Source: Verrucomicrobiia bacterium
GTDB lineage: Bacteria; Verrucomicrobiota; Verrucomicrobiia; Verrucomicrobiales; Akkermansiaceae
NCBI GenBank assembly: GCA_947462875.1
Contig: CANHQJ010000015.1
Location: 1 to 64,000, forward strand
DNA length: 64,000 bases
Direction: 5' to 3'
Shown here: positions 1 through 64,000 of the stretch, in pieces
How positions within the stretch are numbered: position 1 is the first letter of the stretch
Layout of the letters: each line of letters begins with the position of its first letter
Made by a program: the position numbers and the translations under genes
Notes under the pieces: model-generated
Seen by the model: the letters and a program-made list of their open reading frames with translations, nothing else
Told to the model about the DNA's origin: nothing
Database searches by the model: none

Positions 1-136
1 TCGCAATTTTCTCATAGCCTTCCTTCCTCGGAGCGGTTACCCTTTCCGAGTTGGCCTCTGATAGTAGTATGTTCATTTTCATGTTTGGTATTCCTACAGG
101 GGACTTGAACCCCATTTACAACGTGCCCATGCTGGG

Positions 137-225
137 CACACACAAGCCGCTCCATCCAACGGCGGGTAACGCTCCAGTTTGAATTCGGGCTTTCCACCCC
201 GCCGTGGATGAGCTAGACGTTGGCT
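137..225 (+). repeat. attC-like recombination site 1
   Basis: This 89-bp site aligns along its whole length with site 3 (same length). Its arms pair almost perfectly: CATCCAACGGCGGG near 152-165 against CCCGCCGTGGATG near 198-210, with one unpaired A, the extrahelical base typical of attC bottom-strand hairpins. The right core is GTTGGCT (219-225), one mismatch from GTTRRRY. The left core is badly degenerate (CACACAC). The call rests on the hairpin and on the match to site 3. Confidence 0.68.
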
Positions 226-233
226 CAAAAAAT

Positions 234-689
234 ATGGACACGGAATGGCTGACAGAAGCTCACCGGCGATTCGGAGATCGAGAAGACGTCTTCGAGTATG
301 TCGAGACGCCCTACAGCCTGTGGTCTAATCTCCGCGATGTCTTCAAGCGCGCCTACGACTATCCTTACAAGGAGGCGGACATTCGAGCGATTTACGAGTA
401 TGCAGATTGGTCATGCCGACAGCCGCGGGGAGAGACAGCGAAGGATGATCTGCTCACTTGCGTTGCCGTCTGCTTTTACGAGCACATTCCGGAAGTCGAG
501 GCTGCCCTGAAGGATTTGCCAAGATGGTTTAAGCTGAGCGAGGTCATGAACATGAGAGAGATTTTCAGCTACCAAGTCGGTGATGCAGGTTTCGAGCGCA
601 TGTTGGAAGCCTATCCGAAGTCCCAGCGGGCCAAGATCGAAAAGAAGAAGCCAACAAGTCGTGGTAGGCAACCGCGACAACGCCGCTAG
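234..689 (+). CDS. Cassette-encoded hypothetical protein (about 151 aa)
   Basis: I do not recognise this protein. It is soluble, rich in charged and aromatic residues, has no signal peptide or membrane segment, and ends in a basic Lys/Arg-rich tail (KKKPTSRGRQPRQRR). The frame is open from a GTG at 204, but that codon lies inside attC site 1; the ATG at 234, just after the site, is preferred. The stop lies inside the next attC (649-743), so the basic tail is encoded by recombination-site DNA and may not be functional. One gene per cassette, in the direction of the array, is the normal layout. Single-domain unknowns of this size are common in chromosomal cassettes. Function unknown. Confidence 0.7.
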   Translation: MDTEWLTEAHRRFGDREDVFEYVETPYSLWSNLRDVFKRAYDYPYKEADIRAIYEYADWSCRQPRGETAKDDLLTCVAVCFYEHIPEVEAALKDLPRWFKLSEVMNMREIFSYQVGDAGFERMLEAYPKSQRAKIEKKKPTSRGRQPRQRR

Positions 690-743
690 TTCGCTGCGCT
701 CTGGAAAGTCCAGGGCGCGGTTGCCTACACTCAAACGTTGGGC
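649..743 (+). repeat. attC-like recombination site 2
   Basis: This 95-bp site ends in a perfect right core GTTGGGC (737-743, GTTRRRY) and begins with AGCCAAC (649-655, one mismatch from RYYYAAC), which can pair with it. Inside is a perfect 13-bp inverted repeat, GTAGGCAACCGCG at 664-676 and CGCGGTTGCCTAC at 716-728, around a loop containing TTCGCTGCGCTC, a motif often seen in attC loops. It overlaps the 3' end of the upstream cassette gene. It is the best-formed site of the four. Confidence 0.8.
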
Positions 744-783
744 AAGATATTCTCATCATCTCAGCAGCCACATCCAATATCGC

Positions 784-1278
784 ATGCATAGTCTTTGGTT
801 CCGCTCTCGACTGCTTTGGATCGGTCTTTTTGGCTTCATTTTCATCGCGTGTATTTGGATGTCGCCATTCCTCATGGGAGAAGGCAGGTATTTTGGTGCT
901 CGATGGATCGCTCCAGGCGATTTCTATCAAGGCTTTGGCATCACTCAAGACTTCCATCGAATCGGACTTTGGGTAGGAAGGCCGTATGCCGGATGGGGAA
1001 ATCCCATGCGCCAGACAGGCATCACTAGTCTGAGCTTCCCATTTGACCCAATACGACATACTTGGTATGACAATGAACCCGGCCCAATTTGGTTCCAGTG
1101 GGGCACCCCATCTGGAAACAGCTTCACGGTCAAAGTCGATTACTGGTTTTTGATGCCATTTTGTTTTATGGTTTGGGTTGCGTCGATGTTTTCTTGGCAG
1201 CGCCGCAAACGTCGACTTCTTGCGCCGCCGACAATAGAAACCAATGCCCAACAAGCCGGTGCATCCAACGGAGGGTAA
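784..1278 (+). CDS. Cassette-encoded small membrane protein (164 aa)
   Basis: I do not recognise the family. The protein has a hydrophobic segment at about residues 8-28 (LLWIGLFGFIFIACIWMSPF) and another near residues 122-140, followed by a basic cluster QRRKRR that should face the cytoplasm. The roughly 95 residues between are rich in Trp, Gly and Pro and probably lie outside the membrane. The frame is open further upstream, but that part reads through the preceding gene and attC, so the ATG at 784 was chosen. The C-terminus (AQQAGASNGG) is encoded by the left part of attC site 3, a common ending for cassette genes. Function unknown. Confidence 0.68.
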   Translation: MHSLWFRSRLLWIGLFGFIFIACIWMSPFLMGEGRYFGARWIAPGDFYQGFGITQDFHRIGLWVGRPYAGWGNPMRQTGITSLSFPFDPIRHTWYDNEPGPIWFQWGTPSGNSFTVKVDYWFLMPFCFMVWVASMFSWQRRKRRLLAPPTIETNAQQAGASNGG

Positions 1279-1334
1279 CGTCTTTCCTTGAATTCGGGCT
1301 TCCATTCCCGCGGTGGATGGCCTAATCGTTTGCA
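1246..1334 (+). repeat. attC-like recombination site 3
   Basis: Same length (89 bp) and largely the same sequence as site 1. The left core GCCCAAC (1246-1252) matches RYYYAAC exactly. The inner arms CATCCAACGG (1262-1271) and CGGTGGATG (1311-1319) pair with an unpaired base in the left arm. The right core GTTTGCA (1328-1334) deviates from GTTRRRY at two positions; these bases belong to the next cassette in a recombined array, so divergence there is plausible. The GH32 start codon follows 8 bases later. Confidence 0.75.
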
Positions 1335-1342
1335 CACAAAAA

Positions 1343-2854
1343 ATGCATAGCATCCTAAAAACAACACCATATTATTTCCTACTTTGGACAAGTTTATTAT
1401 CTGTGGGATGGGCTGAATCTGATCACGAGCTAAAAGGCACCCCACCATTCAATCGACACTACCAGCCTTCAGATTATCAGGAACCCTACCGACCCCAATT
1501 TCACTTTTCACCCCAAAATGGGTGGATGAATGATGTAAATGCCCTGTGGTATCTCGACGGCAAGTATCACATGCTCTATCAGTGGGGCGTAAAGAATCGA
1601 GATGCTGCCTATGCCAGTTCCGATGACCTTCTCCATTGGACTGATCATGGGCTCGCTTTGATTGGTAAAAGCAGCCATGCCCTTGCAGCAGGCGCAAAGC
1701 AAAATGTATCAGGAGAACAGATTTACTCAGGTAGCGGAATCGTGGTCAGCGGGTCGGCTGCAGAGAAAATCACAGGGTCGCCTAAATCTGCCCTGATCAC
1801 ATTGTATACGGGAACCAAAGTGGGGACTTGCATGGCCTGGAGCAATGATCAGGGAAAGACCTGGAATAACTACCGTAAAAACCCTGTCGCTAATGCCACC
1901 GCCACCGCCGATCCGCGTGATCCCTGTGTCATTTGGCATGGACCGACGAAAAAATGGGTCATGGCCCTCTACGAGCATGGCACCACCTTTTACGGGTCAG
2001 AGGATCTCATCAACTGGGAAAAGCTGAGTAACATTAAGTTTGGTTTTGAATGCCCTGATCTTGTGGAGCTTCCTCTTGATGGTGATCTCAAAAATATGAA
2101 GTGGGTCCTTTATGATGCCGCTGGCAAATACCTCGTTGGACACTTTGATGGAACTAAGTTTACCGATGAGAATGAGACCAAAGAGGGTCTCTTTATGGAC
2201 GTCGGACCTGACTTTTATGCTGGTCAGACCTTTTTTCCATTCACGCTACCTCAGAAGAAATACATCCAACTCGCCTGGATGGACGAGTGGAATGGAGGCA
2301 TTGGCGAGAAGCCCTGGGAGCGGAATGCGACCTTTCCAGTTGAACTGGGTCTGGTCACACGCGACGGTAAAATGCGCGTCACCCAAACCCCTATTGCGGC
2401 CATTAAAGATCTATACGTCGATCCTGCTGTCCAACTAGGCAAGATGGAAGTGGGTACGGATAATATTCTCAGAGATGTGAGATCAAAAACCTTCGATATG
2501 ACTTTCACCATAGATTTGAAGGGTGCCACGGCAGAAAAGATTGAGTTCAAAATCGCGAACGTCAGCTATCAATATGATATCACGTCTCAGACACTCATCT
2601 ATCAAGGCGTTGAGAAAAACAAGTTTGGCGACAAGCAACCGCCTGTGTTACGCCCAGATTCAAACCGGATACTAAAGATACGAATGCTGGTCGATTGGTC
2701 ATCAATTGAAATCTTTTCCGACGGCGGAGTTTTCTCCCTTAGTCAGCAGGTCGCATTCGACCCCAAAGACGAAAGCCTTTATCTGGCTGCCATTGGAGGA
2801 AATGTGAAACTGGTCAACCTTGAGCTTCACAAGATCAAGTCCATATGGCGGTGA
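1343..2854 (+). CDS. Secreted glycoside hydrolase family 32 enzyme (levanase / inulinase / beta-fructofuranosidase type)
   Basis: This enzyme should hydrolyse beta-fructosidic bonds in sucrose, inulin or levan outside the cytoplasm. An N-terminal signal peptide (hydrophobic run about residues 9-22, likely cleavage after GWA) precedes the GH32 five-blade propeller. The three family catalytic blocks are present: WMND at 61-64 with nucleophile Asp64, RDP at 192-194 (transition-state stabiliser) and ECPD at 236-239 with acid/base Glu236. The first block reads WMNDVNA instead of the usual WMNDPNG. The last ~150 residues match the C-terminal beta-sandwich. The ATG at 1343 is chosen; an upstream GTG lies in attC. 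Flanked by attC sites 3 and 4, it appears to be a gene cassette. Lower GC than the backbone supports transfer. Confidence 0.9.
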   Translation: MHSILKTTPYYFLLWTSLLSVGWAESDHELKGTPPFNRHYQPSDYQEPYRPQFHFSPQNGWMNDVNALWYLDGKYHMLYQWGVKNRDAAYASSDDLLHWTDHGLALIGKSSHALAAGAKQNVSGEQIYSGSGIVVSGSAAEKITGSPKSALITLYTGTKVGTCMAWSNDQGKTWNNYRKNPVANATATADPRDPCVIWHGPTKKWVMALYEHGTTFYGSEDLINWEKLSNIKFGFECPDLVELPLDGDLKNMKWVLYDAAGKYLVGHFDGTKFTDENETKEGLFMDVGPDFYAGQTFFPFTLPQKKYIQLAWMDEWNGGIGEKPWERNATFPVELGLVTRDGKMRVTQTPIAAIKDLYVDPAVQLGKMEVGTDNILRDVRSKTFDMTFTIDLKGATAEKIEFKIANVSYQYDITSQTLIYQGVEKNKFGDKQPPVLRPDSNRILKIRMLVDWSSIEIFSDGGVFSLSQQVAFDPKDESLYLAAIGGNVKLVNLELHKIKSIWR

Positions 2855-2874
2855 TGCAATATGAATAGAAAGAA

Positions 2875-2969
2875 ACCGATCAAGTCATGGATGTCAACCG
2901 CCCATAAGCTAATCAATTTCAGCTCATACTTACCGCAATGACGCGGTGACATCACATCAAACGTTCCAT
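2875..2969 (+). repeat. attC-like recombination site 4 (degenerate, end of array)
   Basis: The arms GATGTCAACCGC (2890-2901) and GCGGTGACATC (2943-2953) pair over 11 bp with one unpaired A, the same topology as sites 1 and 3. The right arm is followed by ACATCAAAC and GTT (2963), closely resembling ACTCAAAC-GTT in site 2, and the total length equals site 2 (95 bp). Both cores are degenerate: left ACCGATC, right GTTCCAT. It lies 20 bases after the GH32 stop, where a cassette attC is expected. No further cassette follows. Confidence 0.5.
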
Positions 2970-2999
2970 GAATCCTTCAACACGAGACAGACATGCCTT

Positions 3000-3171
3000 C
3001 TCGCGCACCTCCGGCGCGCTGTGCGTAATGGTGATGAAAGATCCGGTGGTTGCACCACCGGCTACCTTCTTTTGTCCCCTCGGGACGTGGAATGCATCGC
3101 TTGTCACAGCAAACATCGAAGCATCACCGGCTAGTTTCTTATGAGCCGTCGGGACATGATGCGCCTCGCTG
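3000..3171. repeat. Non-coding repeat patch with hairpins
   Basis: The roughly 320 bases between the GH32 stop and the ArsC-like stop hold attC site 4 and this patch, and no gene. A perfect 8-bp hairpin, CCGGTGGT-TGC-ACCACCGG, sits at 3043-3061. Two diverged direct copies of about 52 bp follow, at roughly 3050-3102 and 3119-3171; both contain ACCGGCTA, then TCTT, then a CGGGAC block and end in CGCTTG/CGCTGAG. This looks like a degenerate dispersed intergenic repeat. Confidence 0.55.
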
Positions 3172-3174
3172 AGC

Positions 3175-3534
3175 TCAGCGAACGAGCGCCTGCTGCCATT
3201 GTCCGGCGTGGAAGCCGGTGAGGGCGATGCCGTGTGTTTCGTCTAGCAAAAAGGGGCGCTTGCACAGGTTGCCGTTTTCCTGGATCAGGGCGAAAAGGGC
3301 TTCATCGGACAGGGTGCCGATTTGATCCTTCAGGCCCATGCCGCGATATTCCGCACCGGCGGTGTTGAGCAGTTTTTTCCGGTCCCCGCCCAGCAGGCGC
3401 AAGGCGACGGCGAGCTCGCGGGGAGACGGCGGAGTCTCGCGGATTTCGCGAACCTCCACCGGAATGCCCCGCTGCTCCAGCCATTTCATCGCCTCGCGGC
3501 AGGTGGAGCATTTACGATATCCGCAGTAGATCAT
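3175..3534 (-). CDS. ArsC/Spx-family thioredoxin-fold reductase-like protein
   Basis: A 119-aa protein of the ArsC/Spx/YffB family: thioredoxin-like fold with an N-terminal CxxC (CGYRKCSTC near residues 4-12), a predicted recognition segment rich in Arg and a C-terminal KRPFLLDE-type block typical of the family (RP in the RPI/RPL position). Members reduce arsenate with glutathione or act as redox or transcription-linked adaptors; the sequence does not decide which. The frame is open further upstream, but that part overlaps the MFS gene, so the ATG at 3534, 17 bases after the MFS stop, is preferred. The spacing suggests cotranscription with the transporter, though the transporter is lower in GC and the pairing may be recent. 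Confidence 0.8.
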   Translation of the reverse strand: MIYCGYRKCSTCREAMKWLEQRGIPVEVREIRETPPSPRELAVALRLLGGDRKKLLNTAGAEYRGMGLKDQIGTLSDEALFALIQENGNLCKRPFLLDETHGIALTGFHAGQWQQALVR

Positions 3535-3551
3535 CAGAGTGAAGACGGCGA

Positions 3552-5021
3552 TCAATCCTGCGGAAGTGGCTTGCCCTTTGTTTCCGGCAGGAAGGGAAGG
3601 ACGACAATACCGAGAAGGAAACAGGCTGCCATCAGGCATGGACCTAGGCGGAAAATTTCCAGCTTAGAAGAGAAATCGATCGCAGCTTTTGCTTGAACCG
3701 CCTGCCATTTGCCAAGCGTAAAAGGGGCTGTCGCGGCAACGAGACGTCCTACATTGTAGCAAAACGAAACCCCGGTGGAACGCAAGCTGGTAGGAAACAA
3801 CTCGGGGAGATAGATGGAAAATCCAGCAAACACTGACAAATGGAAAAACCCGAGAAGCGGCGCCATCCACAAAACATCTGTTGTGGTTTTCAACGATTGA
3901 AAGACAAACACTGTGAAAACCAAAGATAACAGGAAGAATGAGAGGAAAGCCTTTTTCCGACCGACACGCTGAGTTACTGATGTAAACACGAGCATGCCGA
4001 TAAATGCACCCGCATTGAACAGAGTCAGGTTAATCGAGGGCCATAGCTTTTTTGCTTTTTCCGCTTTTGCCATAACCATCTCAGCCGGTGAACCACTCAA
4101 AAATCGAGGATCCGCCTTGATGGCCTTGATATCGCCCTTTGTTTTCTCGAACATCTCGGCGACCCATTCTGTGCCGGGATTGTTAGCCACATTTTCTACC
4201 AAAACATGGCGGGTGCTAACATCTGACACCAACTCATTAGAAAAAACACCAATGCCCCACAAGCCCACGACTCCGGCACAAGAAAGTAGCATTCCTAACA
4301 ATGCATGCTTGCGCCAAACAGGGTTAGCGAACAAATCCATGTAAGAACCAGCCCTCCGGCCTTCCTTTCTGGCTTTGTCCCGAGCAGCAATCCAAGCCTC
4401 CGGCTCTTTTAGTCGCATTTGAATGAAAGCCGTCAAAAATGCAGGCAAAGCCCCGATCAAAAATAGCCATTTCCAATATTCACCTGTGACAAATAGTGCA
4501 ATGCCTATGCCAATCATTCCTGCCATTACGTTTCCAACAGCGGAAAATGACTGCAATACTCCCAGCGCTTTGGGCCTCACATCACCAGGCATCGTATCAG
4601 CGACCAAAGCTACAGCCAGGCCGAATACCCCTCCGACACCAAGACCTGTCAGAATACGATATAAAGAAAAGTCAACGAACCCGACCGACAAGGCTGAAAG
4701 ACCTGTTGCGAGTGAATACAAGAGAACCGTGCAAGCCAACATCTTGGCGCGGCCGTAACGATCCCCGAGCGAACCGAAAATCATGCCTCCAATCGCCCAC
4801 CCGACCAAAAAGAGGGATGTCGCGTATCCACCAAATTCCTTAGCATCAACGGCACCAACAAGTTTTTCCATCGCAGGATTCCGCGCCAAATTAAACAACT
4901 GCTGATCAAGGCAATCGAATAGCCAAGCTGATGTTGCTACAATGAATACAAATCTTTGATACCCACTCAAGGCGCTCCACCAATTTCCCTGTTTCTCGGA
5001 ACTCGTCATGGGTGCATTCAT
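3552..5021 (-). CDS. MFS transporter (sugar/organic-acid porter type), about 12 TM
   Basis: An inner-membrane secondary transporter of about 489 aa. The MFS signature between TM2 and TM3 is clear (GSLGDRYGRAK), with a second related loop (TQRVGRKKA) at the start of the C-terminal half. The two six-helix halves are joined by an Arg/Lys-rich cytoplasmic loop. Unusually there is an extra hydrophilic loop of about 70 residues in the second half (SNELVSDVS to KKLWPS) before a late TM pair. The longest frame opens at a TTG; the ATG at 5021 is a better start. Codon use is visibly more AT-rich than in dnaN next door, suggesting a different history. The substrate cannot be read from sequence; proximity to a fructan hydrolase is suggestive only. 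Confidence 0.85.
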   Translation of the reverse strand: MNAPMTSSEKQGNWWSALSGYQRFVFIVATSAWLFDCLDQQLFNLARNPAMEKLVGAVDAKEFGGYATSLFLVGWAIGGMIFGSLGDRYGRAKMLACTVLLYSLATGLSALSVGFVDFSLYRILTGLGVGGVFGLAVALVADTMPGDVRPKALGVLQSFSAVGNVMAGMIGIGIALFVTGEYWKWLFLIGALPAFLTAFIQMRLKEPEAWIAARDKARKEGRRAGSYMDLFANPVWRKHALLGMLLSCAGVVGLWGIGVFSNELVSDVSTRHVLVENVANNPGTEWVAEMFEKTKGDIKAIKADPRFLSGSPAEMVMAKAEKAKKLWPSINLTLFNAGAFIGMLVFTSVTQRVGRKKAFLSFFLLSLVFTVFVFQSLKTTTDVLWMAPLLGFFHLSVFAGFSIYLPELFPTSLRSTGVSFCYNVGRLVAATAPFTLGKWQAVQAKAAIDFSSKLEIFRLGPCLMAACFLLGIVVLPFLPETKGKPLPQD

Positions 5022-5083
5022 GCCGTATCGCGATCTGTCTGACAACCAAAAAAGCCGCTATCATCGGGAAAGTCACGACATAA

Positions 5084-5113
5084 AAAAACGCGCATCCCTC
5101 GGGGAGATGCGCG
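5084..5113 (-). terminator. Rho-independent terminator after dnaN
   Basis: Read on the minus strand, an 8-bp stem CGCGCATC...GATGCGCG (5089-5096 with 5106-5113) is followed by a run of seven T (5082-5088). It lies 23 bases after the dnaN stop. Confidence 0.85.
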
Positions 5114-5135
5114 TTGGGAAAAAGATCGCGTGCGA

Positions 5136-6233
5136 TCAGGAAGTCACACGCATGGGCATCAGCACGTAGAGGAAAGAACCATCGATGCGGATCACGCCCG
5201 GGCTCATTTCATCGATGAGGTCCAGGTAAACCGTCTCGGTCTCCAGATTGCGCAAGGGAGCCATCATGAACTCGGGATTGAAGGCCACCTGGATCGGCTT
5301 CGCTTCATACTTCACGAGCATTTCCTCACGCGCTTCGCCGACATCCGGCGAGTTGGCGGAGATATCCACTTTGTTATCGGCAAACAAGAGCTTGACCGAG
5401 CTGGACTTATCGGAGGAGAGCAAGGAAACACGACGCACGGTATCAAGCAGCGCCTCGCGAGGCAGCTCGACGCGCTCGTTCGCATCGCTGGGGATCACCT
5501 GGCGGTAGTTCGGATAATTGCCTTCGATCAGTTTGCTGACGAGCAGCGTGTCGCCGATGGAGATGGAAACCTGATTGTCGCTGAGGCGCAGGGTCAGATC
5601 CCCTTCCGTGCCGAGCAGACGCTGCAGTTCCTGGACCGCTTTGGTCGGGATGATCACGTCCGTCTCGTGCGAGGCGGGAAATTCCAGATCGCTCTCCGCC
5701 ATCGCGAGACGGCGGCCGTCGGTGGCGACCAAGGTCATTTTGCCATCGCGGAAGGAAGTGAAAATGCCGTTCAGTACGTAGCGGGTCTCATCCGAGCTGA
5801 TCGCGTAGGAGGTTTTTTTCAAGCCATCGCGCAGATCATTTTGCTGGATGCGGAACTCCTTCGCGCCTTGGAAATCGGGAAAAGGAGGAAACTCGGCATC
5901 GCTGAGGCCGTTCACCTTGAAATGGGCGGCGCCGCTGACGATGGTGGCCACGTGTTTGCTATCGACCGTGACCTCGACCTCGCTCGATGGCAGCTCGCGC
6001 ACGATGTTGACGATTTTTTTCGCGGGCAGGGTCGTGGCGCCCTCTTTGTCCACATTGCAAAGCACCGATCCCGTGATGCCCACGTCCAAATCCGTGGTGG
6101 TGAACTGCAAACGATCTCCCTTGGCCACGATCAGCACATTGGACAAGATCGGAAGCGTCGTGCGACTGCTGACGACGTGTTGAACTTTTTGCAGCCCTTC
6201 GAGGAGCGCTTCTTTGGAGATTCGAAACTTCAT
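5136..6233 (-). CDS. dnaN: DNA polymerase III beta subunit (sliding clamp)
   Basis: The ring-shaped processivity clamp that tethers DNA polymerase III to DNA; it acts as a dimer in the cytoplasm. The 365-aa length is normal and the three clamp domains are recognisable in order, each with a VSSRTTLPILSNVL- or TDGRRLA-type segment. The C-terminus LYVLMPMRVTS matches the conserved end MPMRL that forms part of the peptide-binding pocket. The ATG at 6233 gives the standard N-terminus MKFRISKEAL. It is expressed alone, with its own terminator downstream; dnaA and recF are not adjacent here. The long open frame on the opposite strand over this gene is a GC artefact. Confidence 0.97.
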   Translation of the reverse strand: MKFRISKEALLEGLQKVQHVVSSRTTLPILSNVLIVAKGDRLQFTTTDLDVGITGSVLCNVDKEGATTLPAKKIVNIVRELPSSEVEVTVDSKHVATIVSGAAHFKVNGLSDAEFPPFPDFQGAKEFRIQQNDLRDGLKKTSYAISSDETRYVLNGIFTSFRDGKMTLVATDGRRLAMAESDLEFPASHETDVIIPTKAVQELQRLLGTEGDLTLRLSDNQVSISIGDTLLVSKLIEGNYPNYRQVIPSDANERVELPREALLDTVRRVSLLSSDKSSSVKLLFADNKVDISANSPDVGEAREEMLVKYEAKPIQVAFNPEFMMAPLRNLETETVYLDLIDEMSPGVIRIDGSFLYVLMPMRVTS

Positions 6234-6378
6234 GGTTCGTGATAGCTGATGATTTGGTGAGCTGAGTTTTCTATCTTTCTCCGCCGATTGACAAGCTCAC
6301 AATTCATTATTTCGAGGAATCTCGGAAAATTCCCGTCATTTGGACTTTTTCCTCGGGAAAATGTGCGTATTTTCGCGC

Positions 6379-7014
6379 ATGCCGTCCTTTCCTCCGGCCA
6401 TCGCATTCTCCTATCCGGGAATCGCCGAAGATGTGGCCCGCCTGCGCTCCTTGCTGGCGGAGGCGATGCGGCTGTTGCAGCGTCCGCCGCTGGTGGAGCC
6501 CTGCATTCTCAACCTCGCCTGCGGTCGGGCCGACGAGACCGGCGTGCTGCTGGAAGCCCTGTGCCTGCCCGGGCAGGGCGGGCACTATCTCGGCATGGAT
6601 CTGCGGGTGGCGGAAATCCAGGAGGCCACGCGGCGCTGGAAGCAGTGCTGGCTGCCGCAGGGACGCGTGGAGTTCCGCGTGGCCGATGCCTCGCTGGCGC
6701 GGCATTTGCCGGAAGCGGCGGACATGGATGTCATCTTCGTGCGCCATCAGAATTTCTGGGATGACCCCGCCACCTGGGACAGGATCTATCGGAATGCGAT
6801 GGCACGACTGAAGCCGAACGGGCTGCTGATGATCACCTCTTACTTCGAGAAGGAACACGAACTCGCTCTGGCCGCCTTGCGCGGGTTGGGCGCCCGGGTT
6901 TTGCTAGATCTGCCTCACAACGCCTCACGCCCGCTGCCGGATGCTCCGGGGAAATCGGTGGACAAACGGCTGGCGGTGATCGCACATGAGACATCGAGCA
7001 CACTGGTGTTGTGA
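6379..7014 (+). CDS. Predicted class I SAM-dependent methyltransferase
   Basis: A 211-aa protein with a Rossmann-type methyltransferase core: motif I as LNLACGRAD near residues 45-53, an acidic residue at the end of strand 2 (YLGMDLRVAEIQ), motif for the third strand (VEFRVADAS) and motif IV (DVIFVRHQNFWDD). The final part (LKPNGLLMITSYFEKEH) fits strand 5. The substrate is not evident. ATG codons at 6361 and 6379 are both possible; neither has a strong ribosome binding site, and 6379 was chosen because the conserved sequence begins after it. It stands alone, divergent from dnaN. Confidence 0.72.
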   Translation: MPSFPPAIAFSYPGIAEDVARLRSLLAEAMRLLQRPPLVEPCILNLACGRADETGVLLEALCLPGQGGHYLGMDLRVAEIQEATRRWKQCWLPQGRVEFRVADASLARHLPEAADMDVIFVRHQNFWDDPATWDRIYRNAMARLKPNGLLMITSYFEKEHELALAALRGLGARVLLDLPHNASRPLPDAPGKSVDKRLAVIAHETSSTLVL

Positions 7015-7119
7015 CATTTTGCGCTTGTGACAAAGGCGTCCAATGGATAGTTAGTTGCGTCTACAACCTGCAACCGTTTGCAACCTCACTAGAACACAAC
7101 CCTTTTCTCCATTCTAACG

Positions 7120-7791
7120 ATGCATATCCTGATCGCTGAAGACGACCCCACCAGTTTGGAATTTCTCGCGGAAGGCCTGCGGGAAAATGGCTTCACCGTC
7201 GATGCCACACAAGACGGTCGACAAGCCCTCGTGATGCTCGCGCAAAACACCTATGATTTGATCATTCTCGATGTGATGATGCCGCAAATCGATGGCTGGG
7301 AAGTTCTGAACCGCATGCGCCAGCACCGCATCGCCACGCCTGTGCTGTTTCTCACCGCGTGCGATACCGTCAGTGACCGCGTCAAGGGGTTGGAGCTCGG
7401 TGCCGATGATTACCTGGTCAAGCCTTTCGCCTGGGCCGAGTTACTGGCACGCGTGCGCACGCTGCTGCGTCGCTCGGTCACCCGCCCCAGTGATTCGCTG
7501 GTCGTGGGCGATCTCGAACTCGACCTCTCACGCATGAAGGCCCATCGCAACGGCATGGTGATCGATCTTACCGCGAAGGAATTCCAGATGCTGACCTTGC
7601 TCGCGCGCAGCAAAGGGGAAATCGTCACCCGCGCCACGCTGGCCGAGCAGATCTGGGGCATGCCGAGTTTTGTGGAATCAAACGCCGTCGATGTCGCGCT
7701 CGGCCGTTTGCGCAAGAAAGTCGATGACCCGTTTGCCACCAAGTTGATTCATACGATCCGCGGACTGGGATACACGATCAAGGACGAATGA
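7120..7791 (+). CDS. OmpR/PhoB-family response regulator (heavy-metal CusR/CopR type)
   Basis: A 223-aa transcription factor with an N-terminal receiver domain and a C-terminal winged helix. Receiver residues are in place: acidic pair Asp8/Asp9 region (AEDDPTS), phospho-acceptor Asp51 (IILDVMMP), Thr79 and Lys101 (VKPF). The DNA-binding half has the usual LTAKEFQMLTLL and RKKVDDP...IRGLGY blocks. It is followed one base after its stop by the sensor kinase, so the two are co-expressed. Upstream at about 7055-7095 are three CAACC repeats that could be an autoregulatory site (inference). Similarity is to metal-responsive regulators, yet no efflux genes lie next to it. Confidence 0.93.
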   Translation: MHILIAEDDPTSLEFLAEGLRENGFTVDATQDGRQALVMLAQNTYDLIILDVMMPQIDGWEVLNRMRQHRIATPVLFLTACDTVSDRVKGLELGADDYLVKPFAWAELLARVRTLLRRSVTRPSDSLVVGDLELDLSRMKAHRNGMVIDLTAKEFQMLTLLARSKGEIVTRATLAEQIWGMPSFVESNAVDVALGRLRKKVDDPFATKLIHTIRGLGYTIKDE

Positions 7792-7792
7792 C

Positions 7793-9202
7793 ATGGCATC
7801 GCCCCACCACCACCCGCTCTCGCTAACGACGCGCCTGATGCTTAGTTACGCGCTCGGGAGCATCGTTGCGATCGCCGCCACGGGTTGGTATTTCCGCAGC
7901 GCACTGATGGAGCAAAGGCAGCAGGAGAGTTACGAACTGCTGATCAATCACATCACCAGCCTGCGCAACAGCGTGTTGGAAAATGCCGATAGTCCGCAAC
8001 GATCGGTCGAGTCACTGCTTTCCTCCAGCGCGCGCGATCCGCTGCACAGCATCCATGGCCGATTGATCAACAGCAAGGGCGACGTGTTGTTCACCACGCC
8101 TGAAATGGATCGCCTTTCCCTATCCCCGCCCTTTCCCGCCCACCTGACCGATGAGCAGGACATGCAGATCGTCAAGGACCGGCGCGGCAACAAATCACAG
8201 CATGACATCTACTGGTTGGCGGCCACCATCGCCGGCATCGATGGCGGAAATGACACCATCTATCAGGCGCAGTATGTCGACACCCATCTGAGTGATTGGC
8301 TCAAAACCTTCCATGGTCTGTGGCTGCGGGCCACCTTGATCGGAGGAATCTCGTTTTCCTTCCTCGGTTGGTGCATCGCCCGCAGAGGCCTGAGACCCCT
8401 GCGACAGATCACACAGGCCTTGGGGAAAATCACCGCCAAGGATCTGAACGAACGCATTTCCACCGACAACTGGCCCCGCGAAATCACGGCACTGGCGAGC
8501 GAATTCGACCGCATGCTCACAAGCCTCCAGCAGTCGTTCCGCCAGCTCTCCCAGTTCACCGGCGATGCCGCCCATGAATTCCGCACACCGCTCAACAACC
8601 TGTTAGGCGCGACCAGTCTCGCGCTGAGCAAAGAGCGCAGCCCCGAGCAATACATCGCGCTGTTGCAATCACACGTCGAGCAGTTCAACCGGCTCAACCG
8701 CATGATCGAGAGCCTGCTGTTTCTGGCACGGGCGGATAACAGCTCCTCGGGCTTCCAGCTGCAACAGGTGGATGTGGGGGCCTGTGCCAGAGAGGTGCTC
8801 GATTTCTTCTCCGCTGTGGCCGAGGAACGCGATATCCGTTTGCAAGTGCGCGGCGAGGCCACGATCATGGCGGACGAATCGATGCTGCGCATCGCCCTCT
8901 CGAACCTGGTGTCAAACGGTCTGCGTTTTACGCCTCATGGGAAAAAGTTGAGCATCGTCGTGGAGCGGAATGATCAGCACAAAGTCATCGTCTCGGTGAT
9001 TGATTCCGGACCCGGCATTGCTCCGGAGCATTACGAAAACATTTTCGATCGCTACTACCGATTGGAAAAATCCCGCACGTCGGAGGGCGCGGGGCTGGGC
9101 CTGTCGATCGTGCAAACCATCATGCAGCTGCACGGTGGCAAGGCGCTGGTGGACCGCGCTCCGGGAGGAGGCGCGGTGTTTTCACTGGTGTTTCCCTCGT
9201 GA
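7793..9202 (+). CDS. Sensor histidine kinase (heavy-metal CusS type)
   Basis: A 469-aa inner-membrane kinase partnering the upstream response regulator. Order: TM1 about residues 14-35, a periplasmic sensor region of about 135 residues, TM2 about 176-196, a HAMP linker (RRGLRPLRQITQAL), dimerisation domain with phospho-acceptor His261 (AAHEFRTPL), then the ATPase domain with the N box (SNLVSNGLRFTP), G1 (DSGPGIA, Asp404) and G2 (EGAGLGLSIV). The ATG at 7793 follows the regulator stop with one base between, indicating translational coupling. The ligand is unknown; the family often senses copper, silver or other metals. Its stop lies four bases from that of the convergent fmt gene. Confidence 0.92.
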   Translation: MASPHHHPLSLTTRLMLSYALGSIVAIAATGWYFRSALMEQRQQESYELLINHITSLRNSVLENADSPQRSVESLLSSSARDPLHSIHGRLINSKGDVLFTTPEMDRLSLSPPFPAHLTDEQDMQIVKDRRGNKSQHDIYWLAATIAGIDGGNDTIYQAQYVDTHLSDWLKTFHGLWLRATLIGGISFSFLGWCIARRGLRPLRQITQALGKITAKDLNERISTDNWPREITALASEFDRMLTSLQQSFRQLSQFTGDAAHEFRTPLNNLLGATSLALSKERSPEQYIALLQSHVEQFNRLNRMIESLLFLARADNSSSGFQLQQVDVGACAREVLDFFSAVAEERDIRLQVRGEATIMADESMLRIALSNLVSNGLRFTPHGKKLSIVVERNDQHKVIVSVIDSGPGIAPEHYENIFDRYYRLEKSRTSEGAGLGLSIVQTIMQLHGGKALVDRAPGGGAVFSLVFPS

Positions 9203-9206
9203 AACA

Positions 9207-10136
9207 TCACTGCGGCACAAAACGGATGCTTTCCCGTTGACCGCGCGCGAAATCCGTCGCCCGCATGCGCTTGCCTCCCTCGGCCTGCACATCCGTGAGA
9301 GCCAGAGCGCCCTCGCCGCAGCCCACCAGCAGCTGATGATCGCGGACTTCGGTTTCACCGGCACCGATCTCGACACCCTCGACCACTCTCACAGGAGGAA
9401 ATACTTTCACCCGCTGACCCTGCTCCATGACGGCGAATGTGCCCGGCCACGGATCGTAGGCACGGATGCGGCGTTCCAGCGCTGCGGCGGATGAGCGCCA
9501 CGAAAGCCGCCCATCCTCGCGCGCCAATTTGCCGACATAACTCACTTGCGAAGGATCCTGCGCCAGGCGAGGCGCTTGCCCCGCGGCGAGCATCTGGATC
9601 ACCTCCGCCAGCGCCTCGGGTGCCAGTTCAGCCAGCAAATCATGCAGCGAGCCGCCCGTTTCTTCCGCACGGATCGGCGTGGTTTTTTGCAAAATCATGT
9701 CACCCGCATCGAGCTCGCGCACCATGTGCATGACGGTGATGCCGCTGACTTCATCGCCCTGATCGATGGCCGCCTGAATGCAGGCCGCGCCACGATATAC
9801 CGGCAAGAGAGAGGCATGCAGATTGATGCATCCGAGAGGGGGAATGGCCAAAAAGCGTTCGGTGAGGATTTGGCCGTACGCCATGACCACGATCAGATCG
9901 GGTGACAGCGCCGCCACCGAATCGATCGCAGATTTTTTGCGCAAGCTATCCGGCTGCATGACGGGAATGCCCGCGTCCAAAGCCCTCAGTTTGATCGTCG
10001 GCGGCGTGAGCTGCATCTTGCGCCCCGCCGGCTTATCGGGTTGGGTCACGAGAGCCAGTATCTCGCACGGCGAGCGCACCATCCAGTCCCATGTCGGCAA
10101 AGCGATGTCCCCGGTAGCGACAAAAACAACTCTCAT
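9207..10136 (-). CDS. fmt: Methionyl-tRNA formyltransferase
   Basis: Transfers the formyl group from 10-formyl-THF to initiator Met-tRNA. The 309-aa protein has the N-terminal formyltransferase fold with the signature NLHASLLPVYRGAACIQAAI (catalytic Asn and His of the family) and the downstream ITVMHMVRELDAGDMI block, followed by the C-terminal OB-like domain beginning near GKLAREDGRLSW. The start at 10136 lies two bases after the adk stop, so the genes are translationally coupled. The usual partner def (peptide deformylase) is not adjacent. Converges with the sensor kinase gene. Confidence 0.96.
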   Translation of the reverse strand: MRVVFVATGDIALPTWDWMVRSPCEILALVTQPDKPAGRKMQLTPPTIKLRALDAGIPVMQPDSLRKKSAIDSVAALSPDLIVVMAYGQILTERFLAIPPLGCINLHASLLPVYRGAACIQAAIDQGDEVSGITVMHMVRELDAGDMILQKTTPIRAEETGGSLHDLLAELAPEALAEVIQMLAAGQAPRLAQDPSQVSYVGKLAREDGRLSWRSSAAALERRIRAYDPWPGTFAVMEQGQRVKVFPPVRVVEGVEIGAGETEVRDHQLLVGCGEGALALTDVQAEGGKRMRATDFARGQRESIRFVPQ

Positions 10137-10138
10137 GA

Positions 10139-10771
10139 TCAGATGATTCTGCCCTCGGACTCCTTGTAGCTAGGGAGCTTGAGAATCACCGAAGTGATTT
10201 GATTGATCACCTGCACGGGCGGCTTGGTGGCGTCGATCTCACATATGATCTCACTTGGGAAAAAATCGAGAATCGGCTTGGTTTCCTCTTCATATGTCGC
10301 AATGCGGCGCTGGATCACCACCTCGTTGGCGTCATCGATGCGATTGTCTTTCAGCGCCCGTTTGCGCATACGGCGGGCCAGTTCGGCACGGTTCGGGCAG
10401 GACAAATGGAAGACTTGTTCGATTTGCACAAAATTCCCCATGTATTGCGCCTGAGCGACATTGCGGGGAATGCCATCGAGCACCAAGTAATCGATGTCCG
10501 GCTTATACAAGTGCATGTCGCTCCAATTCGCCACCTGGGTTTTCCAGAGTTCCACCGTCAGTTCATCCGGCACCAATTCCCCACGGCTGGAGTATTCCAC
10601 AAACTTCTGCCCCAGCGGCGTACGGGTATCGAGCGAGCGGAAGACATTGCCGCACTCGCAATGGAAGAAGCGGGGAATCATGCCGAGGATTTTCCCTTGG
10701 GTGCCCTTTCCGGAGCCGGGCGCTCCCAGCAGGATGATGGCAGGACGTTTGGTTTCAAAAACTTTTGACAT
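10139..10771 (-). CDS. adk: Adenylate kinase family protein, short-LID form
   Basis: Nucleoside monophosphate kinase of 210 aa. The Walker A loop GAPGSGKGTQ is near residues 16-25, followed by the NMP-binding segment (RGELVPDELT) and the DGIPRN motif. The LID region is short (RKRALKDNRIDDANEVVIQRR): the long zinc or beta-hairpin LID of standard bacterial Adk is missing. Short-LID enzymes can be adenylate or UMP/CMP-like kinases, so substrate is less certain than fold, and a second standard adk elsewhere is possible. The ATG at 10771 (MSKVFETKRP) is preferred over an upstream in-frame start. Cotranscribed with fmt. Confidence 0.85.
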   Translation of the reverse strand: MSKVFETKRPAIILLGAPGSGKGTQGKILGMIPRFFHCECGNVFRSLDTRTPLGQKFVEYSSRGELVPDELTVELWKTQVANWSDMHLYKPDIDYLVLDGIPRNVAQAQYMGNFVQIEQVFHLSCPNRAELARRMRKRALKDNRIDDANEVVIQRRIATYEEETKPILDFFPSEIICEIDATKPPVQVINQITSVILKLPSYKESEGRII

Positions 10772-10818
10772 AGGTGACGCAGCAGTAAGAGGAATCAGTG
10801 GAAATGACAAGGAGCGAA

Positions 10819-11325
10819 TCAGTGAATTTCCACCGACAGGTCATCGCTCAGGTTCTCGATCGCGGCACGCAAGGCAGACTCATCGCTGGAACCGGGCAAA
10901 CTCACCTTGCCCGAGGCGCGGAACAAAGGATGCCCGGACATCGCCGCACTCTCCAGCCCCGTCACCAGTTCCTCCACATTGCCCCCGCAGTGCGCGATGG
11001 CCTGCGTCAGCTCATGCACGATGCCGGCACGATCATTGCCCACGACATCGATGTGCCACACACGCCGATCCTCCGCACACGGAGTCGCCTCCTGAATCAA
11101 CTGGATCTGGATCCCCTCCACCGCCAGCTTTTGCAGCGCGGCGGATAATGCGGCCACCTGTTCCGCCGGACAGTCCACTCGCAGGATCCCGGCAAAATGC
11201 CCCGCCAATCGCGCCATGCGACTCTCCTGCCAACTGGCCTGATGCGCGGCTACGATCGCTGCGATGGAACGCACCAACCCCGTGCGGTCCGCACCCAAAA
11301 TGGTCATGATCAATGTTTCTTTCAT
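10819..11325 (-). CDS. Double ACT-domain protein, GcvR-like
   Basis: A 168-aa protein made of two ACT domains, about residues 3-75 (ETLIMTILGADRTGLVRSIA) and 85-160 (VWHIDVVGNDRAGIVHELTQ). Both carry the Gly-Ala-Asp-Arg-x-Gly-type ligand loop. This is the architecture of GcvR, the glycine-responsive repressor partner, and of related amino-acid sensors. It lacks a DNA-binding domain, as GcvR does. It lies upstream of adk and fmt on the same strand with a 47-base gap. gcvP is about 30 kb away in this window, so a link to glycine cleavage is possible but unproven. Start at 11325 chosen over an upstream frame extension. Confidence 0.75.
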   Translation of the reverse strand: MKETLIMTILGADRTGLVRSIAAIVAAHQASWQESRMARLAGHFAGILRVDCPAEQVAALSAALQKLAVEGIQIQLIQEATPCAEDRRVWHIDVVGNDRAGIVHELTQAIAHCGGNVEELVTGLESAAMSGHPLFRASGKVSLPGSSDESALRAAIENLSDDLSVEIH

Positions 11326-11504
11326 CTGCCCCACACTGCCAGACAATCAACCACCAGGTCACGGTTTTATTGTAATTTTCCGAAAAAATTAGGAAAAATT
11401 AGATCTTGCTGTTTGTTAAGCACTCAAGATTATTACTATGTCTTTCGTAGCAAGTCATGCACTCCCTCGCCAATCTCCCCTGTTTTCCTACCGAATCCCC
11501 TTGC

Positions 11505-11942
11505 ATGGACGAGAATCTGCGCCAGCCCTTCGTGGAAGATGGAGTGATCAACGCCGTCGTGCGCCGACAGGAGCTCGGCTGGCAAGACTTGCGCTACATC
11601 GGTGAAGACTTCGCCGGTCGCGATGATTGCCCCGCGCCGATTGACAGCGCCCACCCGTGGACCACACGCCAGGCCTGCGGGGCCTTCTTCGCACCCGCGC
11701 CCGAGGCTCCCGCCCCGGCCCTCATCGACGCGTCAGAGCCACACTCCTCGGAGACGCTTGAGGAAAGCCACGCCCCCCTCTGGCGTCGTTCGCTGGCCAT
11801 CGCAAGTGCCGCGGCCATCCTGCTATCCTCCTCCCTGATCGGCCTGTGGGCGCCCCACTCGTTCGCCCCGCAAACATCGCAGGATCAGCCGGAAAACAAC
11901 AAGCAAGATGCCACCATGGTCACCCAGGTGAGCGGTCGCTAG
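11505..11942 (+). CDS. Hypothetical single-span membrane protein
   Basis: I do not recognise this 145-aa protein. The N-terminal ~50 residues look folded (MDENLRQPFVEDGVINAVVR), then comes an Ala/Pro-rich linker (FFAPAPEAPAPALIDASEP), a single hydrophobic span near residues 97-115 (SLAIASAAAILLSSSLIGLW) and a short polar tail. The arrangement suggests a cytoplasmic head anchored by one helix. An in-frame ATG at 11457 is also possible. It precedes three mini-cytochrome genes on the same strand (52-base gap to the first), so it may belong to the same transcription unit, perhaps as an assembly or regulatory partner (inference). Confidence 0.55.
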   Translation: MDENLRQPFVEDGVINAVVRRQELGWQDLRYIGEDFAGRDDCPAPIDSAHPWTTRQACGAFFAPAPEAPAPALIDASEPHSSETLEESHAPLWRRSLAIASAAAILLSSSLIGLWAPHSFAPQTSQDQPENNKQDATMVTQVSGR

Positions 11943-11994
11943 TCCCTTTTGGATTGTGATCGACAGAAGAAACAAAACCTGCTTGTTTCACTTC

Positions 11995-12327
11995 ATGCAA
12001 CATTGGTCGCTGGGTTTGGTATTGCTCGCTGTCTGCGCGGTCGGATGCGGCCCTGACGTGGAGGCTATCCCACAGGTGACCGATCAGATGGCCACAGGCA
12101 TGGGAGTGGAAAAACCCCAACTCCAGCGTGGTCGCGATCTCTACATGGCACACTGCAACCAATGCCACGCCCGCGTGAAGCCGGCAAAAATCGATCCGGA
12201 GTACTGGAGGGAAATCTTGCCACACATGAGCAAAAATGCCAAACTGAACCCGTCGCAGCTACGGGACTTGCAAACCTACCTAATCGCCGCGCACGGCACC
12301 GTCTATCAACTCGATCAGCAACACTAA
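11995..12327 (+). CDS. Small c-type cytochrome lipoprotein 1
   Basis: A 110-aa exported protein. The N-terminal hydrophobic stretch ends in LAVCAVGC, a lipobox, so the mature protein should be attached to a membrane by a lipid on Cys. One haem c motif, CNQCH, follows in HCNQCHARVKP, and a Met in LPHMSKNAKL sits where the distal haem ligand of class I cytochromes lies. The haem part is only about 75 residues, smaller than most cytochromes c. It is the first of three tandem genes with the same plan (LxRGRxxYxxHCxxCH). The frame opens at a GTG at 11956; the ATG at 11995 gives a normal lipoprotein signal. Confidence 0.78.
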   Translation: MQHWSLGLVLLAVCAVGCGPDVEAIPQVTDQMATGMGVEKPQLQRGRDLYMAHCNQCHARVKPAKIDPEYWREILPHMSKNAKLNPSQLRDLQTYLIAAHGTVYQLDQQH

Positions 12328-12342
12328 CCCGACGCATTCTTG

Positions 12343-12693
12343 ATGAAACCCATTCTTCTCACCGCCAGCCTTGCCTTTTTCCTCGCCAGCTGCGCCAGCT
12401 CGCCCACGGGCGATATCGAACAAGGGAGCGAACCGGAGCAAGGCGGCATTTCGGAAGTTCCCAACCCCTCACCCGAGATGGCGAAAAAAAGCGGCACGTC
12501 CCTCGACAAACTGCAACGGGGTCACGCGGTGTATATGCTGAACTGCGCGCAGTGCCACGCCTACCCGCTGCCCGAGGACCTCGATGACGCGGAGTTCACC
12601 GAGACCGTGCCGAAAATGGTCAAACACGCGGGCCTTGCGAACGAAGAAGGTTCCGCGGTGCTTTCCTACATTTTGGCAGTGAAAAAATTATAA
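12343..12693 (+). CDS. Small c-type cytochrome lipoprotein 2
   Basis: A 116-aa paralogue of its neighbours. The signal peptide ends in the lipobox FLASC, followed by an acidic Ser/Gly/Glu linker (GDIEQGSEPEQGG). The single haem motif is CAQCH in LNCAQCHAYPLPEDL, and VPKMVKHAGL carries the likely distal Met. It starts 15 bases after the stop of gene 1 and ends 10 bases before gene 3, so the three are one operon. The haem region aligns best with gene 3 (CHxYxLPxx). Likely role: electron transfer or haem-based sensing at the cell envelope; the partner is unknown. Confidence 0.78.
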   Translation: MKPILLTASLAFFLASCASSPTGDIEQGSEPEQGGISEVPNPSPEMAKKSGTSLDKLQRGHAVYMLNCAQCHAYPLPEDLDDAEFTETVPKMVKHAGLANEEGSAVLSYILAVKKL

Positions 12694-12703
12694 TTCCCCG
12701 CTT

Positions 12704-13018
12704 ATGAAACGCTGGCTCTGGACATTATCACTGGGCGCGCTCGCCATCGCCGCCTGTTCACCAAGCCTGGACCGGATGGCACCGCCTGTCACACCCGCCA
12801 TGGCCGCGAGCAGCAAGGCGACGGAGGGAAATCTCCAGCTCGGGCGCGCGGCATACATCGCCCACTGCGGGCGCTGTCATGAGTATCAGTTGCCCGATAC
12901 GGTCAGCGATGAGGACTGGCATGTCGTCGTGCCGGGCATGGCGTGGAATGCCGGCCTCAGCAAAAAGGATGAAGTCGCGATCCGGCAGTATCTCATCGCC
13001 GCCAAAACAAAGCAGTGA
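12704..13018 (+). CDS. Small c-type cytochrome lipoprotein 3
   Basis: A 104-aa third member of the tandem set, with lipobox AIAAC, a Pro/Ala linker, haem motif CGRCH (AHCGRCHEYQLPDT) and a probable distal Met in VVPGMAWNAGLSKKDE. The C-terminal helix IRQYLIAAK corresponds to LQTYLIAAH in gene 1 and LSYILAVKK in gene 2, confirming common origin. Its stop overlaps the GTG start of the LysE-family exporter (GTGA), so the exporter is translationally coupled to the cytochromes, an unexpected pairing. Confidence 0.78.
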   Translation: MKRWLWTLSLGALAIAACSPSLDRMAPPVTPAMAASSKATEGNLQLGRAAYIAHCGRCHEYQLPDTVSDEDWHVVVPGMAWNAGLSKKDEVAIRQYLIAAKTKQ

Positions 13019-13617
13019 ACCCCATCGCCGAGCTACTGCTGTTCGCGGGCATCATGGCGGTGGCACAGTTCAGCCCCGGTCCCGATATGATCCTGCTGAC
13101 CAGCACCTCCCTGCGCCATGGCGGTCGTGCGGGTGCGATCATGGCATGCGGCATCGCCACGGGTCTGGCATTTCACGCGATTCTGGCACTGGCAGGCGGT
13201 GGTTATATTTTCACGCGTGAATCGGCTTTTTTGCCGTATGCGAAAATGGCCGCCTCACTCTATCTCGCCTACCTCGCCTGGCAGGTATTCCGCAGTGATC
13301 TGACGGAGACGCAGACGAGTGTCACCAGTCAACACCGCCATTACCTGCGCGGGCTTTTCTGCAATCTGCTCAATCCGAAAGCGGCACTGGTGCTCACGAG
13401 TATCTGCGCGCCGTTTTTGCAACATTCCTCGGGTATCGCTAAACCGCTGGCCCTCGGTGCGATCATCGTCGGCCAGGGTGCCGTGCTATGGATCCTGTGG
13501 GCGTATTTGCTGCAAACCAAAGCCCTGCGCGATGGCTATGAACGCAGCCGCTGGTGGATCAACCGCTGCTTTTCCGCGCTGTTGTTGCTGCTCGCCGCTA
13601 TGATCTGGCTGAGATGA
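13015..13617 (+). CDS. LysE/RhtB-family amino-acid exporter
   Basis: A 200-aa inner-membrane protein with about six helices. The family blocks are present: QFSPGPDMILL near residues 18-28 and LLNPKAALV near residue 120. Members export amino acids such as lysine, threonine or homoserine lactone; the substrate cannot be told. It begins with GTG, overlapping the stop of the third mini-cytochrome by four bases. It converges on the bactofilin gene. Confidence 0.88.
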   Translation: MNPIAELLLFAGIMAVAQFSPGPDMILLTSTSLRHGGRAGAIMACGIATGLAFHAILALAGGGYIFTRESAFLPYAKMAASLYLAYLAWQVFRSDLTETQTSVTSQHRHYLRGLFCNLLNPKAALVLTSICAPFLQHSSGIAKPLALGAIIVGQGAVLWILWAYLLQTKALRDGYERSRWWINRCFSALLLLLAAMIWLR

Positions 13618-13629
13618 AACCGCTCAGTC

Positions 13630-13947
13630 TCAGCCGATTTCCGTACGGCCCGCCAGTTGCGCGCCTTCTTCCATCGCGAACATCTTCGCCTTGATGTCGC
13701 CATCCAGGCGCGATTTTGCTTTCAGCTCGCAACGCTCCGAGATGATCTTGCCCTCGACTTTGCCGAAAACCTTGACCTCACCGGCGGTGATGTCGCCCTT
13801 GATGCAGGCGTTTTCCCCGATCGTCACGCGTCCTTTGTCGGACATGATCTGCCCTTCGATTTTGCCATCAATGATCATGTCATTCGAGAACCGAACGGAT
13901 CCGATGATTTCGATGCCTTGCGCGAGAACGTTTGTAGGATTTGCCAT
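13630..13947 (-). CDS. Bactofilin
   Basis: A 105-aa bactofilin (DUF583) that polymerises without nucleotide into cytoskeletal filaments at the membrane. The central beta-helix is visible as repeats of about 18 residues rich in Gly, Ile and Val (IEGQIMSDKGRVTIGENA, IKGDITAGEVKVFGKVEG, KIISERCELKAKSRLDG). It has only short tails on either side, typical of minimal bactofilins. Such proteins help set cell shape, stalks or peptidoglycan enzyme placement. It is transcribed alone; the genes on each side are unrelated. Confidence 0.93.
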   Translation of the reverse strand: MANPTNVLAQGIEIIGSVRFSNDMIIDGKIEGQIMSDKGRVTIGENACIKGDITAGEVKVFGKVEGKIISERCELKAKSRLDGDIKAKMFAMEEGAQLAGRTEIG

Positions 13948-14020
13948 AGCGGCGCCACCTCACCAGAAATCCCGGCGCTTGGCAATGCCAAATCCCGCAT
14001 CTCCAAAACTTTCCCCCGCA

Positions 14021-14698
14021 CTACCCGGGCGCTATTTCCAGGATGGTCACCTGCCCGTCCACGCAAAAACGCACATTCACTCCGCAAAGCCGCGCGCCAT
14101 AAACGCGCGCGCCATCATCGTGCACCGCGGGTCGAGGGTCCTGGGCCAGAGCCTCGCGTATGATAGACTGATCGCGTGCGGACAATTTCGCAAAATCCTC
14201 CCCCGCCGCATCGGCCACACGCACGGGCATGGCCGGCGGCGCGTCCAGGGCATACCCGCAACGCGCGTCCGGCACGGATTCGGCATAGGCCAAATAAGGC
14301 TTTAGGTCGTACACCGGCGTGCCATCGATGCAATCCACACCACCTAACAGCAATACCGGACCCTCTGCGGAAGATTCCACTCCCTCGATGCGACAAAGCG
14401 AAAGACCAAGCCCGTTCGGACGAAAGGTGCTGCGGCTCGCCCACACCCCCACGCGCTGATTGCCGCCGAGCCGGGGCGGTCGCACGGTCGGAGTCCATCC
14501 CTTGTCTTGCGTTTCATGAAAGCCGAAAATCACCCACACATGGGAAAAGCCCTCGATCCCTCGCAAGAACTCCTCGCCGCGGAATGGCTCGTGAAAATGG
14601 ATGCGTCCCCAGGCACTCGGGCACAGGCCCGGTTGGCGCGGAGTGGCGAATTTTTCCCCGAAACAACTGCGCATCACCCCGATCGGCTGAATTTCCAT
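14021..14698 (-). CDS. trmO: tRNA (N6-threonylcarbamoyladenosine37-N6)-methyltransferase TrmO
   Basis: SAM-dependent methylation of t6A37 in tRNA. The 225-aa protein has the TsaA/TrmO beta-barrel blocks: IGVMRSCFGEKFATPRQPG, FSHVWVIFGFH, VRPPRLGGNQRVGVWASRS, FRPNGLGLSL and DGTPVYDLKPYL, and the small C-terminal domain seen in longer members. The ATG at 14698 (MEIQPIGVM) is preferred over an upstream frame start. It lies 70 bases downstream of dabA on the same strand and may share its transcript, without an obvious functional link. Confidence 0.92.
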   Translation of the reverse strand: MEIQPIGVMRSCFGEKFATPRQPGLCPSAWGRIHFHEPFRGEEFLRGIEGFSHVWVIFGFHETQDKGWTPTVRPPRLGGNQRVGVWASRSTFRPNGLGLSLCRIEGVESSAEGPVLLLGGVDCIDGTPVYDLKPYLAYAESVPDARCGYALDAPPAMPVRVADAAGEDFAKLSARDQSIIREALAQDPRPAVHDDGARVYGARLCGVNVRFCVDGQVTILEIAPG

Positions 14699-14768
14699 AC
14701 CCCAAGCAAGGCCATACACGCTCACCAGGACAAGAAAAAACTACCGATCGTCGCGACCGAGCTGGGTG

Positions 14769-17114
14769 TCAGATGACTCGCCAGCCTCCGCGATCGCGCA
14801 TCCGCGCGGTGTCGCCCGTCAGCGCGATCAAATGAATCCACTGGTGATCGAACAGCTGTTTCACCTGCGGATGCGCGTCGAGCACGGCATCGATGCGTTC
14901 CGTTTCACTCTCGATATACACGGTAAGCCTTCGCGGTTCGTGCACGAAATTCCGCCCATCGTGAATCGACTGCATGGGCAAGCCGCTGCGCAGATCGCCG
15001 GCATTGCCCTCGATCACGCCCAGGCCCGCCACGACCTGATGGATCGTTTTGTCCCCGGCTGCGAAATTTCCCGGATCGATGCGCGAAGCGTAGTATTGGA
15101 GGTTGATCCAGCTCGCCACCACCACAGGTGCGGTGAGAATCACGGTGAGGATTTTTGATTCGGGATCGGCGGCAGGATCATATTCGTGAAGAAACACGCG
15201 TCCATTGAGCTTCAGCGCGGCACTGCGCGTGCGCGGCGCGGCGATCAAGGCGGCATTGTTCGCCAGTCCCCATTCCGGGCGGATCTGTGCGATGTCCGTT
15301 CCGCGCGCGCGCACGGCAAGGTCCAGCGCCTCCCCTTCCAAATGCCCCAAGCCCAGCCGCTCCGCACGCTCGCGGCGTGTGGCCGCACTCGCCTGCCGCA
15401 AGGCCGCGTTCAGCTCCGCGAGTTCGCCGTGATGAGATTCGGGGAAATCCTCCAGATCATAGAGCCGGAAATCATCGTTCAGCGTATCGTGGCGCGCCGC
15501 GAGGAAGTGCGTGTCGTCGGGAATGAAAATCTCGCGCTTCGCCAGAACCTTGCGCACCTCGCGATCGTTGAGCGCTTTCGCCGCGAGTCGGGCATTGACC
15601 TCCCCACCGTGCCCACCACAAGCACCACAGTCCAGCGAAGAAGCAAAAGGATTGTTGGCGCTATGACTGCCGTGTCCGGTGATCATCACCAGCCGTGCGA
15701 AATTCCCGGTGAGGCTCATGCCGCGCAGCGCCCCCTCGGCAATGCCGGCGACCTGCTCCGCGGTAAGCCCGGTGAGCTCCGGAGCGGGTGCGATGCCGGC
15801 CTCGGAATTCTGCCGCATTTTCAGCAACCCGCCGGAAAATGCCACCCCTAACGATTCCACGAACGTGAAGCACGAGGTGGCGGAATTTTGAAATGCTTTC
15901 CACGCCCCGCGCTCGGATCGGATCCGCGCCGCATTTTCCGGCCTTGGTTCGCGACTGATCACCGGCGGCACCAGCAAGACCGGGCAACGCGGAGCCGGCT
16001 TGCAGGCATGGGCGGGTTGGTGCGCCACGGGAAAGCCGAAGAAGCCGGCAAAGCCCAGTGTCTTGGCTCCGGGCAAGGCCGCTTCCAGATGACGCCGCAC
16101 GATCTCCGAGCGGACATCGATGCAAAACACCGCTTGCAGGCGCGGACGTTCGGCGAGAGGCTGCGATGGCTGCGCGATCAGATCAGCCGCGAGTTTTTTC
16201 TGATAGCCCGCCTCATACGCGCGCTGCCAGCGGGCCAATGCCTCATGACAAGCATCCTGCGGCACTTTCACTTTCTGATTTCTCCACGATGCCGCAATTT
16301 GCGCATCACTTCCGAAGGCGCGGTGCAGTGCCGCATCGTAGGCGAGGCAGATCGCGAGAAGTTCGATGAGTGCCGGATTGTCATTGCCGCGCATCAGATC
16401 CTCGCGCACGAGATAGCGCACATGCCCCGCCCATCCGGAGATGTGGGAAAGCTGGCGGTGAAGGAAATCCGCAAGATCCACCTGCTGGGGCTCGAGCTGC
16501 GCCAGGCAGCGCTGGATGACTTTTTTGGGATCATCGGTCAACGCTCTCACAAAGGCCCGGAAGCCGGGAAGGCCGAAGGTTTCCGGCTTGCGATCCTCAG
16601 CCGCCGCCGCCTTCCACGCCGCAAACAATCCCATGTGCCGCCAGGGCGATACCCACGTCGTCTGGTTGCGATCAAAGTGCACCGCACACCATTTCGCGAT
16701 TTCCTCCGCGATAAATCCGGACCAGTGCGCATGCGGCAAGGTCTCATCCAACAGATCGGCAAAGGTCGCCACGGGATGAACGAGTGTCTGGTTCCCCGTG
16801 TTGGCGATCATTTCCAACAATCGCTCCGTCGGCCATGTTTCATCCGTAACCAACGCGAGATCCGCCGCGGTGATTCGCCCCTCATGCCAGGCGGCCAGGT
16901 AGTCCGCTGGTTCCTGGACGGGAGCCTTGCCCACGGTGCGGCGCAAGACCGCACAGGCCTCCGCAAAAGGGCGCTTGGAGAAACCCATGAAGGGATTGAC
17001 CGCCACAAAATGCTCCAGCGGCCAGAGTGGCGGAATGCGCTCGAGGGCCTCGGTGATGGCGAGATCGAGATGCGCAAAAGAATCCGTCGTTTGTTTCTTT
17101 TCAATCGTATTCAT
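14769..17114 (-). CDS. dabA: DabA, cytoplasmic subunit of the DAB dissolved-inorganic-carbon accumulation complex (DUF2309)
   Basis: DabA is a beta-carbonic-anhydrase-like zinc protein that, coupled to DabB, converts CO2 to bicarbonate and traps it in the cell. The 781-aa length is normal. Zinc-site residues are present: FCIDVRSE with Cys331 and Asp333, His481 in GHGSHSANNP and Cys496 in SLDCGACGG. The N-terminal WPLEHFVAVNPF block and the C-terminal WINLQYY and VYIESE blocks are typical. The frame is open for a further 288 residues, but that part overlaps dabB; the ATG at 17114, 20 bases after dabB, is the start. A divergent LysR gene flanks the pair. Confidence 0.95.
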   Translation of the reverse strand: MNTIEKKQTTDSFAHLDLAITEALERIPPLWPLEHFVAVNPFMGFSKRPFAEACAVLRRTVGKAPVQEPADYLAAWHEGRITAADLALVTDETWPTERLLEMIANTGNQTLVHPVATFADLLDETLPHAHWSGFIAEEIAKWCAVHFDRNQTTWVSPWRHMGLFAAWKAAAAEDRKPETFGLPGFRAFVRALTDDPKKVIQRCLAQLEPQQVDLADFLHRQLSHISGWAGHVRYLVREDLMRGNDNPALIELLAICLAYDAALHRAFGSDAQIAASWRNQKVKVPQDACHEALARWQRAYEAGYQKKLAADLIAQPSQPLAERPRLQAVFCIDVRSEIVRRHLEAALPGAKTLGFAGFFGFPVAHQPAHACKPAPRCPVLLVPPVISREPRPENAARIRSERGAWKAFQNSATSCFTFVESLGVAFSGGLLKMRQNSEAGIAPAPELTGLTAEQVAGIAEGALRGMSLTGNFARLVMITGHGSHSANNPFASSLDCGACGGHGGEVNARLAAKALNDREVRKVLAKREIFIPDDTHFLAARHDTLNDDFRLYDLEDFPESHHGELAELNAALRQASAATRRERAERLGLGHLEGEALDLAVRARGTDIAQIRPEWGLANNAALIAAPRTRSAALKLNGRVFLHEYDPAADPESKILTVILTAPVVVASWINLQYYASRIDPGNFAAGDKTIHQVVAGLGVIEGNAGDLRSGLPMQSIHDGRNFVHEPRRLTVYIESETERIDAVLDAHPQVKQLFDHQWIHLIALTGDTARMRDRGGWRVI

Positions 17115-17134
17115 AAAAGGATGGGAATGAAGTG

Positions 17135-18622
17135 TTAGGAAAGGGAGCGTGAGGGCCAGAGTCTGCCGAGCAATCGGTTCGCCAGGGTGCCGACGTAGAA
17201 TCCATTGAGGGCGTGGATGTATAACTTGCGTCCCAGCGGATGGGCGGAGGCTCGCCATAGCATCGATTGGAACAGGAACAACAAGGTGAAGACGAAGCCC
17301 ACCCATGCGACCAACCACACCGGAGCCTTGTGCTCCGCCATTCCGGTGAGAACAAATCCCGCAGCCGCATGCAGCAGCATCGATGACAGCACAATGCCGG
17401 CGGCCACCACCAGCGCGCGCGTCAGGCTCGCCCGGTGCCCGGACCACGCCCGCGCGATTCCATAAGCGAGTGCCAGGGCGAGAATCAGGTGAAACGCCAG
17501 CGGCACCACCGCGGCGGCAGGCGCCAGCCAGTGCAGGGTCGTCACCGCCAGCACCACCAGCGTAGTGCCCGCCATCACTCCCAGCGCCAGCGCCGGAGTC
17601 GCCAGCGGAACCGCCGCCCGCGGGGTGGCGCCGATGGTGGAACCCGCATGCAGGAACGCATGGGCTTTGTAGAGCGAGTGCGCCACCAAGTGCAGCAACG
17701 CAAGCCCCCAGGCACCGAGTCCGCACTGGATCATCATGAATCCCATCTGCGCGATCGTGGAGAAGGCGAGCGAGCGTTTCACCCCCGGCTGGGCCAGCAT
17801 GACAATCGCACCAAAGGCTGCCGTGACAGAACCCACGATCACCAGCAGGTGAAGGGAAACGGGAACCGCCACGAATACGGGCGACAGTCTCAGCACCAGG
17901 AAACCACCGCCATTGATGATGCCGGCATGCATGAAAGCGGAAACCGGCGTGGGCGTGTCCATGGTATCGGGAAGCCAACTGTGAAAGGGAAACTGTGCGG
18001 ACTTCAGCATCGCGCAGAAGGCCAGCAACAGCGACGCTGCGACCAGGCCCTGGTGATTGCCCAGGGCGATGGAGGCTGATAATTCGTCAATGCGCCAGGT
18101 CTTGTGTCCTTCATGCAGCAACAGGATCGCCACCAGCATGGAGACTTCCGCCATGCGGCTGAAGACGAATTTTTTCCGCGCCGCAAAGACCGCTCCCGCG
18201 CGCTGCGGGTTGTGCAGCAGCAGCTGGTTCAGAAACAAACTGGTAGCCACCCACGCGCCGAGCATCAGCAGCAGGTGGTTCGAGATCACCATGAGCAGCA
18301 CGGACGAGAGAGTCAGACTCATCCAGGAGAGGAATCGCGGCAGCGCTGGATCGCCCGCAAGGTAGCGCGCGGCGAATCGCAGCACGACCGCTCCCAGGAA
18401 CGATACCAACAGCACCATCACGGTCGACAGGGTATCGAAGCGAAAGAGCCCGTGATCGGCATGATGCGGCAGGATCGTCAGCACGAGCGCGATGCCGAAT
18501 GCGATCGCCGCCGCAACCGGCGCGATGGCGTGGGCCTTGCGAGGCATGAGACGTGTGGCGATGCCGGCGAGGATCGCAGGCAAAGGAATCAACAGCGGCG
18601 GCAGTAGGTCGGTGATAGTCAT
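17135..18622 (-). CDS. dabB: DabB, membrane proton-conducting subunit of the DAB complex (NuoL/MrpA-like)
   Basis: A 495-aa polytopic protein of the complex I antiporter-subunit family with about 13-14 helices. The core block is recognisable: FPFHSWLPDTMDTPTPVSAFMHAG with the conserved Lys upstream (MLKSAQ), and the HSLYKAHAFLHAGS segment with its Lys. It supplies the ion gradient coupling for DabA. Adjacency to dabA distinguishes it from respiratory NuoL. It is the first gene of the dabBA operon and starts 84 bases from the divergent LysR gene. Confidence 0.94.
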   Translation of the reverse strand: MTITDLLPPLLIPLPAILAGIATRLMPRKAHAIAPVAAAIAFGIALVLTILPHHADHGLFRFDTLSTVMVLLVSFLGAVVLRFAARYLAGDPALPRFLSWMSLTLSSVLLMVISNHLLLMLGAWVATSLFLNQLLLHNPQRAGAVFAARKKFVFSRMAEVSMLVAILLLHEGHKTWRIDELSASIALGNHQGLVAASLLLAFCAMLKSAQFPFHSWLPDTMDTPTPVSAFMHAGIINGGGFLVLRLSPVFVAVPVSLHLLVIVGSVTAAFGAIVMLAQPGVKRSLAFSTIAQMGFMMIQCGLGAWGLALLHLVAHSLYKAHAFLHAGSTIGATPRAAVPLATPALALGVMAGTTLVVLAVTTLHWLAPAAAVVPLAFHLILALALAYGIARAWSGHRASLTRALVVAAGIVLSSMLLHAAAGFVLTGMAEHKAPVWLVAWVGFVFTLLFLFQSMLWRASAHPLGRKLYIHALNGFYVGTLANRLLGRLWPSRSLS

Positions 18623-18706
18623 CGGCGCTCATCATAATATTTCTTGCGTTTTAGGGAATGACATGTTTTTTATGTTTGCGTTAACTTTACTTTAACTTAA
18701 AACGCC
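18623..18706. promoter_or_regulatory. dabB-lysR divergent control region
   Basis: This AT-rich 84-base gap separates dabB from the divergent LysR gene. It contains TAACTTTACTTTA (18682-18694), which fits the T-N11-A rule for LysR operators with TAA/TTA half-sites, 12 bases before the lysR ATG. Its position suggests autorepression plus control of dabBA. The site is read by eye only. Confidence 0.4.
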
Positions 18707-19639
18707 ATGGAATTCCTCAATTACCACCACCTGCGCTACTTCCGCATCATCGCCGGAGAACTCAATCTCACCCGCGCCGCACGCAAGCTGAACCTCTCGC
18801 CGCCGGCGCTCAGCGTGCAGTTGAAACAACTCGAAGAGAGTCTCGGGCATGCGCTGTTCGAACGTCGGCACGGCGGCTTGGAACTGACCGAAGCTGGCCG
18901 CATGGCATTGGACTATGCGGACGCCATCGGTCGGGCCGGTGAAGAGCTGATGGACGTGATGAGTCACCGCGTGGGCACCCGGCGCCAGGTGCTGCGCATG
19001 GGGGCGGTGGCGACGTTATCGCGGAACTTCCTCTTGGAATTCGTTTCTCCCGTGCTGAAGCGAGCGGAAGTCGAGCTGGTGCTGCGCTCGGGTTCCCTAT
19101 CGGAATTGTTGCTGGCGATGCAGGCGCACGAAGTCGATCTCGTGTTAACCAATGATGCCGTGCACCGCGATGCCCAGCGACCATGGCACAGCCATCGCCT
19201 CGCCGATCAATCCGTGGCGCTGGTGGGGGCTCCGGAGTGGAAAAAGAAACGGCTGCGCTTTCCGCTGGACTTCGGTGACGTGCCGCTGGTTCTGCCCGGA
19301 CACGCGAACAACGCGCGCGCGGCGTTCGATCGGCTGCTTGCCTCCGCAGGTGTGCGACCATTGATCATGGCGGAGGTCGATGACATGGCGATGCTGCGAT
19401 TGCTCGCACGGCAAGGCAGCGGCCTGGCGCTGGTGCCACCCGTGGTGGTGCGCGATGAAATCGCCAACGGCTCCCTGGTGGTGACGCATGAGATTCCCGA
19501 AATCCGCGAAACCTTCCACGCAGTGACACCGAGCCGTCGTTTCCCCAATCCGCTGGTCGGCGAGTTGATCGAAGCGATGAAAACCAAGGGCATGAAAATC
19601 GAGCGCAAAAAGTCGTCCCCTCAAAAATCGATCCGTTAG
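18707..19639 (+). CDS. LysR-family transcriptional regulator, probable regulator of dabBA
   Basis: A 310-aa regulator with an N-terminal winged helix (residues 5-65; YFRIIAGELNLTRAARKLNLSPPA is the recognition region) and a periplasmic-binding-type effector domain. The sequence is of the NhaR-like branch (FLNYHHLRYF). The divergent arrangement with dabBA and a possible T-N11-A site between them point to control of bicarbonate uptake, perhaps in response to inorganic carbon or ion status. This is inferred from position. Its TAG stop overlaps the stop of the convergent rmuC gene. Confidence 0.88.
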   Translation: MEFLNYHHLRYFRIIAGELNLTRAARKLNLSPPALSVQLKQLEESLGHALFERRHGGLELTEAGRMALDYADAIGRAGEELMDVMSHRVGTRRQVLRMGAVATLSRNFLLEFVSPVLKRAEVELVLRSGSLSELLLAMQAHEVDLVLTNDAVHRDAQRPWHSHRLADQSVALVGAPEWKKKRLRFPLDFGDVPLVLPGHANNARAAFDRLLASAGVRPLIMAEVDDMAMLRLLARQGSGLALVPPVVVRDEIANGSLVVTHEIPEIRETFHAVTPSRRFPNPLVGELIEAMKTKGMKIERKKSSPQKSIR

Positions 19640-20865
19640 GATTCCTCCCGCTCGTCACCGAAGTCCGGCTCACTGGCATCATCCGCCCCCGCGATCGTTT
19701 CCACATTCCTGAGCTTGTTGAGCATGATCTTCGTGCGCGTGCCCACCAGGTCATCGAGCTCGCGATTCGCTTCGTGCAGTTTTTTCTGCGCCTTCGCCAG
19801 CACCCCGCCAAACTTGCCAAATTCGTTTTTGACCGCACCGAGGATGCGCCACACCTCCGAGCTGCGTTTCTGGATCGCAAGGGTGCGGAAACCCATTTGC
19901 AGACTGTTGAGCATAGCCGCGAGCGTTGTCGGACCGGTGACGATGATCTGATACTCGCGCTGCAACTGCGCCACCAAATCCGGCTGCCGGATCACCTCCG
20001 CAAAAAGGCCCTCCATGGGCAAAAACATGATGCCGAAATCCGTGGTGTGCGGCGGGTCGATGTACTTGTCGCGGATGTCCTTGGCGAATTTTTTCACCGA
20101 CTGGGCCAACGCCCGCCCCGCGCTCTCCACGGTGGCGGCATCGCCATCGTCGTACGCCCGTTGCAACCGCAGGTAATCCTCCTGCGGAAACTTCGCGTCA
20201 ATGGGCAGATAGACCGGCTGATTGTCCCCCGTTTCCAAGCCCGGCAAACGCACCGCGAATTCCACATGATCGTTCGATCCCTTCTTGGTTTTCACATTGG
20301 CGTCGTATTGCTCGGGAGCCAACAACTGCTCGAGAATGTTCCCTAACGCAATCTCCCCCAGCACCCCGCGCGTTTTGACGTTCGTGAGGACTTTTTTCAA
20401 ATCGCCGACTCCCAGAGCCAATGTCTGCATTTCTCCCAGGCCCTTCTGCACCGCCTCCAGGCGCTCGCTGACGAGTTGAAACGATTGCCCCAGGCGCTCC
20501 TCAAGCGTCTTGTGCAATTTCTCATCCACCGTCTCGCGCATTTTTTCCAGCTTCGCCTCGGTCGCCTTGACCAGCTCATCCTGCTTGTGCACCAGTTCGT
20601 TGAATTTCTGACGCTGGATCTCATTGAGCTCGCTGCGGAACTCGCGCAAGGACTGCGCCATTTCCTGCCGGTTCACCCGCAAGCCTTCTTGCAGCTCGCG
20701 CCGGCTTTCGCGAAACTCCGTCTCCATGATGGACCGCACCATCGCGGCCATCGTGACGCCATCCGCTCGGTTCGCCCGTCTCGCGGACCACCCTTGCCAC
20801 GCGCTGAAGAGCAAAAGCACTGCCGCCGCCGCCATGAGAAGTTCCCGCCAGTATTCCATCCACAT
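19636..20865 (-). CDS. rmuC: DNA recombination protein RmuC
   Basis: A membrane-anchored, predicted nuclease-fold protein that limits inversions and rearrangements at repeats. Order: N-terminal TM (about residues 5-25, LLMAAAAVLLLFSAWQGW), a long coiled coil of about 120 residues, and the RmuC domain with GVLGEIALGNILEQLL, VYLPIDAKFP and TDFGIMFLPMEGLFAEV. The start is uncertain: ATGs at 20868, 20865 and 20859 are in frame, and an AAGGAT sequence five bases upstream favours 20865. The C-terminal tail is acidic. Stop codons of this gene and lysR overlap. Confidence 0.93.
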   Translation of the reverse strand: MWMEYWRELLMAAAAVLLLFSAWQGWSARRANRADGVTMAAMVRSIMETEFRESRRELQEGLRVNRQEMAQSLREFRSELNEIQRQKFNELVHKQDELVKATEAKLEKMRETVDEKLHKTLEERLGQSFQLVSERLEAVQKGLGEMQTLALGVGDLKKVLTNVKTRGVLGEIALGNILEQLLAPEQYDANVKTKKGSNDHVEFAVRLPGLETGDNQPVYLPIDAKFPQEDYLRLQRAYDDGDAATVESAGRALAQSVKKFAKDIRDKYIDPPHTTDFGIMFLPMEGLFAEVIRQPDLVAQLQREYQIIVTGPTTLAAMLNSLQMGFRTLAIQKRSSEVWRILGAVKNEFGKFGGVLAKAQKKLHEANRELDDLVGTRTKIMLNKLRNVETIAGADDASEPDFGDEREES

Positions 20866-20968
20866 CATTATCCTTCGGCACCTGCCTATGCGGAAAACAG
20901 TTATGCATAAAAAAACGATGGATGCAAGAAAACATCGCAACGCGACCGGTAGCGGTACTTGAGCGAAG

Positions 20969-21769
20969 TCAACGCGAGCGATACGGACCGGTGATCCGCC
21001 GCACGGGATCCGTTTGCTCTTGCCAGGAGCGCAATGTCATTTCCAAGAGAAACTCCACGCCCTGTGTCGAATGGCCGACTCTTTCGCAATCGGCGAGGAT
21101 ATGATAAAATGCCTCCTGCTCCCGCAAGAGCGGGACCTCCCAGGGAAGCGATACGAAAAGAGGGCTCCACTGACCATGAACGAGGGTCTGCCACAAACGC
21201 CCCATCCGTCCATTTCCATCGGAGAACGGATGCATGAATTCCAGTTCGCAGTGAAACACGCATCCGGCGATCAACGGATGCACGTGAGCCTCGCTCAGCC
21301 ATTGCAACAAATCATTCACCAACCCGGGAACGTGCCGGGCGGGTGGTGCGACGTAAAGCATCCGCCCGCCACAAGCCAGCCCGGAGCCAACACGGCGCAG
21401 CCTCCCCGGATCATCGATGAGCCCGCGCATCAGAGTGTGATGCGCGTGAAGCAGATCCTCCATCACATTCGCTTGCAGAAACGGCAACAGTTCATGCGCG
21501 GCAAAGGCATTTTTCACCGCCCGGACCTCCTGCGGCCAGGCGGAGATGCGGCGTCCGCTCAGAATGTCCGACACCTCGTCCACATCCAAGGTCAAGTGCT
21601 CCATCGCCAGCGAGGCCCGCACTTTCCGCAACCGATTGCCATGCTCGCGCTGCTGGCGCGTCATTGGATCGTGCTGCCATAGGCTGGGCAACATCGCCAC
21701 AACAATATCCCTCACCAAAGCGTCGATCGCCGGCGAAATCGAAAAGGGTGGTGATGCGTACGCAGCCAT
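20969..21769 (-). CDS. Fic-domain protein (AMP-transferase-like)
   Basis: A 266-aa protein of the Fic/DUF4172-like type. The catalytic motif HPFSDGNGRMGR spans residues 180-191, with catalytic His180 and the nucleotide-binding Asn and Arg intact, so enzymatic activity is likely. Upstream, SLAMEHLTL (about 53-61) resembles the class II inhibitory helix (S/T)xxxE(G/N), with the key Glu57 present but His in the Gly position. Such proteins attach AMP to target proteins and are held off by the inhibitory Glu. No partner antitoxin is nearby. The ATG at 21769 was chosen; the frame continues upstream to 21880 through the terminator region. Confidence 0.85.
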   Translation of the reverse strand: MAAYASPPFSISPAIDALVRDIVVAMLPSLWQHDPMTRQQREHGNRLRKVRASLAMEHLTLDVDEVSDILSGRRISAWPQEVRAVKNAFAAHELLPFLQANVMEDLLHAHHTLMRGLIDDPGRLRRVGSGLACGGRMLYVAPPARHVPGLVNDLLQWLSEAHVHPLIAGCVFHCELEFMHPFSDGNGRMGRLWQTLVHGQWSPLFVSLPWEVPLLREQEAFYHILADCERVGHSTQGVEFLLEMTLRSWQEQTDPVRRITGPYRSR

Positions 21770-21854
21770 ACGTTTCGCAAACCCTGCAGAGGAAACATCC
21801 CGCATTTTCCTGATGCAAGAACTACAGGATGACAAAAACTCGGAATTCCGCCAG

Positions 21855-21893
21855 AAAAAAAAAGGCCTCCCGCGCAACATCGCACAGGAGGCC
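21855..21893 (-). terminator. Terminator after the glycine-zipper lipoprotein gene
   Basis: A 7-bp stem GGCCTCC (21864-21870) / GGAGGCC (21887-21893) is followed on the minus strand by nine T (21855-21863). It lies 23 bases after the lipoprotein stop. A TTTT on the other side may allow weak function in the opposite direction. Confidence 0.82.
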
Positions 21894-21916
21894 CTTTTGA
21901 TGAATCAACGAGAGAA

Positions 21917-22381
21917 TCAGTAGGAAACCCGCATCGAGCTGCCCGAGCTCAGGACGCGCACGCGGTCCCCCGCCTTGAAGTAGTTCGGATTTTTCTGCGT
22001 CACTTCCTGCACCACGGCAACCGAGCCACCCGAATCGAGGCGGACGGTGATTTCCACGCCTTGACGGGAGCCGGCAGATTGCTGCACGGCGGATCCGAGC
22101 ATGCTGCCGACCAACGCGCCACCGATCGCACCGGCCGTGTTGGAGGCACGTCCGCTGCCGATGTTGCTGCCCATGGCACCGCCAGCCAGACCACCCACAA
22201 GCGCGCCAGCTTGATTGCCGCCCTCGATCTTCACGTAGCGCACATTCGTAACGCGCCCGTATTGCACAGCCTGACCGGAGCGAGCTTCACCTCTCGAGTA
22301 TACATCGCCGGACATGCTGTCCTGCGCACAAGATACCATCAGCCCGATCACGGGCACCATAAGCAAGAATTTGTGTTTCAT
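21917..22381 (-). CDS. Glycine-zipper outer-membrane lipoprotein (SlyB/PcP-like)
   Basis: A 154-aa lipoprotein with lipobox GLMVSC near residues 13-18. A central glycine-zipper hairpin (GALVGGLAGGAMGSNIGSG, then AIGGALVGSMLGSAV) forms two close-packed helices, followed by a C-terminal beta domain (GVEITVRLDSGGSVAVVQ ... GDRVRVLSSG). Family members sit in the outer membrane and help maintain envelope stability, often under divalent-cation or envelope-stress control. It is a single-gene unit with a strong terminator. Confidence 0.88.
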   Translation of the reverse strand: MKHKFLLMVPVIGLMVSCAQDSMSGDVYSRGEARSGQAVQYGRVTNVRYVKIEGGNQAGALVGGLAGGAMGSNIGSGRASNTAGAIGGALVGSMLGSAVQQSAGSRQGVEITVRLDSGGSVAVVQEVTQKNPNYFKAGDRVRVLSSGSSMRVSY

Positions 22382-22426
22382 AGCGATGCGAAGCTAGCAA
22401 ACTGAACAGACAAAGGCAAGAAGTCT

Positions 22427-23887
22427 TCACGACATTTTCCGCCCGACTTTCACGAGCGCACTCGGCTCCCACGCAAAGTCTTTTTCAAACGGAAACAGCG
22501 GACGCCTGCGCTGCTCATACGGCAGGTTCCAAAAATCCGCCCGTACGCCTCCGGGCGACAAAACCAACTCGTGGGCACGCGCCATGGCTTTCAGCTCCGG
22601 CTCCAGATAGCCGATTTTGACAATCGTAGCGTCGGACATCGCCGGATCCAGACCCAGCCGTAGATAGTCTTCGCGCAGGTGATAGGGACGACGGCCAGCG
22701 GAGACGATCACATCCACTGTCTCCACACGGAGCACCGCCTGCGCGTCCTCGCCTGCGATCAGCGCCATTACTTTCCCGGTGAGAGACAATGCCTGCCCAT
22801 GAACGGGATCCAACTTCCCGCCCAAATCCACCGTCACCGTCGCACCCACCCCGGCCTCGTGCATGAGCTGACATGCCGTCGCATCGGGAATGGAGGCGAA
22901 AATTACGGCACGCTTTTTTTCCCACACCGCATTGGCCCGAATCACACGGGCGAGAGTATCGGTCACGTCACCCGCGGCTCCCGCCGTGGGATTGTCGCCG
23001 GCATCGCTGAGGAAATACGGCCGTTTTTCGGAGGCCAGAACACGCGCCCAGCATTCCTCAAACGATCCGGCGGGACTGCTGAAAACAAAATCTTCACGCG
23101 CCTCCCAGTAGCGCCGCGCGATGGCTTCGGCCATAGCACGGGCCCGCTCACCGTCATCCGCCAGCGCGATCGCCGCCGCACCCGACCGCGCCTGATCCGC
23201 CCAGGCGTAGCCAACCCAGAGGGAGACATCCCAGATTCCCTCCGCGCGCGATTCTTCCGCGAGCGGCGCATACAGCGAGGCTCCGGGCTCATACTCCGTG
23301 CTCGACATTTCTCCCGATACCAGCACGGGAATCGGCACATATGCCAGTGCCGGCAAGCACCCCTCGCGCAGCGCCCGAAGCAGCAAACACAACGCCCGCT
23401 CGCGCGTCTCCATCCAGTCCACATGCGGTGCCGTGCGGTAGGTGGTGATCAGATCCACCGACGCCACCAGGCGCGCCGAAACATTCCCGTGCAAGTCCTG
23501 ACTGCACGTGACGATGGCATCCGCCGGAAGATGACGCCGTATCGCCTCCAACAGATCCGCTTCCGCATCGTCCAGCCCCTCCACGGTCATCGCCCCATGA
23601 ACATCAAAGTAAAACGCATGCGGCGGTTCCTCCAAACCGAGCAAGCGATCGAGGATTTCCTGTTTCATCGCAGCGTACTCCTCCGCCGCGATCATTCCAC
23701 CCGGCATGGCGCGGAAATGCGCCAGCGGCTGCAACTGGATCGGGGAAAATTCCGGGGTGGACAGAAAGGGATATCGGCTCCGCATTTCCTCGCCTCGCAA
23801 CGTGAAAAAATCCCGCTGCCGCGATCGCAACGGGGTGAACGTTCCGCTCTCGATATGAATCCCCGCCACTGCCACGCGCCATGTCAT
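22427..23887 (-). CDS. M81-family metallopeptidase, MlrC (microcystinase C) type
   Basis: A 486-aa member of the MlrC family (DUF1485 plus C-terminal MlrC domain). Family blocks are visible: VAVAGIHIESGTF at the start, FYFDVHGAM and SQDLHGNVS with probable metal ligands, TYRTAPHVDWMETRERA, and LSDAGDNPTAGAAGDVT before the C-terminal domain. Only some relatives degrade microcystin peptides; most have unknown substrates, so the name indicates family. The ATG at 23887 (MTWRVAVAG) is preferred to an upstream extension. It is divergent from a sugar-type binding protein, which suggests but does not show a peptide or small-molecule catabolic role. Confidence 0.86.
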   Translation of the reverse strand: MTWRVAVAGIHIESGTFTPLRSRQRDFFTLRGEEMRSRYPFLSTPEFSPIQLQPLAHFRAMPGGMIAAEEYAAMKQEILDRLLGLEEPPHAFYFDVHGAMTVEGLDDAEADLLEAIRRHLPADAIVTCSQDLHGNVSARLVASVDLITTYRTAPHVDWMETRERALCLLLRALREGCLPALAYVPIPVLVSGEMSSTEYEPGASLYAPLAEESRAEGIWDVSLWVGYAWADQARSGAAAIALADDGERARAMAEAIARRYWEAREDFVFSSPAGSFEECWARVLASEKRPYFLSDAGDNPTAGAAGDVTDTLARVIRANAVWEKKRAVIFASIPDATACQLMHEAGVGATVTVDLGGKLDPVHGQALSLTGKVMALIAGEDAQAVLRVETVDVIVSAGRRPYHLREDYLRLGLDPAMSDATIVKIGYLEPELKAMARAHELVLSPGGVRADFWNLPYEQRRRPLFPFEKDFAWEPSALVKVGRKMS

Positions 23888-24004
23888 GCGCCCAGCATAG
23901 GCCATCGCCCCCATCCATCAAGAACCAAGCGCACGGATCCGCCGGCACCCCACTTTCTCCTTTCCAAAGTTCCCGCGCTCCACTACAAAACCCCTCGCCT
24001 CACT

Positions 24005-24985
24005 ATGAAAACTCGCACTTTCCTGTTCACAAGCCTCGCCCTTGCCGCTGCGCTCCTCGGTGCTTGCAAATCAGGTTCCACCCAGGGAAAAACCCGCATC
24101 GCCGTGATCCCGAAGGGCACCACACACATTTATTGGAAATCCGTCGAGGCCGGAGCTCACAAGGCCGCTGCCGAACTCGGCATCGAGGTCACCTTCATCG
24201 GTCCGCAAAAAGAAGACGATCGCTCGCAACAGATCGACCTCGTGACCAATCAGGCGCTGCTCTGCGATGCCATCGTGCTGGCCCCGCTCGATGCCACCGC
24301 CCTGCGCGATGTCGCCAAACAAACGGTCGATCAAGGCAAGCCGGTGGTGATCATCGATTCCGCCCTCGTCGATAGCAGCGCCTTTATCACGAGTTATGTC
24401 GCCACCGACAACCGCGAGGGCGGTCGCATCGCCGCGCGCCGCTTGGCGGAAGTGCTCGGCGGCACGGGGAAAGTCGCCATGCTGCGCTACATGCAGGGCA
24501 GCGCCTCAACGATGGAGCGGGAGGAAGGTTTCCTCGAGGAAATCAAAAAAACGCCCGGCATTCAGGTCGTGAGTGACAATCAATACGGCGGAGCCACCGC
24601 CAGCCAGGCACAGGATGCCGCCACCAATCTATTGCAGAGCCTCATGACCGGCACGGAGCTGGGCGTGCAGGGCCTCTATTGCCCGAACCAAACCACCACC
24701 TACGGCATGCTCCAGGCCCTCCAGGGCAAGGCCCTCGCCGGCAAGGTGAAATTCGTGGGCTTCGACTGCGATACCACTTTCCTCGAGGCTCTGAAAAAAG
24801 GCGAACTCCACGGCACCGTGCTGCAGGACCCCGTGAACATGGGCTACCTCGGCGTGAAAACCGCCTACGCGAAGCTCAAAGGCGAGCCCGTCACGGCGCT
24901 CATCGATACCGGCGCCACCTTGGTCACGCCGGAAAATGTGTCGGATGCCAAAATCGACGCCTTGATCAAAACCCAGGTCCCCTAA
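24005..24985 (+). CDS. RbsB-like periplasmic substrate-binding lipoprotein (ABC sugar-type)
   Basis: A 326-aa type I periplasmic binding protein. The signal peptide ends in the lipobox LLGAC (Cys about residue 20). The sequence follows the ribose/xylose-binding plan: IAVIPKGTTHIYWKSVEAGA, DAIVLAPLDATAL, PVVIIDSAL, YVATDNREGGRIAA, GLYCPNQTTTYGMLQAL and KFVGFDCDTTFLEAL, with DPVNMGYLGVKTA near the end. No permease or ATPase is adjacent, so the protein either serves a transporter encoded elsewhere or acts as a sensor ligand protein. The ATG at 24005 gives a proper signal peptide; the frame upstream is not coding. Confidence 0.9.
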   Translation: MKTRTFLFTSLALAAALLGACKSGSTQGKTRIAVIPKGTTHIYWKSVEAGAHKAAAELGIEVTFIGPQKEDDRSQQIDLVTNQALLCDAIVLAPLDATALRDVAKQTVDQGKPVVIIDSALVDSSAFITSYVATDNREGGRIAARRLAEVLGGTGKVAMLRYMQGSASTMEREEGFLEEIKKTPGIQVVSDNQYGGATASQAQDAATNLLQSLMTGTELGVQGLYCPNQTTTYGMLQALQGKALAGKVKFVGFDCDTTFLEALKKGELHGTVLQDPVNMGYLGVKTAYAKLKGEPVTALIDTGATLVTPENVSDAKIDALIKTQVP

Positions 24986-24996
24986 CCGCTCCCGCC

Positions 24997-25497
24997 ATGC
25001 CGCTCTTGATCGATCCCAGCACCCTGCCCGAAGATGGCATTTCGCTCGCCGGCGAATTGCCCGCGGAAATCTTTGATTTTCCCGCACACGATGACGCCAA
25101 GGCCCTGAGCCCGCTGCATTACGATCTGTTTATCCAGCGTTTCGGCACGGAATTGCTGCTGCGCGGTGACCTGCAGGCCACGTTTGAATTCACCTGCGTG
25201 GTGACCCTCCAGCGCTTTGTGCAAACCATCCGCCTCTCTGATGTGGCCGTTTCCCTGGAACTGGAAAGCGAGGCCCCGATCGACATCGCCGAGTCCCTGC
25301 GCGAGGAAATCGTCATCGAACTGCCCGCCGACCCCCGCTGCGACGAGGGCGACGTGCCGATGGAATGCAAATTAAATTCTCCGTATTTAGTACTCGACAA
25401 AACCACGGACTCTGATCTAAGTTCCCCGCCCCCGCCCCCGGCGGACCTCCGCTGGTCGGCTCTCGATGCCCTCTCAGACCTTAACGACAACCACTAA
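24997..25497 (+). CDS. yceD: YceD family protein (DUF177)
   Basis: A 166-aa DUF177 protein. Family members are encoded just before rpmF and are linked to 23S rRNA accumulation. The conserved core is present (LLRGDLQATFEFTCVVTLQRFVQTI), although only one Cys of the usual CxR-Cx-R pattern is seen (TCVV). The C-terminal NSPYLVLDKTTDSDLSSP includes a Pro-rich stretch and WSALDAL. It starts 11 bases after the binding-protein stop and 12 bases before rpmF; the rpmF link is the meaningful one. Confidence 0.88.
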   Translation: MPLLIDPSTLPEDGISLAGELPAEIFDFPAHDDAKALSPLHYDLFIQRFGTELLLRGDLQATFEFTCVVTLQRFVQTIRLSDVAVSLELESEAPIDIAESLREEIVIELPADPRCDEGDVPMECKLNSPYLVLDKTTDSDLSSPPPPPADLRWSALDALSDLNDNH

Positions 25498-25509
25498 CTA
25501 CCTACTACC

Positions 25510-25692
25510 ATGGCCGTACCAAAACGCCGTCAATCCAAGAGCCGCCAGAAAATGCGTCGTGGCGCCAAGCGCTGGAAAGCACCCTTGCTCAAGTCCTGCC
25601 CTGAGTGCGGCACCAAAGTGCCTTCTCACATCGCCTGCCCTTCCTGCGGTTACTACAAAGACCGCAAAGTGCTCGTTGTTGACGCACTGTAA
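25510..25692 (+). CDS. rpmF: 50S ribosomal protein L32
   Basis: A 60-aa ribosomal protein with the standard N-terminus MAVPKRRQSKSRQKMRR and a zinc-ribbon made of CPEC (near 35-38) and CPSC (near 48-51), i.e. the C+ zinc-binding form of L32. Preceded by yceD and followed by a strong terminator. The usual downstream plsX-fabH genes are absent. Confidence 0.97.
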   Translation: MAVPKRRQSKSRQKMRRGAKRWKAPLLKSCPECGTKVPSHIACPSCGYYKDRKVLVVDAL

Positions 25693-25721
25693 TCCCTGAG
25701 CTGGTTTGATCCGCTCTATCA

Positions 25722-25750
25722 CACCGCGCCCTCCCGGCGCGGTGTTTTTT
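25722..25750 (+). terminator. Rho-independent terminator after rpmF
   Basis: A 9-bp perfect stem CACCGCGCC (25722-25730) / GGCGCGGTG (25736-25744) with a CTCCC loop is followed by seven T. It ends the yceD-rpmF transcript. Confidence 0.93.
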
Positions 25751-25752
25751 TC

Positions 25753-26035
25753 ATGTACGGGCTCAAGCCCAATGCCTGTAAGGATTCGGCAATTCTTCAG
25801 CACCAACGGTGCGCCACATACCAGCCCAGGGCACTCGCCCTGGGTCTTGGCGTTTCATGAATAGAGAGCCCTGTAGGGGCGACACAAATGATGGCCAGTC
25901 GTTTCGTGTTGTTGCGCCCATTCAGGTCTTTGAAATATTGAGGGAACGCGTTCCCAGGGCGTTGCCTTGGTATGCGTCAGGCCTTTGGCCTTGAAGAATA
26001 GAGACAAAATACACCTCCAATCCTTTAAGGCATGG
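25753..26035. repeat. Non-coding repeat block with multiple imperfect palindromes
   Basis: About 285 bases between rpmF and deoB hold no gene. Several short inverted repeats are seen: CCCAGGGC-ACTC-GCCCTGGG near 25827-25847, CCCTGTAGGGG near 25870, GGGAACGCGTTCCC near 25941-25954 and AGGCC-TTT-GGCCT near 25979. Two related sub-units end in TTTCATGAATAGAGA and CTTGAAGAATAGAGA. It is distinct from the 51.4-52.4 kb repeats and resembles a worn dispersed palindromic repeat family. Confidence 0.5.
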
Positions 26036-26038
26036 GAG

Positions 26039-27172
26039 TCAAGCCTGCGCGGGCAGGAAAAACCGGCGCAACAAATCCGCCACTTGCGTGAAGTCACCGC
26101 CCTCACGCAGCGGAGCCGGGCTGTGCAAGGTGAGCAAAGGCACTTGCTCGCGGGTGTGATCGGTGCCGTGATGATACGGGTCATTGCCGTGATCCGCCGT
26201 GATGCAGAGAAAATCCCCGGCCTTTACCTGCGGCAGCCACTCTCCCAGCCACGCATCAAATTCCCGCAACGCCCGGGCATAGCCCTGCGGATCGCGCCGA
26301 TGGCCGTAAAGCATGTCAAAGTCCACCAAATTCACCACAATCAAGGAATCGCGATCACCGCACCGCTCCCACAAGCGATCTACCATTCCCATGCCCGCGG
26401 CGTTTGATTTGGTCGGATGACTTTCGCTGAGACCGCGCCCGGCAAAGATATCGGAAATTTTTCCCACTCCGATCACCCGCACACCCTGAGCGCAAAGTTC
26501 ATCCAGCACCGTGGTCGGCGGCAGCAAAGAGTAGTCCCTGCGATTCGGCGTACGTTGAAAATCTTCCGCGCTGCTGCCAATGAATGGCCTGGCGATCACC
26601 CGTCCCACACGCAACCCGCTCTCATCCAGCAATTCCCGTGCCTGCTCGCACAGACGCAACAGCCGATCGAGCCCGAAAATTTCCTCATGCGCCGCGATCT
26701 GCAACACGGAATCCGCGCTCGTATAGAGAATCGGCATCCCCGTCCGACAATGCTCCTCGCCGAGCCGTTCCAGAATCTCCGTGCCGGAGGCCGCGATGTT
26801 TCCCAGAAACTTCACCCCCGCTCTTTTTTCCAGCTCCGCGATGAAATCGGCAGGATAGCGCTCAAAGGTGGCAAACGGTTGCTCTAACACCAAGCCCGCC
26901 AGCTCCCAGTGACCCGTCGTCGTATCCTTTCCCAGCGAGCGCTCGGTCATGCGACAAGCCGCCGCTCCCGCCCGCAGGGGCACCGCCTCCGGCACCACAG
27001 GACTGTGCCCGCGCATGATTTCATACAGCCCCAGACTCGCCAAGTGCGGCAGTTCCAGTCCCTCACGCTCGAACAAATGCCCCAGCGTATCCGCCCCCGC
27101 ATCGCCAAATTCCTCTGCATCCGGTGCCCCACCGCAGCCCACAGAATCCAACACCAGCCAGCATGCCCTCAT
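26039..27172 (-). CDS. deoB: Phosphopentomutase
   Basis: Interconverts ribose-1-phosphate and ribose-5-phosphate (and deoxy forms) in nucleoside catabolism and salvage. The 377-aa protein has the alkaline-phosphatase-like fold with its two-manganese site: LDSVGCGGAPDAEEFGDAGADTLGH at the start, the phospho-acceptor region GKDTTTGHWE, NLVDFDMLYGHRRDP and CITADHGNDPYHHGTDHTRE near the end. The start ATG at 27172 gives the standard N-terminus. It is divergent from leuB and has no deo neighbours. Confidence 0.96.
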   Translation of the reverse strand: MRACWLVLDSVGCGGAPDAEEFGDAGADTLGHLFEREGLELPHLASLGLYEIMRGHSPVVPEAVPLRAGAAACRMTERSLGKDTTTGHWELAGLVLEQPFATFERYPADFIAELEKRAGVKFLGNIAASGTEILERLGEEHCRTGMPILYTSADSVLQIAAHEEIFGLDRLLRLCEQARELLDESGLRVGRVIARPFIGSSAEDFQRTPNRRDYSLLPPTTVLDELCAQGVRVIGVGKISDIFAGRGLSESHPTKSNAAGMGMVDRLWERCGDRDSLIVVNLVDFDMLYGHRRDPQGYARALREFDAWLGEWLPQVKAGDFLCITADHGNDPYHHGTDHTREQVPLLTLHSPAPLREGGDFTQVADLLRRFFLPAQA

Positions 27173-27279
27173 GACACGAAGCTAGCGCATTCCAGACCAG
27201 TGAAAAGCACATTCCTCTTGATTCTTGCGGGGATTTGTCAAACCTTCCTGCCCCGCATCATCCGCAGGAATTTTCTACC

Positions 27280-28374
27280 ATGCACACCATTACCATTCTA
27301 TCCGGCGACGGCATCGGCCCCGAAGTCATGACCCAGGCACTACGCGTTCTCGACGCCGTAGCGGAAAAATTTCACTTCTCTGTTTCCCGCAGCGAGCACC
27401 TCGTCGGCGGTGCCGCCATTGATGCCACCGGCCATCCGTTGCCGCCCGAGACCGTCGCCGCCAGCGAAAAAGCCGATGCCATTTTGTTCGGCTCTGTCGG
27501 CGGACCGAAATGGGAATCCCTGCCCCCTGACATCCAGCCGGAACGCGGCGCCCTGCTGCCCCTGCGCAAGCACTTCGGCCTCTTCGCCAATCTGCGCCCG
27601 GGCGTTTGCCTGCCAGCCCTGATTCACGCTTCCCCCGTGAAAAACGAACTGATCCCGAATGGCTTCGATGTGCTCTGCGTGCGCGAGCTCACGGGTGGCG
27701 TGTATTTCGGCCAACCGAAAGGCCGCCGCGAGGAAAATGGCGAGCCTGTCGCCTTCGATACCATGATTTACAAAAAATCGGAAATCGAGCGTATCCTCCG
27801 CGTCGCCTTCACCGCCGCCATGGGTCGTGGCAAACGCCTCGTCTCGGTGGACAAGGCAAACGTCCTCGCATCCTCGGTCCTCTGGCGTGAGACGGCGAAT
27901 GAAATCGCCAAGGAATTCCCCGAAGTCGCGCTCTCCCACATGTATGTGGACAATGCCGCGATGCAACTCGTGAAACGACCCTCCGAGTTCGATGTGCTCG
28001 TCACCGAAAACCTCTTCGGCGATATCCTCTCGGATGAAATGGCGATGATCTCCGGCTCTCTCGGCATGCTGCCCTCCGCCTCGCTCGGCGCGAAAAACGA
28101 CAAAGGACTCTACTTCGGCATGTATGAGCCGTCCGGCGGTTCCGCGCCCGACATCGCCGGCCAGGGCATCGCCAATCCCATCGCGCAAATCCTCAGCGTC
28201 TCCATGCTGCTGCGTTATTCACTGGGCGAATCCGCCGCCGCCGACGCCATCGATGCCGCTGTGGCCGCCACGATCCGCGATGGCTTCCGCACCGGCGATA
28301 TCGCCACAGGTGCCGCCGGCGAGACCCGCGTCAATACCGCCGCCATGGGCGATGCGATCCTCGCCCGCCTCTGA
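27280..28374 (+). CDS. leuB: 3-isopropylmalate dehydrogenase
   Basis: NAD-dependent oxidative decarboxylation in leucine synthesis. The 364-aa enzyme shows [12 protein letters not shown] at the N-terminus, the substrate block [35 protein letters not shown], catalytic Lys in SVDKANVL, and the metal-binding [24 protein letters not shown], then [18 protein letters not shown]. These assign LeuB rather than isocitrate or tartrate dehydrogenase. The ATG at 27280 is preferred to a frame extension at 27235. leuC and leuD are not adjacent; a small membrane protein follows after 9 bases. Confidence 0.96.
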
Positions 28375-28383
28375 TCCACGCTG

Positions 28384-28770
28384 ATGCGCACGCACCTCCT
28401 CATCCTCGGCATCATCATCATCGCCATCGGCATCGCTGGCAAAATCATGCTGCCCGGGCGCAACGAAAGTTTTTCCTTTCTCCAAGGCGGACTTTCGTTG
28501 GGAGGAGCGTTTCTCATCTGCTACTTTTTTTCCCGTGGCAACTACTGGCACGGCATGATCGGCAGTGGCATCGTCGCGTTGTTAGGTGCCTGCCGCAGCC
28601 TCGTCAATCTCCCGCAATGGGCCGATTGGCTCAGCCACCCGGCTCCGAAGCCACCCGCCACGCCCCTGCTGGAAATGGCAGTCGCCATCCTCTGCTCCTG
28701 GTATCTTGTGAAAATCATCCGCCTGCTCATGGCCGAGAGAACTCGACGAATGCTCGAAAACAACGACTGA
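28384..28770 (+). CDS. Small integral membrane protein, unknown
   Basis: An unrecognised 128-aa protein with three or four hydrophobic segments: residues 4-24 (HLLILGIIIIAIGIAGKIML), 33-49, 57-72 and about 95-112, ending in a basic/acidic tail (RTRRMLENND). It begins 9 bases after the leuB stop and is probably cotranscribed, although no functional tie to leucine synthesis is apparent. Confidence 0.6.
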   Translation: MRTHLLILGIIIIAIGIAGKIMLPGRNESFSFLQGGLSLGGAFLICYFFSRGNYWHGMIGSGIVALLGACRSLVNLPQWADWLSHPAPKPPATPLLEMAVAILCSWYLVKIIRLLMAERTRRMLENND

Positions 28771-28869
28771 TCCATTTTCCCCCTCACGCTTGCGCCGGAA
28801 CCTTGAGGCGCGAACCCCTTCGCATTCCTCCTTGACGCGACGGGAATTGGCGTTACAGGTAATGCCACT

Positions 28870-30018
28870 ATGCGTTGTTTGTTTTCCACTATGCTGTTGG
28901 TCTCGGGAATGATGGGCTCTCTGCACGCCGCGATTGGCGTGAAAAAAGTAGCCGATGGCTTCAACCGCCCGGTCTGGGTGGGCGTGCCGAAGGTTTCCAA
29001 AAAACAACTCTGGGTCATGGAACAGCACGGCGTGGTCACCGCTGTCGATCCGGAGACTGGCAAAAAAGTCGAGCTGTTCGACATCCATGAAAAAGTCAGC
29101 CGCAAGGGCAATGAGGAAGGTCTGTTAGGTCTCGCCTTCTCGCCGGATTTTGAAACCAGCGGGCGCTTTTATCTCAACTACACCGACAAAGAACACTTCA
29201 CCTGCATCTCGCGCATGGTATTCCAGGGCGGCAAGGTCGATGCGGGCAAAGAAGAGGTCATCCTGCGCTTCAAACAGGATTTCCAAAACCACAACGGCGG
29301 CTGGATCGAGTTCGGCCCCGACAAGATGCTCTACATCGGCAATGGCGATGGCGGATCGGGCAACGATCCCAAGCAGCGCGCGCAGGACCTGACCTCGTTG
29401 TTAGGGAAAATCCTGCGTCTCGATGTCTCTCCCGCCAAGGGCTATGAAATCCCTGCGGACAATCCCTTCGTCAAAAACAAGGACGCCAAGCCCGAAATCT
29501 GGGCCTACGGCGTGCGCAATCCCTGGCGTTGTTCGTTCGATGCCAAAACGGGAGATTTCTGGATTGGCGATGTCGGCCAAAACCACTGGGAGGAAATCAA
29601 TCACATCGAGCACAAAAAAGCCTTCGGCGCGAATTTCGGCTGGCGCCTGCGCGAGGGAGATGTCGCCACACCGGCCAACAATGTCGGCGGCGACAAGCCC
29701 AAGGACAACGTCGATCCGGTCTATGTCTATATGCATGGCGGCGGCTCGACCGAAGGTTTTTCGGTGACCGGCGGCTATGTCTATCGCGGACCGATCAAGG
29801 AACTGCAAGGGCGTTACATCTTCGCCGATTACCAAAACCCGCGCATCTGGTCCTTTGTCGAGAAAAACGGCAAAGCCAGCGACTTCAAGGACCACACTTC
29901 CGCATTGCAACCCGAGGGCGGAAAAATCAAGCAGATCCCCAGCTTCGGCGAAGCTCCGGACGGCACCCTTTACCTAGTGGACCACTCCGGCCCGATTTAT
30001 CAGATTGTGGAGAAGTGA
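28870..30018 (+). CDS. PQQ-dependent sugar dehydrogenase family protein (soluble glucose/sorbosone dehydrogenase type)
   Basis: A 382-aa exported six-bladed beta-propeller of the GSDH family. After a signal peptide (cleavage about residue 20, SLHAA) come the blocks PVWVGVPKV, EEGLLGLAFSPDFETSGRFYLNYT, the GNGDGGSGNDPKQRAQD calcium/PQQ region, EIWAYGVRNPWRCSFD and GEAPDGTLYLVDHSGPIYQI. Members oxidise aldoses or sorbosone with PQQ in the periplasm; many in this phylum are uncharacterised and some may not bind PQQ. Monocistronic by spacing. Confidence 0.88.
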   Translation: MRCLFSTMLLVSGMMGSLHAAIGVKKVADGFNRPVWVGVPKVSKKQLWVMEQHGVVTAVDPETGKKVELFDIHEKVSRKGNEEGLLGLAFSPDFETSGRFYLNYTDKEHFTCISRMVFQGGKVDAGKEEVILRFKQDFQNHNGGWIEFGPDKMLYIGNGDGGSGNDPKQRAQDLTSLLGKILRLDVSPAKGYEIPADNPFVKNKDAKPEIWAYGVRNPWRCSFDAKTGDFWIGDVGQNHWEEINHIEHKKAFGANFGWRLREGDVATPANNVGGDKPKDNVDPVYVYMHGGGSTEGFSVTGGYVYRGPIKELQGRYIFADYQNPRIWSFVEKNGKASDFKDHTSALQPEGGKIKQIPSFGEAPDGTLYLVDHSGPIYQIVEK

Positions 30019-30122
30019 TCCGATGCGTGTGAGCGGCCGGCTTGCCGCAGTGCTTGCATTTTTTTCACTCGCCAAGCGGGGTTGCGTTCGGTAGCGTGGG
30101 GAATCGTTCACGGCGTTACTGC

Positions 30123-31196
30123 ATGAAACAAGAACTCAAACTCACGCAAACCTCCAACAAACTCGCCGCCCGTCGCGAGCAGGTGTCCTTTTACCTTGCT
30201 GCGCAGAAGAAAAAAGACACCATCCAGTCGATGATCGTAGCCGCGGTGGTGGTGGCCTTGTGCGGTGCGATTCTCGCCTTGATCGCCATCCTTCCCACCT
30301 TCCGCGAGGTCCCGGTGATCGTCACCTATCAGACACCGATCGTGAAAGAAGAAGCTCCTGACCGACCTCAGGACATGGCACGCGGCCTGAAGCCGAAACC
30401 AGCCAGCTCCAGTTCCTCGATGGCTCGCGTGATCGCGGCCAACACCGCCGCCTCGATTGCGGTGCCAGTGCCGGAAGTGGTGGATCCCACGCGTCCCTTC
30501 GGCATAGACGATGATTTTAACGCGGGCTTCGGTGCGGGCGACGGTGACGGCGATGGCGGCGGCGGCAGCTCGTTTTTCGGCACCAAACGCACGGGCAAGC
30601 GGGTGGCCTACATTGTCGATTTCTCGCTCTCCATGGAAAGCGACTGCGCCGGCGGCACTCGCATCCAGATGCTCAAAAAAGAGCTGATCAGCTCCATCGA
30701 AGGTCTCGCCGAGGGCATGCGTTTCAAGGTGATCTATTTCTCGCACAATGCCTGGACCGATGAAACCCCCGGCCCCAATCAAGTCGATCACGGCTGGAAC
30801 GGACTGGGCGAGACTCCCATCGTCGATTGGCTTCCCGCCAGCAAGGACATGAAGGAAAAGGCGATTGCCAAAATCAATGCCACCCCCGCCCAAGGCAACA
30901 CCGGTTGGTATTCCCCGCTCAAGATGGCTTTTTCCATGGGTCCTCCGCCCGATGTGGTCTATTTGCTCTCCGACGGTGAGGCGCGCGACTCGAACATGGT
31001 GTTTGATGAGCTCAAAACCCTCAACCCGACGGGCATCCCCATCGATACCATCGCCTTCGAACTCCCCGGCACGCCTGCCTACGACCTGAGCGAAATCGCC
31101 AAACAAACCGGCGGCTCCTTCGTTCTCTACCACGAGGGCAAACGCTATCCCGGCGAGTCGGCCAAGAAGTTCCTGAGCTCGGAGTATGATCCTTGA
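30123..31196 (+). CDS. Membrane-anchored von Willebrand factor A domain protein
   Basis: A 357-aa protein with a basic cytoplasmic N-terminus, one TM helix at about 37-58, a low-complexity periplasmic linker with a Gly/Asp-rich stretch (GAGDGDGDGGGG, about 137-148), and a VWA domain. The MIDAS motif is intact: Asp166-x-Ser168-x-Ser170 (DFSLSM), with a later DxxxD-like LLSDGEA. VWA domains bind metal and mediate protein contacts. The ATG at 30123 is preferred to an upstream extension. It resembles TonB/ExbD-like anchored VWA proteins of this phylum in plan; its function is unknown. Confidence 0.78.
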   Translation: MKQELKLTQTSNKLAARREQVSFYLAAQKKKDTIQSMIVAAVVVALCGAILALIAILPTFREVPVIVTYQTPIVKEEAPDRPQDMARGLKPKPASSSSSMARVIAANTAASIAVPVPEVVDPTRPFGIDDDFNAGFGAGDGDGDGGGGSSFFGTKRTGKRVAYIVDFSLSMESDCAGGTRIQMLKKELISSIEGLAEGMRFKVIYFSHNAWTDETPGPNQVDHGWNGLGETPIVDWLPASKDMKEKAIAKINATPAQGNTGWYSPLKMAFSMGPPPDVVYLLSDGEARDSNMVFDELKTLNPTGIPIDTIAFELPGTPAYDLSEIAKQTGGSFVLYHEGKRYPGESAKKFLSSEYDP

Positions 31197-31202
31197 GAAG
31201 TA

Positions 31203-31223
31203 GCGGAGGCAAGATGCCTCCGC
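31203..31223. terminator. Hairpin between convergent genes
   Basis: A perfect 9-bp stem GCGGAGGCA/TGCCTCCGC with loop AGA lies between the stops of the VWA and DUF1501 genes. No T-run follows, so it may be a processing or weak bidirectional terminator, or a dispersed palindrome. Confidence 0.45.
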
Positions 31224-31229
31224 CACGGG

Positions 31230-32642
31230 TCAGGCGAAGATGGAGTCCACGGCTTTGCCCTTGCCGTCGAGGGTGGCGTAGAAGGGGCGCTGCTCGACGT
31301 CATACACCGTTTTCGGACTGATGCCCATGGCGGTGAAGATGGTGGCGTGGAGGTCGGTGATGGTGACTGGATCCTTGATGGCGACCAGCGGTCTTTCATC
31401 GGCCGTGGCGCCGTGGAGGTGACCTTTTTTCACGCCGCCACCGAACATGAGAACGCTGGAGCCTTGGGTGAAATGGCGGTGCAGGCCGTAGTGCGAAGTG
31501 CTTTCCAGGGTGTCCCCCTTGACGGTGGCCTGATCTTTGGCTGTGGAGCCGGGACCGCCTTCCATCATGGCATCACGGGAGAATTCGCTGGCGACGATGA
31601 CCAAGGTGCGATCCAACAATCCGCGCTCTTCGAGGTCGCGGATGAGCTGGGCAATGGGCATGTCGATTTCCTTGTGCATTTTTTCCACGACCGCATGGCC
31701 GTCCTTGTGGGTATCCCACTGGAAAAACGGCACGTATTCGGTGGTCACTTCGACAAATCGCGCGCCATTTTCGACGAGGCGGCGGGCGAGCAGGCAGCCC
31801 TGACCGAAACGTCCGGTGTTGTAGCGGTCATAAACCTCTTTCGGTTCCAGTGTGATGTCAAAGGCCTCGCGCTCCTTCGCCGAGAGCAAGCGGTGGGCGT
31901 TATCGAGCGAACGCAGCATGGACTCCTGCTGGTGATCGGACATGTATTCGCGATGCGGCGACTTCGCGAGCAGCTTGGTCAGCAGGGCGCGACGGCTTTG
32001 GAAACGCTCGGGCGTCATGCCTTTCGGTGGTCGGACGGCGGCGGCGGCCTGATCGGGATAAGGCAGATTCATCGGGCCGAACTCCGAGCCGAAAAATCCG
32101 GCGGTGGTGAAGGCCTTCAGCTCCTCGCTCTCCCCCACCCCTTCGAGGCGCTGGCCGATGTTGATGAAAGCGGGCATGACCGGATTTTTCGGACCCAACA
32201 CCTTGGCCATCCAGGCACCGATGTGCGGTGCGGCGACGGTTTGCGGCGGCACATAGCCGGTGTGCCAGTGATACTGGTGGCGCGAGTGGAGAATCGAACC
32301 GAGATCTTCCTGCACTGCCGATCGGATCAGCGTGGCGCGATCCATGACCGAAGCGATGTTTTCCAGACCCTTGCAAATGCTGATGTTGTCCACCGCCGTG
32401 CGGATCGAGGGGAAGGTGCTGAGAATCTTGGAGATGGGCACCCCTTTTTCGAAAGGCTGGTAGCGCTTCGGATCGAAGGTTTCCGGCGCGGCCATGCCTC
32501 CTGCCATCCACAGCAGGATGCAACTGTCGGCCTTGGCCGCGGGTTGGTGGATCACTTCCGCACCCAAACGCGGGGCGCGCGCCATCATGGCGGCGGTGGT
32601 GCTGGCACTCAGGGCTTTGAGAAATTCGCGACGATTGTTCAT
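31230..32642 (-). CDS. DUF1501 (sulfatase-fold) secreted protein
   Basis: A 470-aa protein of the DUF1501 family, exported by the Tat route: NNRREFLKALSAS at the N-terminus is a twin-arginine signal. It has the alkaline-phosphatase/sulfatase-like fold (LLWMAGGMAAPETFDPKR, RHQYHWHTGYVPPQ, WDTHKDGHAVVEKMHKEID, LVIVASEFSRDAM, HYGLHRHFTQGSSVLMFGGG). Members occur in large numbers in planctomycetes and Verrucomicrobia, nearly always beside a DUF1549/DUF1553 cytochrome, as here (20-base gap). The role is unproven; co-occurrence with sulfatases suggests work on polysaccharides. Confidence 0.92.
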   Translation of the reverse strand: MNNRREFLKALSASTTAAMMARAPRLGAEVIHQPAAKADSCILLWMAGGMAAPETFDPKRYQPFEKGVPISKILSTFPSIRTAVDNISICKGLENIASVMDRATLIRSAVQEDLGSILHSRHQYHWHTGYVPPQTVAAPHIGAWMAKVLGPKNPVMPAFINIGQRLEGVGESEELKAFTTAGFFGSEFGPMNLPYPDQAAAAVRPPKGMTPERFQSRRALLTKLLAKSPHREYMSDHQQESMLRSLDNAHRLLSAKEREAFDITLEPKEVYDRYNTGRFGQGCLLARRLVENGARFVEVTTEYVPFFQWDTHKDGHAVVEKMHKEIDMPIAQLIRDLEERGLLDRTLVIVASEFSRDAMMEGGPGSTAKDQATVKGDTLESTSHYGLHRHFTQGSSVLMFGGGVKKGHLHGATADERPLVAIKDPVTITDLHATIFTAMGISPKTVYDVEQRPFYATLDGKGKAVDSIFA

Positions 32643-32662
32643 AGAAAAATTGTGGTTGGGGA

Positions 32663-35044
32663 TTAGCGGATGAGCTGAAATTCAGGAAGCATGAAAAGGG
32701 TCCAGAGGAAATCCTGCACGGTATCCGCATTGGGTCGGGCGCCCAGCACCTCTAACGCAATTTGTTTTTCCTCCGCGCTGGGAGCACGCGAGAGGGCCTG
32801 CCAGTAGAGCGAGTCCACCATGGTCCGCGGATCGGCCCCTTGGGTTTCGAGCAAACGCGCGGCGCCTTTTTCCAACTGGGCGGCGAGGATGGCACCGTTG
32901 TTCAGGTCCATGGCTTCGAGCGTGGTGAGATCGTTCGGGCGAGAGGTGACGATCTGTTCGCGGTTCGGGCGACCGAGCGAGCGCATGAGCAGGTCCGACT
33001 TCATCAGGCTGGCGCGCACGCGCAGTCCGCCGCCGCCCGCCATTTGCGCCTGGGCTTGCTGGATCTTATCGGCGATGGAATCCCAGTTGTTCTGAGCCGG
33101 AACGGCCACGGCGTTTTGCCATGTGGCATTCGCCGGGACATTGCCATTGGGTGCTGCGGTGGCTTGCCAGGTGGCATCGGAATTCATCATCACGGCTTCC
33201 TTGCCTTGCTTGAGCCGGGCTTGGAAATAGAGTGCCGCACCGTTCGGAGCGGAGCCGCCGTTTTTGCCGATGAGCAGGATTTCATTGGCACCGTTCTTGA
33301 GGTGGGGCTTGAGATCGACCAGGCGCGGGCTCATCCAGTCATCGCTCTTGGCGACCGCCTTGCCATTGATGCTGAGAGAAAACTCGTTATCGCAGGTAAT
33401 GACCGCCATGGCCTGGCTGACGGGAGCCGCCAGCGTGAAGGTTTTGCGGAAGGCAACGGTTTCGCCGGCGGGCGATTGCGCGCCGTCATTGATCCAGATC
33501 CAGGTCGCTCGCGACAGGGCGGGAGCGGCACCAGTGGAAATGGCGGGCACAAAGTCCGACTTCCCGGGAGCCGTGCCGAGAATCTGCCACAGCGCATCGA
33601 CGAACTCCTCCGCCGTCATGCGCTTCGCGCGAGGGCCGGCGTAGGTCCATTTCGATTCGTCATCGGTCTCTAACGACTGCGCCTTCGACTGATAGGCCTG
33701 TGACTCGCAGATGTGCGCGATGACTTGTTTCAGGTCATACTTGTGATCCACCAGATAGGTCGCGAGATGATCGAGCAATGCCGCATTCCACGGCTCGGTG
33801 CCCATGGCATCCACGGGATGCACGATGCCGCGTCCCATCAAGCGATGCCACAGACGATTGACGATCGTGCGGCTGAACCGGCCGTTTTCCGGCATGGTGG
33901 TGAGAGCGGCCACTTGTTTCAGGCGCTCCTGCGGGGGCTTGGACGCATCGATTTTCCCCAACTGAGGATAGAGCCAGTAGGGTTCCGCGATCTTGCCGGT
34001 GGGCTTGTCGCAGCGGGCGATCTCGATTTTTTCGCCAGAGAATGCCGCGGCCAGGCCATAGGAGTCCGTGAGTTTCCACTGGTCCGTGAAGGAGTCGTGA
34101 CAGGAGGCACACTTGAGATTGATGCCGAGAAAGGTCTGCCCCACCGATTGCGCATACTGGATGGGCACGGTCTGGCCGGCGCTGACCGCACCGCGCCACT
34201 TGATGCCGTTGGCAAATCCGGCGCTGTCCTTGGTGGGAGCGATGAGCTCGCTGGCGAATTGATTGTAGGGCTTGTTGTCGTAGAGCGAGCGATAGAGCCA
34301 TTGGCTGATCTGGGTGCGACCGCCATCGATGTATCCGGTGCCGGCATAGTCATTGCGCAACAGGTCGTTCCAAAACGCCATCCAGTGAGTGGCGTAGGCC
34401 TCCTTGTCCTGGAGCAAGGTTTGCACGAGCTTGCCGCGTTTTTGCGGGTCCTTGTCGGCCAGATAAGCCTGCAGTATCTCCACGGAGGGCAAGAGGCCTG
34501 TGATGTCGAGATGCACGCGGCGCACGAATGCGGCTTCATCGATCGCCGCGGGGCGAGTCACCTTCGTCTTGCTCAAATGCGCATCGAGAATGCGGTCGAT
34601 CGGGTGGGACCGTCCCGCTTGGGCAGCTGGCAGAACAGGGCGTTGCAAACGCAGGGGCGGCTCGTAGCTGCTTTGTTTGAATGTGAAACCCGGTTCCCAT
34701 GGCGCACCGGCATTGATCCAGGCGGCGACGAGAGCCACCTCTTTTTCGTTGAGGCCGTCGCCCTTGGGCGGCATGCGCTCGTCCTCATCGTCCGAGGTGA
34801 TGAGGTGCATCATCAGGCTTTTCGCGCTATTGCCCGGCTCCAGTACGAAGCCGTCGTCGTTTTCCTTCATCAGCTCCTCGCGGGTGTTCATGGAAAAACC
34901 GCCCTTGTGCTTGTTGCCCATGTGGCACTCGGCGCAATGCTTTTTCAACAAAGGGGCGACTTCATGGACAAAATCCACCGCAAGAGCAGGACTACACGTG
35001 GTGGCTGCGAGGACGAGACCGATGCGTTTCAAGAAAGGATTCAT
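32663..35044 (-). CDS. Planctomycete-type cytochrome c protein with DUF1549 and DUF1553 domains
   Basis: A 793-aa secreted multidomain protein: signal peptide; PSCyt1 cytochrome domain with haem motif CAECH near residue 38; DUF1549 (FVRRVHLDITGLLPS ... HWMAFWNDLLRND), including a second CASCH; and DUF1553 (RFSRTIVNRLWHRLMGRGIVHPVD). Inside the DUF1553 part is an extra region of about 110 residues (TWIWINDGAQSPAGETVAFRK ... NGANEILLIGKNGGSAPNG) that looks like a carbohydrate-binding beta-sandwich. It is the first gene of a two-gene operon with DUF1501. Predicted role: periplasmic electron transfer linked to polymer breakdown (inference). Confidence 0.9.
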   Translation of the reverse strand: MNPFLKRIGLVLAATTCSPALAVDFVHEVAPLLKKHCAECHMGNKHKGGFSMNTREELMKENDDGFVLEPGNSAKSLMMHLITSDDEDERMPPKGDGLNEKEVALVAAWINAGAPWEPGFTFKQSSYEPPLRLQRPVLPAAQAGRSHPIDRILDAHLSKTKVTRPAAIDEAAFVRRVHLDITGLLPSVEILQAYLADKDPQKRGKLVQTLLQDKEAYATHWMAFWNDLLRNDYAGTGYIDGGRTQISQWLYRSLYDNKPYNQFASELIAPTKDSAGFANGIKWRGAVSAGQTVPIQYAQSVGQTFLGINLKCASCHDSFTDQWKLTDSYGLAAAFSGEKIEIARCDKPTGKIAEPYWLYPQLGKIDASKPPQERLKQVAALTTMPENGRFSRTIVNRLWHRLMGRGIVHPVDAMGTEPWNAALLDHLATYLVDHKYDLKQVIAHICESQAYQSKAQSLETDDESKWTYAGPRAKRMTAEEFVDALWQILGTAPGKSDFVPAISTGAAPALSRATWIWINDGAQSPAGETVAFRKTFTLAAPVSQAMAVITCDNEFSLSINGKAVAKSDDWMSPRLVDLKPHLKNGANEILLIGKNGGSAPNGAALYFQARLKQGKEAVMMNSDATWQATAAPNGNVPANATWQNAVAVPAQNNWDSIADKIQQAQAQMAGGGGLRVRASLMKSDLLMRSLGRPNREQIVTSRPNDLTTLEAMDLNNGAILAAQLEKGAARLLETQGADPRTMVDSLYWQALSRAPSAEEKQIALEVLGARPNADTVQDFLWTLFMLPEFQLIR

Positions 35045-35234
35045 CTGGGAAAAAGATACGGCAAAAATCGCGTTTGTCTATCACCCATCTGCACATCATG
35101 ACACCGATGACACCCCCAACTGAACAAGAAATCCATTTGCTTCATGTAACGATTCTTTGTAAGCTCATGCCAGCGGGGCGCGTATCCGCATCCGATAACC
35201 GCATCACTCGTTCTCTTCTCTCTCTCTACTTTTT

Positions 35235-37646
35235 ATGACAATCACCCAAGTTACGTCCCGCTGGTTCATGACACCCGCTTGCGCATGGATCGCCCTCTGC
35301 GGTTTGCTCCACGGCGCGCCCAAGGTCGATATGACCATGCCTGACTTCACCAAAGGCGACAGCATCCCCGCCGCGGCCAAGCACGACTGGAATCTCGGCG
35401 CTACCGGCCTGCGTGGCTGGATGTTTACCGACAAAATGGTGACGTCGGACGCCCGGCAAATCGCGGTCACCCAGGTGGCTCCCGGCTCGCCTGCCGATGG
35501 CATCATGCAGGTTGGCGATGTCATTCTCGGCGTGAATGGCAAGCCCTTTTCCTACGATCCGCGCACCGAGTTGGGCAAAGCGCTCACCACTGCCGAGGAA
35601 AAATCGGGCAAGCTGATGCTGACCCGTTGGCGTGCCGGCAAAACCGAGGAGGTCGTCCTTCCGCTCGCCGTTCTCGGCAGCTACAGCGCCACGGCGCCGT
35701 ATGATTGCCCGAAATCCAAACGCATCATCGAGCTCAGCAGCAAGGCCCTGGCCGCGTCGTTGGAAAAAAAAGGCGGTAGCGGAGATCCCATCGTTCGCTC
35801 GCTCAATGCCCTGGGGCTTCTCGCCACCGGCGATCCTGCGTTTTTGCCCGTCATCAAAAAAGAAGTCGAATGGGCTGCCAACTACAGCGAAAACGGCATG
35901 CAGACCTGGCGCTACGGCTACGTCATCATGTTGCTCGCGGAATACACCATGGCTACCGGCGATCAAAGCGCCATGCCGGGACTGCGCCGACTGGCTCTCG
36001 AATCCGCCCGCGGGCAAAGCGCCGTGGGCTCCTGGGGCCATACCTTCGCTCTGCCCGATGGACGACTCAAGGGCTACGGCATGATGAACTCGCCCGGCGC
36101 GGTGCTGACCATTTCCCTCGTCATGGCACGCGAAGCCGGCGTGAAGGATCCCGAGGTAGCCAAGGCCATCGAACTCAGTGCCAAACTCCTGCGTTTCTAC
36201 ACCGGCAAAGGTTCCATCCCCTACGGCGACCACCACCCCTGGATTGAAAATCACGACGACAACGGCAAAAACGGCATGGCGTCTGTTCTCTTCAACCTCA
36301 TGAAGGAGAAAAACAGCGCGGAATTTTTCAGTCGCATGAGCGTGGCCTCCCATGGACCCGAGCGCGATACCGGACACACGGGAAATTACTTCAACATCCT
36401 CTGGGCCATGCCCGGAGTGTCCATCAGCGGCCCCAAAGCCACGGGCGCGTGGATGAAGGAATTCGGCTGCTGGTACTACGACCTGGCGCGCCGTTGGGAT
36501 GGCCTGTTTCCCCACCAGGGCCCGCCGCAACCCACGAACGACAGCTACGGCAACTGGGACTGCACCGGCGTCTATCTGATCGCCTATTGCCAACCGCTGA
36601 AAAAACTCCTGCTCACCGGCAAAAAGCCCAGCACCGTCACGGAGCTCAAAGCCGCCGAGGCGGAAATGCTCATCGCCGATGGACGGGGCTGGAACAACAA
36701 GGACCGCAACAGTTTTTATGATGCGCTGAGCAATGAGGAACTGATCGAACGCCTCGGCAGCTGGTCGCCCATCGTGCGCGAGCGCGCCTCGCTCGCCATC
36801 GGTCGCCGCCGTGATTTCCCCGTGGCACCGGTGCTGGCTTTGCTGCAATCAAAAGCCTTGGAACCGCGCTACGGCGCCTGTCAGGCGATTGAGAAACTGC
36901 GTGGACGCGCGGCGGACGCCGTGCCTGTGCTGGCCAACTTGCTGCGCGATAAGGATCTGTGGATGCGCATCAAGGCCGCGGACGCACTGGCCAGCATCGG
37001 CAAGCCGGCGATGAGCACCGTGCCGACTCTATTGGAGATCTTTTCCCAAACCGACCCGGTGGGTGATCCGCGCGGCATGCAGCAGCGCTACCTGTGCTTC
37101 GCGCTCTTCGATGGTCGCGGCATGCTGGCAAACTCGCTGGAGGGTGTGGATCGTGCCGCGCTTTACAAAGCCGTGCGCGGTGGCTTGCAAAACCAGGACG
37201 GACGCGCACGTGGCAGCATCGCCTCGGTCTATCGGAATCTCTCCACGGAAGAAATCAAACCGCTGCTTCCCGCCATTTTGGAAGCCGTGGAGAAACCCGC
37301 GCCGAGCGGCGAGATGTTTGCCGATCAAATCCGCGTCGAGGGCCTGAAGATCCTCGCCAAACACCGCATCGCCGAGGGCATCACCGCCTGCGTCACCTAC
37401 ACACGCAGCCAAAATCCATGGGACAGCCAAAAGCGCACGCCCGAGCTCATGAAAATCCTGCTCACCTACGGCACCCATGCCAAAGCGGTCATTCCCGAAT
37501 TGCAAAAAATCGCCGACTACTTTGAAAAGGAAGAAAAAGATTTCCCCAAGCCCTTGATGATCATGAAAGCCACCGAGGTGAGAGAGACCATTCGCAAGAT
37601 CGAGGCATCGACAGAAACACCCGCACTGATCCGAATTTCCCGCTGA
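35235..37646 (+). CDS. DUF6288-type secreted protein with PDZ and HEAT-like repeats
   Basis: An 803-aa protein with a signal peptide (about residues 1-28, LCGLLHGA), a PDZ-like domain at about 50-135 (VTQVAPGSPADGIMQVGDVILGVNGKPF), a large alpha-helical central domain with repeated WGH/YGD/HTG loops (GSWGHTFALPDGRLKGYG, DTGHTGNYFNILWAM), which has the look of an alpha/alpha-toroid, and C-terminal HEAT-like helices (VPVLANLLRDKDLWMRIKAADALASIG). I place it in DUF6288 by overall plan. It starts a co-directional run of three secreted proteins; its stop overlaps the next start (TGATG). Enzymatic function is unknown. Confidence 0.75.
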   Translation: MTITQVTSRWFMTPACAWIALCGLLHGAPKVDMTMPDFTKGDSIPAAAKHDWNLGATGLRGWMFTDKMVTSDARQIAVTQVAPGSPADGIMQVGDVILGVNGKPFSYDPRTELGKALTTAEEKSGKLMLTRWRAGKTEEVVLPLAVLGSYSATAPYDCPKSKRIIELSSKALAASLEKKGGSGDPIVRSLNALGLLATGDPAFLPVIKKEVEWAANYSENGMQTWRYGYVIMLLAEYTMATGDQSAMPGLRRLALESARGQSAVGSWGHTFALPDGRLKGYGMMNSPGAVLTISLVMAREAGVKDPEVAKAIELSAKLLRFYTGKGSIPYGDHHPWIENHDDNGKNGMASVLFNLMKEKNSAEFFSRMSVASHGPERDTGHTGNYFNILWAMPGVSISGPKATGAWMKEFGCWYYDLARRWDGLFPHQGPPQPTNDSYGNWDCTGVYLIAYCQPLKKLLLTGKKPSTVTELKAAEAEMLIADGRGWNNKDRNSFYDALSNEELIERLGSWSPIVRERASLAIGRRRDFPVAPVLALLQSKALEPRYGACQAIEKLRGRAADAVPVLANLLRDKDLWMRIKAADALASIGKPAMSTVPTLLEIFSQTDPVGDPRGMQQRYLCFALFDGRGMLANSLEGVDRAALYKAVRGGLQNQDGRARGSIASVYRNLSTEEIKPLLPAILEAVEKPAPSGEMFADQIRVEGLKILAKHRIAEGITACVTYTRSQNPWDSQKRTPELMKILLTYGTHAKAVIPELQKIADYFEKEEKDFPKPLMIMKATEVRETIRKIEASTETPALIRISR

Positions 37647-38458
37647 TGAAAACCATTTCCCCGCAATTCTCTTCCATCATCATCGCCTGCTGGTCGTTCT
37701 GCCTCTGTGCCGGGGCTGAGGAATCCGAGTTCTACGAACAGCGCGGCACGGATCCAACGTTTCAGGAACTCGTGGATCGAGGGAAACTGCCCAAGGGGGA
37801 AAATACCAAAGCCGGAGTCACGGGCTCGCGCATTTCGATCAATCGCAAGGTCGTGGAGGTGCTGCCCGAGTGCAAGAGACCGATTCCGCGCGACATCAAG
37901 CTTCACACCTTGCTCAACAGCGCGATTCCGCGCAACGAATTCGGCAACTGGACGCGCTGGTATCAGGAGGATGGCAACACCCAGATTTTCCGCTTGTTCA
38001 AGGGCGAGGAAAACCGCCGCAACGACCGTGAATTGGCAGGACGCGTCGAGACATTCAGCATCGAAAAATGGACGGAATCACAAAAACAATGGTATGAGTG
38101 GTGCGGCATCGTCACCGCCATCAAACCCACAGGATCGATCTTCCAGGCCAAGGCCCTCATCGAAGGTCCGGCGGTGATGATCAACATGAACGACAAGGGC
38201 GATGTGGTGTTCAACCCGCGCCGCGGCAAGGACAGCGTGATCGCCAAAGGCATGATCGCCAAACCGTTCCATCTCCGTGTGCGCGACAACGGCAAGGACT
38301 ACGAAGTCTTTTTCAACGAAAAAATGGTCGGCACCGGTCACTACGATCGCCCCACAAGCGCCACCAGTTTCCGCTGGGGCATGTATGTGGGCGACAAACC
38401 CATCAACTACGATGCCATGATTCTTTTCTCGGGCGTCACCATCAAAAAAGTCAAATGA
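37646..38458 (+). CDS. Secreted protein of unknown function, probable beta-sandwich
   Basis: A 270-aa exported protein (signal peptide about residues 1-24, ending CAGAEE). The rest is rich in alternating beta-strand patterns, with FRLFKGEENRRNDRELAGRVE, WYEWCGIVTAIKPTGSIFQAK and FHLRVRDNGKDYEVFFNEKMVGTG, reminiscent of concanavalin/jelly-roll polysaccharide lyase-like folds such as those in alginate lyase relatives. I cannot name the family. The start codon overlaps the stop of the DUF6288 gene, so the two are translationally coupled and probably act together outside the cytoplasm. Confidence 0.65.
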   Translation: MKTISPQFSSIIIACWSFCLCAGAEESEFYEQRGTDPTFQELVDRGKLPKGENTKAGVTGSRISINRKVVEVLPECKRPIPRDIKLHTLLNSAIPRNEFGNWTRWYQEDGNTQIFRLFKGEENRRNDRELAGRVETFSIEKWTESQKQWYEWCGIVTAIKPTGSIFQAKALIEGPAVMINMNDKGDVVFNPRRGKDSVIAKGMIAKPFHLRVRDNGKDYEVFFNEKMVGTGHYDRPTSATSFRWGMYVGDKPINYDAMILFSGVTIKKVK

Positions 38459-38491
38459 CCCCCGCCACCACAGTCTAACAATCACCGCATC

Positions 38492-39685
38492 ATGAAATCC
38501 ATCCGCTTTTTTCTCCTGCTGGCATGCGCCACCATCAGCGTCCAGGCCAAGCCGCTGAAAATCTTCATCCTCGCCGGGCAATCGAACATGCAGGGCCATG
38601 CGAAAATTTCCACCATCGAACACATCGGCATGGATCCCAAGACCAAGCCGATGATGGAGGAAATGCTCCAAGCCGATGGCACACCACGCACCTGCCAACG
38701 GGTGTGGATTTCATCGATCGGCTGCGGCGGCAATGACACCGAGGAACAAACCGGCAAACTCACCGCCGGTTTCGGCGCTACCAAAGAAAAAATCGGCCCC
38801 GAGTTCACCTTCGGCCTGACGATGGAAAAACTGACCGACTCCCCCATCCTCTTGATCAAGACTTCCTGGGGAGGAAAAAGCCTCAACACCGACTTCCGCC
38901 CGCCCAGCGCCGGACCTTACGTCTTCAATGAGACCCAGCTCGCCAACTTCGCCAAACAAGGCAAAAACATCGATGACATGAAGGCCGCCAAGGCCAAGGA
39001 AACCGGCGTGTATTACAAACTGATGATGGATCACGTCAAAAAAGTGTTAGGCGATATCAAGCGCGTGGTGCCCGACTACGATGAAAAACAAGGCTACGAG
39101 TTGGCGGGATTCGCCTGGTTCCAGGGCTGGAATGACATGGTCGATGGCAGCACCTACCCGCAGCGCGACAAACCCGGCGGCTACGATGCCTACACCGAGG
39201 TGATGGCCCATTTCATCCGCGACGTGCGCAAGGAACTCAACGCGCCGAAACTGCCTTTCGCCATCGGCGTGATCGGCGTCGGTGGCCCCACCGCCCTCTA
39301 CGGTCCTGACCAGAAACGCTACCAATCGACGCACCAGAACATTCGAGACGCCATGGCGGCTCCAGCGAAGATGCCGGAGTTCAAAGGTACGGTGACCGCC
39401 GTTCTCACCGAGCAATACTGGGACCTCGAACTCAGCGCCGCCAAGGCCAAGGAAAACGAACTGAAGCAGCAGGCGAAAAAACTGGCCACGGAAAAGAAAT
39501 TGAAACCCGCCGAGGAAAAAGCCGCGTTTGAAGCCCTGCGCAAAGAAAAAATGACCGAGCGCGAACAAACCATTCTCGCCAAGGGCATTTCCAACCTGGA
39601 ATTCCATTACCTGGGTTGCGCGAAAATCCTCGGCGGCATCGGCAAAGGCCTGGCAGAGGCCATGACACCGATGGGGAAAAAATAA
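38492..39685 (+). CDS. Sialate O-acetylesterase / carbohydrate esterase (SASA domain, CE6-like)
   Basis: A 397-aa secreted SGNH-type esterase. A signal peptide (1-19, ISVQA) is followed by IFILAGQSNMQGHA, where Ser31 of GQSNM is the nucleophile. Further family blocks are LIKTSWGGKSL and GFAWFQGWNDMVD. The C-terminal ~100 residues contain a Lys/Glu/Ala-rich helix (about 315-360) not usual in small SASA proteins, before FHYLGCAKILGGIGKGLAEAM, which holds the probable catalytic His. It would remove acetyl groups from polysaccharides or sialic acids. It follows the two secreted genes with a 33-base gap. Confidence 0.88.
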   Translation: MKSIRFFLLLACATISVQAKPLKIFILAGQSNMQGHAKISTIEHIGMDPKTKPMMEEMLQADGTPRTCQRVWISSIGCGGNDTEEQTGKLTAGFGATKEKIGPEFTFGLTMEKLTDSPILLIKTSWGGKSLNTDFRPPSAGPYVFNETQLANFAKQGKNIDDMKAAKAKETGVYYKLMMDHVKKVLGDIKRVVPDYDEKQGYELAGFAWFQGWNDMVDGSTYPQRDKPGGYDAYTEVMAHFIRDVRKELNAPKLPFAIGVIGVGGPTALYGPDQKRYQSTHQNIRDAMAAPAKMPEFKGTVTAVLTEQYWDLELSAAKAKENELKQQAKKLATEKKLKPAEEKAAFEALRKEKMTEREQTILAKGISNLEFHYLGCAKILGGIGKGLAEAMTPMGKK

Positions 39686-39793
39686 CGCATCACTCAGTTC
39701 GCAACGGAAAAACTTCACGCGCAGTCGTGATTTGCACTTTCCTTCTCGGCGAGGTGCGCCATAGTTCTCGCAGAATTTTTTCAACCTACTACC

Positions 39794-40588
39794 ATGTCCA
39801 TGCCTACAACCAACTTTCTCAAGTCTCTCTTCGATCTCTCCGGTAAAGTCGCAGTCGTCATCGGCGGCACGGGCGAACTCTGCGGCACCATGGCCGTGGG
39901 CCTCGCCCGCGCTGGCGCGGAAGTGGTGCTCGGTGGCCGTATCCCGGAAAAAGCGGAACGCCGTCTGAACGAAATCACTTCTCACGGCGGCAAAGGCTAT
40001 TTCGTTCCGGTCGATGTCACCTCGCGCGAGTCGCTGCAAAATCTGTTAGACACGGTATTGGAGCGCTCGGGACAGGTCGATATCCTCATCAATGGTGCCG
40101 GCACCAATTCCCCCACCCCGTTTCTCGATGTGACGGAAGAGGAATACGCCCGCATCATGGACACCAACCTCGCCGCCGTATTCCGTTCCTGCCAGGTCTT
40201 CGGTTCGTATTTCATCAACAACGGCCAACCCGCCTCGATCATCAATCTCGGCTCGATCTCCGGCCTCAGCCCGCTCTCCCGCGTGTTCACCTACTCGGCC
40301 TCGAAAGCGGCGGTGCACAATCTTTCGAAAAACCTCGCCCGCGAGTGGGCGGACAAGGACATCCGCGTCAACACGCTGGTGCCGGGCTTTTTCCCCGCCG
40401 AGCAAAACCGCAAGGTGCTCGATGAATCGCGCGTGCTCGACATCCTGCGCCAAACCCCCGCTTCCCGCTTTGGTAACGCCGAGGAACTGATCGGCGCCAC
40501 CCTGCTGCTCGCCTCCCCTGTGGCCGGCTCCTTCATCACCGGCCATGAGCTCATCGTGGACGGCGGCTTCCATGCGATGACGATTTGA
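39794..40588 (+). CDS. SDR-family oxidoreductase (gluconate/mannonate dehydrogenase type)
   Basis: A 264-aa short-chain dehydrogenase of the classical type. The NAD(P) loop is GGTGELCG (residues 24-31), NGAG lies near 100-103, the catalytic Ser near 154 (NLGSISG) and Tyr167-x-x-x-Lys171 (YSASK). The C-terminal [14 protein letters not shown] is typical. Overall it resembles gluconate 5-dehydrogenase and D-mannonate oxidoreductase, so a sugar-acid substrate is likely. It is 108 bases downstream of the esterase and cytoplasmic; it may use products of the secreted enzymes (inference). Confidence 0.87.
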
Positions 40589-40602
40589 CGAAGTCGGGAT
40601 GA

Positions 40603-40621
40603 AAGGGATTGCAAATCCCTT
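40603..40621. terminator. Short hairpin between convergent SDR and NUDIX genes
   Basis: AAGGGATT-GCA-AATCCCTT (8-bp stem) lies 15 bases after the SDR stop and just before the NUDIX stop. There is no long T-run, so function as a terminator is likely but weak. Confidence 0.5.
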
Positions 40622-40625
40622 CTCC

Positions 40626-41132
40626 TTAGGGGAACTCCACGCCGAATTGCACGTCGCGCCAGAGGATGGTTTCGCCTTCGAAGAGGAAACGGCCGACAAA
40701 ACTCTGTCCCGCGATCATTTGCGGCAACCAGTAGATGTCGTCGGCCCACATGCGGTCGTAGGGGATTTTTTCCAACGAAGTCCACAGCGGAATCGCTTCG
40801 TCAGTCTCGGTTGGCTCGCCTTCGATGCCATCGGCGATGAAAACGTGGCAGTGGATGTCGGGGATATCGGACATGGCGAAACACAGCTCGCCGCGTTTTC
40901 GCACGTTGAGCGCCTTGACGTGAAGCTCCTCCATGGTCTCGCGGATGGCGCATTCCATCGGTGTTTCACCGGGATCGATTTTCCCGCCGGGACCATTGAC
41001 CTTGCCCGCGCCGATGCCTCGTTTTTTTTCAATCAATAAAATTTCCCCATCGCGAATGACGAAGAGCAGGGTGGCGAGGATTTCTCCCCGCCACTCTTGC
41101 CAATCCACGGGCGATGCTGCGGGAGAACTCAT
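40626..41132 (-). CDS. NUDIX hydrolase (MutT/MTH1-like)
   Basis: A 168-aa nucleotide pyrophosphatase. The NUDIX box is complete: [22 protein letters not shown], with the Gly, Glu, Arg-Glu and Glu-Glu metal-binding residues in register. The flanking sequence ([20 protein letters not shown] and [21 protein letters not shown]) is close to the MTH1-like 8-oxo-dGTP/2-OH-dATP diphosphatases. Its ATG overlaps the gcvP stop (ATGA), so it is translated from the same message. The biological link to glycine cleavage is not obvious. Confidence 0.9.
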
Positions 41133-43948
41133 GTGTAGGACTCCACGCTGTCGCAGGTGCAAACCAGATTGCGGTCGCCGTGAACGTTATCGATGCGGCC
41201 CACGCTGGGCCAGAATTTGTGCTGTCGCAAGTACGGCAGCGGATAGGCCGCTTGTTCGCGGGAGTAGGAATGTTTCCACTCATCGGCGATGACCGCAGTG
41301 GCGGGGTGCGGCGCGTTTTTCAACACGTTGTCCTCGCGGTCGGCGGTGCCATTGAGAACTTGCTGGATCTCGCCGTGGATGGCGACCATCGCATCGCAGA
41401 AACGATCGAGCTCGGCCTTGGATTCGGATTCGGTGGGCTCGATCATCAGCGTGCCCGTAACCGGCCAGGACATGGTGGGCGAGTGGAAACCGTAGTCCAT
41501 GAGGCGCTTCGCCACGTCCTCGACGGTGATGCCACTGGCATCCGAGAGCGGACGCAGGTCGATGATGCACTCGTGCGCCACCAACCCTTTGTTGCCAGTG
41601 TAAAGAATCGGGAAATAATTCGCCAAACGTTTCGCGACGTAGTTCGCATTGAGGATGGCAATTTCCGTGGCCGACTTCAGGCCTTGCGGTCCCATCATGG
41701 CGATGTACATCCACGATATGGTATTGATCGAAGCGCTGCCATACGGAGCGGAGCAAACAGCACCTTCAGGATCAGCCAAAGTCGCATGACCGGGAAGATA
41801 CGGCACCAGTTGTTTGGCCACGCCGATGGGCCCCACGCCGGGACCACCACCGCCGTGCGGGATGCAGAAGGTTTTGTGCAGGTTCAAGTGGCAGACATCG
41901 GCACCGATGAAGCCTGGGCTGGTGAGGCCGACCTGCGCGTTCATGTTCGCACCGTCCATGTAAACCTGTCCACCGGCGTCGTGGATCCATTGGCAAATGT
42001 CCTTGATCGTCTCTTCGAACACGCCGTGCGTGGAGGGATAGGTGATCATCAAGGCGGCGAGGTTGTCCTTGTGCTCGGCGATGCGCGCCTGCAAATCGGC
42101 ACAATCGATGTTGCCCTGATCATCGCATTTCACTCCCACCACCTTGAAGCCGCACATCACGGCGGATGCCGGATTGGTACCGTGCGCCGAGACGGGAATC
42201 AGGCAAATGTGGCGATGCCCCTCGCCATTGGCGCGGTGGTAGCGGCGAATCGCCAGTAGCCCGGCGTACTCGCCTTGCGATCCCGCATTCGGTTGCAGCG
42301 AGACAGCGGCGAAACCGGTGATCTCCGCGAGCCATTTCTCCAGCTCTTCTAACATTTCCACATATCCGACGGATTGCGCGGCAGGCACGAAGGGATGCAG
42401 CGAGGAAACTTCCGGCCAGCTCAAGGGCATCATTTCCGCCGTGGCGTTGAGTTTCATGGTGCACGATCCCAGTGCGATCATCGATTCGTTCAAGGCGAGG
42501 TCTTTCGATTCCAGACGCTTCAGGTAACGCAGCATCTCGGTTTCGGAATGATACTGATGGAAGACCGCTTGTGGCAAAATTTCCGACTGCCGCAGATGCG
42601 CCGCTGCCACCGCCCACTCGTCTTCCACACTCACAAGCGACGCACCGAACAGGGCAGCCATCGCCTGCACATCGGCATCGGTGGTGGTTTCATCGAAGGA
42701 AATGCCAACGCGATCCGCATCAACCACACGCAGGTTGTACCCCGCCTCCACGGCAGCCGCAGCGATGGCCTGCGCCTTGCCCGGCACCGTGACGACCACG
42801 GTATCGAAGTATTGCTCGCTATCGAGAACGAGGCCGGCTTTTTGCAGGGAAACCGCCAGGCGACGGGTGTGCAGGTGCACTTGTTTCGCCATGTGCTTCA
42901 GGCCGCGCGGACCGTGATAGACGGCATACATCGATGCCATCACCGCCAACAAAACCTGCGCGGTGCAGATGTTCGATGTCGCCTTGTCGCGACGGATGTG
43001 CTGCTCGCGCGTTTGCAGGGAGAGCCGGAAGCCCGGCTTGCCATAGGCATCTAACGAAACGCCGATCAGGCGACCGGGCATCTTGCGCTTCAGCGCATCG
43101 CGGCAGGACATGAAGGCCGCGTGCGGACCACCGAAGCCCATGGGAACGCCAAAGCGTTGGGAATTCCCCACGCAGATATCCGCTCCGAATTCACCCGGCG
43201 CGCGCAGCACGGTCAAGGCTAACAGATCCGCCGCGACGATGCTCAGCGCCCCCACGGCACGCAGCTTGTCGAAGAAATGGGAAAAATCATCCACGCGGCC
43301 GCAGGTGTCAGGATACTGCACCACCGCCGCGAACAAGCCGCTGACCGATGCCGGCTCAAAACTCGCATGATCCCCCACCAGCACCTCGATGCCCAGAGGC
43401 TCGGCGCGCGTCTGCACCACGGCGATGGTTTGCGGGTGGCAGCGCTCGGAAACAAACAGCACCTTGCCATTCGGCTTACCCGCCAGCGCGAGACTCATCG
43501 CCTCGGCGGCAGCCGTGCCCTCGTCGAGCAGCGAAGCATTCGCCACATCGAGTCCGGTGAGATTGGTGATCATCGTCTGGAAGTTCAACAACGCCTCCAA
43601 GCGACCCTGAGCGATCTCCGCCTGATAGGGCGTGTAGGCGGTATACCAGCCGGGATTTTCCAAAATATTGCGCTGAATCACATGTGGCGTATGGGTGCCG
43701 TAGTAGCCCTGACCGACGAAGGATTTTTTCACCTGATTCTTCTTCATGATGCCCGCCAGGCGAGCGAGCGCCTCCACCTCGGACAAGGCCTCCGGCAGCT
43801 CCAGCGCCCGGGCATTGCGAATCACGGCGGGCACGGCATCGGCGATCAGCGCCTCCATTTCCGCATACCCCAAGTCACTCAACATCGCCTGACGATCCGC
43901 CCCGAGCACGCCCAAATGGCGACTGCTAAAATCTGTATGAATGTTCAT
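41129..43948 (-). CDS. gcvP: Glycine dehydrogenase (decarboxylating), P-protein, single-chain form
   Basis: The PLP-dependent P-protein decarboxylates glycine and loads aminomethyl onto lipoyl-GcvH. At 939 aa it is the fused form (N- and C-halves of gcvPA/gcvPB in one chain). The N-terminus [56 protein letters not shown], and the PLP-lysine block [14 protein letters not shown] are diagnostic. The ATG at 43948 is preferred to a 46-codon frame extension. gcvT and gcvH are not in the window. No glycine riboswitch was seen in the 86-base leader. NUDIX is coupled downstream. Confidence 0.97.
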
Positions 43949-44034
43949 TTCAAATAACTCACTGATGGTAAAAAAATTGGCCCGCCCCTGCATAGCGGAT
44001 TTTTGTGCGTCCGCAACCCGGACTTGCAAAAAAA

Positions 44035-44517
44035 TCATGAATTTTTCTGCTCTGCGGCGGTCGACGACGGGGCCATATCCCGCCAAGCGAGCACCGGCCC
44101 GGAGGCAGCAAAAATCACCGCCGCCAATTGCAGCAAGAGCTCGAAGGATTTCCTCGGATAATGGATGGTGGCATCACTTTTGCCAAAACATCCGCACGAG
44201 ATATCCAGTCCATGGTACCAAGCCCAACCGATCACCCAACAAAACGACAGCGTCATGATCAGAGCGCTGCACAGCGCCCCCTTGCGCATCACATCCAGCA
44301 TCAGGCAAAGGCCCGTCACCACTTCCCACCACGGCATCACATACGCCACGATGGGCACGAGTGCAGCGGGCAAGATCTTAAATTTTTCCACATCCCCGAC
44401 AAACAGCGCCACTCCGCTGACAAACAATTTCTGCCCGCCCGCATATAGCAACAAGACACCCAGGGCGACTTGGCAGAGAAGACGCAGTCCGCGCAGTGTG
44501 GTGGATGTTTGATCCAT
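44035..44517 (-). CDS. DoxX/MauE-family membrane protein
   Basis: A 160-aa protein with four predicted helices. [16 protein letters not shown] at the N-terminus and [13 protein letters not shown] fit DoxX/MauE-like proteins, and [11 protein letters not shown] matches the CGCFG motif of the MauE branch, which assists disulfide formation or assembly of periplasmic redox enzymes. Its function here is unknown. It lies upstream of gcvP on the same strand with an 86-base gap, perhaps with its own promoter. Divergent from a DUF3817 gene. Confidence 0.8.
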
Positions 44518-44646
44518 GCACCGAGTCTATCGCGACCAAGGAATTCCGCAAGCGGGAATGCCGAGACAAGAAATGACACGCCTTCCCGCATTCGCCTGCT
44601 TGCAATCTGCCCGAATCCGCTTATCCATGGGGCGACAAAACGACAC

Positions 44647-44952
44647 ATGATGGGTTCATACAAAACACTGGTGGGACGCGTTCGCCTCGTCGGCGCGATC
44701 GAGGGAATTTCGTTTTTGCTGCTGCTGGGCGTGGCCATGCCTCTGAAATATTTCGCTGACATGCCAAAAGCGGTGAGCATCGTCGGCATGGCCCACGGCG
44801 TTCTGTTCATCGGTTTTTGCCTGGTCTTGCTGCAAGCCTGGCTCAGCGAGCATCTGAGTTTCCGTTGGGCCGCCATCGCGTTCACCGCCACATTGATCCC
44901 CTTCGGACCCTTCGTTATCGATAAAAAGTTGCAAAATTTCGACAAACCCTAA
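44647..44952 (+). CDS. DUF3817 family membrane protein
   Basis: A 101-aa protein with three hydrophobic segments (GAIEGISFLLLLGVAMPLKY, VSIVGMAHGVLFIGFCLVLL, AAIAFTATLIPFGPFVIDKKL). The pattern GxxEGxSFLxLLxxxMPLKY ... GxxHGxLFI ... PFGPFxxDxKL is that of DUF3817 (YdzA-like), function unknown. ATGs at 44647 and 44650 are adjacent. The 224 bases after it, up to gltB, hold no gene; a small inverted repeat ATCACG/CGTGAT at 44968-44988 may be its terminator. Confidence 0.85.
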   Translation: MMGSYKTLVGRVRLVGAIEGISFLLLLGVAMPLKYFADMPKAVSIVGMAHGVLFIGFCLVLLQAWLSEHLSFRWAAIAFTATLIPFGPFVIDKKLQNFDKP

Positions 44953-45176
44953 CGTATCTCGATAGCCATCACGGCAAAAACGCGTGATTTCCCACAAACA
45001 GCTGAGCGCGTGAACCAAACCGATGGGAAAATCACGACAGAAAACACAAACTTTCACCACTGACTAACATCTTCACAGAAAATCTTCAGTATGACAGCAA
45101 TACTGCCGCATTTCTGGCTTGCTAGTTCTCTCAATTTCCTCTTCACTTTCTCCCCCTCTTTTCATCATCTACCAAC

Positions 45177-48100
45177 ATGAGCAAATACGGACCACCTGAG
45201 AAACAAGGACTCTACGACCCGAGCAATGAACACGATGCCTGCGGCGTCGGTTTTATCTGCCAGATGAAGGGGAAACGGGCCCATGAAATCATCGGTCAGG
45301 CCCTTACGGTGCTGGTGAACATGGACCATCGCGGTGCTTGCGGTTGCGAGACGAATACCGGCGACGGCGCGGGCATCCTCATTCAGGTGCCGCACAAGTT
45401 TTTGCAAAAAGCCACCGCTTCGCTCGGTTTCACGCTTCCGGAAGCCGGTCGCTATGGCCTCGGCATGGCCTACCTTTCGCCGAATCCCCACGTCCGCAAG
45501 GCGAGCGAGGCCTTGTTTGAGCAGGTCGCGGCGGAAATCGGACTCAGCGTGCTCGGTTGGCGCGATGTGCCGACGGATAACTCTTCGCTCGGCAAAACCG
45601 CTCTCGCCAGCGAGCCTTTCATGCGCCAGGTCTTCGTCGCCCGCCCCGCCGATTGCACGGACGATCTCGCCTTCGAGCGCCAGCTTTTCATCTTGCGCAA
45701 GATCAGCTACTTCCGCATCCGCAATGGGAAAATCGACGATCACTGGTATTGCTCCAGCCTGTCCGCCCGCACCGCGATTTACAAAGGCATGCTGATGCCG
45801 GAGCAAGTCGGAAAGTATTTCCTCGACCTGCAGGATCCCGACATGGACACCGCGCTGGCCCTGGTGCACTCGCGTTTCTCGACGAACACCTTCCCGAGCT
45901 GGGAGCGCGCGCATCCGTTCCGCTACATCGCCCACAACGGCGAAATTAATACGCTGCGCGGCAATGTGAACTGGATGAACGCCCGCCAGCCTCTCTTGGA
46001 AAGCCCGCTGTTTGGCGATGCGATCAAAAAAATCCAGCCCATCGTCAATGAAGATGGCTCGGACTCGGCGAAGTTCGACAACGTGTTCGAACTGCTCGTG
46101 ATGGGTGGTCGTTCGCTACCGCACGCGATGATGATGATGATCCCGGAGCCATGGTCGGGTCACGAGTCGATGAGCGACGAGAAAAAAGCCTTTTACCAAT
46201 TCCACTCCTGCCTCATGGAACCGTGGGATGGTCCGGCATCGGTCGCGTTCACCGATGGCACGATGATCGGCGCCACACTTGACCGCAACGGCCTGCGTCC
46301 TTCTCGTTATTATGTCACCAAGGACGACTACGTCATCATGGCTTCGGAAGCCGGCGTGTTGCCGATTCCGCCGGAAAACATCGCCAGCAAGGGCCGCTTG
46401 CAGCCGGGTCGCATGTTCCTCGTGGATATGACCGAGGGCCGCATCGTCGCCGATGAGGAGATCAAGCAACGCATTGCCAGCGAGCAACCGTATCGCCAGT
46501 GGCTCGATGAAAATCTCATCAAACTCGCCGACGTACAGGCCGCCCCCGCCGTACCGAAGACCGATCTCGCCACCATCACCCAGCGCCAGCACGCGTTCGG
46601 CTACACCTTTGAGGACCAGCGGAAAATTTTGCTGCCGATGGCAAAGGACGGCGTCGAAGCCACCGGCGCGATGGGCACCGACATCCCGCTCGCCGTGCTT
46701 TCGAACAAATCGAAGTTGTTATACGATTATTTCAAACAACTGTTCGCACAGGTCACCAACCCGCCCATCGACTGCATCCGCGAGGAAATCGTGACCTCGT
46801 CCGTGACGACCATCGGCCCCGAGCGCAATCTGCTCGACCCGCAACCGGAGAGCGCCTACTTGATCGAACTGCAAACACCCATTCTTTCGAACGAAGAGCT
46901 GGCCAAGCTGAAACACGTCGCGCAGGGTGAATTCCGCTCGGTGACTTTGCCGATCCTCTTCGATCCCGCCAAGGGCACGAAAGGTCTCGAACAAGCGTTT
47001 GATGAACTTTGCCGTCAGGCCAGCTTGCAGATCGATGCGGGCATGAACATCCTCATCCTCAGCGACCGTGGCGTCGATGACAACCACGCCGCCATGCCCG
47101 CGCTGTTGGCCGTTTCCGGCCTGCACCATTTCCTCATCCGCGAAGGTAAGCGCACCAAAGTCGGCCTCGTGCTCGAGTCCGGAGAACCACGCGAAGTGCA
47201 CCATTTCTGCACGCTCGTCGGCTACGGTTGCGCGGCGATCAATCCGTATCTCGCCTTTGAAACGCTCGATGAAATGATTCACCAAGGCCTGCTGGTCGGT
47301 GTCGATCACTACACCGCCTGCAAAAATTTCATCAAGTCCGCGACCAAAGGCATCGTCAAAGTGGCGTCAAAAATCGGCATCTCCACGATCCAGAGCTACC
47401 TCGGTGCGCAGATTTTCGAATGCGTCGGACTGCAGCAAAAAGTCGTGGACCGCTTTTTCACCGGCACCGCCACCCGCATCGAAGGCTCGGACCTCGAAGC
47501 GATCACGACCGAGGCCCTGGAGCGCCACCAACGCGCCTACTCGGAACAATCGGGTCGCACCGAGCCGCTGGAAGTCGGCGGCGACTACCAGTGGCGCTCG
47601 GAAGGCGAAGCGCACTTGTTCAGCCCGCAGGTGATTCACTCGCTGCAAAGCGCGGTGCGCAGCGGCAATTACAAAACGTTCAAGACCTATTCCAGCCTCG
47701 TCAACGAGCAGGATAAACAGCGTTTCACCCTGCGTGGCATGCTCGATTTCAAAACCCGCACGCCCATCCCCATCGAGGAAGTGGAGTCGGAGGAGGAAAT
47801 CCTCAAGCGCTTCAAATCCGGCGCGATGAGCTACGGCTCGATCTCGGGCGAAGCACACGAAGCCCTCGCCATCGCAATGAACCGCGTCGGCGGGAAATCG
47901 AACACCGGCGAGGGAGGCGAAGACCCCGAGCGCTACACGTGGACGAATGAAAAAGGCGACTCGAAAAACAGCGCGATCAAGCAAGTGGCCTCCGGACGTT
48001 TCGGCGTGACCAGCCTTTACTTGACCCAAGCCCGCGAGCTGCAAATCAAACTCGCCCAGGGTGCCAAGCCCGGCGAAGGCGGTCAGCTCCCCGGAGGAAA

Positions 48101-49763
48101 AGTCTATCCGTGGATCGCCAAGACGCGTCACTCGACGCCGGGCGTGGGACTGATTTCTCCCCCACCCCACCACGACATTTATTCGATCGAGGACCTCGCG
48201 GAACTCATCCACGACCTGAAAAATGCCAACCGCGCCGCCCGCGTCAGCGTGAAGCTTGTGAGCGAAGTGGGCGTCGGCACAATCGCCGCCGGTGTGGCAA
48301 AAGCGCACGCCGATGTGGTGCTCATTTCCGGCTTCGATGGTGGCACCGGCGCTTCGCCGCAAACCTCCATCAAACACGCCGGTCTCCCCTGGGAACTCGG
48401 CCTCGCCGAAACGCACCAGACGCTCGTGTTGAACAACCTTCGCTCGCGCATCGCCGTAGAGACCGATGGCCAGCTCAAGACCGGTCGCGATGTCGTGATC
48501 GCCGCGCTGCTCGGTGCGGAGGAATTCGGTTTCGCCACCGCGCCACTCGTCAGCCTCGGCTGCATCATGATGCGCGTCTGCCACTTGAATACCTGCCCCG
48601 TCGGCGTCGCCACCCAGGACCCGGAGCTGCGCAAAAAATTCACCGGCGATCCGGAACACGCCGTAAATTTCATGAAGTTCATCGCTCAGGAAGTGCGCGA
48701 AATCATGGCCGAACTCGGTTTCCGCAAACTCACCGACATGGTCGGACGCACCGATGTGCTGGAGCCGAAAAAAGCGGTCGATCACTGGAAAGCCAAGGGC
48801 ATCGATCTATCGAAAATCCTCTACTCGCCGAACGTCGGCCCCGAAGTCAGTCGCTACTGCACGGAGACGCAGGATCACGGTTTGGAAAAATCGCTGGACC
48901 TCACCACCCTGCTCGACCTCTGCAAGCCCGCCATTGAAAAAGGCGAAAAAGTTTCGATCAAGCTGCCAATCAAAAACACCGACCGCGTCGTCGGCACCAT
49001 CCTCGGAAACGAGATCACCAAACGCCACTGGAACGGCCTGCCCGATGACACGGTGCACATGCATTTCCGCGGCTCCGCCGGTCAGAGCATCGGCGCGTTC
49101 ATCCCGAAAGGCATCACCATCGAAGTCGAAGGCGACGCCAACGACTACGTCGGCAAGGGCCTCAGCGGTGGTCGCATCGCCATTTACCCCGATGCGAAAG
49201 CCACCTTCGCTGCCGAAGATAACATCATCATCGGCAACGTCGCGCTTTACGGAGCGACCAGCGGGGAACTCTTCGTGCGCGGTGTCGCGGGCGAGCGTTT
49301 CGCGGTGCGGAACTCCGGCGTGCATGCCGTCGTCGAGGGCATCGGCGACCACGGATGCGAATACATGACCGGAGGAAAAGTCGTCGTGCTCGGCACCACC
49401 GGACGCAACTTCGCCGCCGGCATGAGCGGAGGCGTCGCTTACATTTACGATGAAAAAGGCGACTTCGCCACCCGCTGCAACAAAGCGATGGTCGATCTCG
49501 AAAAAGTCGATGAAGACGATGCCGAAGTGCTGCGTGCCTTGATCCAGAAACACGCCGACATCACCCTCAGCAAAAAAGCCAACGCCATCCTCGCTGACTG
49601 GAAAAACGCCGTGGCCAAGTTCGTGCGCGTCATGCCACGCGACTACAAACGCGTCCTCCAGGCCATCGCCAAAGCCGAGGCCGACGGCCTCAGCGGCGAC
49701 GACGCCCTCAACGCCGCCTTCGAAGCCAATGCGAAGGATGTGGCTCGCCTCGGAGGCGGTTGA
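45177..49763 (+). CDS. gltB: Glutamate synthase, large (alpha) subunit
   Basis: Makes glutamate from glutamine and 2-oxoglutarate. The 1528-aa protein has the four-part layout: class II glutaminase domain with nucleophile Cys22 ([10 protein letters not shown]), exposed after removal of a 21-residue propeptide; a central domain; the FMN/2-oxoglutarate domain ([37 protein letters not shown]); the 3Fe-4S cysteines ([15 protein letters not shown]); and the C-terminal beta-helix ([22 protein letters not shown]). It is followed by gltD in an operon with a strong intercistronic hairpin. The leader (44953-45176) is AT-rich and probably holds the promoter, but I see no clear boxes. Confidence 0.98.
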
Positions 49764-49771
49764 TAAGAAAA

Positions 49772-49795
49772 GGATCAGACCAATGGGTCTGATCC
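49772..49795 (+). promoter_or_regulatory. Intercistronic hairpin between gltB and gltD
   Basis: GGATCAGACC-AATG-GGTCTGATCC is a perfect 10-bp stem with a 4-base loop 8 bases after the gltB stop. No T-run follows, so it is unlikely to be an intrinsic terminator and may stabilise the gltB 3' end or set the gltB:gltD ratio (inference). Confidence 0.6.
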
Positions 49796-49834
49796 AACCA
49801 ATCTGACTGATCAAATTCAAAAGAAAAAAAGAAA

Positions 49835-51319
49835 ATGGGCAAACCTACCGGATTCATGGAATACACCCGCGAGCTCCCCGCCGATCGCTCGCCACTCGAA
49901 CGCATCAAGGACTGGAAAGAAATCCACCTCCACATGCCCGAGGAAAAACTGCGCACCCAGGGCTCACGCTGCATGGACTGCGGCGTGCCGTTTTGCCACA
50001 CCGGCAAACTCATCAGCGGCATGGCCAGCGGTTGCCCGATCAACAACCTCATCCCCGAGTGGAACGATCTCGTCTATCGCGGTCTCTGGCGTGATGCGCT
50101 CGATCGCCTCCACAAGACCAACAACTTTCCCGAGTTCACCGGTCGCGTCTGCCCCGCTCCTTGCGAAGGCTCTTGCGTGCTCGGCATGAACAACCCGCCC
50201 GTCACGATCAAAAACATCGAGGTCTCGATCATTGACAAAGGCTGGGAAGAAGGATGGGTTGTCGCCAAGCCGCCCGCCAAACGCACGGGCAAAAAAGTCG
50301 CCATCATCGGCTCAGGCCCCGCCGGACTTTCCGCCGCCGCCCAGCTCAACCAGGCCGGTCACACCGTCACCGTCTTCGAACGCGCCGACCGCCCCGGCGG
50401 CCTGCTCATGTATGGTATCCCCAACATGAAGCTCGACAAAAAGGAAGTCGTGCTGCGCCGCATCGAATTGCTTGAAGACGAAGGCGTGAAATTCCGCTGC
50501 AACGTGACCATCGGCAAGGACATCACCCACGCCCAGTTGCAAAAGGACTTCGATGCGATCATCCTCTGCACCGGTGCCACCAAACCGCGCGACCTCCCCA
50601 TCCCGGGCCGTGAACTGAAAGGCATCCACTTCGCCATGGAATTCCTCACCGCCAACACCCAGGCCGTGCTCGATGGCAAGCCGCACGACAATTTCATCAC
50701 CGCCGAAGGCAAAAACGTCGTCATCATCGGCGGCGGCGATACCGGTACCGACTGCGTGGGCACCTCCCTGCGCCATGGTTGCGTCAGCGTTTGCCAGCTC
50801 GAGCTGTTGCCGAAGCCACCCAACGAACGCGCCGCCAACAACCCCTGGCCCGAATGGCCGAAGGTGTACAAAATGGACTACGGCCAGGAAGAAGCCGCTG
50901 CAGTCAATGGCAGCGACCCACGCATCTACACCACCACCGCCACCCATTTCGAAGGCGATGAAAACGGCAACGTCAAGGCCGTGCACACCGTGCAGGTTGA
51001 GTGGACCAAAAATGAACAAGGTCAGTTCATCCCCAAAAACATCCCCGGCACCGAAAAAATCATGCCCGCCGAATTGGTCCTGCTGGCCATGGGTTTCCTC
51101 GGCCCCGAGCAAGACCTGTTAGAGAGCATGAACCTCGACCGCGACGCCCGCAGCAACATCAGCGCGCAGCACGAAAAATACACCACCAACATCCCCGGCG
51201 TCTTTGCCGCCGGCGACTGCCGCCGTGGTCAATCGTTGGTCGTCTGGGCCTTCAACGAAGGCCGCGGCGCCGCAAGAGAATGCGACCGCTACCTCATGGG
51301 CACCACCAATCTGCCCTGA
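49835..51319 (+). CDS. gltD: Glutamate synthase, small (beta) subunit
   Basis: A 494-aa FAD/NADPH flavoprotein that feeds electrons to GltB. The N-terminal domain carries the two 4Fe-4S cysteine sets ([10 protein letters not shown] ... [13 protein letters not shown] and [12 protein letters not shown]), followed by the FAD-binding [13 protein letters not shown] and the NADPH-binding [12 protein letters not shown]. The C-terminal [13 protein letters not shown] block binds FAD. The start ATG at 49835 gives the standard [10 protein letters not shown]. In an operon with gltB; a strong terminator follows 44 bases after the stop. Confidence 0.98.
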
Positions 51320-51363
51320 TGTGACGACGGCATCCTGCCGCCAAGCCAACAAATCATTACAAC

Positions 51364-51393
51364 AAAACCCACGACTCACCCTCGTGGGTTTTG
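51364..51393 (+). terminator. Rho-independent terminator after gltD
   Basis: AAAACCCACGA (51364-51374) pairs with TCGTGGGTTTT (51382-51392), followed by GTCGTTTG. The A-rich upstream and T-rich downstream flanks suggest it works in both directions. Confidence 0.82.
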
Positions 51394-51441
51394 TCGTTTG
51401 CATCTCACAACGCGGCATCAAAAGAATCGCGCCTAACACCT

Positions 51442-51537
51442 CCCCGTCGCAACGCGACGAATCAATCGGGAGCCCACGATTTTAATCGTGGGTTCCCATC
51501 CCCCATACAATTTCCCGCGTCACAACGTGACGCCTCA
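51442..51537. repeat. REP-like palindromic module, left of the transposase
   Basis: Three palindromes in a row: CGTCGC-AAC-GCGACG (51445-51459), CCCACGATT-TT-AATCGTGGG (51473-51492) and GCGTCAC-AAC-GTGACGC (51517-51533). The same three, in the same order and direction with nearly the same sequence, recur at 52336-52430 on the other side of the transposase gene. Confidence 0.8.
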
Positions 51538-51549
51538 ATTCCTTCGCTC

Positions 51550-52002
51550 TCAATCCCACAAATACCTCTCATCCACCTCGATCTCATACCTTTTCAAAAA
51601 CTGCCGATACTCATCCTCAAACGACAACTCGCGATGATGTTCTTCCTGATTCGCGATGTATTCTTTCAGCTTCTTCTTGTGCGAAGCACTCACGGAAAAA
51701 ACACCATAGCCCGCCTGCCAAGCGAACGTCGAAAACTCTTTCCCTTGCTCCTTCATCCAGATCGAGCTCGTGCCTTTGATCTTTTTCAAAAAATCCGCCA
51801 CCGTAATCGTGCGCGGAAAATCCACCGCAAGGTGCACATGATCTGCCACTCCTCCCACGATGTGCACATCACACCCCATGTCACGCCCCACCTGTGCCAG
51901 ATAGCCGTGAAGACGCGGGCGTATCACTGAAGTGATCGTTTTCTCACGGCCTTTGGTAGAAAACACCACATGCAAAATCATTTTCGACAGCGACTGAGCC
52001 AT
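51550..52002 (-). CDS. IS200-like Y1 transposase, REP-associated (RAYT) type
   Basis: A 150-aa single-domain HUH nuclease (Transposase_17/Y1 family). The HUH pair is His55-Val-His57 in GGVADHVHLAV and the catalytic tyrosine is probably Tyr115 in KKLKEYIANQEEHH. The basic helix around WQAGYGVFSVSASHKKKL is the usual one preceding it. The gene is intact, single-copy in this window, lacks tnpB, and is surrounded by palindromic repeats on both sides, which is the mark of REP-associated tyrosine transposases (RAYTs). These cut single-stranded DNA at REP hairpins and are thought to spread them. A plain IS200 element is the alternative; its defined ends are not evident. Confidence 0.85.
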   Translation of the reverse strand: MAQSLSKMILHVVFSTKGREKTITSVIRPRLHGYLAQVGRDMGCDVHIVGGVADHVHLAVDFPRTITVADFLKKIKGTSSIWMKEQGKEFSTFAWQAGYGVFSVSASHKKKLKEYIANQEEHHRELSFEDEYRQFLKRYEIEVDERYLWD

Positions 52003-52035
52003 GAGACGACTTTACCACACGATGCAAGCCCTACT

Positions 52036-52430
52036 AGCAAAGCTTGAAGCGTCCCGTTAGGACGCAAAAATCATTTCGTGATCCCCTACCCACGATTGAA
52101 ATCGTGGGCTCTTATTTGAATCGTCCAGTTAGGACGGAAGAATCATTTCGTGATCCCCTACCCACGATTGAAATCGCGGGCTCCTGTTTGAATCGTCCCA
52201 TTCGGACGGTGGAACCAGTTTGCAAAACCTCCTCCCCGTCGCAACGCTCTAATCAATGAGGCTATCGCTTTTACTCGACGAATCAATAGGCAGCCCGCGA
52301 TTTCAATCTTCTGTTGGCATCCACCAAATATATCCCCCCGTCGCAACGCGACGACTCAACAAGGAGCCCGCGATTTTAATCGTGGGTTCCCATCCCAAAA
52401 AAAATTCCCGCGTCACAGCGTGACGCCTCA
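52036..52430. repeat. REP-like palindrome cluster, right of the transposase
   Basis: This gene-free stretch of the 497 bases from 52003 to 52499 holds tandem palindromes. GCGTCC-CGTTA-GGACGC (52049-52065), CGTCC-AGTTA-GGACG (52122-52136) and CGTCC-CATTC-GGACG (52194-52208) alternate with CCCACGATT-GA-AATCGTGGG (52089-52108) and a CCCACGATT/AATCGCGGG copy (52161-52180). Diverged copies follow at 52237-52315. The distal part (52336-52430) repeats the left module almost base for base. The remaining bases to 52499 hold nothing further. Confidence 0.8.
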
Positions 52431-52499
52431 CCCACTTGCCACGCATTGTCCCTGTCATGACAAAATCACCCGCCCATCACAGTATCTTTTCTTACCATC

Positions 52500-53276
52500 A
52501 TGAAGCGCACCACCCTTTTGATTCTGCTCTGCACCTTGGCCGGCATCGGGGCCTTTCTGTTGCGGCCCCGTGCCGATGTTTCTTCGCCAGACGCCGCATC
52601 CGCGCCTTCTGTCGCACCCACACCGCCACCTGCCGCCCCCGCTTATGAGTTCCGTGATCCCACGCCCGATGGCATTGGCAAGTACTACATGGGTCGTGAA
52701 ATCGCGCACGTCATGGGGCACCCGGCCATCGGCTGGCTGGAGCGCGATGAACGCGAGCGCGAGGAGGCGCCGAGCCGGGCGATTGTGGCGATCGAACTCA
52801 GGCCCACGGATGTGATTGCGGATATCGGCGCGGGCTCGGGCTACTATGCCTTCCGTCTCGCGGAAAAAGTGCCGCAGGGCAAGGTGATCGGCGTCGATAT
52901 CCAACAGGAAATGCTCGACTTCCTCGCCAAACGTTCCGCCGAGCTGAACATCACCAACGTGCAGGGGCACCTCGGTGCCATCGATGACATCAAGCTCCCG
53001 GAAAACTCACTGGATGCCGCACTGATGGTCGATGCCTATCACGAATTTTCCCACCCTGCCGAAATGCTGCGCTCGCTGCACAAGGCGCTCAAACCCGATG
53101 GCCGCATCATTTTGTTAGAGTTCCGCGCCGAAGATCCCCTCGTGCCGATCAAGCCACTGCACAAGATGACCGAGGAGCAGGCGCGCAAGGAATTCGCCGC
53201 CTCCGGGTTCACTCTGATCTCTAACAAAAGGCAACTGCCGTGGCAGCATTTCATGGTGTTTACGAAATCGCCCTGA
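52500..53276 (+). CDS. Membrane-anchored or exported class I SAM-dependent methyltransferase
   Basis: A 258-aa protein with a hydrophobic N-terminus (TTLLILLCTLAGIGAFLL, about residues 4-21), an Ala/Pro/Ser linker (SAPSVAPTPPPAAPAY, about 33-48) and a class I methyltransferase domain: motif I VIADIGAGSGYYAF near 104-117, acidic motif II (VIGVDIQQEM), LDAALMVDAYHEF (motif IV) and LKPDGRIILLEF. The first part looks like a signal anchor or signal peptide, which is odd because SAM is cytoplasmic; an N-in anchored enzyme would solve this. The substrate is unknown. Similar secreted-looking methyltransferases occur in planctomycetes. Confidence 0.78.
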   Translation: MKRTTLLILLCTLAGIGAFLLRPRADVSSPDAASAPSVAPTPPPAAPAYEFRDPTPDGIGKYYMGREIAHVMGHPAIGWLERDEREREEAPSRAIVAIELRPTDVIADIGAGSGYYAFRLAEKVPQGKVIGVDIQQEMLDFLAKRSAELNITNVQGHLGAIDDIKLPENSLDAALMVDAYHEFSHPAEMLRSLHKALKPDGRIILLEFRAEDPLVPIKPLHKMTEEQARKEFAASGFTLISNKRQLPWQHFMVFTKSP

Positions 53277-53277
53277 C

Positions 53278-53301
53278 ACCCGCTGATCGAAGTCTGCGGG
53301 T
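53278..53301. terminator. Hairpin between convergent methyltransferase and purF genes
   Basis: ACCCGC (53278-53283) pairs with GCGGGT (53296-53301), followed by TT on the plus strand. It is a weak candidate terminator for the plus-strand methyltransferase gene, which stops at 53276. Confidence 0.4.
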
Positions 53302-55227
53302 TTACAAGGGCAATTCGTAACCGCGGCCGCTCATGCCTTCAAACCAGCGGATGTAGGCGGAGTTCACGGTCGCATAGCCGCCGGGCGTGGGGTAATTTCC
53401 AGTGAAATACCAGTCGCCGCAAGGTCCCTTGATAGAGGCGTGGAGGTTATCGATGGTTTGGAAAATGATTTCCACATCCCCGTTCCAGTTCATATCCTCG
53501 GGATAGACCATGCGGCTGATCTCGGCGGAAATTTCCTCGTCGGTGAAGGCTTCATACACCATCTTGACCGCGTTTTGCACTTCTGCGGCAGGCTTTTTCA
53601 ATTCCTCACGGCAACGTTTCGCGACTTCATCGAGCAAGGATTGTCGACCGGCGCGACGGTGCAACGCCACAGCCGCCTGGAAGGCGATGAATTTGCCCAT
53701 CTCCGACATATCGATGCCGTAGCAATCGGGATAGCGGATTTGCGGCGCGGTCGAGCAGACCACGATTTTTTTCGGGTTGGTTCGGGCGAGGATTTTGAGG
53801 ATCGATTTTTTCAGGGTGGTGCCGCGCACGATGGAGTCATCGATGACCACCAGATTGTCGTTTTCTTTGACGACGCCATAGGTGATGTCATAGACGTGCG
53901 ACACCAACTGCTCACGGCCTTTTTCCTGGGTGATGAAGGTGCGCATCTTGATGTCCTTGTGCGCGATCTTTTCGCCGCAGGGCCAGTTTTTCAAAATCAG
54001 CGAATCGACTTTCTCCGGTGTGAGGGTCCCCTCGGCGAGACCTAACAGAATTTCGGAACGCACCTGTTGGCGGCGGTACATGCGCAGTCCGTCCATCATG
54101 CCGTAGTAGGCCGTTTCCGCCGTATTGGGGACGAAAGAGAAAACGGTGTTGTCGAAGGAGTGATCGATGCTTTTGACAATCTGATCGACCAAGGCCGCGC
54201 CCATCGCTTTGCGTTCGCGGTAGATGGAGGGATCGTTGCCGCGCGAGAAATAGATTTTTTCAAACGAGCAGGGAGCCGGCTGCGCACCCGTGGCGAACTT
54301 GCTCTCGCGGATCGAGCCATCGGCCTTGATCACGATCAGCGAGCCCGGCTCCAGCACACGCACCTCGGCGGCACTGGCTTCGAACACGGTCATCAAGGGC
54401 ACACGCTCGGAGGCAAACGCGAGCACCTCCTCATTCATCAGCATGTGGCAAGGGCGGATGCCATGCGGATCGCGCATGACAAACATGTCGCCATTGCCGA
54501 CGACGCCGACGATGGCATAACCGCCATCCCAGGCCTGGGCGCTGATTTGCACGATGTTTTCCACATCGAGCAAGGCGGAAATTTTTTCGGGGATATCGTG
54601 ACCGTCGCCGCCTTCATCGCGGAGGCGACGATACAGGTCCGTGTGTGCTTCATCGAGGTGGAAGCCGATTTCTTCCAGCACCGTCTGCGTGTCCGTGCCG
54701 AAGACCGGATGCTGGCCGCGCTCGATGAGCTTGCGGTTCAGTTCGCCGGTGTTGGTCATGTTGAAATTCCCCATCACCATCAGCGTGCGCGTCGGCCAAT
54801 TGCTGCGACGAAGATAAGGGTGGCAGGAGCCGGAATCGAATTCGCCGGAGGTGCCGTAGCGCAGGTGTCCGATGAGAATTTCCCCGCCGAAGTCGAAGTT
54901 TTCTTTGACGCTCGAGGGATTTTTCGGATCGAGTTTGTCCTTGCGAGCGAGTTTGTTGAACCACTTGATCTCATCGCGGAACAAGCTGGCGAGAGAGTCC
55001 TTTTCCGCATCGCGACGACGGAAAATATACGGCGAACCCAGTGGCATATCGAGCTTGGCGCAGCCGATGCCCACACCGTCGTGCCCGCGATTGTGCTGCT
55101 TCTCCATGAGCAGGAAAAGCTTCTGGAATCCCCACAAGCACGTGCCGTAACGATCGTAGTAATAGGCCAGCGGCTTGCGCAGTCGCACAGCGGCAATTCC
55201 GCATTCGTGTGTCAGAAAATCACTCAT
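53302..55227 (-). CDS. purF: Amidophosphoribosyltransferase, long form
   Basis: First committed step of purine synthesis: PRPP plus glutamine to phosphoribosylamine. At 641 aa it is much longer than the usual ~500 aa. The Ntn-type glutaminase nucleophile is Cys9 (THECGIAAV), so an 8-residue propeptide must be removed. HNRGHDGVG, LIGHLRYGTSGE and GNFNMTN belong to the glutaminase domain, and VVIDDSIVRGTT (460-471) is the PRPP-binding loop. Insertions near 60-110 and a C-terminal extension of about 90 residues (ISRMVYPEDMNW to YELPL) account for the length, like the long Bacteroidetes-type enzymes. It follows purM by 29 bases. Confidence 0.93.
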   Translation of the reverse strand: MSDFLTHECGIAAVRLRKPLAYYYDRYGTCLWGFQKLFLLMEKQHNRGHDGVGIGCAKLDMPLGSPYIFRRRDAEKDSLASLFRDEIKWFNKLARKDKLDPKNPSSVKENFDFGGEILIGHLRYGTSGEFDSGSCHPYLRRSNWPTRTLMVMGNFNMTNTGELNRKLIERGQHPVFGTDTQTVLEEIGFHLDEAHTDLYRRLRDEGGDGHDIPEKISALLDVENIVQISAQAWDGGYAIVGVVGNGDMFVMRDPHGIRPCHMLMNEEVLAFASERVPLMTVFEASAAEVRVLEPGSLIVIKADGSIRESKFATGAQPAPCSFEKIYFSRGNDPSIYRERKAMGAALVDQIVKSIDHSFDNTVFSFVPNTAETAYYGMMDGLRMYRRQQVRSEILLGLAEGTLTPEKVDSLILKNWPCGEKIAHKDIKMRTFITQEKGREQLVSHVYDITYGVVKENDNLVVIDDSIVRGTTLKKSILKILARTNPKKIVVCSTAPQIRYPDCYGIDMSEMGKFIAFQAAVALHRRAGRQSLLDEVAKRCREELKKPAAEVQNAVKMVYEAFTDEEISAEISRMVYPEDMNWNGDVEIIFQTIDNLHASIKGPCGDWYFTGNYPTPGGYATVNSAYIRWFEGMSGRGYELPL

Positions 55228-55256
55228 GTAATCGTTGGGTTTACAAGCTCAGACCA

Positions 55257-56252
55257 TCACTCGCCCGCGACCTTGACGTGGACGCCCTCGCCCGCGCGCA
55301 TGGTGCCAAGGACCACGCCACCAGGACCGGCGGCGCAGGCTTTTTCCGCATCTTCCGGAGCGACAATCGCCACCCAGCCGATGCCCATGTTGAGCGTGTG
55401 GAAACGGTCTTCCGCGTCGATGTGTTCGTAAAGCTTGTGAATGCCGGGCAGGTCCCATGCCGGAATGGTGAGATCGGCGCCGAGGCCTTGGAACAGGCGC
55501 TCCAGGTTTTCCGGCAAACCACCGCCGGTGATGTGCGCCATTGCGCGCGGCTTCACGCCTGCGGCTTTCAGTGCGCGGGTGACATCGTGATAGAGGCGCG
55601 TCGGCTTGAGCCAGTGTTGCAGTTCCTCTTCGGTCGCGACTTCGGGATACTCGCGCAGCACGCGGCGGACCAGGCTCCAGCCATTGGCGTGGATGCTATC
55701 GGAGGCATAACCGACCAGCACATCGCCTATGGCCACGGTGGTGGGATCGATCAGATCGCTTTTTTCCGCGCAGCCGATGCAGAAGCCGGAAAGTTCGACC
55801 ACGCCCTCGGGAACGATGCCCGGCATTTCCGCCGTTTCGCCACCGGCGAGAATGCAGCCGCAGCTTTCCAAATGATCCGCCATGCCCGCGATGAGTCGCT
55901 CGATTTTTTCGCCGTCGAGCGCGGGGATGCCGATGTAGTCGAGAAACATCAGCGGATCGCCGCCGGTGGTGAGGATGTCGTTCACATTCATCGCAACGAG
56001 GTCCTTGCCCGCGGTTTCATACATGCCGCGCTCTAACAAAAGATCGATCTTGGTGCCCACGCCATCGCAACCGGTCATGATCACGGGTGCTTCATAGGCA
56101 CTGAGGTCATAGCAAGCGGCGAACAAGCCGAAGGCTCCCCACAGCTGGCGCTCCTTTTGCGTGCGCTTCACATGGCTTTTGATGTCCCCGACAATCGCCG
56201 CGGCTTTCCGCGTATCGACCCCTGCTTGTTGATAAGTCAATTTTCCCGACAT
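55257..56252 (-). CDS. purM: Phosphoribosylformylglycinamidine cyclo-ligase (AIR synthetase)
   Basis: ATP-dependent ring closure giving AIR in purine synthesis. The 331-aa protein has YQQAGVDTRKAAAIV at the start, the phosphate/metal region GCDGVGTKIDLLLERGMYETAGKDLVAMNVNDILTTGGDP in several blocks, LAGGETAEMPG, and HITGGGLPENLERL and the final GWVAIVAPEDAEKA. The ATG at 56252 is preferred over a 31-codon upstream extension. It is the first gene of a purM-purF operon. Confidence 0.96.
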   Translation of the reverse strand: MSGKLTYQQAGVDTRKAAAIVGDIKSHVKRTQKERQLWGAFGLFAACYDLSAYEAPVIMTGCDGVGTKIDLLLERGMYETAGKDLVAMNVNDILTTGGDPLMFLDYIGIPALDGEKIERLIAGMADHLESCGCILAGGETAEMPGIVPEGVVELSGFCIGCAEKSDLIDPTTVAIGDVLVGYASDSIHANGWSLVRRVLREYPEVATEEELQHWLKPTRLYHDVTRALKAAGVKPRAMAHITGGGLPENLERLFQGLGADLTIPAWDLPGIHKLYEHIDAEDRFHTLNMGIGWVAIVAPEDAEKACAAGPGGVVLGTMRAGEGVHVKVAGE

Positions 56253-56343
56253 TGCTTCAGTGCCTCGCGGCGGAATGCTTGTGCCACCGCCGCGCCTCTG
56301 AGTCACGCCTAAAAACCGGGAAGCACCAGTTTTCTCACCACAC

Positions 56344-56376
56344 AAAAAAAATCCCCGCCGGAAAACCGGCGGGGAT
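56344..56376 (-). terminator. Rho-independent terminator after the aminotransferase gene
   Basis: An 11-bp perfect stem ATCCCCGCCGG (56351-56361) / CCGGCGGGGAT (56366-56376) with an AAAA loop is followed on the minus strand by seven or eight T (56344-56351). It lies 26 bases after the aminotransferase stop. Confidence 0.92.
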
Positions 56377-56402
56377 AAGAAATTCAGACGCTGTCAGCCG
56401 AA

Positions 56403-57569
56403 TCAATGCTCGCGGCAGAATGCCTCAAAACGGTCCAGTCCCTCGGCGAGGACGTCGAGCGTGGTGCAGTAGCTGAGGCGGATGCCGTCATCGTAACCAA
56501 ACGCAATGCCAGGCACCGCCGCCACTTTGTAGCGCGAGAGCAGTTTATCGCAAAGGTTCATCGACTTCAGCCCGAGCTTGCCAGTGTAAACGAAAAAGTA
56601 AAACGCACCCTTCGGCTCGACGACGCGGATGTTCGGAATCTGACGCAGACGGCCCAGCATGAACTGGCGGCGCACGTCGTATTCACCCACCATGTCGCTG
56701 ACGAATGTCTGATCGCCGGTCAGGGCCGCCAGTGCGCCGTATTGCGCGAACGAGCAAGCATTCGATACCGTGTGGTTCTGGATTTTCTCGATCGCTTCCG
56801 CGAGTGGGCGAGGAGCGGCGGTGTAGCCGAGGCGCCATCCGGTCATGGAGTAGCCTTTGGAAAATCCGTTCACCGTGATGGTGATGTCGTAGAGTTCCTG
56901 GCTGAGCGAGGCGATGGAAACGTGTTTCGCATCACCGTAGACCAGCTTTTCATAAATTTCATCGGACAAAATAACGATGTCTTCCGAGAGCGCGATCTCA
57001 CCCAGCGCGAGCAATTCCTCCTCGGTGTAAATGGCACCGGTAGGGTTTCCGGGGCTGTTGATGATGACCATCTTGGTGCGTGGGGTCATGGCTTCCTCGA
57101 ACTGCTCAGGAGTCATTTTCCAGCCCGTCGATTCGGAGGTTTCCACGATCACAGGCACGCCGCCCGCCATCGTCACCATGTCGGGATAGCTGACCCAATA
57201 CGGTGCCGGAATAACGACTTCATCGCCTTCTTCCACCATGGCCAGAATCGCCATGTAGCATGCCATTTTCGCGCCGCCAGTGACACAAATGTCCTTGGCG
57301 TCATAGGAAAGATTGTTGTCCGCCTTAAGCTTCGCCGAGAGCGCCTCGCGCAGTTCGGGGATGCCCGCTGCGGCGGTGTATTTGGTGAAGCCGGCCATCA
57401 GGGCGGCGGCTCCGGCTTGCTTGACATGCTCCGGGGTGTCCATGTCCGGCTCACCGCCCGCCAATCCGTATACTTCCTCACCGCGCGCTTTCATCGCCTT
57501 GGCTTGGTTGGTAATGGCAAGAGTGAGGGAGGGAGAAACTTTGTTGATTCGTGATGAGATGCTTTCCAT
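56403..57569 (-). CDS. Class I PLP aminotransferase, aspartate aminotransferase (AspB-like)
   Basis: A 388-aa cytoplasmic transaminase of the bacterial I-gamma/prephenate-type branch. Signature blocks: YGLAGGEPDMDTPEHVKQAG, TKYTAAAGIPELREA, NSPGNPTGAIYTEEEL, SDEIYEKLVYGDAKHVS and the PLP-lysine region NGFSKGYSMTGWRLGY, with the final Arg in GIRLSYCTT. Substrates are probably aspartate and 2-oxoglutarate, perhaps also prephenate. The ATG at 57569 (MESISSRINKVSPSLT) is standard; the upstream open frame is not coding. Single gene with a strong terminator. Confidence 0.93.
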   Translation of the reverse strand: MESISSRINKVSPSLTLAITNQAKAMKARGEEVYGLAGGEPDMDTPEHVKQAGAAALMAGFTKYTAAAGIPELREALSAKLKADNNLSYDAKDICVTGGAKMACYMAILAMVEEGDEVVIPAPYWVSYPDMVTMAGGVPVIVETSESTGWKMTPEQFEEAMTPRTKMVIINSPGNPTGAIYTEEELLALGEIALSEDIVILSDEIYEKLVYGDAKHVSIASLSQELYDITITVNGFSKGYSMTGWRLGYTAAPRPLAEAIEKIQNHTVSNACSFAQYGALAALTGDQTFVSDMVGEYDVRRQFMLGRLRQIPNIRVVEPKGAFYFFVYTGKLGLKSMNLCDKLLSRYKVAAVPGIAFGYDDGIRLSYCTTLDVLAEGLDRFEAFCREH

Positions 57570-57713
57570 GACTGCGCGGATTGGTGTTCGTAGCCCGGAG
57601 ACGAGCCACGATACTGTAAGAACGCGCGTCGCCTGCGGTGCGGACGCACCTTTTGCCCATTCCCCCGTCGCAAGGCAAGCGGAATGCGCGAGCAAAACGA
57701 TTTTTTTGCGACT

Positions 57714-59570
57714 TCAGCGCTCGGCCCCGCGCGATTGGAAGGGATGGCTTTGCACGATAGCCAGAATCACCGGGCGGATTTGATACTGGTGTTTCACCAA
57801 GGTCTGGTAGAGCTGGTCAATGACCGGCTCATCGTAGTATTCGAGCGGCCTACCGAGCGAGTAACCAAGCAACTTGCGGCAGAAATTTTTGCAAAACAGC
57901 TCGTTCGAGTCGACGAGCAGTTTTTTCAGCTCGGCGGGCGTGGAAAAGACGATATCGCCGGGCAAGGCCGCCACGGAATCGACCTTCTTGCCATTCGCAT
58001 CGTGACTGCGCCAGCGGCCGATGGCATCGAAGTTCTCCAGCCCGAAGCCGAGCGGATCGATTTTTTCATGGCATCCCGCGCAGTTCGGTTTCTGGCGATG
58101 CAACTCCAGTTGCTTGCGAAACGAGAGCCCCTCGCTGGATTTATCGTCGGCTGGCAGCTCCCCGGCATCGGGCGGCGGCGGTGGTGGGGGTGTGCCGAGA
58201 ATGGTATCGAGAATCCACTTGCCGCGTTTGACCGGGCTGGTGCGCAGCGGCAGCGACGTGGCGGTCAGGATCGAGGCCTGGCCAATGACTCCCCCGCGCT
58301 GCGGATCGTTGATCGCCACCAGTCTCATCTGCGGCCCGGTCACGCCTGGCATGCCATAGTGCCGCGCGAGCTCCTCATTGACGAAGGTGTACTTGCTATC
58401 GAGCAGCTCGGTGATCGGACGGTTTTTTGTCTGGATGTGATGGAAAAACTCCACCGACTCCCGGTACATGGCGATGCGCAGGCTTTCCGTAAACATCGGG
58501 AAGCGCTTGACATCCGGAGTGACGGATTCCCGCAGTTCGTCAAAGCCCAGCCACTGCCCGGCAAAGTAGCGTGCCAGCGTATCGGAGCGCGGGTCGTCCA
58601 ACATGCGCAGCACCTGTTGTTGCAAGATCACGGGGTCCGAGAGTTTTCCCTGATCGGCCAGTTGGAACAAGGTGCGATCCGGCATCGAAGCCCAGAGGAA
58701 ATACGAGAGTCGCGTCGCCAGCTCAAACGAATCGACTTTCCACTCCTTCTGCCCTGGCTGATCGACTTCCCAGCGAAACAAAAAGGCCGGATGGATCAGC
58801 AGCGCACGCAGCGGCGCGCGGAAGGCGTTTTCATAGCTCTCGCCCCGCTTCAAGGCCTGTTGGTAGAGCTCCATCAAGTGCGCCACATCCTCATCGCTCA
58901 GCCGCCGGCGAAAGGCCAGCGAGGCGTGGGATACCAGCACCGCCCGCGCCGCGATCAGCGGGTCTTCTTTTTCCTGCGGCTTGCGAAAAATCACCCGCTT
59001 TTGCAAGGCAGGCTGCGCATAAATGGCATCCACCACCTTGCGCGAGGACTGCACGTATTTTTCCATCAAGACCGGAGGGATGAACAGAGAATCACCGACG
59101 TTATCGAACCCTTCGCCCCCCGCCCCATCCGCAGGAAACTCCTGTCCCGCAAGAAAAGAAATCCCGAACAAGTCGCGCACGGTGTTGTTGTATTCATTGC
59201 GATTCAATCGCCGCACGGTGGGTCGTCCGGGCTTGCGCGGGAAGTCACCTTTTTTCAGATGGGCCATCACGCCCTCGATCTCGCGCACCATCAGCGCGCG
59301 CTCTTCGGCAGTCGGCAGCTCGTCCACATCATCCTCCGGCGGCATGTCGCCGGTTTTGATCTGATCGGCCACGTTTTTCAAAAAACGATGGTAGCGATAG
59401 GCGTCTTCCGCCGTTTTGATCTGGTGGAGTTCAATGCCGCCTTTCTGCTTCTTCTCACCATGACATTGGTAGCAATGCTGATCCAGCAATGGCACGACTT
59501 TCTCGGAAAATGAATCCGCGCGACACGGAATCACCAAGCTGGCAATCAAAAGGTAACGAAAATACTCCAT
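57714..59570 (-). CDS. DUF1592/DUF1588-type planctomycete cytochrome c protein
   Basis: A 618-aa secreted protein with the domain series typical of this family: signal peptide (LLIASLVIPCRA), PSCyt1-like haem domain (CYQCH about residue 33), DUF1587 (VRRLNRNEYNNTVRDLFG), DUF1595/DUF1592 (RLSYFLWASMPDRTL and LSDPVILQQQVLRMLDDPRS), DUF1588 with a second haem motif CAGCH (NCAGCHEKIDPLGFGLENFDAIG), and DUF1585 at the C-terminus (GYSLGRPLEYYDE). The Pro-rich PPPPPPPDAGELP precedes DUF1588. Usually accompanied by a DUF1552 protein, which is missing here. Role unknown; likely periplasmic electron transfer. Confidence 0.93.
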   Translation of the reverse strand: MEYFRYLLIASLVIPCRADSFSEKVVPLLDQHCYQCHGEKKQKGGIELHQIKTAEDAYRYHRFLKNVADQIKTGDMPPEDDVDELPTAEERALMVREIEGVMAHLKKGDFPRKPGRPTVRRLNRNEYNNTVRDLFGISFLAGQEFPADGAGGEGFDNVGDSLFIPPVLMEKYVQSSRKVVDAIYAQPALQKRVIFRKPQEKEDPLIAARAVLVSHASLAFRRRLSDEDVAHLMELYQQALKRGESYENAFRAPLRALLIHPAFLFRWEVDQPGQKEWKVDSFELATRLSYFLWASMPDRTLFQLADQGKLSDPVILQQQVLRMLDDPRSDTLARYFAGQWLGFDELRESVTPDVKRFPMFTESLRIAMYRESVEFFHHIQTKNRPITELLDSKYTFVNEELARHYGMPGVTGPQMRLVAINDPQRGGVIGQASILTATSLPLRTSPVKRGKWILDTILGTPPPPPPPDAGELPADDKSSEGLSFRKQLELHRQKPNCAGCHEKIDPLGFGLENFDAIGRWRSHDANGKKVDSVAALPGDIVFSTPAELKKLLVDSNELFCKNFCRKLLGYSLGRPLEYYDEPVIDQLYQTLVKHQYQIRPVILAIVQSHPFQSRGAER

Positions 59571-59751
59571 CGGAAATGCATGGGTGAATACGAAAATCAG
59601 CGCCGGAAATTACACCGTGTATCCCATTTCGCAATACAGTCTGTCATGAAAAGGCACCATTTGCAGGTCGCTTCCGAGTTATTGGAACGCAATGACAAAA
59701 CTTTTTCGCATTTCCCCTAAGGATCGGGCGCGCTGAGGCGTTATAAGCGTG

Positions 59752-60537
59752 ATGAGTCGTGTACTTTTTCTCACATGGATCCTGTTGCTCCCCTCCCTGG
59801 TTCAGGCGGAATCCCGCAAATGGATGAGCAAGGATGGCTCCAAGTTCATCATCGCCGATTACGTCAGCCACAATCAATTCACCGTTACCGTGAAACGCGT
59901 GGATGGTAAGGTCGTCACACTCGGTCGCAATGACCTGCATCCCGATGATGTGAATTACCTCGCCAAACTCCCCGCTCCCAAAACCACACCGAGCAAATCC
60001 TCCACTCCCGATCCGACAACCACCGCACCGGTGATGGAAGACAGCGCGGTGTTCGATACCCTCAAGCTCGGCGACAGCCACAAGGAAGTGCAAGGAAAAG
60101 TCAAAGCCAGCAAAATGCTGGAGCTCACCGTCGATGAAATCTACCTTGGCCGCTTCGGAATGAACGGCTCCTACCGCACCAAACAAACCATAGGCGGGCT
60201 GAAGTGCCTGTTGTATTTCGATTGGGACGAAAGTGGCAACCTGAAGGAATTGACCCTGCAAACACAACCCCAGCAAGGCGACACCTACGGCGGATTACTC
60301 AAGGACACATGGGCTGAGCTCAGCAAGCTCATGACGACCCTGCACGGCAAGCCACTGCAAAATGCCGATTTTCCCGCCGCCTCCACGCTCCAAAATGACA
60401 TGTCGCTGAGCACACACCTCTGGCGCTTGGGCGGGGGTGGTAGCGCGCTGCTGGGCACCTCGAAATCCGCCGAAGGCTATATGGTCAGCGTCCGTTTCAC
60501 CACGGAAAAAATCGAGCCTGTTCGCATCGAAAAATAA
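59752..60537 (+). CDS. Secreted protein with an SHD1-like N-terminal domain
   Basis: A 261-aa exported protein. After a signal peptide (VLFLTWILLLPSLVQA) there is an SHD1-like segment (RKWMSKDGSKFIIADYVSHNQ ... GRNDLHPDDVNYLAKL, about 20-75), a Thr/Ser/Pro linker, and a C-terminal beta-rich domain (FDTLKLGDSHKEVQGKVKAS ... LLYFDWDESGNLKELTLQT) of unknown function. SHD1-type domains with WTDxxGRxxxAxF patterns are abundant in planctomycetes and Verrucomicrobia. The ATG at 59752 follows an in-frame GTG. Divergent from the DUF1592 gene; the 181-base gap shows no clear promoter. Confidence 0.68.
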   Translation: MSRVLFLTWILLLPSLVQAESRKWMSKDGSKFIIADYVSHNQFTVTVKRVDGKVVTLGRNDLHPDDVNYLAKLPAPKTTPSKSSTPDPTTTAPVMEDSAVFDTLKLGDSHKEVQGKVKASKMLELTVDEIYLGRFGMNGSYRTKQTIGGLKCLLYFDWDESGNLKELTLQTQPQQGDTYGGLLKDTWAELSKLMTTLHGKPLQNADFPAASTLQNDMSLSTHLWRLGGGGSALLGTSKSAEGYMVSVRFTTEKIEPVRIEK

Positions 60538-60662
60538 CGCTCGTACCCAAACGATCACCTCCAAGCCCTGGTAACGTTTTTGTTTTTCTCCACGAATCTC
60601 ACATTGGTGCAAATTCCTGCTTTCCCTCAGGCAGAAACTAAGGCAAATTAGCGCTGTCCACT

Positions 60663-63600
60663 ATGGAGGAACGCTACGAAATTCGCGGAAAAATCGGCCA
60701 AGGCGGACTTGGCGCTGTCTATCGTGCTCATGACAAAATTCTCAACCGAGAAGTCGCCATCAAGCGCATCCTCCCTGAGGACAGCGGCCAACCGGATAGC
60801 GAAGCCGCCATGCAGCTCACGAAAGAAGCAGGCGCTCTCTCCGCCCTGCAACATCCTCACATCGTGACGATCTACGATGTCGGCATCGACAAGGATGGCC
60901 CCTTCGTGGTGATGGAACTTCTTCACGGCAGGACAGTGGATGATGTCGTGGAAAAAGCCGTTTTCACGTGGAACGACTTCCGCGAATTCGCCCTGCAAAC
61001 ACAGGAGGCCCTGATCGCAGCACAGGACATGGATCTCGTTCACCGCGATCTCAAGCCCTCCAACATCATGCTGACCTGGCTGCCCTCGGGGAAATTCCAG
61101 GTCAAGATTGTCGATTTCGGACTCGCCAAGTTCACCCCCAAACCCTCTCTGCAAACCATCGACCAGAAGGATTCGATCTTCGGCTCCATTTTTTTCATGG
61201 CACCCGAGCAGTTCGAGCGCGTGGAGCTGGATGCGCGCACCGACCTCTATGCCATGGGCTGCGTTTACTACTACGCCCTCACCGGAGTCCATCCCTTCGA
61301 TGGAGAAACCGGCCCGCAAGTAATGTGCGCCCATCTCGATCACCGCGTTTTTCCTCTGCACGAAATCCGGCCCGACCTGCCGCGGTGGGTATCGGACTGG
61401 ATCATGTGGCACATCAATCGCCTGCCGGAACACCGCCCGAACAAGGCCCGCGAGTCTCTGGCCCTCTTTCTGCAAAACGTGCAACTCGGCGATAACGCAC
61501 CTGCGGCAGAAACTCCCGCCCCTGCCCGCAGCAAGCCCATTCTGCTCACTCCCGGCGCTCCTGCCGCCGCCGTCAAGCAAACACCCCCGCCCCCTCCGCT
61601 TACCTCGCTGCTGAAAACAGCACCTCAGCCCATCATGCCGCCGGAAAATTTCGGCCGCGCCAGTGTGCACACCTCGGCACAAGCACCCATCAGCGCTACA
61701 GAAGAGCTTGCTCCCGCACCCAATGCGCCTGCTCCCGCAGAAGTCGCCGCACCTCCCGCAGCGCCCGAAGCCGAGGATAACCCACCGACTCTTTCCCCGA
61801 TTCCCGATACAGATATGAGCGAAGACCTGACTCCCAAACCCAAACCACGTTTGATCATCCCCGGTGCAAAGCCAGCCGCAGCTGCCACACCCGTCGCTGC
61901 CACACCCGTCGCTGCCACACCCGTCGTTGCCACACCCGTCGTTGCCACACCCGTCGTTGCCACACCCGTCGTTGCCACACCTGTCGTTGCCACACCTGTC
62001 GTTGCCACACCCGTCGTTGCCACACCCGTCGTTGCCACACCCGTCGTTGCCACACCCGTCGTTGCCACACCTGTCGTTGCCACACCTGTCGTTGCCACAC
62101 CTGTCGTTGCCACACCTGTCGTTGCCACACATGTCGTTGCCACTCCGCCACCGCCCGTCGTCGCCACACCTGTCGCTGTCACTCCGCCACCACCCGTCGT
62201 CGTCCCTGCAGTCACCCCACCGCCGCCGGTTGTTGCCGCCTCAGCACCTGCAGTAGCAGCGGCTCCAGCAGCAGTCGCTCCACCGCTTGCCGTGCCAGTC
62301 GTCCCTGCCAAGCCCGCCATCCAGGCTGGCGCTTCGCCGATGCTCGCGGCCCGCCCCATTGCCACCGCGCAGGCATCTCCCGGCGCACCAAAAACCATGC
62401 CTTTGCAAGGTCCCGCCACCGCCCCGGCCGTCCATAAACCCGCACCGATGGGTGCCACAAAATCTGCCCAGCCCGCACCCGGAGCCACGCAACTCAGCAC
62501 CTCCGGCCCCCAAAAAAGCAAGGGCATGAGCAATGGCGCCAAAGCCGCTCTCGCCACCACCTTGGGTATCGTCGTGATCGTAGTCGCCGGACTCATTCTC
62601 TCGCGTAGTGCGCAAAGCAAAATCAACAAGCGCTATAACTCCTTGGTCGAATTGGCCGCCATGGCCAATACCAAAGAACTACCTGTCAGCAGCAAGGATC
62701 TCGATATCCTGCTGAACGCCGCCACCAGCATCACCGCCTCGACCAGTCGCGAGACGGTATACAAAGCACTATACATCGCAGAGTCGACTGACGGCACCGA
62801 CATCGATGAAAAGCTCATTCAGTATACCACCACTACGGCGATGAATGAGGAAATCCGCATCAATCTGCTGCGCCGCGTCATCGGCGGCCGTATCGCCGCC
62901 GGTCACAAGGATGCCAAAACCGCCACCGCACTGATCCAGTTCATCAACTCCAACCCCAAACCGGAAAGTGCCGCCGCTGCCATCGAGGCGCTGAAGGGCA
63001 TGGCAGCTGACGAGCACTTCACCCCCTTGCTCAGTCTGTTGCAATTCTCCGCCGATCCGAACATCCGCAAACACTGCGAGGAAGTCGTCGTCACCATCAT
63101 CAAGCAATCCACCAACCGCACGGCTCTCGCCGATACCGTGGAACCAGCCTACGCAGCGGCGACCGTGCCCGAGATCAAGCAGTCGCTCTTGCGCGTGCTC
63201 GGTGCCACCGGATCCCCCAAGGCCAAGGAATTGCTTCTGAGCAATCTCAAGGGAAGCGATAAAATCATGCAGATCGCCGCAGCGGATGCCTCCAAAAACT
63301 GGCCGGATGAATCCTTGCTCGAACCTCTGATTGAAACGCTCAGCGCCATGGAAGATCCTACCCTGCGCGCTCGCATTTTCCATTCCTGCCGGGAATTCCT
63401 GCTCACCGAATCCAAGCGCACTGACGCGAAAAACGAGGAACTCTGGAAGCTCCTCGCCAACTCCGCCAAAGTCGATTCCGAACAAGAGGCTGTCATCCGC
63501 TCGCTTGTCACGAATTCCTCGACCAATACCACCAAGTGGGCCATCGAGATCATCAGCAAATTCGAAAAAACCTCCGAAAGCGATCGCGTCATCGACCTCG

Positions 63601-63671
63601 CCGGCAAAGCGCTCGACCGCCTGAAGGCACGCACCGAAACGGACGAGAAAGAAGATAAAAAAGAAGAATAA
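60663..63671 (+). CDS. Transmembrane Hanks-type serine/threonine protein kinase with a repetitive linker
   Basis: A 1002-aa kinase. The cytoplasmic catalytic domain spans about 1-270: Gly loop IGQGGLGAVY (11-20), VAIK with Lys34, HRDLKPSN with Asp129, DFG at 151-153 and MAPEQF. A Pro/Ala-rich linker of about 350 residues follows and contains 17 tandem AATPV/VATPV units (407-491). One TM lies near 626-645 (ALATTLGIVVIVVAGLILSR), and the outer C-terminal part of about 350 residues is helical with HEAT-like repeats (FTPLLSLLQFSADPNIRKHCEE, ELLLSNLKGSDKIMQIAAADA). All catalytic residues are intact. Followed by sufT after 53 bases; targets unknown. Confidence 0.92.
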   Translation: MEERYEIRGKIGQGGLGAVYRAHDKILNREVAIKRILPEDSGQPDSEAAMQLTKEAGALSALQHPHIVTIYDVGIDKDGPFVVMELLHGRTVDDVVEKAVFTWNDFREFALQTQEALIAAQDMDLVHRDLKPSNIMLTWLPSGKFQVKIVDFGLAKFTPKPSLQTIDQKDSIFGSIFFMAPEQFERVELDARTDLYAMGCVYYYALTGVHPFDGETGPQVMCAHLDHRVFPLHEIRPDLPRWVSDWIMWHINRLPEHRPNKARESLALFLQNVQLGDNAPAAETPAPARSKPILLTPGAPAAAVKQTPPPPPLTSLLKTAPQPIMPPENFGRASVHTSAQAPISATEELAPAPNAPAPAEVAAPPAAPEAEDNPPTLSPIPDTDMSEDLTPKPKPRLIIPGAKPAAAATPVAATPVAATPVVATPVVATPVVATPVVATPVVATPVVATPVVATPVVATPVVATPVVATPVVATPVVATPVVATPVVATHVVATPPPPVVATPVAVTPPPPVVVPAVTPPPPVVAASAPAVAAAPAAVAPPLAVPVVPAKPAIQAGASPMLAARPIATAQASPGAPKTMPLQGPATAPAVHKPAPMGATKSAQPAPGATQLSTSGPQKSKGMSNGAKAALATTLGIVVIVVAGLILSRSAQSKINKRYNSLVELAAMANTKELPVSSKDLDILLNAATSITASTSRETVYKALYIAESTDGTDIDEKLIQYTTTTAMNEEIRINLLRRVIGGRIAAGHKDAKTATALIQFINSNPKPESAAAAIEALKGMAADEHFTPLLSLLQFSADPNIRKHCEEVVVTIIKQSTNRTALADTVEPAYAAATVPEIKQSLLRVLGATGSPKAKELLLSNLKGSDKIMQIAAADASKNWPDESLLEPLIETLSAMEDPTLRARIFHSCREFLLTESKRTDAKNEELWKLLANSAKVDSEQEAVIRSLVTNSSTNTTKWAIEIISKFEKTSESDRVIDLAGKALDRLKARTETDEKEDKKEE
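61881..62135 (+). repeat. 17-copy tandem repeat of a 15-bp unit inside the kinase gene
   Basis: Seventeen head-to-tail units of G(C/T)TGCCACACCCGTC, each 15 bases and in frame with the gene, encode (A/V)-A-T-P-V. The first three have GCT, the rest GTT; some read CCTGTC, and the last has ATGTC. Copy-number change would keep the frame. All three minus-strand and other plus-strand frames stay open through it, giving false ORFs. Confidence 0.97.
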
Positions 63672-63724
63672 TCTTCCCTCTCATCCCGCTCTCCCACAGT
63701 CCCCTCTCACGCACACACTCACTC

Positions 63725-64000
63725 ATGCACGAAGAAATCACTCTCACCCGCGACGTTGACGCCATCCAGATCCCCAGTGGAGACAGCCTCACCCTGCCCA
63801 TCGGCACCGTCGTTTACATCACCCAGCGCCTCGGCGGCACCTACACGGTGGCCACCTCCTCCGGCCTCGCTCGGATTTCCTCCAAAGACGCCGATGCCCT
63901 CGGTATCAATCCGGAGGCCGAACAGAAAAAAATCGAAGAGATCGAACGCCTCAAGGACGCCCCCCTCGAAGAGCAAGTCTGGGCCCAGCTCAAAGGAGTC
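63725..64000 (+). CDS. sufT: Putative Fe-S cluster assembly protein SufT, N-terminal part (runs off the window)
   Basis: The first 92 codons are in the window and the frame is open to the edge. The start MHEEITLTRDVDAIQIPSG, TLPIGTVVYITQRLGGTYTV and RISSKDADALGI match the N-terminal extension of SufT, which precedes the DUF59 (MIP18-like) domain; the DUF59 part (EEQVWAQLKGV) is just beginning. SufT assists iron-sulfur cluster maturation. It follows the kinase by 53 bases on the same strand, so it is either cotranscribed or the start of a suf operon to the right. Confidence 0.85.
   Translation, partial: MHEEITLTRDVDAIQIPSGDSLTLPIGTVVYITQRLGGTYTVATSSGLARISSKDADALGINPEAEQKKIEEIERLKDAPLEEQVWAQLKGV

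Follow-up and report, generated by a model that had tools for sequence, protein, structure and literature searches.

A probable distal integron array in a verrucomicrobial genome with seven attI heads and one detectable integrase

The 64-kb window analysed here opens contig C15 of a genome of 3.95 Mb (39 contigs, ~98% complete). Its left end carries a short run of gene cassettes, very probably the distal portion of an array belonging to a sedentary chromosomal integron, in a genome whose integron system is multi-headed, with one detectable IntI and seven attI heads. An integron is a DNA platform that collects genes; the usual picture is of one integrase, one attI and one array, with integrase-less arrays regarded as headless CALINs. 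An earlier note on the window had proposed a CALIN or integron in a verrucomicrobial chromosome. The genomes of the same genus and family, Akkermansia and Akkermansiaceae, agree with that placement, and what the genome holds goes beyond a CALIN: a full IntI, an attI adjoining it and six further attI heads, although the window itself contains neither intI nor attI.

We propose that three promoterless cassettes at 142-2969 (two genes of no recognised family and a GH32 glycosidase) would have been strung together by an IntI-type tyrosine recombinase, which would recombine attC sites at G^TT, using their folded bottom strands, and that a group IIC intron would have retrohomed, in the antisense orientation standard for such introns, into the R'' box of the first site seen. 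Acting in trans, IntI would move cassettes into or out of arrays at orphan attI sites, or else intI would have been lost after the arrays were built.

Sites and cassettes of the window array

The claim of four attC-like sites in the same direction, two of 89 bp (sites 1 and 3) and two of 95 bp (sites 2 and 4), was borne out by a motif-plus-stem scan, which recovered all of them on the forward strand with the same ends (Table 1). Some details changed. The first five bases assigned to site 1 (137-141, CACAC) belong to the intron on the reverse strand, the attC proper beginning at 142 on the forward strand, and the crossover of this site lies between G219 and T220. A single unpaired A in the inner arms is present in sites 1 and 4, and in site 3 only with mismatches; the stem and core reported for site 2 are both there. 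Genes were said to end at or inside the next site, as those of cassettes A and B do, whereas the GH32 gene stops 21 bp before site 4, where the array ends.

Table 1. Features at the left end of the window
Feature	Positions	Strand	Evidence and remarks
5'-terminal 141 nt of a group IIC-attC intron that continues leftwards beyond the contig	1-141	-	141/141 identity to intron positions 1-141 of C28:1320-3173
attC site 1, intron-interrupted, most of R'' box missing	142-225	+	R2 57.4 bits, E 4.5e-15; fold z -2.1; R' core starts at 219; ends in the earlier note 137-225
Cassette A (TT of site 1 to G of site 2)	220-737	+	start GTTGGCT complements own R'' AGCCAAC, 7/7
Cassette A gene, 151 aa	234-689	+	stop codon inside site 2; no Pfam or NCBIfam match
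attC site 2, perfect 13-bp stem, GTTGGGC core	649-743	+	R1 E 1.9e-6, R2 E 1e-5; fold z -4.6; R' core starts at 737
Cassette B	738-1328	+	start GTTGGGC complements own R'' GCCCAAC, 7/7
Cassette B gene, 164 aa, hydrophobic segments	784-1278	+	stop codon inside site 3; no family match (Pfam, NCBIfam)
attC site 3	1246-1334	+	R2 29.1 bits, E 2.8e-6; fold z +0.8; R' core starts at 1328
Cassette C, 1635 bp	1329-2963	+	bounded by R' cores of sites 3 and 4; start not complementary to R'' of site 4
Cassette C gene, 503-aa glycoside hydrolase family 32 (GH32)	1343-2854	+	Pfam Glyco_hydro_32N 8e-48, 32C 4e-11
attC site 4, degenerate, right-hand array end	2875-2969	+	motif scan 12.6; no covariance-model match; fold z -1.7; R' core starts at 2963

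If IntI built the arrays by cutting at G^TT, the opening TTRRRY of a cassette and the R'' box near its far end would come from one circle and should be complementary, whereas the R'' and R' boxes of one visible site would derive from different cassettes. Across this genome and its relatives, R''/R' complementarity is perfect in 33 of 48 cassettes when read cassette by cassette and in 4/48 when read site by site, and a shuffling control (20,000 rounds) gave a mean of 3.9 perfect pairs and a maximum of 12. Both cassettes A and B show this signature; the same-site comparison matches 2/4 and 1/4 of their variable positions, respectively. Cassette-wise complementarity is the strongest evidence here for integron cassettes.

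The sites have an imperfect inverted repeat, R'' (RYYYAAC) and R' (GTTRRRY) boxes, an L stem with an extrahelical base and a common orientation, all recovered by covariance model at sites 1-3 and weak at site 4; the L stem of attC sites also shows covariation. The model used, R2, was built from seven attC sites (alignment A4) on other contigs and in related genomes, with no window sequence, and its training sites were picked partly by stem complementarity. It was used for an independent test in place of the first model, R1, which had included two window sites; site 2 belongs to neither training set. On both strands of the 64 kb, R2 had no matches beyond sites 1, 2 and 3, and in the 313 kb of the genome searched all its matches with E up to 1 lie inside the arrays described here. 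Three of the four proposed positions are thus matched, and related blocks elsewhere in the genome likewise sit in cassette arrays. Runs were made with filters on, as turning them off worsened the scores of long-loop sites, and an early alignment of nine attC sequences (A1) was dropped for its mixed registers.

Folding the bottom strands gives a narrower result: free energy alone strongly supports site 2 and does not do so for sites 1, 3 and 4. Site 4 is also unmatched by either covariance model, and its motif score of 12.6 stands against 7 matches of 11.5 or more per 183 kb of simulated sequence; its L stem has 11 bp around an unpaired A. We accept site 4 mainly from its position and stem, and it is best called degenerate. 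Elsewhere in the genome, a strong attC (score 20.4) lies ~50 kb from the attI head of C6 (C6:156254-156381; L042 8254-8381) and is possibly a headless CALIN.

The GH32 protein has a signal-like stretch at its N-terminus. GC content is 47-54% in the cassettes and 59% in the rest of the window. On the reverse strand at 5136-6233, a translation resembles dnaN (DNA polymerase III beta clamp), so the array may lie near a replication-associated locus. At 3043-3087 (+) there is a sub-threshold Rfam match to Acido-Lenti-1 RNA (30.1 bits, gathering 37), and a 94-bp stretch 85% similar to it lies close upstream of the attI head on C8 (L064 804-896); similar stretches near two integron loci point to a dispersed element.

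The group IIC intron at the left edge

Positions 1-150 of the window match four other places in the genome, each at or near a contig end. The complete copy on C28 is recognised by Rfam RF02001 (group II, 92 bits) and encodes a 420-aa reverse transcriptase (RT)/maturase with RVT_1 and GIIM domains (TIGR04416, 402 bits), in which no further domain was reported and an endonuclease domain is absent. The best solved relative of this protein is the GsI-IIC RT (1.5e-110), far ahead of LtrA (1.3e-41), and by sequence relationship the intron is of class C. A tRNA was considered for the T-arm-like segment at 80-135; ARAGORN finds none, and the region is the 5' domain of the intron.

In 5/5 copies the 5' junction (marked by a slash) reads TTGT/GTGTGCCC, and an attC, in bottom-strand orientation, flanks it. 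At site 1 the junction falls in R'' on the bottom strand (TTGT/GTGTG), and the intron is oriented opposite to the cassettes. The 3' junctions found (n = 4) all continue with T, and the intron halves comprise three 3' and four 5' halves. Relatives hold four introns with the junction TTGT/GTGTG, one of them beside only a weak hairpin. Group IIC-attC introns insert at TTGT/T in the R'' box on the bottom strand of attC, against cassette transcription, and the protein of one of them has a verrucomicrobial RT as its best relative (PMC7923331). The present intron resembles that group in its bottom-strand TTGT/T site in R'', its antisense direction and an RT-maturase related to the GsI-IIC RT; it differs in that one Akkermansiaceae-type genome holds at least five copies, in five separate attC sites.

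Because the intron is multi-copy, the assembly breaks at site 1, which is the probable cause of the contig end, and the left end of the array is hidden because C15 begins inside it. Repeated targeting of attC sites by a group IIC intron explains the fragmentation of such arrays in assemblies, and under-counting of arrays may follow.

The integrase and the attI heads

IntI is encoded at C1:351769-352716, ~700 bp from the contig end, and scores 340 bits against TIGR02249 (cut-off 265); it is the only protein in the genome above that cut-off, and the other tyrosine recombinases fall below it and were not counted as IntI. It aligns over nearly its whole length to VchIntIA (2A3V), with the catalytic R, K, H-R, H and Y and the IntI-specific insertion. 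Before the aligned part, the protein (L006 1495-2805, -) has an N-terminal stretch of ~110 aa without a Pfam match, which is not a feature of VchIntIA and is conserved in IntI of two relatives, G033 and G048.

We defined attI from its position upstream of intI together with the finding that seven copies all diverge at TACTG^TT, the leader ending in TACGAATAAATACTG^TT. The heads lie on C1, C28, C7, C5, C6, C13 and C8; only that on C1 adjoins an intact intI, lying upstream of it, and the other six are without one. A different sequence follows directly after each head, mostly with a gene start within ~25 bp, and homology among the heads reaches the GTT and, bar up to ~20 bp, ends there. On the left it extends into intI remnants on C13, C5 and C28, and on C6, C7 and C8 it starts 116-175 bp ahead of the crossover, close to an inverted repeat. 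The head is thus laid out over ~120-175 bp as inverted repeat, promoter-like segment and attI. The near-identical heads of C1 and C7 (94.9% over 136 bp) are followed by different first cassettes. Those of C6 and C7 lie inside their contigs and not at the ends, with no IntI in the 1.5-3 kb upstream examined. With seven heads and one detectable integrase gene, most arrays would be served from a distance or left without an integrase, a count subject to the caveat that a second intI might be missing from the 39-contig, ~98% complete assembly.

On C5, C13 and C8, the head is followed by one or two cassettes and then, at the contig end, by the 3' half of the intron, 0.4-1.3 kb from the head. As these contigs end in the other half of the intron that opens C15, the attI head of the window array most likely lies just beyond the contig end, and the array probably continues into C5, C13 or C8, or into a contig absent from the assembly. 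An attempt to pair C15 with one particular head was given up, as the R'' halves do not identify the partner.

We also considered whether the head module might itself be a cassette, with G^TT at either end and G^TTCGTA as its left edge in this genome, and do not advance this reading, since other genera are without the left edge and no attC-like L stem was seen. Across genera the heads keep three TGATATCA-type boxes (L014 1130-1323 and other heads), two of which form the inverted repeat and the third of which lies ~40-45 bp before the crossover; these are possibly IntI accessory sites or an operator.

Among the 145 family genomes surveyed, ~73 copies of the attI 17-mer (at most one mismatch) occur in 30 genomes (2 for a reversed-pattern control), and in about a dozen relatives the 17-mer lies ~550-650 bp from a divergent intI match. 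IntI itself was found in 57/145 at E up to 1e-40, with a maximum of three per genome among the matches listed. In this genome and its relatives, many heads have attC sites downstream, and no head has any upstream on the same strand. Genomes G023, G042 and G120 have several heads and no IntI found, and one IntI was found beside 9 heads in G080 and beside 6 in G126. The closed genome G048 has four heads, two adjoining IntI and two orphan, for which the upstream sequence examined (3 kb and 1.5 kb) contains no intI; one of the orphans is followed by five attC sites. Two heads of G023 (G023a and G023b) agree at 97.8% over 229 bp and have different first cassettes.

Origin and meaning of the heads

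That the repeats are ordinary dispersed inverted repeats between genes, such as terminators or REP-like elements, is hardly credible. The folds of sites 1, 3 and 4, close to those of shuffled sequence, would suit it; the cassette-wise complementarity and the independent R2 matches contradict it, as do conserved R boxes with an extrahelical A, covariation in the L stem, arrays downstream of attI and an intron that targets the same position each time. A plain CALIN, never headed here and seeded by cassette insertion at a secondary, attG-like chromosomal site, is an improbable account of the window array. Its lack of intI and attI is what such an array would show, and CALINs at several loci are described in Xanthomonas (PMC12444791), yet the array is open on the left, inside the intron, and three contigs ending in the other half of that intron each start from a nearby attI head.

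For the orphan heads themselves, decay is a substantial possibility, somewhat short of an even chance: several complete integrons, arising by duplication or by separate acquisition, would have left them as relics, with intI decayed and cassette capture at an end. Remnants of the 5' end of intI upstream of the C13, C5, G023b and G023c heads, and homology on C28 into the intI start region, fit such an origin. Less expected from decay is that the segment from inverted repeat to attI is kept, with intI gone, on C6, C7 and C8 and in the closed-genome heads. Where heads duplicated recently, their first cassettes differ, which suggests that exchange followed duplication, though it may have taken place before loss of a second intI. 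Loss of intI after cassette capture fits the same data, the recent head duplicates less easily, and most intI-less heads could be relics and not active landing pads. More tentatively, the head (inverted repeat, promoter and attI) may in this verrucomicrobial family have become a dispersed landing pad, with copies lacking intI spread along the chromosome and a single IntI loading and shuffling cassettes at all heads in trans. Activity in trans, the assignment of a head to the window array and the way in which heads duplicate are points that we infer.

Neither integrons nor IIC-attC introns are new to Verrucomicrobiota, a phylum already among those listed for integrons (PMC8618304). The system described here is like sedentary chromosomal integrons of the Vibrio and Xanthomonas type, and CALINs, in an IntI with the specific insertion, an attI upstream of a divergent intI, attC sites with R'', L'', L' and R', the G^TT crossover, one promoterless gene per cassette and multiple arrays per genome (as with the several CALIN loci of Xanthomonas, PMC12444791). 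It differs in that intI-less arrays often open with an attI head of their own, and copies of attI number up to 6-9 in a genome where one intI or none was found. In class 1 and 2 integrons, delta-attI-type cassettes also carry attI sequence away from its own integrase (PMC12901181), but there an attI fragment takes the place of attC at the cassette's 3' end, whereas here an attI head starts whole arrays. A search of the literature, subscription papers and preprints excepted, turned up no account of genomes with many intI-less attI heads.

Up to six to nine heads with one or no intI per genome suggest another layout than that of a single array, one in which several arrays each have a promoter-proximal slot. 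If the heads are indeed dispersed landing pads, a cell would have many first-cassette positions, the best expressed ones, and a multi-headed layout would alter how integrase-less arrays are annotated.
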